DNA from: Planctomycetota bacterium
Lineage (GTDB): Bacteria > Planctomycetota > Planctomycetia > Planctomycetales > Planctomycetaceae
Assembly (NCBI GenBank): GCA_030836185.1
Contig: JAURQH010000009.1
Location: 1-46,520 of the forward strand
DNA length: 46,520 bases
Reading direction: 5' to 3'
Part shown: one piece after another, positions 1 to 46,520 of the stretch
How the letters are laid out: the number at the start of each line of letters is the position of its first letter
Position numbering within the stretch: position 1 is the first letter of the stretch
Made by a program: the position numbers and the translations under genes
The notes under the pieces: model-generated
The model's input: only the letters and a program-made list of their open reading frames with translations
What the model was told of the DNA's origin: nothing
The model's database searches: none

Positions 1-336
1 AACTCATCGGAGAAGACGCGTCTGGTGCGTTTTGGCTTCTCGGATGAGTGGGAATGGTTGGCAGAATTGTTTGACATGGGCTTCCTCCAAATGGATGATA
101 AAGGTTCCATTTGTTCTCCGCCATTGTTGGTCTACCGCAATGCGAGGTTCACGCAATCCAGTGACGGATGCCTCAAATGTTTTCTTCGAGTGGCACAGCA
201 GGACACAATCGCCAAGGAGTTGAGCCACCTCTATGATGGGGAGGTTCTCGTGATTGGTCACCCTGCCTGCACATTCCCGAACAATGAACCCCCGTTTCAA
301 GATGTCAAGATTCGGAAAATCGGGGACACACCTTGA
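1..336 (+). CDS. C-terminal part of an unrecognised protein
   Basis: The reading frame is open from the first base of the window to a TGA at 334-336, so the gene probably begins upstream; a GTG at 25 is the only internal candidate start and has no clear ribosome binding site. The visible part is about 111 residues, acidic and aromatic near the front (DEWEWLAELFDMGF) and with three cysteines (SICSPP, GCLKCF). I do not recognise the family. The composition looks like real coding sequence and is more protein-like than the overlapping minus-strand frame at 4-477. An inverted repeat straddles its stop codon. Confidence 0.5.
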   Translation, partial: NSSEKTRLVRFGFSDEWEWLAELFDMGFLQMDDKGSICSPPLLVYRNARFTQSSDGCLKCFLRVAQQDTIAKELSHLYDGEVLVIGHPACTFPNNEPPFQDVKIRKIGDTP

Positions 337-348
337 CCGAATCTTGAC
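304..348. repeat. 12-bp perfect inverted repeat across a stop codon
   Basis: GTCAAGATTCGG at 304-315 is the exact reverse complement of CCGAATCTTGAC at 337-348, with 21 bases between. The TGA of the partial gene (334-336) lies in the loop. There is no T-run after the right arm, so this is not a classical intrinsic terminator; it could still form a 3'-end stem. Confidence 0.55.
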
Positions 349-682
349 CAAATGTTGAATCAAATCTTCCCGAATCTTGATTCCGAATCTTGTGTACTCT
401 TGAGCAACTTGTTGGGTTCCATTGGCTTGCGTCGATCTTCGTTTTGTGAAGGCACACCGCTTTTTGTGGGTACGCATTTTCTACGTCACGCAAGATCGTC
501 TCCAATTTCACGTTGCAGCGGTCGTCATTGTTGAACAATGAATGACACTCGAACCTATCCAATGTGCTTGCGCACAATGGCTATGTGTAAGTCGAATTGC
601 CAAAGATCAATTCGCCGTCAGGCGAACCACGAGCGAACTCTGGTAGCGACAAGTTGGCAAGACGAGTTTTGTAATTTTGTAG

Positions 683-700
683 GTCATGCTCCTGCATGAC
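683..700. repeat. 7-bp perfect hairpin
   Basis: GTCATGC (683-689) and GCATGAC (694-700) pair perfectly around a TCCT loop. No T-run follows and no gene adjoins it. Its role is unknown. Confidence 0.5.
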
Positions 701-730
701 TGCTTGTTGGAATCAAAGAATCGACAACCA

Positions 731-757
731 CGAATGACTCGAATCAAGCGAATAAAA
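731..757. repeat. Three degenerate 9-base tandem units
   Basis: The units are CGAATGACT, CGAATCAAG and CGAATAAAA, each starting CGAAT. A comparable 9-base period with another core occurs at 45544-45570. Confidence 0.55.
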
Positions 758-976
758 AAGGGTGGCGGTGGGCGCTCCGTGAAGCGGAAGCCCCCGATGA
801 TTGTCCGTAACACATTGAACCGCAGATCACTCGGATAAAACTCACATGCTCACGCGAGCGAGAGCAAGGCACCCGGCTTTGCTTTGAGTGTGCGTCTTTT
901 ACCATTCGATGAGGGGGTTGAGCTTTTTGTAGAACTCGATGATTTGGTGGCGTTGAGAAATAAAGGAACCGCCTTC

Positions 977-1441
977 TTACAACTCTCCGGGATAGAGCCC
1001 CGGTTCGTTCCAGTCAAATTCCTCAATTCGTTTGATCCATTCAGAAAAGCTGTGGGCAAGAACGAGAGAACATTCAAAGGCATGTTCACCTTCTCCCCCT
1101 GGACCAATGATATCGCCACCAAAGACCATCACGCTTCCTCTGGGACAAGATGGAGCCTCATCAACGACGAAGATTTCGTCAAAAAAAGGACTCATGCCGA
1201 TTTGAACTGCGGAAAAATCCTCCCAACCTTCAAGAATTTCTCCTCCTAAAAGATCAATGTCTGAGATACCGATCTTTTCAGCTTCATCGAGTTTGCAAAT
1301 GCGAAGAGGAACATCGGGACTTGATTCGAGCCCACTCCCCTCATGCGTTTGATAGAAAGTATGCAGTTCTTCAGGGAGATCTGTTCGAGAAATTGTTCGA
1401 GGCGATTTCAAAGTACGAAATGGTTGGTTTTCATGGCTCAT
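977..1441 (-). CDS. SUKH (SMI1/KNR4)-like protein, probably cut short by an in-frame stop
   Basis: The protein is 154 residues from an ATG at 1439-1441, chosen because AAGGA lies about 8 bases upstream; an in-frame ATG nine codons earlier has no such site. The pattern fits the SUKH superfamily: an N-terminal LPEELHTFYQTHEGSGLES segment, a central GWEDFSAVQIGMSPFFDEIF stretch, and a C-terminal hydrophobic helix LVLAHSFSEWIKRIEEF. SUKH proteins are often immunity proteins in polymorphic toxin systems, but no toxin gene is visible nearby. After the TAA at 977-979 the same frame continues for 25 sense codons ending NPLIEW before the next stop at 899, so the product may be a truncated form. Family assignment is moderate. 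Confidence 0.6.
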   Translation of the reverse strand: MSHENQPFRTLKSPRTISRTDLPEELHTFYQTHEGSGLESSPDVPLRICKLDEAEKIGISDIDLLGGEILEGWEDFSAVQIGMSPFFDEIFVVDEAPSCPRGSVMVFGGDIIGPGGEGEHAFECSLVLAHSFSEWIKRIEEFDWNEPGLYPGEL

Positions 1442-1504
1442 AAAAATATTCCTTGAGTTGCTGCCCACATTTCCAGAGAGTCGATGCTGTGTGAAATCAA
1501 GAGT

Positions 1505-3820
1505 CTACGATTTCTTCCTCTTGCCTTGTCGTTTGTTTTTTGGTTTACCGCTCGGCTTGCCTTTGCCTTTAGATTTCCCCGGTTTGTCTTGAGGGTTGTC
1601 TTTTTTGGGACGGTTGTTGCCCTTGCCCTTTCCCTTCCCTTTTGACTTCTGCTTTCCTTTGGGTTTCTTCTTGGATTTTGCAGATTTGGACTTATTGCCG
1701 CCGGCGAGAAGATCAAAATCGAGTGAGCGGCGGTCGATGTCTACTTTGGCCACTTTGACAACAACGGGATCACCCAGACGGTATTTGGTTCCCGTCGAGC
1801 GACCAATCATCGCACGGGCCTTTTGGTCGTACTCAAAGCTCTCTTTCGATTCGAGACGCCGGATATGGACCAAGCCTTCAACGGGGATTTCGATTCCCTG
1901 TGCAAAGATGCCGAAGGTTTCCACGCCGGTAATGATGGCGTGCATCTCCTCACCAATTTTGTCTTCCATGTAGCGGAGAAGTTTCAATTTGGTCAGTTCA
2001 CGCTCGGCACGTTCTGCTCGACGCGACGTTTGCGAGCAATGTTTTCCCAGTCGAATTAGTTCTTCTTCGTTGGATTCTTTCGGACGTCGCGTTTTGCGGA
2101 CAATCGAATCAATGATACGATGCACGGTCAGGTCGGGATAACGGCGGATGGGGCTGGTGAAGTGACAATAATGTTCTTCGGCGAGAGCGTAATGTCCCAC
2201 TTCAAACCGCGAATACTCGGCTTGCTTCATGCTACGCAGTAGGCCGTAACTGATTGATCGCTCTGCGGGATGTCCTTCGACCTTTTTCAAGAGGGCTTGA
2301 ATCGAACGTCGGTCCTGATATTTGGGTAAGGGGAAATCGAGCGTTCCCACAAAGTCTGAGAAGGCTTTCAATTTCATTTCATCCGGGTCGGCATGAGTTC
2401 GTCGCAGAAAGAGGATTCCTCGATCCGTCAACTCTTTGGCGACGGCGATATTGGCGGCCAGCATGAATTCTTCGATGATCTGGTGTGATTCATCGTGATC
2501 CGATTCAACGGCCCCCGTGACTCGGCCTTCTTTGTCGAAAGTCAATTTGACTTCGGGCATCGAAAGTTCGAGCATCCCTTTGTCGTGACGACGTGCGCGT
2601 AAGGTTCGTGCGAGTTTTTGCATGCGGACGAGCAGATCGAAAACTTTGGCTCCGACCTTTTTACGACCTTTCTCGCCCGAATCGATCACCGGGATGACTT
2701 GTTCATAAGCGAATCGTTGTTGAACTTTGATTGCCGTATTGGAAAGCCGTGTCGAAACGGGAATCCCTTCGGGAGTGAATTCGATATAGCACGACTTCGT
2801 AAAACGAACTTTTCCTTCTTGCAGAGATGCGAGGCCGTTCGAGATAATCTCGGGGAGCATCGGTATCACTTTGCGGGGCAGATAGACACTCGTGCCACGT
2901 TTGACGGTTTCTGTGTTGAGCGGACTTTTCGGTCGCACGAAGTGGGAGACATCGGCAATATGTACGCCGAGAACGTAATGTCCTTTTTCGTTCACGTCGA
3001 GGGAAATCGCGTCGTCGAAGTCGCGGGCATCAACCGGGTCAATCGTGATGATTGTCTCGGCGGTCAAATCTTCGCGACCTTCGAGATTCGTATCGTCGAA
3101 GCGATCCGCCTGGCGGCGGGCATCTTCGAGAACATCTTCGGGGAATTCGTTCGGGATCCCAAATTGGTAGACAATAGAAAGTGTATCGACTTCAACATCG
3201 CCACCGGGACCGAGAACTTTGGTGATCACCCCTTCGCCCGGTCGTCGTGGAGTTGGGAAACGCAGCATGTCGAACACAACTTTGTCGTCGGGGTTGGCTC
3301 CCTTCGCGCCGGGGTCACCGACATAGACGGGATCGTTGAACGTGCGTCCGTCGACTTGAACGTAGCTTTGGCCGTCTTTTTCAAAGTAGGTTCCGACAAA
3401 CGTGCTCGCCTGCCGCTCGATGATCTCCACAATCTGTCCGACCAGTTTGCCACTTCGTCCGCGACGTTTTGTGACTCGTACGAGAACTTCGTCTCCTGAA
3501 GCGGCGTCAATCATCTCGCCTTTGGGAATCCAGTACTCCTGAAGTTCTTTGCCGGGAATCTGGTCGTGTGGTCGGAAGAATCCGTCTCCGCTCGCCATCC
3601 GTTTGACAACACCACCGACGAGATCGGGACCGGTGGAGAGGGAATAGGTTTTGTTACTGTGTTGTTGCACGCGGCCCGCTGCGATGTGTTCGGAAAGAAT
3701 TCGTCGCAATTTGCCTCGTGCTTTGCTGGAGACGTTCATGGCGTCGGCCAGCTCGCTGAACTTCAGCGGTTGATAATCTTTTGCGGAAAGGAGGTCGAGG
3801 ACGTCCTGTTCGATACTCAT
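1505..3820 (-). CDS. rnr: Ribonuclease R (RNB-family 3'-5' exoribonuclease)
   Basis: RNase R degrades RNA processively from the 3' end, including structured RNA. I chose the ATG at 3818-3820 (771 residues), which begins with a typical N-terminal winged-helix segment (DVLDLLSAKDYQPLKFSELA); the frame runs 28 codons further upstream without recognisable sequence. Cold-shock-type domains follow (about 65-200), then the RNB domain with the active-site motif DPVDARDFDDAI at about 261-272, whose aspartates bind Mg2+. FTSPIRRYPDLTVHR is the conserved late-RNB signature. An S1 domain follows (GEEMHAIITGVETFGIFAQG). The last 63 residues or so are almost entirely Lys, Gly, Pro and Ser, a basic tail like, but longer and simpler than, that of many RNase R proteins. 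It lies downstream of a second exoribonuclease gene on the same strand, 272 bases apart. Confidence 0.95.
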   Translation of the reverse strand: MSIEQDVLDLLSAKDYQPLKFSELADAMNVSSKARGKLRRILSEHIAAGRVQQHSNKTYSLSTGPDLVGGVVKRMASGDGFFRPHDQIPGKELQEYWIPKGEMIDAASGDEVLVRVTKRRGRSGKLVGQIVEIIERQASTFVGTYFEKDGQSYVQVDGRTFNDPVYVGDPGAKGANPDDKVVFDMLRFPTPRRPGEGVITKVLGPGGDVEVDTLSIVYQFGIPNEFPEDVLEDARRQADRFDDTNLEGREDLTAETIITIDPVDARDFDDAISLDVNEKGHYVLGVHIADVSHFVRPKSPLNTETVKRGTSVYLPRKVIPMLPEIISNGLASLQEGKVRFTKSCYIEFTPEGIPVSTRLSNTAIKVQQRFAYEQVIPVIDSGEKGRKKVGAKVFDLLVRMQKLARTLRARRHDKGMLELSMPEVKLTFDKEGRVTGAVESDHDESHQIIEEFMLAANIAVAKELTDRGILFLRRTHADPDEMKLKAFSDFVGTLDFPLPKYQDRRSIQALLKKVEGHPAERSISYGLLRSMKQAEYSRFEVGHYALAEEHYCHFTSPIRRYPDLTVHRIIDSIVRKTRRPKESNEEELIRLGKHCSQTSRRAERAERELTKLKLLRYMEDKIGEEMHAIITGVETFGIFAQGIEIPVEGLVHIRRLESKESFEYDQKARAMIGRSTGTKYRLGDPVVVKVAKVDIDRRSLDFDLLAGGNKSKSAKSKKKPKGKQKSKGKGKGKGNNRPKKDNPQDKPGKSKGKGKPSGKPKNKRQGKRKKS

Positions 3821-3979
3821 AGTTGTCTTCTTTGTTAGTACTTTGTCTTCTGTCTTTTTTGATAGTAAGACTTTCGGCAGATGGAATTGCCGAAAACATT
3901 GCAAGTTTTCTGTTGGCGGTCAAAATCGAGCATTAATTATCCTCTTCACTCGATTCTTTTCTCTTCTGAAAAATAAGAG

Positions 3980-3994
3980 GGCCGAAGGCCGGAT
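3980..3994. repeat. Dispersed 15-base repeat, copy 1
   Basis: GGCCGAAGGCCGGAT occurs here and again at 44533-44547; the flanks are also similar (20 of 23 positions). It contains a GGCC-GAA-GGCC mini-hairpin. Here it sits in the 272-base gap between the YhaM-like gene and rnr. Confidence 0.6.
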
Positions 3995-4092
3995 AAGAAT
4001 GTTGAGTGAATCGATCAATGCTAATCAATGTGCGCAGTATCAGTGTGACCGCTTGTGGACGGTATCACAAACAGAATCTCCACGGGGAGAGA

Positions 4093-5073
4093 CTATTCGC
4101 CTTTGTAAAGCTTACGGTCGAGGCGCGGAATGAACGGCGTCCATTTCGACTGTCCATCGGGATCGTCTTTGATCGTACGAGAGAATTCGTGCATTTTCGC
4201 ATCGAGATTATCGATGTAATGCAAGGCGATCGCTTCGATCGTCATCGGCAAGCGAGAACTGCCGAATTCGTAGCTTCCATGATGTGAAATGATCATGTGT
4301 TTCAATCTCAGACCCACCTCGGGGTCGAGAGGTTCGCCCGAAAGTCGTTCTGCTTCCACAATTTTTTCATTCAGTATTTCGACGCCGATGGTCATATGGC
4401 CAATCAGTTGGCCCTCATCAGTGTAACTGAGCGATGTTTCGGCAGAAAGTTCTTTGACCTTACCCAAGTCGTGCAGGAAACAACCGGCCAGCAGTAAATC
4501 GAGATCGAGATCTTCGTAAAGATCAGAAATCCGTGTCGCTGCTTCCATCATGCTGGCAACGTGTTCGAGAAGTCCTCCTTGATAGGCATGGTGGGCTTTG
4601 ATGCCGGCCGGTGACATCGCAAACGTGTCCATCAATGTTTGGTCAACTAGAAAACATTCCATGACCGAACGGAGACCGGGATGCGAAATGCCGAGCAGTT
4701 TTTCACGAACATCGTTGAGGAGCTTGTCGGTTTCTACGGTGGAGCTTTGTTGGAACTCCGCCGGATCAACGGTCGACTCGTCGACTTTTTCAATGCGGGT
4801 CAGGATCATTTGCAAAGATCCCTGATACGACTGCACTTTACCGCGGATTTTGACAAAATCACCCGTGTTGATGTAATTCATGTCCTGTTCAATGACATTC
4901 CACATCAAACCACTCATCACGCCCGTTTTGTCTCGTAGAGTCGCCAGCAGGTATAAATCGGCGTTGCGATTCGCACGAAGCTGTTTTTCGGCCAGAAGGT
5001 AGACTTCCTCGACACTGTCTCCGTCGGAGAGTTCTTTCAGGAAACGTCGATTTTCGGTCTGAGTGTCGGACAT
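4093..5073 (-). CDS. YhaM-like 3'-5' exoribonuclease (OB fold plus HD domain)
   Basis: The 326-residue protein has the YhaM/CBF1 layout: an N-terminal OB-fold nucleic-acid-binding region (about 15-100, with DLYLLATLRDKTG and GDFVKIRGKVQSYQGSLQM) followed by an HD-superfamily phosphohydrolase domain. Metal-binding motifs are HHAYQGGLLEH at about 161-171, HD at 201-202 in FLHDLGK, and SHHG later on. In Bacillus, YhaM shortens RNA from the 3' end; other bacterial members are annotated only as HD proteins. It starts at an ATG at 5071-5073. The gene is divergent from proS and upstream of rnr on the same strand, so two 3' exoribonucleases are neighbours. Nuclease activity is inferred from the domain pair. 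Confidence 0.8.
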   Translation of the reverse strand: MSDTQTENRRFLKELSDGDSVEEVYLLAEKQLRANRNADLYLLATLRDKTGVMSGLMWNVIEQDMNYINTGDFVKIRGKVQSYQGSLQMILTRIEKVDESTVDPAEFQQSSTVETDKLLNDVREKLLGISHPGLRSVMECFLVDQTLMDTFAMSPAGIKAHHAYQGGLLEHVASMMEAATRISDLYEDLDLDLLLAGCFLHDLGKVKELSAETSLSYTDEGQLIGHMTIGVEILNEKIVEAERLSGEPLDPEVGLRLKHMIISHHGSYEFGSSRLPMTIEAIALHYIDNLDAKMHEFSRTIKDDPDGQSKWTPFIPRLDRKLYKGE

Positions 5074-5242
5074 CCGGGAAGCCTGTCTTTCATCAAGCAG
5101 GTTCAGAGCCTATTTTTGGGCTGGAACCTTGAGGTGATTTTGTTGTCCTAGATTCTAGGTGTCGTGAGTCCGGCTCTCAAGGCAGTCTGCCCTGATATAC
5201 GCGAGGAATCGATTTTCGTCGAAAATTCCCGGTTCAGGCGTT

Positions 5243-5271
5243 TTGCCGAGGCTTCCGGCTTCTGCTAGAAT
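5243..5271 (+). promoter_or_regulatory. Predicted sigma-70-type promoter for proS
   Basis: TTGCCG at 5243-5248 and TAGAAT at 5266-5271 are separated by 17 bases, a near-consensus housekeeping promoter about 70 bases upstream of the proS start. A palindrome, ATTTTCG-T-CGAAAAT, lies further upstream at 5212-5226. Confidence 0.55.
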
Positions 5272-5339
5272 GCCGCCCTGTCGAGAGTTGGAATTCTCGA
5301 TAATCACACAATTTTTCTTATTGGACGAAGGATACGCCC

Positions 5340-7109
5340 GTGCGTTGGTCGCAAACGCTGATTCCCACGATGAAAGAAAACCCCTCCGATGCGGAGATTC
5401 CCAGCCATCGGCTGATGATTCGCGCGGGGCTCATTCGGCAATTGATGGCAGGAGCCTATACCTATTTGCCACTGGGTTGGAAATCCATCCGCAAGGCGGA
5501 GGCCATCATTCGTGAGGAGATGGATCGTGCGGGAGCGGTCGAACTTCATATGCCGGCACTCCAACCGATTGAACTCTTCGAGCGAACGGGTCGCCGAGAA
5601 GCGTTCGGAAACGTGCTCATCAATTTTCCCATTCGTCGTGGGAACCAGGAAGGTCAATATGCCCTCGGTCCCACACACGAAGAAGTGATTACCGATTTGG
5701 TCTCCAAGCTTGTCAGTAGTTATCGCCAGTTGCCGTTCACGATGTACCAGATTCAAACCAAGTTTCGGAACGAAGAACGTCCGCGATTCGGCGTCTTACG
5801 GACCAGCGAATTCCAGATGAAAGACGCTTACAGCTTCAGCGCAACCGTTGAACAACTTGATACTGCGTATGATGCGATGTACGACGCTTACTGTCGGATC
5901 TTTGCTCGTTGTGGATTGGAATACCTGCCAGTCGAAGCCGAGAGTGGTCCCATCGGAGGCGACGCGTCTCACGAGTTTATGATTCCTTCCGGCAATGGTG
6001 AGGATTCGATCTTTCGCTGTCCATCGTGTCAATACGCGGCCAATATGGAACGAGCTGACACGGGACGAGCGGCTAACATTACTGAGGTCGCTGATGCCGA
6101 CATGCAGGCACTCGAAGAAGTGGCGACTCCCAAAGCTGGGACCATTGATCAAGTCACCAAGTCGATGGGGTGTGATGCGACCGATCTCATCAAGACCTTG
6201 ATCTATGATGTCGATGGTGAAACCGTAGCGGTCTTGTTGCGAGGAGATCATGAAGCCAACGAAGGGAAAATTCGCCGCGCGTTAGATGCAAATTCCGTGG
6301 AACTCGCCGATAACGCGACCATCGAAGAAGTGACGGGAGCACCGGTCGGCTTCGCGGGGCCGAAGGGGCTCTCAATAAAGATGATCGCCGATCACGATGT
6401 TCCCAGTGTGAATCCCGCCGTCATCGGAGCGAACAAAGCCGACGCCCATTTCAAAAATGTGTATCTCGGTCGCGATTATGAACTCCCGACCGACGCGGTC
6501 GGTAAGCCGGTCACTCACGACCTGCGAAATGCTGAGCCGGGCGATGGTTGTCCCAAATGTGAGGGAACTCTCGAACGCGTGCACGGCATTGAAGTTGGTC
6601 ACGTCTTCAAACTGGGAACGAAATACTCAGAATCGTTGGATGCCAATTTTGCAGATGAGAAAGAGCAGCGTCATCCGATCATTATGGGGTGTTACGGTAT
6701 TGGTGTGAATCGTATTATCGCCGGCATCGCAGAAACTCGTCATGATGATAACGGCATTGATTGGCCATTATCGTTGGCTCCTTTTGAAGTTGATATTATC
6801 CCCCTGAAAGTGGACGACGAAGAGGTGATGCAAGCCGCAGAGAGTCTGTACGACTCGCTGAAATCTCAAGGAGTGGACGTGATTCTCGACGACCGCCCTG
6901 CTCGTCCCGGTGTGAAGTTCAAGGATTCAGAATTGATTGGATTCCCGCTTCGCGTGGTGATTGGTGGACGTGGTTTGGCGGAAGGCAACATGGAAGTAAA
7001 ATGGCGATCCGATGAAGAGCCAACCATGATTCCCGTCGCCGAGGTGGAAGTTCGTGTGCTGGAAATGCTGGTAGACAAGCGTGCTGAGGAAGCCGGTCAA
7101 GTGCCGTGA
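5340..7109 (+). CDS. proS: Prolyl-tRNA synthetase, bacterial type
   Basis: This class II enzyme attaches proline to tRNA-Pro in the cytoplasm. The 589-residue protein begins at a GTG (5340-5342) preceded by GAAGGA at 7 bases; the [10 protein letters not shown] opening matches the family start. The class II core follows, with motif 2 region [17 protein letters not shown] at about 142-158 and KDAYSFS after it. An inserted INS-type editing domain lies at about 225-380, bounded by cysteine-containing segments ([14 protein letters not shown] and [12 protein letters not shown]). Motif 3 is [14 protein letters not shown], and a C-terminal anticodon-binding domain contains [18 protein letters not shown]. 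Its length is normal for the INS-containing bacterial form. It has its own promoter and is followed 45 bases later by a TPR gene. Confidence 0.97.
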
Positions 7110-7154
7110 GTTTAAGCCGTCAAACAGTCGTATTCTGATTCAGGAACTCTCTCG

Positions 7155-8030
7155 ATGTCGTCTTCAAATTCAAAATTCGAGGAATGGGAGACGTTATTCG
7201 ATACAGCAACGCGAGCTTTAGTGACTTTCGATCATAAGAAGGCAGCGGAGCATTATCGTCGTGCGGTGGAGATTGCCGAACAGTCCCTACCGGAGAGTGT
7301 AGCGCTTGCTAAAAGTTTGGAAGGGCTTGGGCAGTCACTATTGTCCAAACCTAATTCAGACGAGTCTGCTGAACTATTTCAGCTTGCGAATGAGATTCGG
7401 CGAGCAATCTTAAGGGACTTGGAGTCGGCAACGGGGGCAGAATCATTGGAGTTGGCCGAACCTCTTGATGAGCTTGCCCGTAATTATCGTTGTCAGAAAC
7501 GTTCAACCGAAAGTATCGATTGCTATCAGCGTGCTCTCGATATTCGTATCACACATCAGGGTGAAGCAAACATTGAGGTCGTCAGAACACTCGAACGGAT
7601 GGCGTCAATTTATGCACAACACATGCGGGATCGTAAATCGGCTGTGAAGCTTTCGCAGCGCGCTCTCAAGTATATGGAGGCTATCGAGGAACAGTCTGAA
7701 AACCGGGATGATGCCTCGACCGTTCAAAAAAGAGTTTTGTTGGAAAAGTTGGGAATACTTGCTTACGAACAGGAAGACTATCTCACAGCAGAGAAATTGT
7801 TCCAGCTACATACCGAAGTGGTTGATGAACAATTCGAGATCAATAATGTAGCTGTGTTCTACGCGAGAGTTCTTGTTCGACTTAAAAAGTATGAGGCTGC
7901 GAAGCAAATGCTCGATTATGCAGAGAAGCATCCGCGACATGGTTCCGGCTTCAAGAAATTCTTACAAGAGACACGAGATGAGATGGACAAGGCAATAAAC
8001 GGTGACGATGAGGCCGATCAACCAATATGA
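7155..8030 (+). CDS. TPR-repeat protein
   Basis: A 291-residue, soluble, mostly helical protein with no signal peptide. At least four tetratricopeptide-like units are visible, for example KKAAEHYRRAVEIAE near the start, RSTESIDCYQRALDI in the middle, then KSAVKLSQRALKYM and DYLTAEKLFQLHTEV. The pattern resembles kinesin-light-chain-type TPRs, which bind other proteins. Its stop codon overlaps the start of the pseudouridine synthase gene by 4 bp, so the two are probably translated together. The binding partner cannot be told from the sequence. The C-terminus is acidic (NGDDEADQPI). Confidence 0.75.
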   Translation: MSSSNSKFEEWETLFDTATRALVTFDHKKAAEHYRRAVEIAEQSLPESVALAKSLEGLGQSLLSKPNSDESAELFQLANEIRRAILRDLESATGAESLELAEPLDELARNYRCQKRSTESIDCYQRALDIRITHQGEANIEVVRTLERMASIYAQHMRDRKSAVKLSQRALKYMEAIEEQSENRDDASTVQKRVLLEKLGILAYEQEDYLTAEKLFQLHTEVVDEQFEINNVAVFYARVLVRLKKYEAAKQMLDYAEKHPRHGSGFKKFLQETRDEMDKAINGDDEADQPI

Positions 8031-8701
8031 ACACCCTCACCGAACTGCCGCCGCTCGAAGTTCTTTACGAAGACAATCATTGTCTCGTCGTGAATAAGCC
8101 GGCGCGCGTGTTGACGATGGGTGATGAGACCGGGGAGCCAACTCTGTTCCAGCAAGCCAAACAGTATCTGAAAGAGAAATACAACAAGCCCGGTAATGTG
8201 TACCTGGGAGTCGTGCATCGACTCGACCGTCCCACATCGGGAGTTGTCTTGTTTGCTCGCACTTCCAAGGCCGCGTCAAGATTGTCTGACCAGTTACGCC
8301 GACATGCGATGACGAAAACATATCATGCGTTAGTCGAGGGAGTTCCCACACCCAAGTCCGGCAGACTCTCGCATTGGTTGCTGAAAGATCGTGACTCGAA
8401 CATTGTGAGCGTTGTGCAGAAAAGCGTGGCCGATTCACAGTCGGCAGTGTTGGACTATCGCCTCATCAAGAATGAAGGCAAGAATTCACTCCTGGAAGTG
8501 ATTCCGCAAACGGGACGTAGCCATCAAATCCGCGTACAATTGGCAGAGATCGGCACTCCCATTGTCGGGGACAAAAAGTATGGGTCATCGACTCTGATGG
8601 GAGGCAAAATCTGCCTGCACGCTTTTGCGTTAGGCTTTAAACATCCTACCACAAAAGAATCTGTGAAAGTTGAGGCGACGTTACCAAGTTACTTTTCCTG
8701 A
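8027..8701 (+). CDS. RluA-family RNA pseudouridine synthase
   Basis: Enzymes of this family isomerise uridine to pseudouridine in rRNA or tRNA. The 224-residue protein has the RluA signature HRLDRPTSGVVLFARTS, with the catalytic aspartate at about residue 67, the KTYHALVEG segment, and QTGRSHQIRVQLAEIGTPI near the C-terminus. It has no N-terminal S4 domain, so it belongs to the short, single-domain group (RluA/TruC-like); the exact target is not predictable. It starts with ATG overlapping the upstream TPR gene stop (ATGA). Its last 13 bases overlap the end of a converging gene. Confidence 0.88.
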   Translation: MNTLTELPPLEVLYEDNHCLVVNKPARVLTMGDETGEPTLFQQAKQYLKEKYNKPGNVYLGVVHRLDRPTSGVVLFARTSKAASRLSDQLRRHAMTKTYHALVEGVPTPKSGRLSHWLLKDRDSNIVSVVQKSVADSQSAVLDYRLIKNEGKNSLLEVIPQTGRSHQIRVQLAEIGTPIVGDKKYGSSTLMGGKICLHAFALGFKHPTTKESVKVEATLPSYFS

Positions 8702-9144
8702 TCATCCTGTTGCGGATGATTTTCGAGCCGACCTTGTGGTCGTAAGTCAGGAGGATTGACCAAGCCGTGAACATCCTCATCGGCCATGTCAAAGTCTTCC
8801 CCCATGACTTCGGCAGTCTCTGCGGCTAACTCTGCGAGTTCTGCCATCGCCTCTTCCCCTTGTGCGGTATAGCACTCCCCTAAAGACCGCCATGCGAAGC
8901 GACTCAGTGGGGCGGGGATCAAGCGGGCTGCTTCTTCCAACCAGGGAGTCGCGGCTGAATAATCATCCATTGCCTTCAAGGCAGAGCCTCTCAGGTAATA
9001 GACCGATGCTTCAAAATTTTCTGCATCCTGAATACGGTCCAACTCACGCAATGCGTGATCAGGCATATTCAGGTCGAGGTAACCATCAGCCGCCAGAATC
9101 CGTTTTGCGACTTTTTGTTGTTCGCGCGTCATTGTGGCAATCAT
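8689..9144 (-). CDS. Small TPR-like hypothetical protein
   Basis: The protein is 151 residues. The ATG at 9142-9144 is supported by AAGGAGG 8 bases upstream. Helical repeat-like segments (ILAADGYLDLNMPDHALRELD, then ASVYYLRGSALKAMDDYSAA and WLEEAARLIP) suggest two to three TPR units. The C-terminal third is acidic, then polar (ENHPQQDDQEK). No signal peptide or membrane segment is seen. It converges on the pseudouridine synthase gene with a 13-bp overlap. Function unknown. Confidence 0.7.
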   Translation of the reverse strand: MIATMTREQQKVAKRILAADGYLDLNMPDHALRELDRIQDAENFEASVYYLRGSALKAMDDYSAATPWLEEAARLIPAPLSRFAWRSLGECYTAQGEEAMAELAELAAETAEVMGEDFDMADEDVHGLVNPPDLRPQGRLENHPQQDDQEK

Positions 9145-9515
9145 GGGACTGCCCTCCTTTGTGCGGGAAAGTGACTCGTGATTCCGACTCTTACAGAACT
9201 CACAAACGTCAAAGGAATCCTATGCAGCCACCATGCCAATGGTAGCCCCTTATTTCTTGGAATATTCGTAAGTCCTTCAACTCCATGAAGATAGGAGGCC
9301 GTTGCAGTCCCTGCATTGATTAGACAATTGCCCGAACGGCAAGGTTCGGACTGTCACATTTACAGACACTGTTGCAGAAAAGAGGAGATCTGTGTCAGTT
9401 TGACGCACTTACCACGACTTCATGCTCAAAATGCCTGCTTGAACTGAGCGAGTATTACCGACAAGATGGCGTTTCCTCATTTGTAACAAGTCGGTCTTTC
9501 ACAGGAGTTTGTCTC
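9145..9515. other. Intergenic region before a sulfatase gene
   Basis: No gene is supported here. The frame of the downstream sulfatase extends back to 9372, but that part has no protein-like features and the true start is at 9516. A 6-bp hairpin (CCGAAC at 9332-9337, GTTCGG at 9344-9349) is present. No clear promoter was found. Confidence 0.5.
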
Positions 9516-11069
9516 GTGAAGCGTCTCACTCGATATGCGTTTTTTCTAGTCATCTGCGGATACGCTTTCTGTCCGGTCCAATCTTTGGTCGCGGCAGAAC
9601 GCCCTAATATTGTCTTCATCTTTTCAGATGACCATGCCGCCCAGTCAATCTCGGCTTACGGCTCAAAGATCAATACAACTCCGAATCTGGACCGCATCGG
9701 CAATGGTGGAACAATTTTTGAAAATTGCTTTTGTACGAATTCCATTTGTGGACCAAGCCGAGCGGTCATTCTGACGGGAAAGCATTCGCACATTAACGGA
9801 TTTGTTCGCAATGGCAATCGGTTTGATGGATCGCAGCAGACCTTTCCCAAATTATTGCGGAAAGCCGGATACCAAACGGCGATGGTGGGCAAATGGCACC
9901 TTGGCACCGACCCGACCGGGTTTGATTATTGGCACGTGTTGAAAGGCCAAGGCCCGTATTACAATCCACCGATGATCGAAAACGGTCAACAGGTCAAACA
10001 TGTCGGCTATACGACCGACATCATCACCGACATCACGCTCGACTGGTTGAAGGAAAAGCGGGACGACGACAAACCGTTCATGCTGATGTTTCAACACAAA
10101 GCGCCGCATCGCAATTGGCAGCCCGGCCCCAAACATCTGACGATGTACGATGATGTGACAATCCCCGAACCGCCGACGTTGTTCGACGATTACATCGGAC
10201 GAGGAACAGCAGCCAAGACGCAGGATATGTCGATTGAAAAGACGATGACAGCCTATGACCTGAAGCTCACTCCACCGCGAAACCTCACTCCCGAACAGCT
10301 AGAAACCTGGAACGCCGCGTACGGCCCGAAAAATAAAGCGTTTGAAGAAGCGAAGCTGACGGGCAAAGATTTGATTCGCTGGAAGTATCAGCGCTACATC
10401 AAAGATTATCTGCGTTGTGTGGCTTCGGTTGACGACAACGTGGGGCGTGTCTTGGACTATCTCGATGAAACCGGTCTGGCAGACAATACGATTGTGATTT
10501 ACTCGTCAGATCAAGGATTCTATCTGGGTGAGCACGGTTGGTTCGACAAACGATTCATGTATGAAGAATCGTATCGGATGCCATTGATGGTTCGCTGGCC
10601 CGGCGTGACAAAGCCCGGCACTCGAAGTGATGAACTGGTTTCCAATCTCGATTTTGCAGAAACTTTTCTCGACATTGCTGGTGCCGACATTCCCGCCGAT
10701 ATGCAGGGTCGCTCACTCGTTCCCGTGATCAAAGGGAAGACGCCACAAGATTGGCGGACTGCTTTATATTATCACTATTATGAGTATCCGGGACCGCACA
10801 GTGTGCGTCGTCATTTCGGTGTCCGTACCAAAGAGCATAAGCTGATGCACTACTACAATCTCGATGAATACGAATTGTACGATATGCAGAGAGACCCGGA
10901 CGAACTCAATAGCGTTTACGACGATCCGAATTATGAGAAGGTTGCCAATGATCTCAAACGACGTATCAAAGAGTTTCAGGATCTCTACCAGGTACCCGAC
11001 GACAGCGGAACGGTCACCAAAGATGGCAAGGTGATCAAAGGGGCCAAACCGGGTGCTAAGAAAACCTGA
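9516..11069 (+). CDS. Secreted sulfatase
   Basis: Sulfatases hydrolyse sulfate esters; planctomycetes typically use many of them on algal sulfated polysaccharides. I chose the GTG at 9516-9518 (517 residues), which follows CAGGAG and starts a clear signal peptide (about 1-27, a hydrophobic stretch then SLVAAERPN). The metal site IVFIFSDDH follows, and the C-x-P-S-R motif appears as [11 protein letters not shown], whose cysteine at about 78 would be converted to formylglycine. Other family marks are GKWHLG and the late [22 protein letters not shown]. The C-terminus ends in a basic stretch. A terminator lies 22 bases after the stop. The substrate cannot be deduced. Confidence 0.92.
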
Positions 11070-11091
11070 TGTCGTACCGCTCTGAATTTCA

Positions 11092-11124
11092 CTCTCGGCA
11101 GATTCATTCTGTCGGGAGTTTTTT
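11092..11124 (+). terminator. Intrinsic terminator after the sulfatase gene
   Basis: CTCTCGGCAG (11092-11101) and CTGTCGGGAG (11109-11118) form a 10-bp stem with two G-U pairs and a 7-base loop, followed by six T residues (11119-11124). Confidence 0.75.
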
Positions 11125-11141
11125 ATGCCTTGAATATTTTC

Positions 11142-12644
11142 TCAAAGTCCTTCGATCAGCTCTATCGCTTTTTTCTCAAATATACCCTGCCAATGAGGGG
11201 CTAACAGGCAGTCGCTATCTTCTTGAGCACCGCCAATGTTTTCCAATTGCTTGGTCGTGGGGGCATAATAGATGTAGCCGTTGGTGTAACCGGCAATGAA
11301 AGTTTTCTCGTGAGGTGAATTCTCTTTCAAATTCAGTCCGATTTGGACGGTCAATTCGCCGGGAAAAGTGAGAAGGCGAAAATCACCCATACGCAAACCA
11401 ACCAGTTCGACATCGAGTGTTCGTGAACCCGCGGCGATATTTTGCGCTTGATGTTTTTTCAACAGACGAAGGTTCGTGTTGACGCGAGTCAGTTGCTCCA
11501 TCGTGATAATATTGCGAATGTAACTTTCCAGGTTACGACGATTCTCGGCGTCGAGCGACGCGAGGTCGGTGCGGTTGATCTTTTTCTCGCGCAGATAGCT
11601 GTGAGAGTAATAAGAAGGGAAGTTTTCCGAGAGTTTGTACTTCACTGCTAAGGGCATAAAAGTCTTCAAGTTCAGACTCGTACCGGTTAGTGATTCTGTA
11701 AGCTTGGTTCGTTCGGACTCCAGTTTGGAAATGGCGTCCTCATAATCGGCACGTGGGAGAGCCAGAGTTTCGTTGAGAACTTTCAAATTATTGACGACGG
11801 TACATTCTGTCTGTCTGAATGCTTTGAGAGTATTGAGGGCGAGTGAATTACCCAAAGGCTCTGCATCACGCGGATGATCGACGTCCTTGTAGTAAACAGG
11901 ATTGATGTCTCCTCCACATCCTTGCAAGAACAAGGCGACACTCCCCTGCCCCAAATTTTCTTCGATGACATCAGACGCAAATCCGGTGATGTCGGCCGTG
12001 TTCAACCCGCCGGGGACACCCTGAATGGGATGACAGGCGAAATTGTAAATGACGGCAACCGGTTCTCCCTGCATGTCGTCGAGTCGGAGCAGACCGATTT
12101 CTGGATCGATGGGACCGACTGAAGCAACTTCTGCATCGGGAGGAAGTGAATAGGCATGCCGGACATCGATCTCGCGACCATCCTTCATGATCAAACGACG
12201 ATTCTCCTGAATTCGATCCTCGTGTCCTGTGCCCGTTCCGACTTTCACGGGAACCATATTGGCGTGAGCCTGTTTGATCACTTTGATCGTTCGTTGATCG
12301 GTGTCTTTTGCAGGGGTCCCGTGACAGTGACTGGCATTCACGATCATGTTGGAGGGAGGAATGCCGAGTGTCTTCTGAATTTCGGTGCGGACTGTCGGCA
12401 AAAAGTCGTCTTTGATGTGTCCGATTTCTCCGATGGCGACGACATCGAGAGCCACAATTGCGGCTGTCGTGGTGCCATCCGAAATCACTATGGCTCTTGC
12501 ATGGAGTCGTCCGTTGGCGGGTCCAGCGGCTTCACTGGTGATATCAATTTTTGCTGCCCCGGCTTTCAATTCTGCTCGGAGATCTGAGCAAGAAATCAGT
12601 GAGAGAAGACAGAGGATCGATTTCAGATAGGGGACGTTGTTCAT
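11142..12644 (-). CDS. Secreted neutral/alkaline ceramidase-like protein
   Basis: The 500-residue protein starts at the ATG at 12642-12644; a TTG five codons earlier is possible. A signal peptide is evident (ILCLLSLISCSDLRAELKAG). The mature part matches the N-terminal catalytic domain of neutral ceramidases: KIDIT, then NASHCHGTP at about 103-111, NFACHPIQGVPGG in the middle and QGCGGDINP. The conserved histidines probably bind zinc. In planctomycetes such proteins are usually annotated as neutral/alkaline non-lysosomal ceramidase family, and their real substrate is not established. The C-terminal immunoglobulin-like domain of true ceramidases is probably absent, since the length is short of about 650 residues. 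It converges with the sulfatase gene. Confidence 0.75.
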   Translation of the reverse strand: MNNVPYLKSILCLLSLISCSDLRAELKAGAAKIDITSEAAGPANGRLHARAIVISDGTTTAAIVALDVVAIGEIGHIKDDFLPTVRTEIQKTLGIPPSNMIVNASHCHGTPAKDTDQRTIKVIKQAHANMVPVKVGTGTGHEDRIQENRRLIMKDGREIDVRHAYSLPPDAEVASVGPIDPEIGLLRLDDMQGEPVAVIYNFACHPIQGVPGGLNTADITGFASDVIEENLGQGSVALFLQGCGGDINPVYYKDVDHPRDAEPLGNSLALNTLKAFRQTECTVVNNLKVLNETLALPRADYEDAISKLESERTKLTESLTGTSLNLKTFMPLAVKYKLSENFPSYYSHSYLREKKINRTDLASLDAENRRNLESYIRNIITMEQLTRVNTNLRLLKKHQAQNIAAGSRTLDVELVGLRMGDFRLLTFPGELTVQIGLNLKENSPHEKTFIAGYTNGYIYYAPTTKQLENIGGAQEDSDCLLAPHWQGIFEKKAIELIEGL

Positions 12645-12871
12645 GATGATCTCGCTCAATATTATTTCAGTGGGTCACTGAAGTTTATCAGAAGCATAGG
12701 GCTGATTTCGAATGTCTCTTTCCAATATGGGAAACAGACGCTGGCATCGATACAATCCGTAGTGGACTGTGACTTTCGACGGGAATCGCTTCAAATCACT
12801 GTTTGGTCCCGCGTTTTTTCGCCGAAAAGCGTACTAGAAGTGTCTTATTTTCCTATCTGAATTGAGCTTTC

Positions 12872-13996
12872 ATGCTGTTTTTTGTTCTGGCCTGTTTCTT
12901 GCCTGCATTTTTCATTGCGGTTAGCTCGACCGCAATGATGCGCCGTATTGCGCCGCGAGTGGGGTTAATCGATCAACCAGCCGAGCGAAAAGTCCATATC
13001 ACGCCGACTCCCATGGGGGGCGGGATCGGGATCTGGTTGGGAGTCATACTGACTGTGGCCAGCGGTCAATTGGTGGTTTGGTGGTTGCTTCAACAACCCG
13101 AACTCCCTGCGTGGTTGCCGGCTGTTGTGAAGCCGCATTTGCCCGGCGTGATGCAACGCTCTCTTCGGCTGTGGCTGATCTTGGGATGTGGGACCGTTTT
13201 GTTTGTCATGGGACTGCTCGATGACAAATATAATCTTTCCTGGAAACCGCGATTAGGGATTCAGTTTCTGGTGGCGATCATATTGGTCTTGGGAGGAGAT
13301 ATCAGAGCAACAGTGTTTGCGCCGATACCGGCCATCGGTATCACGTTTAGTATCATCTGGATCATGCTGTTGATTAACTCGTTCAATTTTCTGGACAACA
13401 TGGATGCGCTTTCCGCGGGGATTGGTCTGATTGCCGCGCTGATGTTCGCGTTTGTCATGCTGACCGGCACGCTGATTCCTCGCTGGTTGGTTTCCGGAAT
13501 GTTGCTGATCCTGTCGGGTTCGTTGTCCGGATTTTTGGTTCACAATCGTCCGCCTGCCAAAATATTTATGGGGGACTCGGGCAGCCAGTTTCTGGGGATG
13601 TTGATGGGCACGCTCACGTTGCTCGGTACGTTTTATGACGAATCAACGGCAAGTCGACATGTGATTTTGGCTCCATTGTGTGTGCTGGCGATTCCGTTGT
13701 ACGACACTTGCTCGGTCATTCTGATTCGCTTGGCTCAAGGCCGTAGTCCCTTTCATCCTGACAAAAGTCATTTTTCACATCGACTGACTGCACTCGGGCT
13801 CTCCAAGCCGAAGGCGGTGATGACGGTGCATCTTGCGACAATCACGACGGGGCTGGGTGGTATTTTGTTGTACCGCGTTCCCGATTGGGCATCGGCCATC
13901 ATCATCGTGGCTTTGATCCTTTGCGTGTTATCGATTGTGGGTATTCTCGAAGCCGCCGTCCTGCATACCTCAAACGATCAGGACGGGGTGAGATGA
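12872..13996 (+). CDS. WecA/TagO-like undecaprenyl-phosphate sugar-1-phosphate transferase
   Basis: This integral membrane enzyme of the MraY/WecA superfamily moves a sugar-1-phosphate (typically GlcNAc-1-P) from a UDP-sugar to undecaprenyl phosphate, the first step of many surface polysaccharides. The 374-residue protein has about ten membrane segments and the family motifs: DQPAERKVH at about 34-42, PMGGGIGIW, LLDDKYNLSWKPR (aspartates 117-118), NFLDNMDALSAG at 172-183, MGDSG at 233-237 and the cytoplasmic HFSHRL at about 300-305. MraY itself is less likely because the DQP-R-H pattern and HFSHR loop are of the WecA/TagO type. The next gene overlaps it by 4 bp and encodes an O-antigen-ligase-like protein, so the pair probably builds a cell-surface glycan. 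Confidence 0.87.
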   Translation: MLFFVLACFLPAFFIAVSSTAMMRRIAPRVGLIDQPAERKVHITPTPMGGGIGIWLGVILTVASGQLVVWWLLQQPELPAWLPAVVKPHLPGVMQRSLRLWLILGCGTVLFVMGLLDDKYNLSWKPRLGIQFLVAIILVLGGDIRATVFAPIPAIGITFSIIWIMLLINSFNFLDNMDALSAGIGLIAALMFAFVMLTGTLIPRWLVSGMLLILSGSLSGFLVHNRPPAKIFMGDSGSQFLGMLMGTLTLLGTFYDESTASRHVILAPLCVLAIPLYDTCSVILIRLAQGRSPFHPDKSHFSHRLTALGLSKPKAVMTVHLATITTGLGGILLYRVPDWASAIIIVALILCVLSIVGILEAAVLHTSNDQDGVR

Positions 13997-16215
13997 CCGA
14001 GAATGAGGACAAGTCCGTCGAAGTTTCCGCTGACGCGGAGGCGTCTCCTTGGCTGATTCCACTTATGTTAGGGGTGTTGTTGACCTGGCGGTGGATGTTG
14101 CCAGTCGAAAGCGCAGTTCTGGGGGAGACGTTATGGATCTCTCAGCTTTCGCTTGTTCTGCCCCCTGTCTGTGCCGCCTGGTTTTGGAAACAACGTGGTG
14201 CTTCCCTCCTCTGGAATCGACAAGACACACTTTTGTGGGTGATCGTGATCGGGCATTGGTGTTCATTGTGTTGGTTACTGAAAGCGGGTGGCGACTTAAG
14301 AGCCGCGTTGAATCTTTGTTGGGAATGGACGGCAATCGGTTGCACTTACTTCTCAATTCGACAATCACTTCGTACGAAAGAAGCAAAAAGCGACCTGTTG
14401 CGGTTGGTCATGGTCATTGGAATAGGTATGGCGGGGATTGGGTTGTGGCAACATTTTGTCGCTTATCGATTCGTTCTGTCCGACTATCGAACGATGCAGC
14501 AAAGTTACGATGAATTGTCTCAGAAAGCGGCTTCGGGCATGCTCTCTCGCTTGGAACAGGATGAATTTCGCCAACTGGAACTCGACTTTCAGGAAATGAA
14601 TGTCCCGACGGCGGGCCCATCGAGAGAAATGTTTGAACGTCGTTTAGCCGATAACCGACAGCCAGTTGGCCGATGGGCGCTCACCAATTCACTCGGCGGT
14701 TTGTTGGCTGTCATCACTGTGTTGTTGGTGGCAGCGGTGATGACAAATTCTGGTCCACGTTTGATGGTCATGCCTCTTCTCGCGATGGTGATTTACTGTC
14801 TCTACGAAACTCATAGTCGCACGGCACAAGCCGCCACCGGTATCGGGATTTTAATGCTGATTGTGGAGAAGTATGGCTCGGTGGCTCATCTTCGACGAAT
14901 TCGCTTTGGACTTTTGGGAGGTATCGGACTTTTTGGATCATTGCTGGTGCTTTATGGTCTTCGAAATCTTGACGAGATCAGTTATGACTCGCATTTTGCG
15001 CTCCGGTCGTTGCAGTTTCGCCTCCAATATTGGGTTGGTTCTGCGCGGGCTCTTGGAGAATCACTTTTATTTGGCACAGGCCCCGGAAATTTTCGTCAGG
15101 GGTATCTCCACCACAAGTTGGCAGCTTCGAGTGAGCAGATCGCCGATCCTCACAACGCCATCCTGGATGTCTGGGCCAATGGAGGTTTCATGGCATTGCT
15201 GGGCTTGTTACTACTGGGAGGTTTATTTCTCAAACGGTATTTACAATCCGAAAAGATGTCACCTCCCGTTGATCAGCCAGTTGTCTTTCAAGGTTGGTTG
15301 TCGTCTCCCTGGTTTTTGGGGGCGGAACTCGCATTGCTGGGGTTGTTCCTTGGGCAATTACTGACCACCGGTGTCGCGGATTGGGAGCTTGTCGCATTAG
15401 TGATTGCGGTCCCTGTTTTCGATGTGATGTTTCAGTCGTTGAGTTTGAAGCTGCCATTACAAATTGTCAGAATCAGTCTTCTTGTTTTGGGGATACACTT
15501 GATGGGAGCCGGCGGGATGGAGATGCCGGGAATCGTTTTGTTGGGGCTCGCGTTATTGGCGACCTCCGGCAATCAATCGGAGCAATGTTGTTTGACTTCG
15601 TTGAGGCGCTTATTGCTGACGGGTGCTGGTTCGGTCGTGCTGGCGGTATTGATGTGGATCACCACGACTGGTCCTACGAGATATTCGGCAATGGAAATGA
15701 CGAAGGCCACTTCTGCCTGGATGTTGGAGGGAGATTCGGCCTCTGCGCGAGAATCCTTTTTACGAGCAGCAGCAGCCGACCGATACTCGGCCGATCCGTG
15801 GCGGTCACTTGGTGAACTGGAGTATTCGATCTGGAAGATGACTCCCGAAAAGACAGTCCCCTTTGAACGAGCGCACGAGGCTTGGTCCAAAGCCGCGGGG
15901 CGTAACCCACACTCATCGCGAGACGACATTCGACGTGCAAGTGCTTATTGGTCGGCTTATCAACTGACAAAAAACTCTGAAATGGCCGAAAAAGCTGTTC
16001 AATGGTATCAGTTGGCCGACCAGAAAATGCCTCATGACGAGCGAATTATCAGCAGTCTTGCATTGGCGGCCGATGCTGCTGATTTCGCAGAAATCTCTCG
16101 GAAATTCGCAAAAGAAGCTCTCGAAATTGATGAGATCAGTCGTAAGAACGGGCATTGGGAGAAAATGCTTTCGGACAAACTTCGTTTGCAGATGGAAGCC
16201 ATCTCCTCGAAGTGA
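13993..16215 (+). CDS. O-antigen ligase/polymerase-like membrane protein with C-terminal TPR region
   Basis: The 740-residue protein starts at an ATG overlapping the preceding stop (ATGA). It has an N-terminal multi-pass membrane region (about 12 helices to residue 570), including the Wzy_C/O-antigen-ligase signature FGTGPGNFRQGYLHH at about 358-372 followed by DPHNAILDVWANGG, a large polar loop typical of the family. The last 160 residues are soluble, with TPR-like helices (SARESFLRAAAADRYSADPW, AHEAWSKAAGRNP, KAVQWYQLADQKMPHDERI). Such proteins polymerise or ligate lipid-linked sugar chains in the periplasm. Co-expression with the WecA-like enzyme supports a role in a surface polysaccharide; ligase versus polymerase cannot be decided. 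Confidence 0.82.
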   Translation: MTENEDKSVEVSADAEASPWLIPLMLGVLLTWRWMLPVESAVLGETLWISQLSLVLPPVCAAWFWKQRGASLLWNRQDTLLWVIVIGHWCSLCWLLKAGGDLRAALNLCWEWTAIGCTYFSIRQSLRTKEAKSDLLRLVMVIGIGMAGIGLWQHFVAYRFVLSDYRTMQQSYDELSQKAASGMLSRLEQDEFRQLELDFQEMNVPTAGPSREMFERRLADNRQPVGRWALTNSLGGLLAVITVLLVAAVMTNSGPRLMVMPLLAMVIYCLYETHSRTAQAATGIGILMLIVEKYGSVAHLRRIRFGLLGGIGLFGSLLVLYGLRNLDEISYDSHFALRSLQFRLQYWVGSARALGESLLFGTGPGNFRQGYLHHKLAASSEQIADPHNAILDVWANGGFMALLGLLLLGGLFLKRYLQSEKMSPPVDQPVVFQGWLSSPWFLGAELALLGLFLGQLLTTGVADWELVALVIAVPVFDVMFQSLSLKLPLQIVRISLLVLGIHLMGAGGMEMPGIVLLGLALLATSGNQSEQCCLTSLRRLLLTGAGSVVLAVLMWITTTGPTRYSAMEMTKATSAWMLEGDSASARESFLRAAAADRYSADPWRSLGELEYSIWKMTPEKTVPFERAHEAWSKAAGRNPHSSRDDIRRASAYWSAYQLTKNSEMAEKAVQWYQLADQKMPHDERIISSLALAADAADFAEISRKFAKEALEIDEISRKNGHWEKMLSDKLRLQMEAISSK

Positions 16216-16297
16216 ATTTCTGGGGAATATTTGATTCCTGAGAGGATCTCTCGATAGATGATGGGGCTACTGGCTTTCGACGGAAGCAACACCCTCC

Positions 16298-16303
16298 TAC
16301 AAT
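16298..16303 (+). promoter_or_regulatory. Possible -10 element (TACAAT) before the DUF1573 gene
   Basis: TACAAT matches the -10 consensus at 5 of 6 positions and lies 72 bases before the start codon. The -35 candidate, TTCGAC at 16276-16281 with a 16-base spacer, is weak. Confidence 0.3.
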
Positions 16304-16375
16304 GAAGATCATCATTTAACATTCAGGTTAGTGTCCTTTTAGAACACCGGATTTTAAGTTCGGGAGAATCAATCG

Positions 16376-17545
16376 ATGGATGGAAAAGCTGTCATCACTA
16401 TTTTGCTGATCGTACTGGCGTCTTTGGGACTCACGGCGTGGTTGGATTACAGTAATTTGGCGGAAACCCCCAAAGTTGATCCCTCCAAAGGGTACGCCGA
16501 TGATACTGGCGCGCCTGAGCTGGATGAGGACGAAAAACGTCCCAAAGCGGTGGCCGATGAATTGCTGCACGAGTTTGGTTCGATGGAGTTAGGTGACAAA
16601 GGCAGCTACACATTTCAAATTAAGAATGAGGGTGAAGATGTTCTGAAGATTTCCAAAGGAGCCTCCACTTGTAAATGTACTGTCAGTGATTTGCCATCGA
16701 ATGAAATTGCGCCTGGGGAGACTGCCGAAGTCGTTTTGGAGTGGACACCGAAATCAAAATCGCGGAACTTCTCTCAACAGGCAAAAATCTGGACCAACGA
16801 CCCCGAGAATCGATCACTTGATTTTCGAGTCCAAGGTCTCGTTGACGACAAACTCAATCGAGCCCCAGAAGGTGATTTGGCCGCGGGCAGTTTACAGGAA
16901 GGAGTCGAAGCCTCCACTCGCTTGAGAATATTTTCTCGGTTGGTCGACGAAATTCTCGAGCCAGAAATTATCTATGATGGCGAAACATTGACATTTGAAG
17001 TGAAGCCGTTGGAAGAAGTCGATCAGAAAGAATTAGAGACAAAGAATGGATACGCGATCTTTGTGACTGTCGCTTCGGCTGCCCCTGTCGGGAACAATCG
17101 TGAACTGTTTAGCTTCAAAACCAAAGTCGGTGATGAAGTCATTGAAGAACAGGTTGCTGTCACTTATACGAGACTCGGCCCCATTCGAATCATGCCACTT
17201 CCGAATACGGTGTTTTTTGAACAAGCCGGCTTGGTTGATTTTCGGCGATTTGATGCCAAGGAGGGTAAAGTTCAAGAAGTGACCTTGTTGATCGATAATC
17301 CTCCTGATGATGCGGAGATCAAAGTTTCATTGTCAGAGAATGAGTTAGAGGAAATGAAAGTGACCGTTGAGCCGAAAACGGAACTCAAGCTCAAAGGGAA
17401 ACAGGCCTTTCGCATTGTTTTTGAAATTCCTCCAGGGACTCCTCCGATGAACCATGCACGCAGTACGGCTCCGAAGATCGTTTTCAAAACAACGCATCCC
17501 GAGGTGACAGAAGTGGTCTTACATGCCGAGGTTCACTCGAGGTAA
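16376..17545 (+). CDS. Membrane-anchored DUF1573 (ASH-like beta-sandwich) protein
   Basis: The 389-residue protein opens with one hydrophobic segment (ITILLIVLASLGLTAWL, about 7-23), which anchors it or acts as an uncleaved signal. A DUF1573 domain follows at about 60-155: HEFGSMELGDKGSYTFQIKN, then GASTCKCTVSDLP and the late EIAPGETAEVVLEWTPKS. The CKC pair in this domain is typical. The second half is beta-rich (GPIRIMPLPNTVFFEQ; REVTL-like strands) and may hold one or two further Ig-like folds. DUF1573 proteins are probably protein-binding and abundant in planctomycetes and Bacteroidetes. The start is supported by GGGAG upstream. The tetraheme lipoprotein gene follows after 83 bases on the same strand, suggesting co-expression in the periplasm. 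Confidence 0.78.
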   Translation: MDGKAVITILLIVLASLGLTAWLDYSNLAETPKVDPSKGYADDTGAPELDEDEKRPKAVADELLHEFGSMELGDKGSYTFQIKNEGEDVLKISKGASTCKCTVSDLPSNEIAPGETAEVVLEWTPKSKSRNFSQQAKIWTNDPENRSLDFRVQGLVDDKLNRAPEGDLAAGSLQEGVEASTRLRIFSRLVDEILEPEIIYDGETLTFEVKPLEEVDQKELETKNGYAIFVTVASAAPVGNNRELFSFKTKVGDEVIEEQVAVTYTRLGPIRIMPLPNTVFFEQAGLVDFRRFDAKEGKVQEVTLLIDNPPDDAEIKVSLSENELEEMKVTVEPKTELKLKGKQAFRIVFEIPPGTPPMNHARSTAPKIVFKTTHPEVTEVVLHAEVHSR

Positions 17546-17628
17546 TCAGTCTGGATGTTTTATTGTGAGGTTGAAGGATCTGACACGTTTTGCTGACAAA
17601 GCAACACATCAAGGAGGAGTCTTTTCTC

Positions 17629-19170
17629 ATGCGAATCATTGCCCGTCACTGCACTATGTTATTCGTCGTTTGTAGCTTACTGGTTGGCTGTAACAACGAC
17701 GATTCTACCGAGTCTTCGAGTGCGGCGGAAACCGACGCCAGCACGGAGTCTGCGGTTGCGGTCACACCTCTTTTAGAGGACTGGGAAAAACCGGCAGTCG
17801 CATTTTTATTGACGGGTGAACAACACGGTTATCTTGAACCGTGCGGCTGCTCAGAAACTCAGTCAGGAGGTGTTGCCCGTCGGCATGACCTTCTGAAACA
17901 AATGATCAAACGCGATTGGGCCGTCACGGGGCTCGATCTTGGTGGCACTTTGAAACGCTCGCGCTTGCAGTCAAAAATCAAGTTTGATGCGGTGCTTCGC
18001 GCTTTGCGAGAGATGAATTATGCGGGTTTGAATTTAGGGCCGGAGGAACTAGCGCTGGGTGCTGAGGAAATGCTCACTCGATTCGATCCCAACGGAAAAC
18101 CGGAAGAGGATCTCCCGTTTTTGAGCGCGAATGTGACCTTGTTTGGCTCGCCAGAACTGGGCGTACCACAGCGTTATCGAGTCTATGAAGTCAACGGAAT
18201 CAAAATTGGCGTGACGTCGATTGTCAGTCCCAAGCTGACGGTCGACAATCCTTATCTGAATGGCGATCTCACAGTTGCCGAGCCGATGGAGTCTTTAGCT
18301 CCTGTTGTCGAATCACTTATGTCTGAATCGCCCGATCTGTTGGTCTTGTTATCGCACGCCGACACCGAAGAAACGCGTGCCTTGATTCAAAAGTTCCCTC
18401 AGTTTCATCTCGTGGTTTCTGCGGGTGGCTATGAAGACCCTGAATTTGCTCCCAAGTATGAAGGGGAGACCATGTTGCTGCATGTTGGACAGAAAGGAAA
18501 GTACACGGGTGTCGTCGGTTTCTATCCAGATGCTGAGAAGAAACTGAAATTTGAATTGGTCGATCTCGACCGTCACCGTTTCAAAAATACCTCCGAGATG
18601 GTTGACGTGATGCGATATTATCAGGGACGATTGAAAGACGAAGATGTCGTCACTCGTGATCCCTCGATTTCTCACCCGAGTGGATACAAGTTTGTGGGAG
18701 TCAGCGATTGTGCCAAGTGCCATACAAAGGCGCATGCGAAGTGGAGCGAAAGTCGGCATGCTCATGCGTTTGAAAGCTTGCTGAAAGGTGGCAAAGAATA
18801 TGAGGGGGAATGGGTTTCCCGAATCCACGATCCCGAATGTCTTGTCTGTCACACAACGGGTTGGTCACAGACCCATTATTCACGATTTGATTCTGGTTAT
18901 CTTTCACAGGAAGCAACATCGCATTTGCTTCACCAGCAATGCGAAAACTGTCACGGGCCGGGCAGTCATCACGGTGAACTGGAAGCACAATACAAAGCGG
19001 ATCGTAAGTCGGTCGAGTTTGAACAGTTGCTGCAAGGACGTCGCGAAGTACAGTTGACTGAAGTCAAAGCTGTGAAAACGGTCTGTATCCGCTGTCACGA
19101 TGGTGATAACAGTCCCAAATTTGAGTTTGAAAAATATTGGGAAAAGGTCAAACATCCGGGTCGCGATTGA
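17629..19170 (+). CDS. Lipoprotein with a phosphoesterase-like domain and a tetraheme cytochrome c domain
   Basis: The ATG at 17629 is preceded by AAGGAGGAG; the frame extends 13 codons upstream but that start is poorer. The 513-residue protein has a lipobox (LLVGC, Cys21), so it is likely anchored in a membrane facing the periplasm. Residues 50-330 resemble the metallophosphatase domain of the 5'-nucleotidase/UshA family (AFLLTGEQHGYLEPCGC, IVSPKL, LLVLLSHADTEE), but the usual GNHEFD motif reads NLGPEELALG and the DxH motif reads GEQHG, so the metal site looks lost. The C-terminal part carries four CxxCH heme sites at about 361, 404, 438 and 486, in a cytochrome c554-like arrangement with extra histidines (SRHAHAF, GSHHGE) as possible axial ligands. 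An electron-transfer role is inferred; partners are unknown. Confidence 0.82.
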   Translation: MRIIARHCTMLFVVCSLLVGCNNDDSTESSSAAETDASTESAVAVTPLLEDWEKPAVAFLLTGEQHGYLEPCGCSETQSGGVARRHDLLKQMIKRDWAVTGLDLGGTLKRSRLQSKIKFDAVLRALREMNYAGLNLGPEELALGAEEMLTRFDPNGKPEEDLPFLSANVTLFGSPELGVPQRYRVYEVNGIKIGVTSIVSPKLTVDNPYLNGDLTVAEPMESLAPVVESLMSESPDLLVLLSHADTEETRALIQKFPQFHLVVSAGGYEDPEFAPKYEGETMLLHVGQKGKYTGVVGFYPDAEKKLKFELVDLDRHRFKNTSEMVDVMRYYQGRLKDEDVVTRDPSISHPSGYKFVGVSDCAKCHTKAHAKWSESRHAHAFESLLKGGKEYEGEWVSRIHDPECLVCHTTGWSQTHYSRFDSGYLSQEATSHLLHQQCENCHGPGSHHGELEAQYKADRKSVEFEQLLQGRREVQLTEVKAVKTVCIRCHDGDNSPKFEFEKYWEKVKHPGRD

Positions 19171-19188
19171 GGATGAGGTTGAGTTGGC

Positions 19189-19950
19189 TTAACGAGTCCA
19201 CTCATGAAACAAGGCTCGATAGTAGTGCATCACCTTGATCGGATCGTCGGTGGCCGGGCTTTCTGACAGGCACCAGCCGTGGTAATCGATGCTCTTCAAG
19301 AGTGCAAAGAGTTCTTGGTACGGATACTTGGGGTCGAATAAGTCGTGAATATGAACGACATTCGCGAGCGTCTCTTTCAATCGCTCAAACGGCTCCGCAA
19401 TCGAGCCCTCTTTCACTTCTCCAGGGTTACAGTTCCAACAAAGACGAACACTCGAGTGATCGGCCAGGTCGAAAATCTGTCGCATGAACTTGGGGGCTTG
19501 GCTGCCGCGACCATGGACTTCAACTCGGATTTCCTGCCCATATCCTTCAGCAAACTCTCCACATTCCTTGAGAGCCTTTCCAATGCGTGCTGCGGTGACG
19601 TTCGGGTCTTCGTTTTTGTTGAATCCATTGGGGCGAACTTTCACGCCGGTGGTTCCGATGTCATGTGAGAGAACCACGAACTTTTTCGTCAGTTCGATGT
19701 TATCACGAACAATCTTTGGGTCGGGGCTGTGGTATTCGCAGGCGGAGCCCACTCCCACACACGTCACAGGACTATTGGTAAATCGTTTGCGAACTTCGGC
19801 TCTCTCCTGTTCCGAGAGTGTGACTTCAACGCCATGTGCGTGTGTGCTGCGTAATTCAACGCCAGCAAAACCGGTTTGTTCGCAGTTTTTAATGAGTGTG
19901 GGGAGATCCCACTTTGCTCCCCAGAGATAAGTGACCATGCCGAGTTGCAT
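19189..19950 (-). CDS. Sugar phosphate isomerase/epimerase-family TIM-barrel protein
   Basis: The 253-residue protein starts at the ATG at 19948-19950, supported by GAGGAG about 7 bases upstream; the frame extends a further 22 codons without support. The xylose-isomerase-like barrel pattern is clear: QLGMVTYLWG, GFAGVELRSTHAHG, RVEVHGRGSQ, CWNCNPGE, VVHIHDLFD and WCLSESPATDDP, with E, H and E positions suited to divalent metal binding; the usual aspartate of the third strand motif reads N in CWNCN. Substrate unknown; the family includes sugar epimerases, inosose dehydratases and endonuclease IV. There is no signal peptide, unlike many planctomycete relatives. It lies 99 bases downstream of fabH. 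Confidence 0.8.
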   Translation of the reverse strand: MQLGMVTYLWGAKWDLPTLIKNCEQTGFAGVELRSTHAHGVEVTLSEQERAEVRKRFTNSPVTCVGVGSACEYHSPDPKIVRDNIELTKKFVVLSHDIGTTGVKVRPNGFNKNEDPNVTAARIGKALKECGEFAEGYGQEIRVEVHGRGSQAPKFMRQIFDLADHSSVRLCWNCNPGEVKEGSIAEPFERLKETLANVVHIHDLFDPKYPYQELFALLKSIDYHGWCLSESPATDDPIKVMHYYRALFHEWTR

Positions 19951-20049
19951 GCCTGTGCTCCTCAAAAGAATGGATGAATTGAGAGATCCACAGGATACGC
20001 TCAAACGAGGTGCCATCGCAAAAGAAAAGCAGATGTACTTTGGTAATGC

Positions 20050-21183
20050 TTACAGACGAACCAGCGAGGTTCCCCAACTGAGACCCGCACCAAAGCCACA
20101 CATCAGGACGGTATCGCCTTCGGAAACCTTACCTTCTCGCCGAGCTTCATCCAGAACAATCGGAATGGAACCGGCCGAGGTATTGCCGTAACGATCGAGA
20201 TTTTTGTAAACACGCTCTTCGGGGACTCCCAGTTGCTGCATCGCATGATTGATGATTCGCACGTTGGCTTGATGCAGCATGAAAAGAGTCACATCCTGAG
20301 CACTCATCCCGGCGTTATTGAGAACCGTTTCAATCGTCTCGGTAACGGCGTTCACGGCCCATTTGAAGACGCTGCGTCCATCCATTTTTAAGAGGTGCTC
20401 GCCGTTTGCCAAATCTTCGGCAGTCGCTGGCTGACGTGTTCCACCGGCAGGACGGTCTAGTAAAGAACCTCCACTGCCGTCAGAACCTAACTGGTAGCTG
20501 ATCAATCCTTGATGAGGTGAACCGCGGCCAATTAAAACGGCACCCGCTCCATCACCAAACAAAGGTGCCGTTCGCATGTCAGACGGATTGACGATCCGAC
20601 TGTTCACATCGGCGCCAATGACTAAAGCCAACTCTGAATTTCCAGTGGCGACATATTGTGATGCGGTGACCAGTGAGTACATAAAGCCCGAACAGGCGGC
20701 TTGCAAGTCCATCGCCGGGGCATCAAGACCCAAACGATCCTGAACCAGGCAGGCGGTGGAAGGACACATGTGATCGGGAGTAAATGTTCCAATCACAAGA
20801 AGATCGATATCGTCTTTGTGATAAGGGGAACTTTCGATAGCACGCAAAGCGGCTTCGACGGCAAGGTCGCTGGTCGCTTCGGAGGGATCGGCGTGGCGTC
20901 GCTCGCGAATGCCTGTTCTCTGTTCGATCCAACCTGGCTCAAACCCGTACTGTTGTTCCAGCTCTGCGTTGGTGACAACGCGATCAGGGACGTACGATCC
21001 TGTTGACAGAATCTGCACTCCGAGCAGGCTTTGAATTCTTCGACTTCTGCGGAACACGGGGGATGAGTCTCGTTTGTCCTGAGTAGTGGTGCGGACCGAA
21101 ACCCCGACAGTGCTTCCTCGATCAGGAGAGACTCCCGATGAATCGCTTGTCAGGGGGATATGTGGTTGATGCGGTTGAGTCAT
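20050..21183 (-). CDS. fabH: Beta-ketoacyl-ACP synthase III
   Basis: FabH starts fatty acid synthesis by condensing acetyl-CoA with malonyl-ACP. The Cys-His-Asn triad is visible in DLQAACSGFMYS, HQANVRIINHA and NLDRYGNTSAGSIP. The C-terminal GFGAGLSWGTSLVRL is typical. From the ATG at 21183 the protein is 377 residues, about 55 more than usual; the canonical fold begins at VQILSTGSYVPDRVVTN, and a GTG at 21016-21018 lies exactly there with GGAG partly overlapping it. The leading 55 residues are polar and low-complexity, so they may be untranslated or a true extension. No other fatty acid gene is adjacent. Confidence 0.9.
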   Translation of the reverse strand: MTQPHQPHIPLTSDSSGVSPDRGSTVGVSVRTTTQDKRDSSPVFRRSRRIQSLLGVQILSTGSYVPDRVVTNAELEQQYGFEPGWIEQRTGIRERRHADPSEATSDLAVEAALRAIESSPYHKDDIDLLVIGTFTPDHMCPSTACLVQDRLGLDAPAMDLQAACSGFMYSLVTASQYVATGNSELALVIGADVNSRIVNPSDMRTAPLFGDGAGAVLIGRGSPHQGLISYQLGSDGSGGSLLDRPAGGTRQPATAEDLANGEHLLKMDGRSVFKWAVNAVTETIETVLNNAGMSAQDVTLFMLHQANVRIINHAMQQLGVPEERVYKNLDRYGNTSAGSIPIVLDEARREGKVSEGDTVLMCGFGAGLSWGTSLVRL

Positions 21184-21504
21184 ACCAGAATCAGGACAAG
21201 GTCATGTTTGTCTTCGAGACACTTTTCGAAATGAACAGAATGAGAAAACCCATCGCTCGGATTTTCAATTACCTTGATCCTGATTGTCGGTGATGAAATC
21301 CATCAGACAACCAGATATCGATCCTTCATAAGGTCAATCTAATATACCGTTTCCGTCAAATTGAGACTAGCGGGATCTGGGACAGGCAGACCAGAGAATC
21401 AAATTTCCTGATCGAAAACAGATAAAACGCTCGAAAAGTCGAAGATCTGGAGACATTACGGCATACTGAAGCAAATCATTCATTCCATTTTCGACGCCAT
21501 TTCC
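21184..21504. other. Divergent intergenic region
   Basis: This 321-base stretch separates fabH (minus) from a small plus-strand gene. I see no gene, hairpin with T-run, or well-spaced promoter. A minus-strand frame at 21367-21831 is the shadow of the plus-strand gene. Confidence 0.45.
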
Positions 21505-21939
21505 ATGAAAATCATCCACCAAATGCGACTTAAAGGGCCATGGGATTACCTTTGGAAGTCTCCCGAACTCACCTCTGATGAACTTGGTATACCCACCGAA
21601 GGAAGGCACAAAATTCCCGTCCTTTGGAAAAATTGTTTCGGTGAGCGAATGGGCCTGGTGGTTTGGTCTCGTCGATTTCAAAAACCGACCAATTTGGATA
21701 AGTCCGAACGCGTGATGATCGCGACTCATAAACTGGCAGGAGTGCAGGCGGTTTGTTTGAACGGCAAGCCACTCCCCTCCGATGATCAGACGGAGTCGGG
21801 ATTTCGCTTTGATGTCACCGAGGCTCTTCAAGCGAGTAACATTTTGGAGATCGAGATTCGTTGTGAATCTGCTGAACAGAGTGTCTCACGCGGAATGACG
21901 GAACCAGCCATCATCGAGATTTGGTCGTTGACCGAATGA
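21505..21939 (+). CDS. Small hypothetical protein, possibly beta-sandwich
   Basis: A 144-residue protein with no signal peptide. The middle (LVVWSRRFQKPTNLDKSERV, then VQAVCLNGKPLP) and the end (FDVTEALQASNILEIEIRCE) have the rhythm of the sugar-binding jelly-roll of family 2 glycosidases, where V-x-V-NG and 'DVT..L..G.N.L.I.V' patterns recur. That likeness is weak, and no catalytic domain is attached. It converges on the next minus-strand gene with a 26-base gap. Function unknown. Confidence 0.6.
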   Translation: MKIIHQMRLKGPWDYLWKSPELTSDELGIPTEGRHKIPVLWKNCFGERMGLVVWSRRFQKPTNLDKSERVMIATHKLAGVQAVCLNGKPLPSDDQTESGFRFDVTEALQASNILEIEIRCESAEQSVSRGMTEPAIIEIWSLTE

Positions 21940-21965
21940 CGCTCCGCAGATCGTAAGGTTGAGAG

Positions 21966-22862
21966 TCAGGCCGCGCCGCGTGCTTTTGATTCCGTCGTCA
22001 CGAAGAACGCCAGCTCGGCAGAATCGGGGTCGAGGCCGGCTGCGCGTCGAGTGAGTTCCAGTCTGACTCCCCACCGTTCCACAGTTTTGATGTCAATCTT
22101 GAGATGTGGTCCTTCGAGTAGTTCACTGTTCACTTGAGGGGAGAACTGAAATGCTGGCCAGAACGGGATATGAATGACGGCTGATTTTTGGTTGCGAATA
22201 AAGTCAACTCGAATCGTTCCTTCCAACCATTCTCGCCCCTCGGGATCGAGTCCGCGTTCGTATCGTTGCAGGATATGACTTTCGGCAGGTTGAAACTGAA
22301 TCGACTGCGACTCATGAGAGAACTCTTCTTGTTCGAGAGAGTCTTCTTCTTGATTTTGTTCTACAGAAAGTCGGGAAAGAAGTGCTTGTTCTAAACCGGC
22401 ATTAATGGTTTCGTTCTCGGATTCGTGGAAAGACTTCGAGAGTGCTGACTCTGACGTATTTTGTGGATCTGTCGAAGGTGCCTCGGACGTCACTTTAATG
22501 GCGACACTTGCAGGACTGCTTGGCGATTGATGATGATGCCTGAGTGTTAATCCGCTGAGTAGCAATAATTGTCCGCCTGTCATGAGAGAGGCGATGAGAG
22601 TCCATGCGGAAGGGAGTACAAGAATAGTCCCCATCCCAAACAGTAATGACACACCAACGGCAGAGAATTGAGTGAGTCGTGGGCTGTGCCGAATGAGGCT
22701 GACTGCTCCCACGGAAATGAGCAAAAAACTGCTGCTCCAAGTGACCAGGGAGACAATCTCACTGAGGTTCCCCGGCAAATCCACCGACACCACGATCGCC
22801 ACTCCACAAAGAAGTGAAGTACCGACAAGTTGCCAGAGCTGGACCGGTGGTCGCTTTGTCAT
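21966..22862 (-). CDS. Hypothetical protein with four membrane segments and a soluble C-terminal domain
   Basis: The ATG at 22860-22862 is chosen because AAGGA lies 8 bases upstream and the protein then begins MTKRPPVQLWQLVGTS, directly before the first membrane helix; the frame extends 85 codons upstream through a terminator, which argues against the longer form. The 298-residue protein has about four hydrophobic helices up to residue 115, a polar Ser/Glu/Gln-rich linker (about 115-195), then a beta-rich domain (EWLEGTIRVDFIRNQKSAVI, HIPFWPAFQFSPQV, HLKIDIKTVERWGVRLEL). I do not recognise the C-terminal domain. It sits just downstream of metK but is separated from it by a terminator. Confidence 0.65.
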   Translation of the reverse strand: MTKRPPVQLWQLVGTSLLCGVAIVVSVDLPGNLSEIVSLVTWSSSFLLISVGAVSLIRHSPRLTQFSAVGVSLLFGMGTILVLPSAWTLIASLMTGGQLLLLSGLTLRHHHQSPSSPASVAIKVTSEAPSTDPQNTSESALSKSFHESENETINAGLEQALLSRLSVEQNQEEDSLEQEEFSHESQSIQFQPAESHILQRYERGLDPEGREWLEGTIRVDFIRNQKSAVIHIPFWPAFQFSPQVNSELLEGPHLKIDIKTVERWGVRLELTRRAAGLDPDSAELAFFVTTESKARGAA

Positions 22863-22902
22863 CGAGGCATCCTTGCCTGTCTGTGGTTTATGAATAGCAC
22901 AC

Positions 22903-22942
22903 AAAAAAACGACTCGAAGACGGCTGGGATGCTGTCTCCGAG
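22903..22942 (-). terminator. Intrinsic terminator after metK
   Basis: On the minus strand CTCGGAGACAGC (22942-22931) and GCCGTCTTCGAG (22924-22913) form a 12-bp stem with one mismatch and one G-U pair around a 6-base loop, then TCG and seven T residues (22909-22903). It lies 54 bases after the metK stop. Confidence 0.8.
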
Positions 22943-22995
22943 CCGATAAGTCTCGGCGTAATTTAGTGGATCTGCGAGGATCGGGCAAGACGATC

Positions 22996-24174
22996 TCAGG
23001 CAATTGCAAAGTTAATCTCTGGCATGGCTGAATCGAGACCACAAGCCGACCGTAGCTCGGCGATTTTGTCGGTTGCTTCCCAGGTGAACTCAGGTTCTGA
23101 GCGACCGAAGTGACCACCCCAGGCCGTTTTACGATAAATCGGGCGTCGCAGGTCCAGTCCCGCGATAATGCCTTTAGGAGTCAGCGGGAAGATCTCTCGG
23201 ACTGCTGCACTGATTTGGTCTTCATCGACCGTGCTTGTCCCGAAGGTGCTCACTAAAACGCTGACCGGTTCGGCAACACCAATTGCATAGGCAAGTTGAA
23301 CTTCGCATTCGCTGGCCAAGCCGGCAGCGACAATGTTCTTGGCGACATAACGTGCCATGTAGGCGGCTGAGCGGTCAACCTTTGTGGGGTCTTTTCCACT
23401 GAAGGCACCACCACCATGACGGCCCCATCCACCGTAGGTATCGACAATGATTTTGCGTCCGGTGAGACCACAGTCTCCGTGAGGTCCACCGATGATGAAC
23501 TGGCCGGTCGGGTTGATGTGATATTTGGTGTTCTCGGAGAGCAATTCCGCGGGGACAGAGGGTTTGATGATCTTGTCGATCACGTAATTGGAAATCTGTT
23601 CTTGAGTCACCGTATCTTTGTGCTGAGTCGAAAGCACCACTGCGGAAATGCCGACTGGTTTGTAACCGTCGTATTCGACGGTCACTTGTGATTTGTTGTC
23701 AGGGCGTAGCCAATCGACATCTCCCCCATGACGTAGTTCTGTCAATTTGTTGAGAATGCGATGCGACAACGCAATGGGAACGGGCATGAACTCTTCGGTT
23801 TGATTGCTGGCATAGCCGAACATCAAACCTTGGTCTCCTGCTCCGTCTTTATCTACGCCCATGGCGATATCGGAAGACTGTTCGTGGAGATAGCATTCGA
23901 CATTACAGGTATCGGCGTTGAATCCGATGTCGTCACTGGTGTAACCGATTTCGCGAACCACATCGCGGGCGACTTGTTCATAATCGACCTTGGCGTTTGT
24001 GCGAATTTCACCCGCTAAGACAATTCGATCTGTCGTACACAGAGTTTCGCAGGCAACACGCGAGTTGGGGTCTTGTGCGAAAATGGCATCCACAACACCG
24101 TCGGAGACCTGGTCGCTGACTTTATCGGGGTGACCTTGACTAACGGATTCTGAAGTAAAGAAATAGCGCGACAT
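22996..24174 (-). CDS. metK: S-adenosylmethionine synthetase
   Basis: MetK makes S-adenosylmethionine from methionine and ATP in the cytoplasm. The 392-residue protein starts at the ATG at 24172-24174 ([19 protein letters not shown]), with AAGGA 11 bases upstream; an ATG four codons earlier is too close to that site. Family motifs include [30 protein letters not shown] (ATP site), [21 protein letters not shown] split across the middle, and [19 protein letters not shown]. Length is normal. It is the last gene of the secA-waaA-metK series and ends at a strong terminator. I see no SAM or SAH riboswitch in the 85-base gap before it. Confidence 0.97.
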
Positions 24175-24259
24175 AGGTGTCGTCATCCTTCTGCTGAGAC
24201 TGTAAGGACTGATTTTTGAGACACCGATTGTATTTGTCGTCTCGGCTTCCCACAACCGA

Positions 24260-25675
24260 CTAGGCCGCACGATTGGTGGTGATTACTGTGTTTTTTGGTG
24301 ATTCAGTCGATTGAGTGAGCAATGAAAGCAAAGAGTCCACAGTGCGCTGTGTGGCGCCCTGTTGTGGGAGAACTGCTTGTCGTGCTCTCTGGCCCATTTC
24401 GCGGGTGAGATCGGGGGATTCCAGGAAACGCTGGAAAACGGGAGCCATTTGTTGGCCATCGGAGATCACAGTTGCTGCGTTGGCATCTTTCAAAAGCAAA
24501 ACCGCGTCCCGGAAATTGCCGGTATTTGGTCCAAAAGTGATCGCGGCTCCGTAGGCAGCCGGTTCAATCATATTTTGTCCACCACGATTTGTTAAAGAGC
24601 CACCGACATAGGCAATCTCGGCTAATCCCCAACAAGCTCCCAATTCCCCAAGCGTGTCGAGCAAAATGACAGAACTTTCGTCTGCTGAAGACGATACTGG
24701 TTGAGGAGATTCCGGGAGTGATGAACGCCTCGTAAGAGGCAGGTTTTTGCGAGTGATTAGCCGAGCGACTTCCTCGAATCTCTCTTTGTGTCTGGGGACG
24801 AGAATGAGTCGCAGGTGCGGGAACGTAGGCTTTAATGATTCATACGCTTGCAGGGCGTAGTCTTCTTCGGGAGCTTGTGTGCTGCCGGCAATCAAAACGG
24901 TTTCGTGTTCTTTCACGCCAAGCAGGAGTCGGAGATTTTCGGTTTGTGAGTTTTGGCGATCAGTGGTGACTTGATCAAACTTAACGGATCCGGTGACGTT
25001 CACCTGTGCCCAACCTGCGCCCAGTTTTCGAAAGCGATCCGCGTAGGATTCACTCTGAGCGGAAATTAAATAGAACGTTTGCAACAGCGAACTGATCACG
25101 GGGCGAATTTTTTGATAGCCACGAAAAGACCTTTCGCTCAATCGACCGTTGATAATCGCGAGTGGAATACGTTTTCGGTCGGCTTCACGAATCAGGTTTG
25201 GCCAGAGTTCGAGTTCGACTAAAACGAGTAAATCGGGTTTGACGCGAGACAACCCATTCTTAACGGCCCAAGAGAAATCAAGCGGACAGTAGCAAATAGT
25301 GCAGTCGGGATATTTCTCTTTGGCAACCGCTTGGCCGGTGTGAGTCGTCGTAGAGATCACGATTTTCAGATCATCATGCTGCTCGTGGAGCTTGGGAAGG
25401 ATCGACTGAAGCAGAAGAACCTCGCCCACGCTGACTGCGTGAAACCAGATCGTCTTTTCTTCAGACTGTCGGACCGGTAGAAGCCCCAAAAATTTATGAG
25501 ACCATCCTTGTCGATATTTTCCCTGCACAATCATGCGATAGGCGATGATTGGTGAAGCGGCTGCGATCAGCAGCAGATAGATCGTATTTGTCAGCAATGA
25601 AAACAGTATGGCTCGTCCTCCATGACGAGTGGGATTTGTCGCAAGTCCACTCAGGCAAGGCCTGCGCCGTGGCAC
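24260..25675 (-). CDS. waaA: 3-deoxy-D-manno-octulosonic acid (Kdo) transferase
   Basis: WaaA adds Kdo to the lipid A precursor at the inner membrane, which implies a lipopolysaccharide. The protein has an N-terminal membrane segment ([17 protein letters not shown]), then [45 protein letters not shown], the TGSVKFDQ motif, and [15 protein letters not shown] and [19 protein letters not shown], all typical. The start is unclear: the longest frame begins at a GTG (25673-25675) overlapping the end of secA by 25 bp and adds a basic, unlikely leader. A GGAGG around 25616-25620 points to a start near residue 23-27, where only ATA, CTG (25606) or TTG (25597) are available. It is tightly coupled to secA upstream. 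Confidence 0.9.
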
Positions 25676-28600
25676 TTCTTATATTTTTTGCCGCTGCCAC
25701 AGGGACAGGGATCATTTCGACCAACTTTTGGCCCCGTGTTTTTGATAGGATCCACGGCATCGTTGGGAGCCCCCGGTTCACGTCCCCCAGACTCTTCCCG
25801 GTATTCTTTTTGCGAAGCCTGCTGAGGATCTTCATGCTCGACATTGGTGATTCGCCACAACGAACCGACGAAGTCGGGGCTTTGTCGATCCATGCGGAAG
25901 ATCGCTGCCGACACCTGAGAATCAACACGGTTCCAGACATTTTGGAATGCCTTGCGACCTTCCCGTTTGTACTCGACCTTTGGATCTTTCTGAGCGTATC
26001 CGACGAGTCCGATGCCGGATCGCAGATGATCCATAAAGTACAAGTGCTCTTTCCAAGCGGTATCAATCACTTCGAGAATCAGTGATCGCTCTGCTTGTCT
26101 TAATTCTGGTCGATATTTGGCTTGATAAGCATCGTTCAGATGAATGCGTGTGTAATCTCGGTCAAGCCCTCGCAAGTCTTCGGCAGTTAACTCTGAACCA
26201 AACTCTGAATTCGCCCATTCGGCCAGTTCTTGTCGATGATCTTCACTGAGGAGAGTTGTCTCGGTGAGAAAGACTCGATCAAGTCGTTCATCGAGTGACT
26301 CAATGGCTGTCCCTTTGGCGAAAAAGTCTTCGCTTTGTTTGGTCAGGAGCGATTCCATATCGTTTCGAGAGATGCTGGAATGCTCGGCGGGATCGAACGC
26401 TGCATCAAATCGATTGTTGGCCCAACGAATCAGGCCTTCACGGTCATAACGATCCCCCCCTCCACCATCACTCATAAAGCGATGCATGCCGACAGAAACA
26501 GGGAACTCCGTTTCCTTGGCCTCGTAGATTCGGGTGACTTCTGCACGAATCAGATCGACCGCTTCCTGCTCGTCGGTGATGTCTTCGAATTGCTCAGGAG
26601 TCATCTCGATCGAAAGTTGCTGTTCCAGGAAACCACACAACGATCCCCGTCCAAAATCATCCCGCAGGAATGTGTCGAGATCAGAAAGGTCGAGCCGTTC
26701 GACAGCTTCTTGTGCTTTTTCATACAGATACATCTGCATGTCGGCACGCCCGATTTTTTTGAGTTCTTTGTCGTTGGTGTTGAGGTCAAACGACTGGTTG
26801 GCCCATTTTGAAAGTGCCTGCCAACTCCATTCGCGTTCATCTTCGACATCTTCTGGAAGATGTGTGTCGATCTGGTCGTTAATGACTTCTTCGGCATGAA
26901 CTTTGGCCTCTTCGCGAATGAAGATGTCAAGCTGTTCGCGGGTCATGTCACGAACGGCATTGGGGGTGAAGTGCAGTCCCAGTCGGTGTTCGGCCCAAGC
27001 GACAATTGTCTCTCGATGATAGCTTTCGCTGAGGAACTCGGGGACACGTTCCCGAATGAGATTGTCGATCATCTCTTCAATCATGATGCGGCAATCCGCA
27101 CCATCAAGAATCCGTTGCCGGAATGAATAGACCTGTTTGCGCTGCTCGTCCATCACTTCATCGTATTCGAGCAGATTTTTACGAATGTCGAAGTGATACT
27201 CTTCGCGTTTTTTCTGGGCTCCCTCGATGCGACGCGTGAGCATGCGGCTTTCGATGGGTTCTCCGTCTTCGAGACCGAGCCGAGTCATCATGGCCTGCAT
27301 CATCTCGCCGCCAAACATCCGAAGCAAAGGATCATCCATTGCCAGGAAAAATCGACTCGATCCGCTGTCTCCTTGTCGACCGGCACGACCGCGAAGCTGT
27401 AGGTCGATCCGTCGTGAGTCGTGTCGTTCTGTACCAATGACGTGTAGGCCGCCATTTTCTTCGACCTTACGACCTTCGACCTTCATTCCCATGCTTTCGG
27501 CGATGCTATCCGTTTTGTCGTCCCAAACTTCCTTGGGGATTTCGAGGCGTGAGGCGTAGGTTTCTGTCAGTTCCTGCAATGCGAGAAACTCGGGATTACC
27601 ACCCAAAATAATGTCAGTACCACGTCCGGCCATGTTGGTGGCAATGGTGACGGCTGCGGTGCGCCCCGCCTGAGAAATGATTTCCGCTTCTCGTTCGTGG
27701 TGCTTGGCATTCAGGACATTGTGTTGAATCCCGAACTTCGTCAGTTTGTTGCCGATCAGTTCCGATTTTTCAATCGATGTTGTTCCTACGAGAATCGGTC
27801 GGCCCGTTTCGTGAACTTCGCGAATCTCACCGACGACGGCATCCCATTTCTCTTTTTCGGTTCGATAAATTTTGTCGGGATGGTTGATGCGTTTCATCAC
27901 ACGGTTGGTCGGCACTGCGACGACATCGAGGCCATAGATTTTCCAGAACTCTCCCGCTTCCGTCATCGCGGTTCCGGTCATTCCGCCCAGCTTCTTGTAT
28001 AGCTTGAAGAAGTTTTGCAGTGTGATCGTCGCCAGAGTTTGCGACTCGGCCTTGATTTTGAGTCCTTCTTTCGCCTGTACCGCTTGATGCAAACCGTCGC
28101 TCCACTGTCGTCCTTCCATCTTACGACCGGTGAATTCATCGACGATGACAACTTCCCCCTTTTCGACGACGTAGGTCACATCACGTTTGTAGAGATGGTG
28201 AGCTTTGAGTGAGTTGTCAATCAGGTGGGGCCATTCCATGTTGCCCGCGGTATAGAAGCTTTCCACGCCGGCAATTTCTTCAGCGCGACGGATGCCATCT
28301 TCGGTCAGGTGGCAAGAGTGTTCTTTTTCTTTGACTTCGAAGTCTTCTCCCGCCTTCAACTGACGGGCAATGGAATCGGCACGTGGATATTTGGTGAGAT
28401 CGTCTTCTGCGGGACCAGATATGATCAGCGGCGTACGTGCTTCGTCGATGAGAATGTTGTCGATTTCGTCGATTAAGGCGAAGTCCAACGGTCCTTGAAC
28501 CTGGACATCTTTTCGCGGTTTCATGTTGTCACGCAGGTAATCGAAACCAAATTCATTGTTGGTTCCGTATGTGATATCAGAGGCATAAGCCTTTTGGCGT

Positions 28601-29181
28601 TCGGCGGGATCCATATTCGCCTGGATGGCTCCGACAGTCAGGCCGAGACCCTGATAGATGATTCCCATCCACTCCATGTCGCGCTGAGCCAAATAGTCGT
28701 TCACGGTGATTGCGTGAACATGCCCGGAGAGTGCGTTCAAAGCCGCCGGTAAAGTGGCAACAAGTGTTTTACCTTCCCCCGTCACCATCTCCGCGATCAT
28801 GCCGTGATGGAGGATGTATCCACCGACCATCTGGACATCATAGTGACGCATTTGTAGGAATCGGCGACCAGCCTCACGTGTTGCCGCAAAGCTTTCGGGG
28901 AGAACATCATCGAGAGTCGCTCCCTGCTTCAGTTTTTCGCGCAGTTTGGTTGCGGTTTGTCGTAATTCTTCGTCGGTGAGCTTTTCGTATTCCGCTTCAA
29001 ACGAATTGATCTGGTCGATAGTCGAGGCAGGGACAATGTCGACATTACCATCCTTATCACGGTCGAAACCGATGTCTTTGATACGTCGTTCGTTAGACGA
29101 ACCGAACATGCTTGTGATAACGCGTTCGATTCCCGATGTGAATGCGTTGAACCAATCGCCTAAATTTGCGAGGAATTCCAT
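25651..29181 (-). CDS. secA: Protein translocase ATPase SecA, extended form
   Basis: SecA drives unfolded preproteins through SecYEG using ATP. The ATG at 29179-29181 gives 1176 residues, against about 900 in E. coli. Walker A is [13 protein letters not shown] at about 132-144, the DEAD-like box is [17 protein letters not shown], and motor-2 motifs include [14 protein letters not shown] and [14 protein letters not shown]. The C-terminal zinc-binding tail is [17 protein letters not shown]. The extra length lies between about 692 (after [10 protein letters not shown]) and 1040 ([15 protein letters not shown]), the helical-wing region, which is about 350 residues instead of about 110 and appears to contain five related units. 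The gene heads the series with waaA and metK. Confidence 0.97.
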
Positions 29182-29548
29182 GTGATTACCTTGGGGAAAT
29201 CTTATCCCGGTCGATCATGATGAGAGCACGGTTACCGGCGGGAGTGTGTCAGAATGGCAGACTCCCTCCAGCACAAATTCGTGGCCTCTTGCCACGCTTG
29301 CTGTTCCGCACGGTCACAAGCGACGTAAGTCGCCTGCTTCTCGAAGTTTATTGTTTGTGGGAGACCGGGTCAATGTCGGTCGATCCGATCCCGAAAACGG
29401 CAGAAATAGACAGTTTTCTGGAAATAACGCATTCTGTGTGCCGAAATTCTATGTTTGAGCGATTTTCATGGCGTTGTTCTCATCGATCAACGGAGGTTAT
29501 GATGCTGAGGAAATGAATGTCTTCTTGTTGCTTTGAAAGCATCTCTTC
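29182..29548. other. Divergent intergenic region with two small hairpins
   Basis: No gene is supported between secA (minus) and the oxidoreductase gene (plus). Two perfect short hairpins are present: CGTGGC at 29280-29285 with GCCACG at 29291-29296, and GCGAC at 29330-29334 with GTCGC at 29339-29343. The promoter of secA probably lies here but I could not identify it with confidence. Confidence 0.5.
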
Positions 29549-30199
29549 ATGACTGCGGACGACTCCAAATATCAATCGGGTGACCCCCCGGACCCTGTTG
29601 GGCTTCCTGCAGAGACGATTATTAGTCCAGACACGCATCGACCTGAGCGTATTCCTCCCGGTCAATCCCGTACTCGAAAATGGCCTGTTTTGGACGCCCA
29701 TGGAACCCCCAATGTTCCGCTGGATCGCTGGAGGCTTGAACTGGATGGTTTGGTCGATCACCCCTTAAGTTTCACTTGGGACGAATATCAAGAGCTTCTG
29801 CGAGTGAAAGTTTTCGCTGATTTTCATTGCGTGACCTCTTGGTCGCGGCTGGGAAATGTCTGGGAAGGCGTTTCGGTTCATCATTTGGTCGAGAGAGCCG
29901 GCGTTCTGCCCGAAGCCAAATATGTGATTGCGACCGGGTTCGATTATGGCTGGACCACCAATATGCCCTTGGAAGATTTCCTGCAGGAAGACGTATTAGT
30001 GGCCGATCTTCATGATGGCGAGCCAATTGATGCCGACCATGGCGGTCCAGCCCGTTTAATGGTCCCGCAACTTTATGCGTGGAAGAGTGCCAAGTGGCTT
30101 CGTAAATTGACCTTCGTCGCCGAGGATCAATCAGGATACTGGGAACAGATGGGCTATCATAATCATGGTGACCCTTGGACCGAAGAACGATACAGTTAG
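29549..30199 (+). CDS. Sulfite oxidase-like molybdopterin oxidoreductase, cytoplasmic form
   Basis: The 216-residue protein is the molybdopterin-binding domain of the sulfite oxidase superfamily, without dimerisation domain. Typical features are WRLELDGLVDHPLSFTWDEY, the cysteine that would ligate molybdenum in FHCVTSWSRLGNVWEG, FDYGWTTNMPLEDFLQEDV, and GGPARLMVPQLYAWKSAKW. No Tat or Sec signal is seen: the N-terminus is polar, so unlike MsrP (YedY) it is probably cytoplasmic. The substrate is unknown. Between this gene and the next are two arrays of degenerate heptamers. Confidence 0.82.
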   Translation: MTADDSKYQSGDPPDPVGLPAETIISPDTHRPERIPPGQSRTRKWPVLDAHGTPNVPLDRWRLELDGLVDHPLSFTWDEYQELLRVKVFADFHCVTSWSRLGNVWEGVSVHHLVERAGVLPEAKYVIATGFDYGWTTNMPLEDFLQEDVLVADLHDGEPIDADHGGPARLMVPQLYAWKSAKWLRKLTFVAEDQSGYWEQMGYHNHGDPWTEERYS

Positions 30200-30208
30200 T
30201 CATAAGTT

Positions 30209-30236
30209 TTCAGTGTTCAGATTTCAGTATTCAGAA
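30209..30236. repeat. Four degenerate heptamers (TTCAGnn)
   Basis: Units are TTCAGTG, TTCAGAT, TTCAGTA and TTCAGAA in perfect 7-base register, starting 10 bases after the oxidoreductase stop. Confidence 0.75.
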
Positions 30237-30315
30237 TCGATCTTTTTTTGGTATCGCTCACATGAATTTTCACCTCATGAGATTCATTCATCATCGTTGA
30301 AAGGAACTGAGCTAG

Positions 30316-30343
30316 TTTCTCATTTCGAGTTTCTGGTTTCTCA
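30316..30343. repeat. Four degenerate heptamers (TTTCtnn)
   Basis: Units are TTTCTCA, TTTCGAG, TTTCTGG and TTTCTCA in 7-base register, ending 5 bases before the start codon of the DUF971 gene and occupying the place of a ribosome binding site. Confidence 0.75.
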
Positions 30344-30348
30344 CTGAC

Positions 30349-30660
30349 ATGGCTGATGCACCGCAAAATATTCGTGTTCTCTCAGAAGATCGTACCCTCG
30401 AACTGACGTGGACACCTGACCGTGTTGTCAAATTGCCGTTCCATTTTGTTCGTTGCCAGTGTCCTTGTGCGGCCTGCGTTGATGAACACACCGGAGTGCG
30501 TCTCTTGAAACCGGCCACGATCCCGGAAGATATTGCACCGACCGGGATGGGATTTAGCGGCAATTATGCCTTGAAAATCGGTTGGTCGGACGGTCATCAC
30601 ACGGGCTTATTCACCTGGGATTTTCTCGACGAACTTTCCAATCAGCAGGAGGCGTTATGA
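30349..30660 (+). CDS. DUF971 domain protein
   Basis: A 103-residue single-domain protein. DUF971 marks are LELTWTPDRVVKLPFHFVR, the cysteine cluster CQCPCAACVDEHTG, and YALKIGWSDGHHTGLFTWDFL. The same fold forms the N-terminal domain of gamma-butyrobetaine hydroxylase and is fused to Mrp-type ATPases in some proteins; cysteine-rich members probably bind metal. No Shine-Dalgarno sequence is visible: a heptamer array fills that position. The stop overlaps the CYTH gene start by 4 bp (ATGA), indicating coupling. Function is unknown. Confidence 0.82.
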   Translation: MADAPQNIRVLSEDRTLELTWTPDRVVKLPFHFVRCQCPCAACVDEHTGVRLLKPATIPEDIAPTGMGFSGNYALKIGWSDGHHTGLFTWDFLDELSNQQEAL

Positions 30661-31220
30661 GTTACGAAGTCGAGATGAAGTTTCCCTTGAACGATACGAA
30701 GCACTTTGTGCCGTTATTGCGGGGAGTGGGTGCTGAGGAGTCCGAAACGCAGACGCACATCGACCGATATTTCAATCATCCTGCAAAAGACTTTGCGGAG
30801 TCGGACGAAGCGCTGCGATTGCGATCCATTGGTGATAAGAACGTAATTACATACAAAGGCCCCAAAATTGATTTGGTCACCAAGACTCGGCAGGAAATCG
30901 AAGTCGACTTCGAACGTGGGGCGGAAGGTGTGATTCAGCTGGCACAAGTGTTGACGCTTCTCGGATTTAGAGAATCCCTCACCGTTCATAAGACTCGTAG
31001 GGTCTTTCATCTCGACTGGCATGAGCGGGAAGTCGAAGTGCTTCTCGATAACGTCGAAGGTTTGGGGGAGTACGCCGAGATTGAGACCATCGCGCTGGAA
31101 GGCGATCAGGATGTCGCCAAAGAATGCGTACTCTCGTTGGCAGAAAAACTGGGATTGGAAGAGTCCGAACGACGTAGTTATTTGCGCATTTTGATTGAGA
31201 AAAGCGGTTCATCCAGTTGA
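30657..31220 (+). CDS. CYTH-domain protein (class IV adenylate cyclase/thiamine triphosphatase-like)
   Basis: The ATG at 30657 overlaps the DUF971 stop; the frame runs 25 codons further upstream but only as overlap with the DUF971 gene. The 187-residue protein has the CYTH hallmarks: the N-terminal YEVEMKFPL (E-x-E-x-K type), DRYFNHP, EALRLRSIGDKNVITYKGP, then KTRQEIEVDF and a late YAEIETIA. These charged residues line the triphosphate tunnel. CYTH enzymes act on ATP, thiamine triphosphate or polyphosphate, and many are inorganic triphosphatases; the specific activity cannot be assigned here. Confidence 0.85.
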   Translation: MSYEVEMKFPLNDTKHFVPLLRGVGAEESETQTHIDRYFNHPAKDFAESDEALRLRSIGDKNVITYKGPKIDLVTKTRQEIEVDFERGAEGVIQLAQVLTLLGFRESLTVHKTRRVFHLDWHEREVEVLLDNVEGLGEYAEIETIALEGDQDVAKECVLSLAEKLGLEESERRSYLRILIEKSGSSS

Positions 31221-31303
31221 GCTTTGTGGTCTTAGCTGCTTTTCAGTCCCGTCTTGTATGTGGATGTGACTTTGGGGAGATTCTCACGAACGAAATTTCC
31301 TGA

Positions 31304-31333
31304 TTGACCTGCCCGCTCTCTTCTCGATAGGAT
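31304..31333 (+). promoter_or_regulatory. Predicted promoter for the PQQ-propeller gene
   Basis: TTGACC (31304-31309) and TAGGAT (31328-31333) are separated by 18 bases and lie about 30 bases before the start codon. Matches to consensus are 5 of 6 and 4 of 6. Confidence 0.45.
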
Positions 31334-31361
31334 CAAGAGGTTCTCTTTTGAAAGGAATCCC

Positions 31362-32594
31362 ATGATCTATCGCGTCGCTATGTTCTCTGCTTTTGCTGCC
31401 GTGCTGACGTTGTCAGCGACTCTGTTCGCAGGTGACTGGCCTCAATGGCGTGGTCCCAATCGCGATGCGATTTCCACAGAAACGGGACTCCTGAAAGCAT
31501 GGCCCGTCGATGGGCCTCCTCTTGCCTGGAAAATTACCGGCGTCGGCGAAGGGTATTCCAGCGTTTCCATCGTTAACGGTAAGATTTACACGCTGGGCGA
31601 TCTGGAAGATGGTAGTTATCTGATCGCCTTGAACGAGGCTGATGGCTCGGAACTCTGGAAGACCCGAATTGGTGATGCCGGAGGTCACAAAGGGTATCCC
31701 GGAACGCGAAGCACTCCGACGTTTGATAGCGGACAACTATTCGCATTAAATCAGTACGCCGATTTCGTGTGCGTGGATGCGAACAGTGGTGAACTTGTCT
31801 GGAAGGTGAATCTCAATGATGACTTCAACGGAAAAATGATGTCGGGCTGGAAGTACAGCGAGTCTGCCCTGGTGGATGGGAATCAGGTCGTCATCACTCC
31901 GGGTGGCAAAGAGGGAGCCGTCGTCGCACTCGACCGAACGACCGGAAAGCAAATCTGGCGAACGTCAGAATGGACGGACGCGGCCGGGTACTCTTCTGTC
32001 ATTATTGCCACCATTGAAGGGACGCGACAATACATTCAACTCACCGGGCAAAGTGTGGCTGGCATCGATCCCAAGACGGGGGAAGTTCTCTGGGTCGCCG
32101 AACGTCAGGGAAAGACGGCCGTCATTCCAACACCTGTTGTTGATGGAAATGTTGTCTTTGTCACATCAGGTTACGGCGTTGGTTGTAATGCGTTTCGTGT
32201 GACGAAAACGGGGGATGCCTGGAAGACGGAAGAACTGTACGCGAACAAAGGGATCGCCAATCATCATGGTGGAGTCGTTCTACTTGATGGTCATGTCTTT
32301 GGCTCAACCAATGGCGCGTTTCGCTGCCTCGATCTCAGTTCTGGAGAGTTGACCTTTGAAGGCCGGAGTGTTGGCAAAGGTGCCACCGTGTATGCAGATG
32401 GGCATCTATATCTCAGAGCCGAAAAGGGACCGGTTGCTTTGATTAAAGCAACGCCGAAAGGATTGGAAGAAGTGAGCCGATTTGATCAACCCGACCGCAG
32501 CAAGCGAAATGCGTGGGCACATCCCGTCATCGCCAACGGCAAATTGTATCTCCGTGATCAAGACATTCTGCTCTGTTACGACCTCAGTGAATAG
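31362..32594 (+). CDS. Secreted PQQ-like beta-propeller protein
   Basis: The 410-residue protein starts at an ATG with GAAAGGA upstream and has a signal peptide (FSAFAAVLTLSATLFAGDWPQ). The mature part contains repeated propeller blades with the W-x-x-x-x-G/A-x-G-type motif, for example LLKAWPVDGPPLAWKITGVG, DGSELWKTRIGD, SGELVWKVNLND, TGKQIWRTSEW and TGEVLWVAERQG. WPQWRGPNRD at the start is a hallmark of a large planctomycete family. No catalytic PQQ dehydrogenase residues could be assigned, so a binding or scaffold role is as likely as an enzymatic one. Confidence 0.85.
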   Translation: MIYRVAMFSAFAAVLTLSATLFAGDWPQWRGPNRDAISTETGLLKAWPVDGPPLAWKITGVGEGYSSVSIVNGKIYTLGDLEDGSYLIALNEADGSELWKTRIGDAGGHKGYPGTRSTPTFDSGQLFALNQYADFVCVDANSGELVWKVNLNDDFNGKMMSGWKYSESALVDGNQVVITPGGKEGAVVALDRTTGKQIWRTSEWTDAAGYSSVIIATIEGTRQYIQLTGQSVAGIDPKTGEVLWVAERQGKTAVIPTPVVDGNVVFVTSGYGVGCNAFRVTKTGDAWKTEELYANKGIANHHGGVVLLDGHVFGSTNGAFRCLDLSSGELTFEGRSVGKGATVYADGHLYLRAEKGPVALIKATPKGLEEVSRFDQPDRSKRNAWAHPVIANGKLYLRDQDILLCYDLSE

Positions 32595-32601
32595 TCGATA
32601 G

Positions 32602-32623
32602 CCCATGTGCGCGAGCACACGGG
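32602..32623. repeat. Hairpin between converging genes
   Basis: CCCATGTGC (32602-32610) and GCACACGGG (32615-32623) pair with one mismatch around a GCGA loop. It lies just after the propeller gene, without a T-run. A related hairpin with the same TGTGC/GCACA core is at 559-580. Confidence 0.5.
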
Positions 32624-32694
32624 ATGCCTTCAGATGAAATTGCATTCCGAATGTGGATGACATACATCCCGACTGCTTGCGCAGAACCGGTATA

Positions 32695-33714
32695 TTACAT
32701 CATGCCGCGTTGATGCAGTTCCGAAACAACCCGAGCGACGATTTCACTCACTTCGGTGAGATCGCGTTCGTCGGCTGAGGGAATCGGGCATCCACCGATT
32801 GGCTCATCGGTGTAGCCGTGCGTGGCGAGATGGCATTGCAGTGTCTTTGTCAGTGCATCAAGGTCGGTGGTTTGTTCCGAAGAGAGAGGTTGCCTTCCTC
32901 GCCCCATCTGGAAACCACGAAGTTCGACAGCAGCACGGAATCCGTCGGGGAACTCTGCTGAGTACAGCATCGTGTCGAACAGATTAACTAGGTCGTATTG
33001 AATTTGGCGTGCTTCTTCGAGTTGCCCACCAACAGTGCAATCGTAGAGTTTGCGTGTAATTTCGGGAACAACGCCTGAAGAAGCATTCGTTCCACCATCA
33101 CAGCCGAGCAGAATCATCGGCATCAATGCCGCATCCCAGCCTGTCAGAAAAGAAAAGTCTGGCCGATTCGGACGAACTGCCTGAATCATACGGATCATGT
33201 GTGGCAGGTCGCCGGAGGAATCTTTGATCGCTACAATGCGGTCACACTCTTCCGACAGACGTTTGACGGTGGGGACATCAATCGGACTGGCAAACATGGG
33301 AATGTTATATAGGGTCACATCGACCGGCGTGTTGTCGCCGATCTCTTTGAAGTAAGCATAAACAGAAGCGGGGCTTAACTTGTAATAGAATGGAGCCACA
33401 ATGGCGACGGCACGGACACCCAGTTCGGCGTAATACTCACAGGCTTTCAATGTCTCTTTGACATTCGCTTCGGCGGCACCTGCGAGAATGGGAACTCGCC
33501 CACGAGTTTCATCGGCGATGATGGCGACAATGCGTTTACGTTCCTCGACGGTGAAACGTGTGAACTCTCCCGTGGAACCGTTGGGATAGAGCCCATGTAC
33601 GCCCTTCTCGATCAGCCAGTTGACGTAGCGACGAAGTTCTCCTTCGTTGATGTCGCCATGCGCATCATAGGGAACGAGATTGGGGGTGAAGATGCCTTGT
33701 AGTCGTGTGGCCAT
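32695..33714 (-). CDS. Dihydrodipicolinate synthase/N-acetylneuraminate lyase-family aldolase
   Basis: The 339-residue TIM-barrel protein has the class I aldolase signatures of the family: [19 protein letters not shown] at about 45-63, the tyrosine in [11 protein letters not shown] (Tyr136) and the Schiff-base lysine in [11 protein letters not shown] (Lys164). GSTGE binds the pyruvate carboxylate. True DapA proteins are about 292 residues; the longer C-terminus here (after about residue 290) argues for a catabolic or sialic-acid-lyase-like relative rather than lysine synthesis. It lies 143 bases downstream of an NhaC-like antiporter on the same strand. Confidence 0.8.
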
Positions 33715-33857
33715 GTCGAATCACGCTGGTACTAGAAGAAGGTTTCGATGTCGTCTTTTATCGGTGGAAATGACAAATCACTTCAGCATATCACAGGGAT
33801 CAAAAGGGATCGAATCAGTACTCTCCGTAACACGATGAATCCCATAAGTCGGAAAGG

Positions 33858-35441
33858 TTATTCCGACGCTTCGATCACTACAACCGGATTTCTACGCACG
33901 TTCGGCATAAGTTGTTTTTGTTTGGCTCCCGGATGACGACCGAAGAACAGAATCACGGCAATCAAAGTCGCGACTTGAATGGCCAACCAGATCCAGACAT
34001 TCATGCCGTACCCAATTGGTAAACAGCCCAGAAACAGTGATGTCCCTCCGACAGTGAGTGCGTATGGGAATTGCGTGGAAACATGTTTGATGTGGTCGCA
34101 TTCTGACGCGGCAGAGGAAAGTACCGTTGTGTCGGAGATGGGCGAGCAATGATCTCCAAAGATCGCACCCGCCAACACCGAGCCGATTGTTCCGAGCAAC
34201 ACCGGGTCGTGGACTCCTCCGGCGTCACTTCCCAGCAGTTTCCAACTCATCGAGGTAAAGACAGGAATGAGAAGCGTCATCGTGGCCCAGGAACTTCCGG
34301 TCGCGAAAGAAACCCCGGCAGCCATGAGAAATGCGATTCCCGGCAACCAGGCGGGGTTGATTGTTTCTCCGATGGTTGAGACCAAAAAGCCCGCTGTGTT
34401 GAGGTGACTTTCATCACAAACCGCCCCGATCATCCAAGCCATCACGAGAATGACGCAGGCGGGGATCATGCTTTTGACGCCGGCAATCCAGGCATCGGTC
34501 GATTGTTGCAATGAGAGCGTTTTAGAGATAACGGGGCTTGTGGCTGCCGCGATTGATGCCAGGAAGGAGGCCACTAACAAGACTATTGAGGAACTGTTCA
34601 TGTCATTGGAGATGCCCACGGCAACAGTCACCAGCAAAACCACAAGTGGAATGATCGCATGACGCATCAGTTGCTTCTCTGTTTTGGATGTGCCAGAAAC
34701 CGGTGGTTGTTCTTCATTCTGAGTATTCACGGCGTTCGTTTCGGCCTCGTGCATCGGGCCGTAATCTCGTCCGCTCCAAGCGATGGCTGCGACGAAGATC
34801 AACATGGTGACGGGATAAAACCGATAAGGGATGGTCTCGACAAAGAGTTGCCAACCATCAACCTCTTGACCGATTCCTGAAAATCCCTCTTCAATCAAGC
34901 CCACTTCAAAGCCAGCCCAAGTGGAGATCACGGCGAGCCCCGCGACCGGGGCGGCCGTAGCATCGATCAGAAAAGCGAGTTTCTCGCGTGAGATTTTCAA
35001 TCGATCAGTGACGGGACGCATTGTGCTGCCGATCAGAATCGTATTTGCATAGTCGTCAAAGAAAACGACTAATCCCGTCAGCCAGGTGAGTGTTTGCCCT
35101 TGTTGTCGATTTTTGATTTTTTGAGCGATACGATTCACGACGGCTGCGGAACCTCCCGAAGCCGACATGGCCCCAATCATCGCTCCGAGAAAAAGCGTGA
35201 ACAGAATGATGGTGAGATGGGAATGATCGACGGAACCATCATCACTCAAACCGGCAATTTGCTCAAGCAGATGTGTGTCAATCAGTCTCAGCAAACCGAG
35301 ATCGGGACGCCCGTTTTCGAGCAGAGTTGCTCCCGTCCAGATGCCGGCAAATAAAGCGGGCAATACGTTCCGCCACCAAACCGCCAAAATGATGGCGACC
35401 ATCGGTGGGAGTAGAGAAAGGACGGACGGTTCCATAATCAT
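33858..35441 (-). CDS. NhaC-family Na+/H+ antiporter-like transporter
   Basis: The 527-residue integral membrane protein has about 11-12 predicted helices and NhaC-family features: SLLPPMVAIILAVWWRNVLP at the N-terminus, LFLGAMIGAMSASGG, VVFFDDYANTILIGSTMRPV (with the charged FFDDYAN stretch), FATGSSWATMTLLIPV and AIFGDHCSPISDTTVLSS. The last two segments are typical of NhaC and related antiporters. Two adjacent ATG codons (35439 and 35433) are possible starts. It probably exchanges sodium for protons, in keeping with a saline habitat, though some relatives carry amino or organic acids. Confidence 0.85.
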   Translation of the reverse strand: MIMEPSVLSLLPPMVAIILAVWWRNVLPALFAGIWTGATLLENGRPDLGLLRLIDTHLLEQIAGLSDDGSVDHSHLTIILFTLFLGAMIGAMSASGGSAAVVNRIAQKIKNRQQGQTLTWLTGLVVFFDDYANTILIGSTMRPVTDRLKISREKLAFLIDATAAPVAGLAVISTWAGFEVGLIEEGFSGIGQEVDGWQLFVETIPYRFYPVTMLIFVAAIAWSGRDYGPMHEAETNAVNTQNEEQPPVSGTSKTEKQLMRHAIIPLVVLLVTVAVGISNDMNSSSIVLLVASFLASIAAATSPVISKTLSLQQSTDAWIAGVKSMIPACVILVMAWMIGAVCDESHLNTAGFLVSTIGETINPAWLPGIAFLMAAGVSFATGSSWATMTLLIPVFTSMSWKLLGSDAGGVHDPVLLGTIGSVLAGAIFGDHCSPISDTTVLSSAASECDHIKHVSTQFPYALTVGGTSLFLGCLPIGYGMNVWIWLAIQVATLIAVILFFGRHPGAKQKQLMPNVRRNPVVVIEASE

Positions 35442-35517
35442 TCACAACAAGACAACGGGAAACGGTAATGTTCTCACAATACCGAATCGGGGTGCGGCTG
35501 TCGCGGTCGAAATTTGA

Positions 35518-36666
35518 TCAAGCGACGGGCCAATAGGTTGTGATGGCCGTTTGCACCCACGGAACCGAATTCACCTCCACACTGCCGCCATGTGCTGTGA
35601 CAATTCGCCAACATTTACACAATCCAAATCCGAGTCCGCGTCCAGCTTGTCGGCCCGAGTAAAAGGGATCGAACAAATGCCGTCGATCAGATTCACTTAA
35701 TCCCGGGCCATTGTCGCTAATTTCGAGCCGAACGAACCCTGAAACGGAGGCCTCAGGAGGAGCCATGTTGATCGTGATGACTCCACCCTGCCCGAGTGCA
35801 TTCATACTGTTGGTGATCAGTTCTGCGATGACCGTGTTGAGTTGAGTTTCGTCGGCAGTGATCCAGAGTTCTTCAGGGCGGGTTAATTTGACCTGAGTCC
35901 CCTGCTCTTTCAGTGGACGCTTCAATTTTTCGAGTATGGCTTTGACGACCGTCCCGAGTTCACATTTGGCGAGATGCAGTGGTGGCGGTTCTGCATATTG
36001 CATGGTGTCGCCAATCATCTGACTGATTCGCATCGCTTGAGCGCCGATTGTGGCCAATGATTCGCGGCGTGTCGGGTCGTTCTCTTCTTTCAAAAGTAAT
36101 TGGACTCGTCCACTAATCGCGGCAACCGGATTGTTGATCTCGTGACCCGCTCCGGCCGCAAATTCAATCAACGCATCTTGCTTACGACGATTGAACCAAT
36201 CGACACCAACTCCGTTAGGTTGCAACTGCTCGATTTGTTGCAATTGACTCATTAAAAGAATCGTCGTGGAAAGTAAATCGTCTGTGGGAGACTGTTCGGA
36301 ATTCCAAACGAGTCCCCCGACAATCGTACCGCCTTGACTTAATGTACGAGACTTTTGCGCGTGAGCTGAAAAAATCTCACGAGAGATGGTACACCACTCA
36401 TGTGAGTCATTCTTCGTTTTGACTTCTTCCGAGCGTATCAGGCGATACTCGGGAGCTTCTCCACGTTTGAAATAGACGGCCGAAAATTCGTCGCTTTGTG
36501 GCATGGCACAAAACACGGTGCATTCGGAGCATTGCAGCAGTTCTCGCCAAAAGTCAGCCAAGACTGTCAGTAACTCTCGGCGCTTTCCCACTGGCAAAGC
36601 ACGCTTGAGGAGTGAGAGCACACTTTCAGACTGTGATGTCGATCCGGCTGACGAAGTTGTCGACAT
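35518..36666 (-). CDS. Sensor histidine kinase, cytoplasmic
   Basis: The 382-residue protein has no membrane segment. An N-terminal GAF-like region (about 15-150, with CTVFCAMPQSDEFSAVYF) precedes the dimerisation domain, whose H-box GAGHEINNPVAAISG contains the phosphoacceptor His at about 175. The ATPase domain has the N box (AELITNSMNAL), the G1 box (ISDNGPGLSE) and the F/G2 region (LFDPFYSGRQAGRGLGFGLCK). The H-E-I-N-N-P form is typical of NtrB-like and orphan cytoplasmic kinases. It lies 76 bases downstream of a receiver-domain gene and is probably its partner. The input signal is unknown. Confidence 0.9.
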   Translation of the reverse strand: MSTTSSAGSTSQSESVLSLLKRALPVGKRRELLTVLADFWRELLQCSECTVFCAMPQSDEFSAVYFKRGEAPEYRLIRSEEVKTKNDSHEWCTISREIFSAHAQKSRTLSQGGTIVGGLVWNSEQSPTDDLLSTTILLMSQLQQIEQLQPNGVGVDWFNRRKQDALIEFAAGAGHEINNPVAAISGRVQLLLKEENDPTRRESLATIGAQAMRISQMIGDTMQYAEPPPLHLAKCELGTVVKAILEKLKRPLKEQGTQVKLTRPEELWITADETQLNTVIAELITNSMNALGQGGVITINMAPPEASVSGFVRLEISDNGPGLSESDRRHLFDPFYSGRQAGRGLGFGLCKCWRIVTAHGGSVEVNSVPWVQTAITTYWPVA

Positions 36667-36742
36667 GGCTGGCTACTCCCACTGGCCGAGAGCGAGTCAC
36701 GCTCGCTCTTTTCGGCCAAGGTTTTCAAGTCTTCCGCAGGGT

Positions 36743-37327
36743 TCAGGAATTGGAGGCAACCGTTTCCATATCCAGCAATTTGCAGACACGTTCGATTAAG
36801 TTCTCTACTTCAAACGGCTTTTGCACAAAATCGTTGGCGCCGGCTTTCTTGAGATCATCGATTTTATCAGCTTCCACCATGCCGCTGATACAGATGATCT
36901 GCACGTCGTCGAGCGTCGAATCACTGCGAACACGTTCGCAAACATCTCGACCGTTGATGTCGGGAAGCATCACGTCCAATACCAGAATGTCGGGTTTGTA
37001 TTCTTTGACCATCATACCGGCATCGAAACCGTTATTGGCCGTTCGAACTTCAAAGCGACCATCCGCATCGAGAACGTCGGTAATCAATTCGACCAATTCA
37101 ACATCATCATCGACGACTAGGGCTTTGCGACGACCACTCTCAAGAGCGTCGGTGGGGATGCCGTTGTCTTTCATGAATTTGTAGAGCACGTCGCGAGGGA
37201 TTCGACGAAAGCGGGATCCCGGAACCCGGAAGCCTTTGAGCTGTCCCGAGTCGAAACAGCGAATGATTGTTTGCTGGCTGACCTTACAAATTTTGGCCGC
37301 CTCACCTGTTGTGAAAACTGTTTTCAT
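36743..37327 (-). CDS. Response regulator with N-terminal excisionase-type HTH
   Basis: In this 194-residue protein the DNA-binding domain comes first: residues 1-55 (FTTGEAAKICKVSQQTIIRC, then DSGQLKGFRVPGSRFRRIP) match the MerR/excisionase-type winged helix. A receiver domain follows at about 68-190, with acidic pocket VDDDVE, phosphoacceptor Asp118 in LVLDVMLPDI and the conserved lysine in NDFVQKPF. The usual order (receiver then output) is reversed. AAGGATGG lies 10 bases before the ATG. It precedes a histidine kinase gene. A perfect 8-bp palindrome upstream (37415-37435) could be an operator. Confidence 0.9.
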   Translation of the reverse strand: MKTVFTTGEAAKICKVSQQTIIRCFDSGQLKGFRVPGSRFRRIPRDVLYKFMKDNGIPTDALESGRRKALVVDDDVELVELITDVLDADGRFEVRTANNGFDAGMMVKEYKPDILVLDVMLPDINGRDVCERVRSDSTLDDVQIICISGMVEADKIDDLKKAGANDFVQKPFEVENLIERVCKLLDMETVASNS

Positions 37328-37771
37328 AGCGAATATCCATCCTTAGATCGAGTCTTTCGACTCAGCCTCCTGATGATCGATCAGCTCCATTGCCGATCCG
37401 TTAGGGTCTCAGGTGAGAAACAGTCCCTGTTTCTCGATCCCACTTCACTTTCATGTCATGGGAGTTAGGGGAGATGGAGAAGGCATAATTCCAAAAAATG
37501 CGCTCTCAGTGATCCCCAAATGTTCCGCTCGACCAAGATCTGTTATCTTGCCAAGCTTCTCATGCTGGCCGATTGTATCTATTCCCTGAATTCGGTCAAC
37601 ACGGGTTTGCTTATAGAGAGTCGCAGGCTTACCGTACCGCCGGATACTGACGAAACCGCTGAAAACCCCGAAATTTCTGAGCGTTTTCTACGATTGCTTC
37701 GTGAAGCTCCCACAGTGCCTGCAAAGGTTTATTGCCCCTATTTTGAAAAAATATGTAGGCCTATGCGTGAT
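37328..37771. other. Intergenic region upstream of the response regulator
   Basis: No gene is supported in these 444 bases; a plus-strand frame at 37520-37843 overlaps the neighbouring gene antisense and has no recognisable features. The region holds the 8-bp palindrome at 37415-37435 and a 5-bp hairpin (GAGTC-TTTC-GACTC) close to the response-regulator start. Confidence 0.5.
37415..37435. repeat. Perfect 8-bp inverted repeat, possible operator
   Basis: GAGAAACA (37415-37422) and TGTTTCTC (37428-37435) pair perfectly around GTCCC, about 90 bases upstream of the response-regulator start. It could be a binding site or an RNA stem; no T-run follows. Confidence 0.5.
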
Positions 37772-38314
37772 TTATTGACGCTCGAAAGGTTTCAGATTTT
37801 GTTGAAGCAGCATACGACTCTGATTGAGCACTTCTTTCGGTAGCATTGAGCCTTTGGCAGCAATGATTTCTTGGCCGTGCTTCGACTGACAGAATTTTAA
37901 GAAATCCCGAACCGTTTTCTTTTGCAGTGATTCGAGATTGATATAAAGGTAGAGTGTTTCATCTTTTTGTCTGGAGTCGGCGATTGGCAATTCCAAATAT
38001 TGAATTTTGGCTGCTAACAGATCCTTTTTCTCAGTCATCTTGATGCGACGAGCCGATCTCGTGATGTCGGTTTCACCTCGCGAGAAAATCTTAAATCCTC
38101 CACCTGAGCCACTGGAAGCCGTCACAACGGTGAGATTCGGATTTGCCTCCTGAAATGTTTTCAAAAGAGCTTCCGAAATCTCGTACATATGCACGGTGCC
38201 ATCGATATTGATTCTTTCGTCTGCTCGCGTCTCGCTGACTGTGGAGGCAATCAGAAGACATACAACGAAGAGTTTCGACAAAACCGTAGGCGAGATTTTC
38301 AAAATAGACTCCAT
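37772..38314 (-). CDS. Shortened PstS-like phosphate-binding protein
   Basis: The ATG at 38312-38314 gives 180 residues with a signal peptide (LSKLFVVCLLIASTVSETRA). The N-terminal part matches periplasmic phosphate-binding proteins of the PstS type: INIDGTVHMYEISEALLKTF, then VTASSGSGGGFKIFSRGETD and ARRIKMTEKKDL, including the SGSGGGF phosphate-contact loop. It then jumps to ELPIADSRQKDETLYLYINL and the C-terminal helix KFCQSKHGQEIIAAKG. The middle segment of about 120 residues, which holds the second half of the binding site, seems missing (family length about 280-330). No pstCAB genes are near. It follows the phosphoesterase gene by 13 bases, so they probably share a transcript. It could be a binding protein that has decayed or been repurposed. 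Confidence 0.72.
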   Translation of the reverse strand: MESILKISPTVLSKLFVVCLLIASTVSETRADERINIDGTVHMYEISEALLKTFQEANPNLTVVTASSGSGGGFKIFSRGETDITRSARRIKMTEKKDLLAAKIQYLELPIADSRQKDETLYLYINLESLQKKTVRDFLKFCQSKHGQEIIAAKGSMLPKEVLNQSRMLLQQNLKPFERQ

Positions 38315-38327
38315 GAGAAGAGAAGGT

Positions 38328-39911
38328 TTATTCCACTCGCAGCACTCGATAGCCGTTTGATTTGATCCCGTCACTGTTCTCGGCCTGAACCTGAATCAGG
38401 TGTGTTCCCGATTTGAGTTTTTCCGGCAGCTTGGCTTTCCAGAGGTGCGTCGATTTTCGCGGGCCGGGAACTGTGGACCAGGGAGTCTTGCCGAGCGATT
38501 CCTGGAGCTTGTGGGCGCGAATATAGTTGGGGTCATTCTCAAAGACTTTCTCCATCGAAAGCCACGGCGAGTCTTCACTCATACGGAATTGAACGATGGA
38601 TTTATCATTGGCATTAAACACATTCGCATACAAATCCGTTTGTCCCGACTCAGCAGTCGTGACGACTTCGGGACATTGGACGAGCATTTGATAATCTTTG
38701 GAACGACCCGAGGCGAAGAATTCCAAACTATAATCAGTGCCGTCGAACGACATGATCGAATAGCCGTTGGGGGCACCGTCGGCCATCAATGTTTGCGGAA
38801 TGCCCCTTTCGTCGGGCATACCTCGCCACCAACTTCCGCTGACAGTCACATTCACGATGTGATGATGGGGGACCGGGCCTTCCCAGCCATTCTCTTTGGT
38901 CAGAAATAAGTGCTGATGGACATGGCGATGGGCAGAGATCGAAACGCAAAAAGGACGTTTTTCGATCATACGAAACAACTCGGCACGGTCGCCGACTTCA
39001 TTCAGCGGAATATGCATCATTAAGACGACCAGTTGATCATCTGGAATCATCGCCAGGTCGTTTTTGATGAACTCCATCTGTTCCGGGCCGAAACCTCCAC
39101 GGTAAGAACCCTTTCCTTCGGGCTGCTTGTGCTCCCAGAGAATGTCGTCCAAGACCAGGAAGTGAACGCTTCCATAGTCGAACGAGTAATACGCGGGGCC
39201 GAACGCCCGTTCGAAAGTTTCGTCGCTGGTGTGATCGTGCTTGGCTTCGCGATTGATATCGTGATTGCCGATGATGTTGTACCAGGGAATTCCGAGCAGT
39301 GCGATGGATCGTGCCTGTGGCTCGAAGAGATCCAGATTGTCGAATGTGATATCACCCAGTGTCACGCCGAAAGAAGCATCCGTACCAACCAGTTCTTCGA
39401 TCACATCGTGCGACATGTAATCGACTTCCTGCTGATTGCGGGGTTGTGGATCGCCGAACATGATGGCTTTGAATGTGTCGGGTTCCTCTTGGGGATAGAG
39501 TGGGAAATCGACTGATTGGGGCAACGGGCCCGTCGGCTCAACGCCCTTGAATTTTGATTCTGGGGAGCCATTTGGCTTGTGGATGTAATAAAACCGGGGG
39601 AGTTGAGTTTTGCTGATGGGTGTCCGCCAGGCACGCGGTTTAATCACAAACAGAATTTCATCGTTGTCGACGGGAAGCTCATAGAATCCTTTGGCATCAG
39701 TTTTGACGATCTGCTTGCCATTGGAGACTTTCATGCCGGGCAAACCCGGTTCACCGGCATCTTTCTTCTGGTTCTCGTTTTTGTCGTGATAGACAAATCC
39801 CTTGGCCGTCGAGGGCGTGTCAAACTGAGTGGCGGAATCAGACGGAATCAGTCCCCAAGTCAGAAATAGTGCAGTGGCAGAAAAAGCGAGGAAGAGTGAG
39901 GTGGGTTTCAT
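38328..39911 (-). CDS. Secreted calcineurin-like metallophosphoesterase
   Basis: The 527-residue protein has a signal peptide (LFLAFSATALFLTWGLIPSD). An N-terminal SdrD/carboxypeptidase-like beta-sandwich (KGFVYHDKNENQKKDAGEPG, GMKVSNGKQIVKTDAKGFYE; about 36-95) is followed by the catalytic domain: MFGDPQPRN (about 151), LGDITFDN, NIIGNHDIN, MMHIP and SAHRHVHQH, together giving the dimetal-binding set. The remaining 170 residues match the C-terminal domain found in this planctomycete/Bacteroidetes phosphoesterase family (GSWWRGMPDERGIP, ending HLIQVQAENSDG). It probably releases phosphate from organic phosphate outside the cytoplasm, which fits its cotranscription with a PstS-like gene. The exact substrate is unknown. 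Confidence 0.87.
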   Translation of the reverse strand: MKPTSLFLAFSATALFLTWGLIPSDSATQFDTPSTAKGFVYHDKNENQKKDAGEPGLPGMKVSNGKQIVKTDAKGFYELPVDNDEILFVIKPRAWRTPISKTQLPRFYYIHKPNGSPESKFKGVEPTGPLPQSVDFPLYPQEEPDTFKAIMFGDPQPRNQQEVDYMSHDVIEELVGTDASFGVTLGDITFDNLDLFEPQARSIALLGIPWYNIIGNHDINREAKHDHTSDETFERAFGPAYYSFDYGSVHFLVLDDILWEHKQPEGKGSYRGGFGPEQMEFIKNDLAMIPDDQLVVLMMHIPLNEVGDRAELFRMIEKRPFCVSISAHRHVHQHLFLTKENGWEGPVPHHHIVNVTVSGSWWRGMPDERGIPQTLMADGAPNGYSIMSFDGTDYSLEFFASGRSKDYQMLVQCPEVVTTAESGQTDLYANVFNANDKSIVQFRMSEDSPWLSMEKVFENDPNYIRAHKLQESLGKTPWSTVPGPRKSTHLWKAKLPEKLKSGTHLIQVQAENSDGIKSNGYRVLRVE

Positions 39912-40145
39912 CAGCGGGGTGGTCCTTACTTTAAGATGTCATTCAATATACATCAGCATAAGGGTGTTGATTGACAGAAGAAACCTCGTAATGTGAGAAG
40001 TTGATTGGTTTTTGATGAACATTCTAGGGCAGCAATCTGCCATAGACAGTGGATCTGTTCATCCAATCCAATTGCGGACGCGTCGATGGGGGGGTGTACT
40101 TACGCCGGTCGAGGTCATCGAGACTGTGAATATTTGCCACAATCT

Positions 40146-41573
40146 CTATCGCAGTTCCTTCGGCACTTTCTTTTTTGAGCCAGAGTATTCAGGTCGCTCG
40201 AACAACCTCTCAAAGTGTGGTTGGTAAGCCTTCAACTGATACCAGAATTCTCGCCGAACTGGTTGGAGGACTTTTCCTTCCGGGTAGTCGTGTCCCGCGG
40301 CACTCGCTTCGATGGAACGAATCGTCGATTCGGCTTTCGATTTGAGACTTTCAAAAACTTCAGGTCGTTCCTGTGAGAGATTATTGGTCTCTCCGGGATC
40401 ATCGTTTAAGTTGTAAAGTTTCCAAGAGTCATCTTTTCGGAGATTTGTGCTGAGCAACTTATGATTCCCGTCGATGATCGCTGCTTGGTTGCCAAACAGA
40501 AACGGGATCGATGATTTTCGTTCAGGTTTTTTCCCTTCAAATAAAGGGAGAATGCTTTCGCCATCTCTAACCGCCAATTGAGAATCTTCGGGGAGCCCGA
40601 GTAATTCGACGATCGTCGGCATGATGTCCATTGTTGACGCGGGAAAGTCGGTGATGGCCGGCTTGATCGTTCCCGGCCATTCAATAATTCCAGGGACACG
40701 GATGCCGCCTTCGTAAACTGAGCCCTTATTGCCTTTCAGATGACCGCAGGAATTCGGGTCAACGGTTAAACCACCATTATCGCTGCAATACCAGACGAGA
40801 GTCTCTTTCTCGATGCCCAGTTCTCGCAGTCCCGCACGCAGTTTTCCGACACTGCGATCGATCCCCACAATTTCTCCCAAATGATTGCCGAGTCCATTCT
40901 CGGGAAGCGATCCGCGATCTTCTTCGAGAGCATGCATCGGACTATGAGGAGAACCGTACCAGATCACTGTGAAGAAAGGCTTTTTGTCGGTGGTCTGTCG
41001 AGTGATGTACTTGAGTGCTTCGTTGACAATCACATTCGAAGAGTCTCCCAAGAATTCCTCAAACTCCCCTTTGCGGCTCATCACGGGATTCAAATCGAAG
41101 AAGTTGGTGACCGAAAGCCATTCTTCAAAGCCGTAATGTCCCGGATGGTTGGCGTCGTCTCCAAGAATGGGGACTCCCGGACCGCGGATGCCGTTCAAAT
41201 GCCACTTACCGAAATGCCCCGTTGCATAGCCGGCTTTCTTCAATGCTGCGGGGAGAGTCTTTTCCTGCAGGCAGAGGTTATGGCCGTGCGAAGGAACTCC
41301 CGTGCGGACCGGTGTTCGCCCTGTCAACACAGAAGCGCGAGTGGGTGAGCAGACCGGACCTGCTGCGTAGAAACGATCAAAACGGAGACCGGCGTTCGCC
41401 ATCGCATCAAGGTGAGGAGTTTTGAGTTGGGGGTGGTCATAATAACTCGTCTGTCCCCAGCCCTGGTCATCGCCCATCACCAGCACAATGTTCGGGCGCG
41501 GCGTATCTCCATGAGAAATCGCAGGCAGTACGATGAATAGTCCGAGAATCAGGAGCGATGCGGTGCGTTTCAT
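40146..41573 (-). CDS. Secreted sulfatase (arylsulfatase A-like)
   Basis: The 475-residue protein has a signal peptide (LLILGLFIVLPAISHGDTPRPN), then IVLVMGDDQGWG (metal site) and the C-x-P-T-R formylglycine motif CSPTRASVLTGR with Cys75. GHFGKWHLNG and SDNGGLTVDPNS are further active-site segments, and KGSVYEGGIRVPGIIEWPG is a family hallmark. It differs from the sulfatase at 9516-11069 (CGPSR there) and is not a recent duplicate. Probably it cleaves sulfate from algal or host glycans. Two small hypothetical genes lie upstream. Confidence 0.93.
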   Translation of the reverse strand: MKRTASLLILGLFIVLPAISHGDTPRPNIVLVMGDDQGWGQTSYYDHPQLKTPHLDAMANAGLRFDRFYAAGPVCSPTRASVLTGRTPVRTGVPSHGHNLCLQEKTLPAALKKAGYATGHFGKWHLNGIRGPGVPILGDDANHPGHYGFEEWLSVTNFFDLNPVMSRKGEFEEFLGDSSNVIVNEALKYITRQTTDKKPFFTVIWYGSPHSPMHALEEDRGSLPENGLGNHLGEIVGIDRSVGKLRAGLRELGIEKETLVWYCSDNGGLTVDPNSCGHLKGNKGSVYEGGIRVPGIIEWPGTIKPAITDFPASTMDIMPTIVELLGLPEDSQLAVRDGESILPLFEGKKPERKSSIPFLFGNQAAIIDGNHKLLSTNLRKDDSWKLYNLNDDPGETNNLSQERPEVFESLKSKAESTIRSIEASAAGHDYPEGKVLQPVRREFWYQLKAYQPHFERLFERPEYSGSKKKVPKELR

Positions 41574-41613
41574 GGTGAGCGATTACTTTTTCGGTGGGAG
41601 AATTTCTGGATCA

Positions 41614-41841
41614 TCATGGATTGTCGTTATCAACGACAGGTTCCCACATCGTTGAGAGGACGCCGTTCTTGTACAACGCAACGGGAGCCTGTTGCAGAAT
41701 CTGCGACATGGCGGTCAATTCTTCGGCGGTGAGATTGGTGAAGTGATGTTTGGATTCATCCTCAAACATCAACAGAATTTCTCCCTTTTGGGTTTCTTGA
41801 TGCCACCGCATGCGGTAATGAGCGACCAGTTTATAGTCCAT
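41614..41841 (-). CDS. Small hypothetical protein
   Basis: A 75-residue protein; GGAGG sits before the ATG at 41839-41841, which supports translation. The sequence (MDYKLVAHYRMRWHQETQKG, then LLMFEDESKHHFTNLTAEEL) is soluble and slightly amphipathic, with no known motif. It lies 40 bases upstream of the sulfatase gene on the same strand. Function unknown. Confidence 0.6.
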   Translation of the reverse strand: MDYKLVAHYRMRWHQETQKGEILLMFEDESKHHFTNLTAEELTAMSQILQQAPVALYKNGVLSTMWEPVVDNDNP

Positions 41842-42005
41842 CCGTTTCTCCCTCCTCGGTCTGTCAAGCGATGGTTTGTTTCAGAATAACGCGAATTTAC
41901 AACCGAAACCCGTGTTATCTCAGAAGAATCGCTAAGGATGCAGGCATCCTCACAGATTCTCTCTGGTAACGAACCGCTCAATATTCATCGAGTCGGCGGA
42001 GAGAT

Positions 42006-42389
42006 CTATTCAAAGTCATCCTCTGAGAGTTTGGATAAGTAATAGAACGCAGGGATTGCAATTGGAAACATGAATGGAGAGAGACAGAGGATTCCGCATG
42101 TGGTCAATGTGATCCAGCGTGCCAACTGTGGTTCCCAGAGTTTCCAGCGATTTCCAAATTGAAGTTTGGTAGCACAGAGGGACAACAAAATTGCAAAGAT
42201 AATCAGGCTGCCCGCGTGGATGCTTAAGAATGTAGCTATGGAGAATCCACCAATAGGAGTTTGACCGACCAGTCTGGGCCACTGGTCGCTGAAAAAGAAG
42301 GTCGCAGTCATTGAGATCAACAGGCAGGAAAATGCGTTGATCGCGAGTAAGATTATGACAATGCGTTTTTCTCGTTTCATGTTTGGCAT
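42006..42389 (-). CDS. Small membrane protein of unknown function
   Basis: A 127-residue protein with about three predicted helices: IVIILLAINAFSCLLISMTA, a middle helix FLSIHAGSLIIFAILLSL, and LTTCGILCLSPFMFPIAIP. The start ATG at 42387 is preceded by AAGGGA at 8 bases. A basic N-terminus (MKREKR) suggests it faces the cytoplasm. I do not recognise the family. A second frame covering nearly the same DNA (42016-42405) is a shadow. Confidence 0.65.
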   Translation of the reverse strand: MPNMKREKRIVIILLAINAFSCLLISMTATFFFSDQWPRLVGQTPIGGFSIATFLSIHAGSLIIFAILLSLCATKLQFGNRWKLWEPQLARWITLTTCGILCLSPFMFPIAIPAFYYLSKLSEDDFE

Positions 42390-42518
42390 TGCCGCATCCC
42401 TTCAATCAACCTCTTCGACGATTACGCATGTTACTTGGAAGCGGATCAAGAAAAACGTGGATTCTCTCTCGTAATCTTTGCGACTCTTAGCGACTTTGCG
42501 TCAAACCCTTAACAACCG

Positions 42519-44351
42519 TTACGGCTTCGACAGCTTACCCGGATTCTGGATATGTAGGGTCACGATGGCCAAGTCGGCGGGCGTGATGCCGCTGATGCGG
42601 CTGGCCTGGCCAATATCACGCGGTTTGACGCGACTCAGTTTTTCTTGGGCCTCTTTACGGAGTTGGCTCAGTGCGTTGTAGTCGAACCAGTCGGGGATCG
42701 TGAGCGACTGGGCTTTCTTCTGTTTCTCGACATCAACGGTTTGCCGGGCAATGTAACCCGCGTATTTGATCTCGACGACGGTTTGCTCGGCGGCGAGTTC
42801 TGGAATCTCCAGTGACTTTAGTTCTGGTTCCAGTTCGCAGATGGCGTCCCAGTCGATTTCCGGACGCTTGAGGTAATCGGCCAGCAGCGTTCCGTCATGT
42901 CGATGTGAGTTGAGGAACTTGGTTGCCCGATCGATGTCAGCCTCGTGTTTGGCCAATTTGTCGCGCCGTTCAGTTGAAATCAACCCGCAAGCATCTCCGA
43001 TAGGAGTGAGGCGACGGTCGGCGTTATCCTGTCGCAGCAGCAAACGATATTCGGCCCGCGATGTAAACATACGGTATGGCTCGTCCACACCTTTGGTAAC
43101 AAGGTCATCGATCAGCACGCCGAGATAGGCGTCGTTGCGATCCAGAATGAGTGGGTCTTTACTGGCAATTTTCAGCGCCGCGTTAGCACCGGCGAGGAGT
43201 CCTTGTCCTCCTGCTTCTTCATACCCGGTAGTGCCGTTGATCTGGCCGGCAAAGTACAAACCGGGAACACGTTTCGTTTCCAGTGTGGCATGGAGTTGCG
43301 TGGGAGGAGCAAAGTCGTACTCGACCGCATAGCCGTACCGCATGATCTCAGCGTGTTCCAAACCGGGGACAAGCTTGATCATGGCGTCCTGCACATCACG
43401 CGGCAGACTGGTGGAGATGCCATTACAGTACAGTTCTTGTGTGTTGTACCCTTCCGGCTCCAGAAAAATGTGATGGCTGTTCCGTTCGGCGAAGCGAACC
43501 ACTTTGTCTTCGATGGAAGGGCAATAACGCGGGCCGGTCGAATCGATCTGTCCGCTGTACATCGGCGCGCGATGCAAGTTCTCGCGGATCAGGTCGTGGA
43601 CTTTCTCATTGGTGTCGGTGAGCCAGCAGGAAATCTGTGGCTGTGCGATCTTGTCTGTGAGGTAAGAAAATGGTTTCGGATTCTCATCACCCGGCTGTTC
43701 GCTCATGGACGAGAAGTCCACCGTCCTGCCGTTGAGTCGAGCCGGTGTCCCTGTCTTGAAGCGTTCCAACTCAAATCCCAATTGATGGAGCGAATCGGAA
43801 ATCGTTCCAGTTGTTCCCTCCCCTGCCCGACCACCGGTTGTCTGCGCTTCCCCGGTATGCATGATGGCTTTCAGGAAAGTTCCGGTCGTCAATACGACAG
43901 CCGACGCTCGATACTCGGCATCACCGCGAACTCGGACACCGACCGCTTTTCCGTCTTCGACGAGAAGTTGCTCAATCATCTCCTGCTTGACGGTCAGGTT
44001 TTCATGTTCTTCGATGATCTGTTTAACGAGAAATTGATACGCTTTTTTATCCGCCTGAGCACGCGGCGAGTGCATCGCCGGGCCTTTGGTGATATTCAGC
44101 ATGCGAAACTGAATACCGGTTGCGTCAATCACACGGGCCATCAATCCACCCAGCGCATCAATCTCGCGGACAATTTGGCCTTTTGCGACGCCTCCGATAG
44201 CCGGGTTACAGCTCATCTGCCCGATGGTGTCACAGTTCATCGTCAGTAATGCAGTCTTCGCACCGAGCCGCGCAGCGGCAGACGCGGCTTCGGTCCCGGC
44301 GTGACCGGCTCCGATGACAATGACATCGTAATGATAGGTGGAGATTGGCAT
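42519..44351 (-). CDS. mnmG: tRNA uridine 5-carboxymethylaminomethyl modification enzyme MnmG
   Basis: MnmG (GidA), with MnmE, modifies the wobble uridine of several tRNAs using FAD. The 610-residue protein shows the FAD-binding motif [19 protein letters not shown] at about 10-28, [52 protein letters not shown], then the C-terminal [20 protein letters not shown] and [15 protein letters not shown]. Length is normal. It is divergent from tpx across a repeat-rich gap. The GidA signature is complete, so function is secure. mnmE is not in the window. Confidence 0.97.
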
Positions 44352-44731
44352 GTGGGTGGCAACTTATGTGTGGCTCTTTGGCCTCCTCACCCCGGCCCTC
44401 TTCTCCAAAGGAAGAGAGGGTGGCATGCAGGATACGATTGTGTTCGAGTTGCTTGACCTTCGGTTCTTACTTGTGGCTGCAACTTTTTCACAGGGTACAA
44501 GTCAGTCCTTCTCCTCCTTAGGAGGAGAAGGTGGCCGAAGGCCGGATGAGGAGGCGATTGTTTATTCGTCGTGTCTATTTTGAGCCTCGCCCCGTCTCTT
44601 GTCCACTCTCGCAGTATCGGGGAATCACGAAACAGTTACGTTTCACACTTGGAAAACCGATTCAAACCCTCGATACTACGATTTCGAGCAGAACAATCGA
44701 AAACAACAGACTCACCAACAGGAGACACATC
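44352..44731. other. Repeat-rich divergent intergenic region
   Basis: These 380 bases between mnmG and tpx hold two related inverted repeats: a degenerate one near 44395-44420 (CCCTCTTCTCC, then GAAGAGAGGG) and a perfect one at 44507-44531, followed by the 15-base repeat that also occurs at 3980-3994. The upstream extension of the tpx frame (from 44531) runs through these repeats and is not coding. I found no convincing promoter, though one for each gene must lie here. Confidence 0.55.
44507..44547. repeat. 11-bp perfect hairpin plus dispersed 15-base repeat, copy 2
   Basis: CCTTCTCCTCC (44507-44517) and GGAGGAGAAGG (44521-44531) pair perfectly around TTA. GGCCGAAGGCCGGAT at 44533-44547 is identical to 3980-3994. 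No T-run follows. Confidence 0.7.
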
Positions 44732-45250
44732 ATGGCTGATATTCGTTCGGGCGCAGTGACACTCAAAGGCAATCCTGTCGATCTCGCCGGACCAGCACTC
44801 GCCGTAGGAGACTCGGCTCCCGAGTTTACTCTGCAATCGCAAGGACTCGAAGAGATCACACTCGCCTCATCGGCAGGCAAGACACGCATCATTGCCACGA
44901 TTCCTTCACTCGATACTTCAACCTGTCATGCAGAAACCAAGAAGTTCAACGATCAGGCGGGAAGTCTCGACAATACGGAAGTCCTCGTTGTCAGCATGGA
45001 CCTGCCCTTCGGTCAAAAGCGCTGGTGCGGTGCGGAAGGTGTTGAGAGCATTACGACGCTTAGCGGTCATCGTTGCACCGGCTTCGGCGAGTCTTACGGC
45101 GTTCTCATCAAAGGTGGACCACTTGACCGTTGTCTGGCACGAGCTGTGTTTGTGGTCGATGGCGACGGCAAGATTACCTATGCCGAATACGTTTTGGAAA
45201 TTGCCGATCACCCCGATTACGATGCGATCCTTGCCGCTGCGGGAAGTTAG
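44732..45250 (+). CDS. tpx: Thiol peroxidase (Tpx-type peroxiredoxin)
   Basis: Tpx reduces hydrogen peroxide and organic peroxides with electrons from thioredoxin. The ATG at 44732 follows CAGGAG; the upstream part of the frame is repeat DNA. The 172-residue protein has IPSLDTSTCHAETKKF with the peroxidatic Cys at about 65, and GQKRWCGAEGVE with the resolving Cys at about 100, matching the E. coli pair Cys61/Cys95. Its length is slightly above the usual 165-168. No export signal. A clear terminator follows, and a heptamer repeat array begins at the stop codon itself. Confidence 0.93.
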   Translation: MADIRSGAVTLKGNPVDLAGPALAVGDSAPEFTLQSQGLEEITLASSAGKTRIIATIPSLDTSTCHAETKKFNDQAGSLDNTEVLVVSMDLPFGQKRWCGAEGVESITTLSGHRCTGFGESYGVLIKGGPLDRCLARAVFVVDGDGKITYAEYVLEIADHPDYDAILAAAGS

Positions 45251-45281
45251 TGGTTAGCGATTAGGAACTGGTGATTAGAAA
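45247..45281. repeat. Five degenerate heptamers (TTAGnnn)
   Basis: Units are TTAGTGG, TTAGCGA, TTAGGAA, CTGGTGA and TTAGAAA in a 7-base register; the first contains the tpx stop codon (TAG at 45248-45250). Confidence 0.7.
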
Positions 45282-45294
45282 TGAGTCATATTGA

Positions 45295-45329
45295 AACCGG
45301 GAGCGTGAAAGCGCGTTCCCGGTTTTTTT
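45295..45329 (+). terminator. Intrinsic terminator after tpx
   Basis: AACCGGGA (45295-45302) and TCCCGGTT (45317-45324) pair perfectly, the stem can extend with GCG/CGC, and the T-run reaches 45329. Confidence 0.85.
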
Positions 45330-45543
45330 CATCTCGCAAAGAATGACCACACGAGTGGGAGAACACATCCCGACTTATTCAGTATTCAGTCTTGGAGCCG
45401 CCGACGGAAGTCGGCAGGAGATCGCGAAGTTGACAACAGGTTTGGTTAGGATGCACCAACTCCAGTTGTGAAGACGACGAGAAACTCCAAAAAATATGAA
45501 AAGATATTAGGAATGATCGTGATGCTTGTGGCTGAAAATGAAC

Positions 45544-45570
45544 CGCAGAGTTCGCGGAGGACGCAGAGAT
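45544..45570. repeat. Three degenerate 9-base tandem units
   Basis: Units are CGCAGAGTT, CGCGGAGGA and CGCAGAGAT. The period matches the array at 731-757 but the core differs. Confidence 0.6.
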
Positions 45571-45589
45571 AATTCGGGTAGATTCGTAA

Positions 45590-45626
45590 GTTGGGTTAGT
45601 CTGAGCGGAGCGAGACGTAACCCAAC
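45590..45626. repeat. Inverted repeat (GTTGGGTTA / TAACCCAAC)
   Basis: The 9-base arms (45590-45598 and 45618-45626) are perfect complements, with a further TCT/AGA pairing inside. A second, less perfect element with the same core lies at about 45718-45744. Confidence 0.65.
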
Positions 45627-45760
45627 AAGCAGTACGATGTCCATGCACTGCTCGAAACGGCCGAACGGGTTGTCGTTTGAAAATCTGTAATGAATATGCG
45701 AGTCAACCGTGTTGGTATTGGATTACGCTGCGCTAACCCAACCTACGAAACCTGCTTGTA

Positions 45761-46268
45761 TTAATCCCGCAATGCATCAATAATTGCTCGCGTTCGTGTG
45801 CGATTCCCTAGCTCATTACCGCCACTCGTTCGGCGTTCTTTCACGGTTCTCAAGTTCTTTTCGTCAATGATTTTACGAAGCAAGGGACGCAATGGGTCTA
45901 CCACCTGCTTGGATTTTAAATCGAATACAATCGGCGCCTCATTTTTGTGATTAATATCCCAAAGGAGTGCAAGACGATATCGTCCGTCGAAAAGTTCCAC
46001 GTCCACATATTCTCCTTCTTCGCTCAAATCGTCACGTTCTTGCTTCGCAATAGCAATCCAGTCCACACTTTCCTGTTCGTGGTTCGCAGGCTTCCAATCG
46101 TTACGAAGTGATGCAAGTCCCGTTACTTTCTCGCTGCGTTGGGATTCCTCCTTTTCCTTGCGTTCATCATCGGTACTAATGATCTTGCTTTTCAAGAGAT
46201 CGCGAATGTCTTTGGATTCACGCACCGGAAAAGCTCCATCAGGTGAAGGTTCCGAACGCCAGTAAGTA
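45761..46268 (-). pseudogene. C-terminal part of an unknown gene, interrupted by an IS element
   Basis: From a GTG at 46223-46225 the frame gives 154 residues, but it stays open upstream and reads TYWRSEPSPDGAFPVRE, which is protein-like, up to the apparent IS end near 46269. So the N-terminus of the original gene has been displaced by the insertion. The remaining protein is highly charged, with a helical, Glu/Lys-rich front (DLLKSKIISTDDERKEKEE) and a back half (EYVDVELFDGRYRLALLWD, IVFDLKSKQVV) that looks like a beta-rich domain. I do not recognise it. A shorter product starting at the GTG could still be made. Confidence 0.55.
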
Positions 46269-46329
46269 GAGCCTGTCCTGAAACATCTATTTTAGTGAAC
46301 GGTTTGGCCTGAGACTTGCATTAATGTCT

Positions 46330-46343
46330 CCTCCGAAAGGAGG
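46330..46343 (+). promoter_or_regulatory. Hairpin covering the transposase ribosome binding site
   Basis: CCTCC (46330-46334), GAAA loop, GGAGG (46339-46343). The right arm is the Shine-Dalgarno sequence, 7 bases before the ATG, so folding would hide it and limit translation. Confidence 0.55.
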
Positions 46344-46350
46344 CATAACC

Positions 46351-46520
46351 ATGCCCACAAGATCCCGCAACGAGTCAGGACGACTCCACGCAGCGGGATC
46401 CAGGACGGAACCCCAACGACAAGTCAATGACACACAATGGTTTCTGATTTCTGATCTGATGCCCGATCCACCGCCGAATCCACTTGGTGGACGACCGCCC
46501 CACAAAAATCGGGACTGCTT
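46351..46520 (+). CDS. IS5-family transposase, N-terminal part
   Basis: The frame opens at the ATG 46351 and runs off the window (56 codons visible). After about 25 basic, polar residues it reads VNDTQWFLISDLMPDPPPN, then LGGRPPHKNRDC, which matches the N-terminal DUF4096-like domain of IS5/IS4-type transposases (pattern D-x-Q-W ... I/L-x-x-L-x-P ... G-R-P). The catalytic DDE residues are downstream of the window, so intactness cannot be judged. Confidence 0.72.
   Translation, partial: MPTRSRNESGRLHAAGSRTEPQRQVNDTQWFLISDLMPDPPPNPLGGRPPHKNRDC

Follow-up and report, generated by a model that had tools for sequence, protein, structure and literature searches.

How two different heptad arrays came to share one short intergenic gap, and whether they serve either of the genes that flank it, is the question raised by this locus. 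The window (the whole 46,520-base stretch of planctomycete DNA that was analysed) is part of a Planctomycetaceae draft genome of 5,160,223 bases in 107 contigs, which is 98% complete. The arrays are best regarded as short, degenerate simple-sequence repeats with a 7-base unit, a kind of repeat that is already known. The evidence for this reading and for its competitors is set out below.

The gap and its arrays

The gap spans positions 30200–30348 (149 bases) and separates two plus-strand genes, an oxidoreductase gene with a molybdopterin-binding domain (PF00174, positions 29549–30199) upstream and a PF06155 gene (GBBH-like_N, named DUF971 in the initial annotation, positions 30349–30660) downstream. 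Array 1 occupies positions 30209–30236 on the plus strand and comprises four TTCAGNN heptads, in the order TTCAGTG, TTCAGAT, TTCAGTA and TTCAGAA, with 16 of 21 matches at lag 7. Array 2 occupies positions 30316–30343 on the same strand and comprises four TTTCNNN heptads, TTTCTCA, TTTCGAG, TTTCTGG and TTTCTCA, with 14 of 21 lag-7 matches, which is weak when taken alone. The inter-array stretch (30237–30315) coincides in part with a segment, 30263–30330, that is nearly unchanged in a sister genome. The sequence bears out the initial annotation in its description of two arrays of four units in exact 7-base register, the second ending 5 bases short of the DUF971 start; bases 30344–30348 intervene between array 2 and the PF06155 ATG at 30349.

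Each of the exact four-unit patterns, TTCAGNN and TTTCNNN, has a single occurrence in the draft genome, the one in the window, and the three-unit form of the TTCAG pattern likewise retrieves array 1 alone. Elsewhere in the window, the cores of arrays 1 and 2 recur in heptads of two units each, TATTCAG and TTTCTGA, at 45376–45390 and 46441–46455. Close to the contig end, at 332–392, a unit of about 11 bases (CTTGACCGAAT) is imperfectly repeated in tandem (5.4 copies), and a CTTCGAC repeat of period 7 (3.6 copies with indels) lies within the secA coding region at 27459–27484. Within positions 30349–31220, a CYTH-domain gene comes after the PF06155 gene. Of 32 distinct short loci, 18 contain a CYTH relative, those of the source genome and both congeners among them.

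Array periodicity compared with chance

When the window was shuffled 100 times, neither four-unit pattern appeared. A dinucleotide shuffle of the gap, repeated 5000 times, gave a best scan window of at least 16/21, the level of array 1, with P = 0.0022, a value that rises to 0.015 if periods of 5 to 12 are all admitted, and the score pair 16 + 14 was never reached. Both shuffle tests were picked after the arrays had been seen, and the gap shuffles, unlike the period counts described in the next section, retained windows with short-period identity. Array 1 is clearly above chance. Array 2 exceeds chance only weakly as a tandem 7-base repeat.

A chance reading of T-rich DNA might account for array 2 and perhaps also for its pairing with array 1. 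Windows of at least 14/21 at lag 7 number 24 in 191 kb of noncoding DNA, and shuffled sequence gives 6.5. The pairing can be judged from the other gaps. Two of the 883 gaps in the source genome contain two scan windows of at least 14/21, compared with 0.64–0.65 expected (P = 0.13–0.14), which is not significant; the second of them is a 127-base gap in locus L057 with TTTTAGA and ACTGAAA arrays. An N run that entered the list of such gaps was disregarded. Stretches of related genomes yielded three double-window gaps in G003 (P = 0.017), one in G048 (P = 0.69) and three in G001 (P = 0.17). When these are pooled with the source genome, nine are observed compared with 4.0 expected (P = 0.004–0.005), a clustering that argues against chance at the 14/21 cut; at the stricter cut of at least 15/21 the pooled count is three compared with 1.6 (P = 0.21), and one pair at least, that in locus L121 of G001, consists of both arms of one inverted repeat. 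That heptads attract heptads, so that arrays cluster in gaps, is a hint and no more. The uniqueness of the exact TTTC pattern in the genome and its absence from the window shuffles, together with the absence of the 16 + 14 pair from the gap shuffles, also count against chance, although these tests were chosen post hoc. Overall, a chance origin of array 2 is unlikely, if not negligibly so.

Period-7 excess in noncoding DNA

The genome scan sampled 1,476,728 bases (29% of the genome) in 77 stretches, of which 191,139 bases were noncoding and 1.28 Mb coding. Genes were taken from a rough caller, such that the noncoding class and the start positions are approximate. Four-unit windows were counted at lag identity cuts of 66%, 71% and 80%, with expectations from 20 shuffles, after exclusion of windows with at least 60% identity at lag 1, 2 or 3. 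Gaps below 40, 30 or 28 bases, depending on the scan, fall outside the counts. Gaps with N were dropped in the multi-genome scan, and the period scan of the source genome kept one gap with 873 N.

At the 71% cut, 15 noncoding windows of period 7 were found compared with 1.05 expected (the largest of the 20 shuffles gave 3), and at 80% there were seven compared with 0; the 1.28 Mb of coding DNA contained nine windows at 71%. The initial annotation had proposed a scan of other intergenic DNA for 7-base periodicity over shuffled sequence, and such an excess is present. It is accompanied by an excess of period 8, with five windows compared with 0.10 at 71% and two compared with 0 at 80%. At 66%, period 8 (22 compared with 2.5) is about as strong as period 7 (24 compared with 6.5), and period 9 also exceeds expectation (6 compared with 0.6). 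In the noncoding sample at 71%, periods 5 and 6 show no excess (16 compared with 13 and 2 compared with 3.6, respectively), and periods 9 to 12 give 0 or 1 windows. The preference for 7 thus shows only in the better arrays, because period 8 is equally in excess at 66%, and the period is not purely 7.

The arrays do not share one core. Among those of the source genome and its relatives are TTCCTAA, GTGAATT, TGCTTTG, ATTTTGG, TTTTAGA and TTTCCGC. Scans of 10 to 50 kb of noncoding DNA per genome with five shuffles found period-7 windows in G003 (7 compared with 0.2 expected), G048 (4 compared with 0.4) and G001 (8 compared with 0.0), and none at the same cut in the 10 to 50 kb each of G004, G025 and G059. 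For G059, this means 0 windows in 49.7 kb, where about four are expected at the rate of the source genome.

Spacing of core motifs across the family

Among 150 genomes of the family, three TTCAG units at 7-base spacing gave 590 matches in 49 genomes, compared with 43 matches in 29 genomes at spacing 6 and 13 matches in nine genomes at spacing 8. These totals are hand sums in which overlapping units are counted more than once, and 286 of the 590 matches come from two genomes; the load of one core pattern ranges from none to 205 matches per genome. The mirror control, TTCAG read backwards, gave hand sums of 81, 67 and 19 matches at spacings 7, 6 and 8, respectively, 52 of the 81 in two genomes, and this control core is itself a repeat pattern. 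The preference for spacing 7 is strong for TTCAG and weak for the mirror core. Four TTTC units were matched in 57 of the 150 genomes; the corresponding control is high in a few genomes (G058 has 0 matches and 129 control matches). In a phylum-wide draw that includes family members, three TTCAG units were matched in 33 of 199 genomes.

In G032, TTTCAAATTTCAGATTTCAAATTTC and near variants are present on many contigs. Among 26 of the 136 TTTC places in that genome, at least five pairs of inverted TTTC arrays lie 120–244 bases apart, as if the G032 heptads were the arms of a dispersed hairpin.

Changes between sister genomes and between element copies

Two congeners, G059 and G003, both MAGs, were available for comparison, with PF06155 protein identities of 99% and 80%, respectively. 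The G059 gap also measures 149 bases and is identical at 134 positions, with no indel. Array 1 differs at five of its 28 bases, all at TTCAG core positions, and array 2 at two. The initial annotation had suggested comparing unit number between close strains; in G059 the number is unchanged in both arrays, which differ by substitutions only. The core-located differences in array 1 would fit decay in G059 but might also reflect renewal in the source genome. Twelve of the 15 gap differences fall in 30200–30262, whereas the segment 30263–30330, which extends into array 2, has one difference in 68 bases; such conservation is frequent, being equalled by 358 of 2529 overlapping 68-base windows in gaps aligned along the contig. 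G003 has no gap, and the upstream stop overlaps the downstream ATG. Because the gene pair was found together in 3 of 32 distinct loci, those of the three members of the genus, gain of the gap cannot be told from its loss. The locus set counts 34 rows, of which two duplicate G059 and G003; upstream, each locus covers at most about 1.5 kb.

Whole-unit differences are found at other arrays. The TTTTAGA array of L057 is shorter in G059 by exactly one 7-base unit. A dispersed element of the source genome has three copies, L091:10500–10760, L093:11600–11860 and L054:760–1030, with alignable flanks (73–77% identity) and a heptad block in which unit number differs. In that order, TGCTTTG-type units number 2, 6 and 1 in the copies, and GGAATTA-type units 3, 2 and 3, as counted by eye; the GGAATTA-type set of L054 has changed in concert to GGAATCA, GGAGTCA and GGAAGCA. 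Among 141 noncoding indels between the source genome and part of G059, one is of 7 bases and one of 14, neither in an evident array. This comparison, which covers 11.6 kb of noncoding alignment within the first 262 kb of the G059 stretches and has low power, gave no excess of 7-base indels.

A further dispersed repeat of about 57 bases contains AATTGCCAAAGATC and is found at 592–645 of the window, at L093:11813–11869 and at further loci. It occurs at nine near-full-length and two shorter places in the 1.48 Mb of the source genome and at eight places in the G059 stretches; a search of 148 kb from G003 at E 1e-5 found none.

Insertion and regulation as alternative explanations

The 149-base gap could be an inserted or captured element of a dispersed family, with heptad arrays at its ends by coincidence. 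The gap is absent in G003, although that genome contains about ten partial matches to array 1, all of them weak (E 0.04 to 10). Elsewhere, heptads do lie within dispersed or inverted repeats: inside the dispersed element of the source genome, in the inverted TTTC pairs of G032, and in an inverted repeat of G001 (L121:18838–19055), in which outer arms of 20 bases are fully complementary and inner arms of 49 bases (78%) hold the heptads. However, a deletion in G003 explains the difference in the gap equally well. The gap is also single copy in the source genome, the next match being 31 bases at 84% (E 0.03), and positions 30180–30360 contain no inverted repeat of at least 10 bases; neither of the features looked for in a MITE-like element or mobile hairpin, multiple genome copies and terminal inverted repeats, was found for it. 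Insertion is thus quite improbable. The suggestion of the initial annotation that the arrays do not form one mobile family holds for the single-copy gap in the window; against it as a general rule, some heptads lie in a dispersed element.

A regulatory role, in which array 2 would be bound by a protein or would shape translation of the PF06155 gene, is suggested by analogy with what has been proposed for the TAACTGA repeats of another group, the marine Beggiatoaceae, where heptamer repeats lie over the ribosome site according to an excerpt of MacGregor 2015 (PMC4679880). Array 2 and the ATG are 5 bases apart, the interval 3 to 20 bases upstream of this codon contains no 4-base Shine-Dalgarno core, and 30263–30330 is almost invariant in G059. 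The initial annotation, which took array 2 to displace any ribosome binding site, was right that none precedes the DUF971 gene; the absence is nonetheless ordinary, because just 36% of 600 predicted ATG starts in the source genome carry the core (8% in a control stretch) and about 64% are without it. Moreover, G003 keeps the gene pair without any gap, and the exact four-unit pattern occurs once in the genome, so that no regulon is visible. Placement was assessed with 34 arrays from the source genome, G003, G048 and G001; G059, G004 and G025, with 0 windows at that cut, were left out. Fifteen of the arrays lie within 15 bases of a gene edge, compared with 10.0 when positions within those gaps are drawn at random, and in 11 the nearest edge is a stop and in four a start. 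Placement near stop codons is suggestive only. The RNA fold of the gap is ordinary (z −0.25), and Rfam families all stay below their gathering scores. On balance, regulation by array 2 is rather improbable.

Two further ideas were rejected, an RNA element or terminator in the gap and a role of heptads in supplying stop codons. An RNA element is disfavoured by the same fold value and by a best Rfam score of 16.1 bits against a gathering score of 50, and no terminator-like site is present in the gap. One promoter-like site was found at 30344–30372, compared with 0.6 expected. As 7 equals 1 modulo 3, a stop-bearing heptad places stops in all frames, but stops in the arrays are not above those in column-permuted arrays: the 34 arrays have 95 stop frames compared with 85.3 permuted (P = 0.10) and 12 three-frame strands compared with 12.4 (P = 0.65). 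A 12-codon reading frame, seen by eye, starts from an ATG at 30262 in the conserved middle of the gap; the stretch is identical in G059, which is uninformative either way.

Heptameric simple-sequence repeats as the preferred explanation

The arrays appear, with somewhat better than even confidence, to be heptameric simple-sequence repeats, short and degenerate, whose unit number rises and falls through slippage or unequal exchange, which decay by point mutation and which have no function. In intergenic DNA under weak constraint, strand slippage or unequal exchange would duplicate a stretch of 7 bases; the young array would gain and lose whole units for some time and would afterwards erode through point mutation. 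Arrays 1 and 2 are probably in the eroding stage and of no use to either gene. They look old because the gap of the sister genome G059 differs from theirs by substitutions only, and from this we infer their age.

The initial annotation had offered slippage or an unknown copying process as the source of the arrays. The first suggestion fits the noncoding period-7 excess, the varied cores and the whole-unit differences at other arrays. The second is unnecessary, because heptamers are already described as over-represented among bacterial simple repeats, for which polymerase slippage and polymerase contact length are proposed (excerpts of PMC4692102 and PMC4679880). A copying process in planctomycetes is conceivable that would act on whatever sequence a gap contains, a polymerase or a repair step gripping about 7 bases and duplicating any local heptad. 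If true, it would explain unrelated cores at mostly one period and arrays of different cores sharing a gap, as well as the concerted change of units (GGAATTA compared with GGAATCA and GGAGTCA) and the arrays in inverted-repeat arms. However, it is made less likely by the equal excess of period 8 at the loosest cut, and is very unlikely overall.

Simple-sequence repeats of this size have been described in other bacteria, among them the heptanucleotide tandem repeats of Calothrix, known as STRR. These resemble the present arrays in that several heptamers (three) occur per genome, a likeness of description rather than of sequence (excerpt of PMC4692102). The heptameric long repeats of prokaryotes, surveyed by Mrazek 2007 as cited in the excerpts of PMC4692102 and PMC4679880, share the 7-base unit, the intergenic bias, an excess relative to most other unit lengths and the proposal of slippage, whereas the arrays here are short, with about four units, and imperfect. 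The GGGAATC and GGGGA(C/T)T repeats of Xanthomonas and Nostoc, as presented in the excerpt of PMC4692102, are likewise degenerate heptads, often of four units, with a noncoding bias and variable positions. They have one G-rich core, about 185 places per Xanthomonas genome and quadruplex capacity, unlike the T-rich arrays here, whose two exact patterns each occur once in the genome. The TAACTGA repeats of marine Beggiatoaceae also lie just upstream of starts where canonical ribosome sites are rare; the excerpt of PMC4679880 gives them one favoured exact core in 169 sets, in contrast to the many cores found here and the lack of a start preference in 34 arrays (four within 15 bases). Repeats with 4- to 11-base units are normal or weakly over-represented according to an excerpt of PMC4060949. 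No published account of planctomycete heptads was found among titles and abstract openings within a partial coverage of the literature.

As heptameric simple-sequence repeats, the arrays belong to a kind already known, of which this gap offers an ordinary instance in the course of erosion. The preference for a unit of 7 in intergenic repeats has so far been a guess about polymerase contact. In a family with varied heptads and a variable load, the content of repair and polymerase genes could be compared with heptad load.
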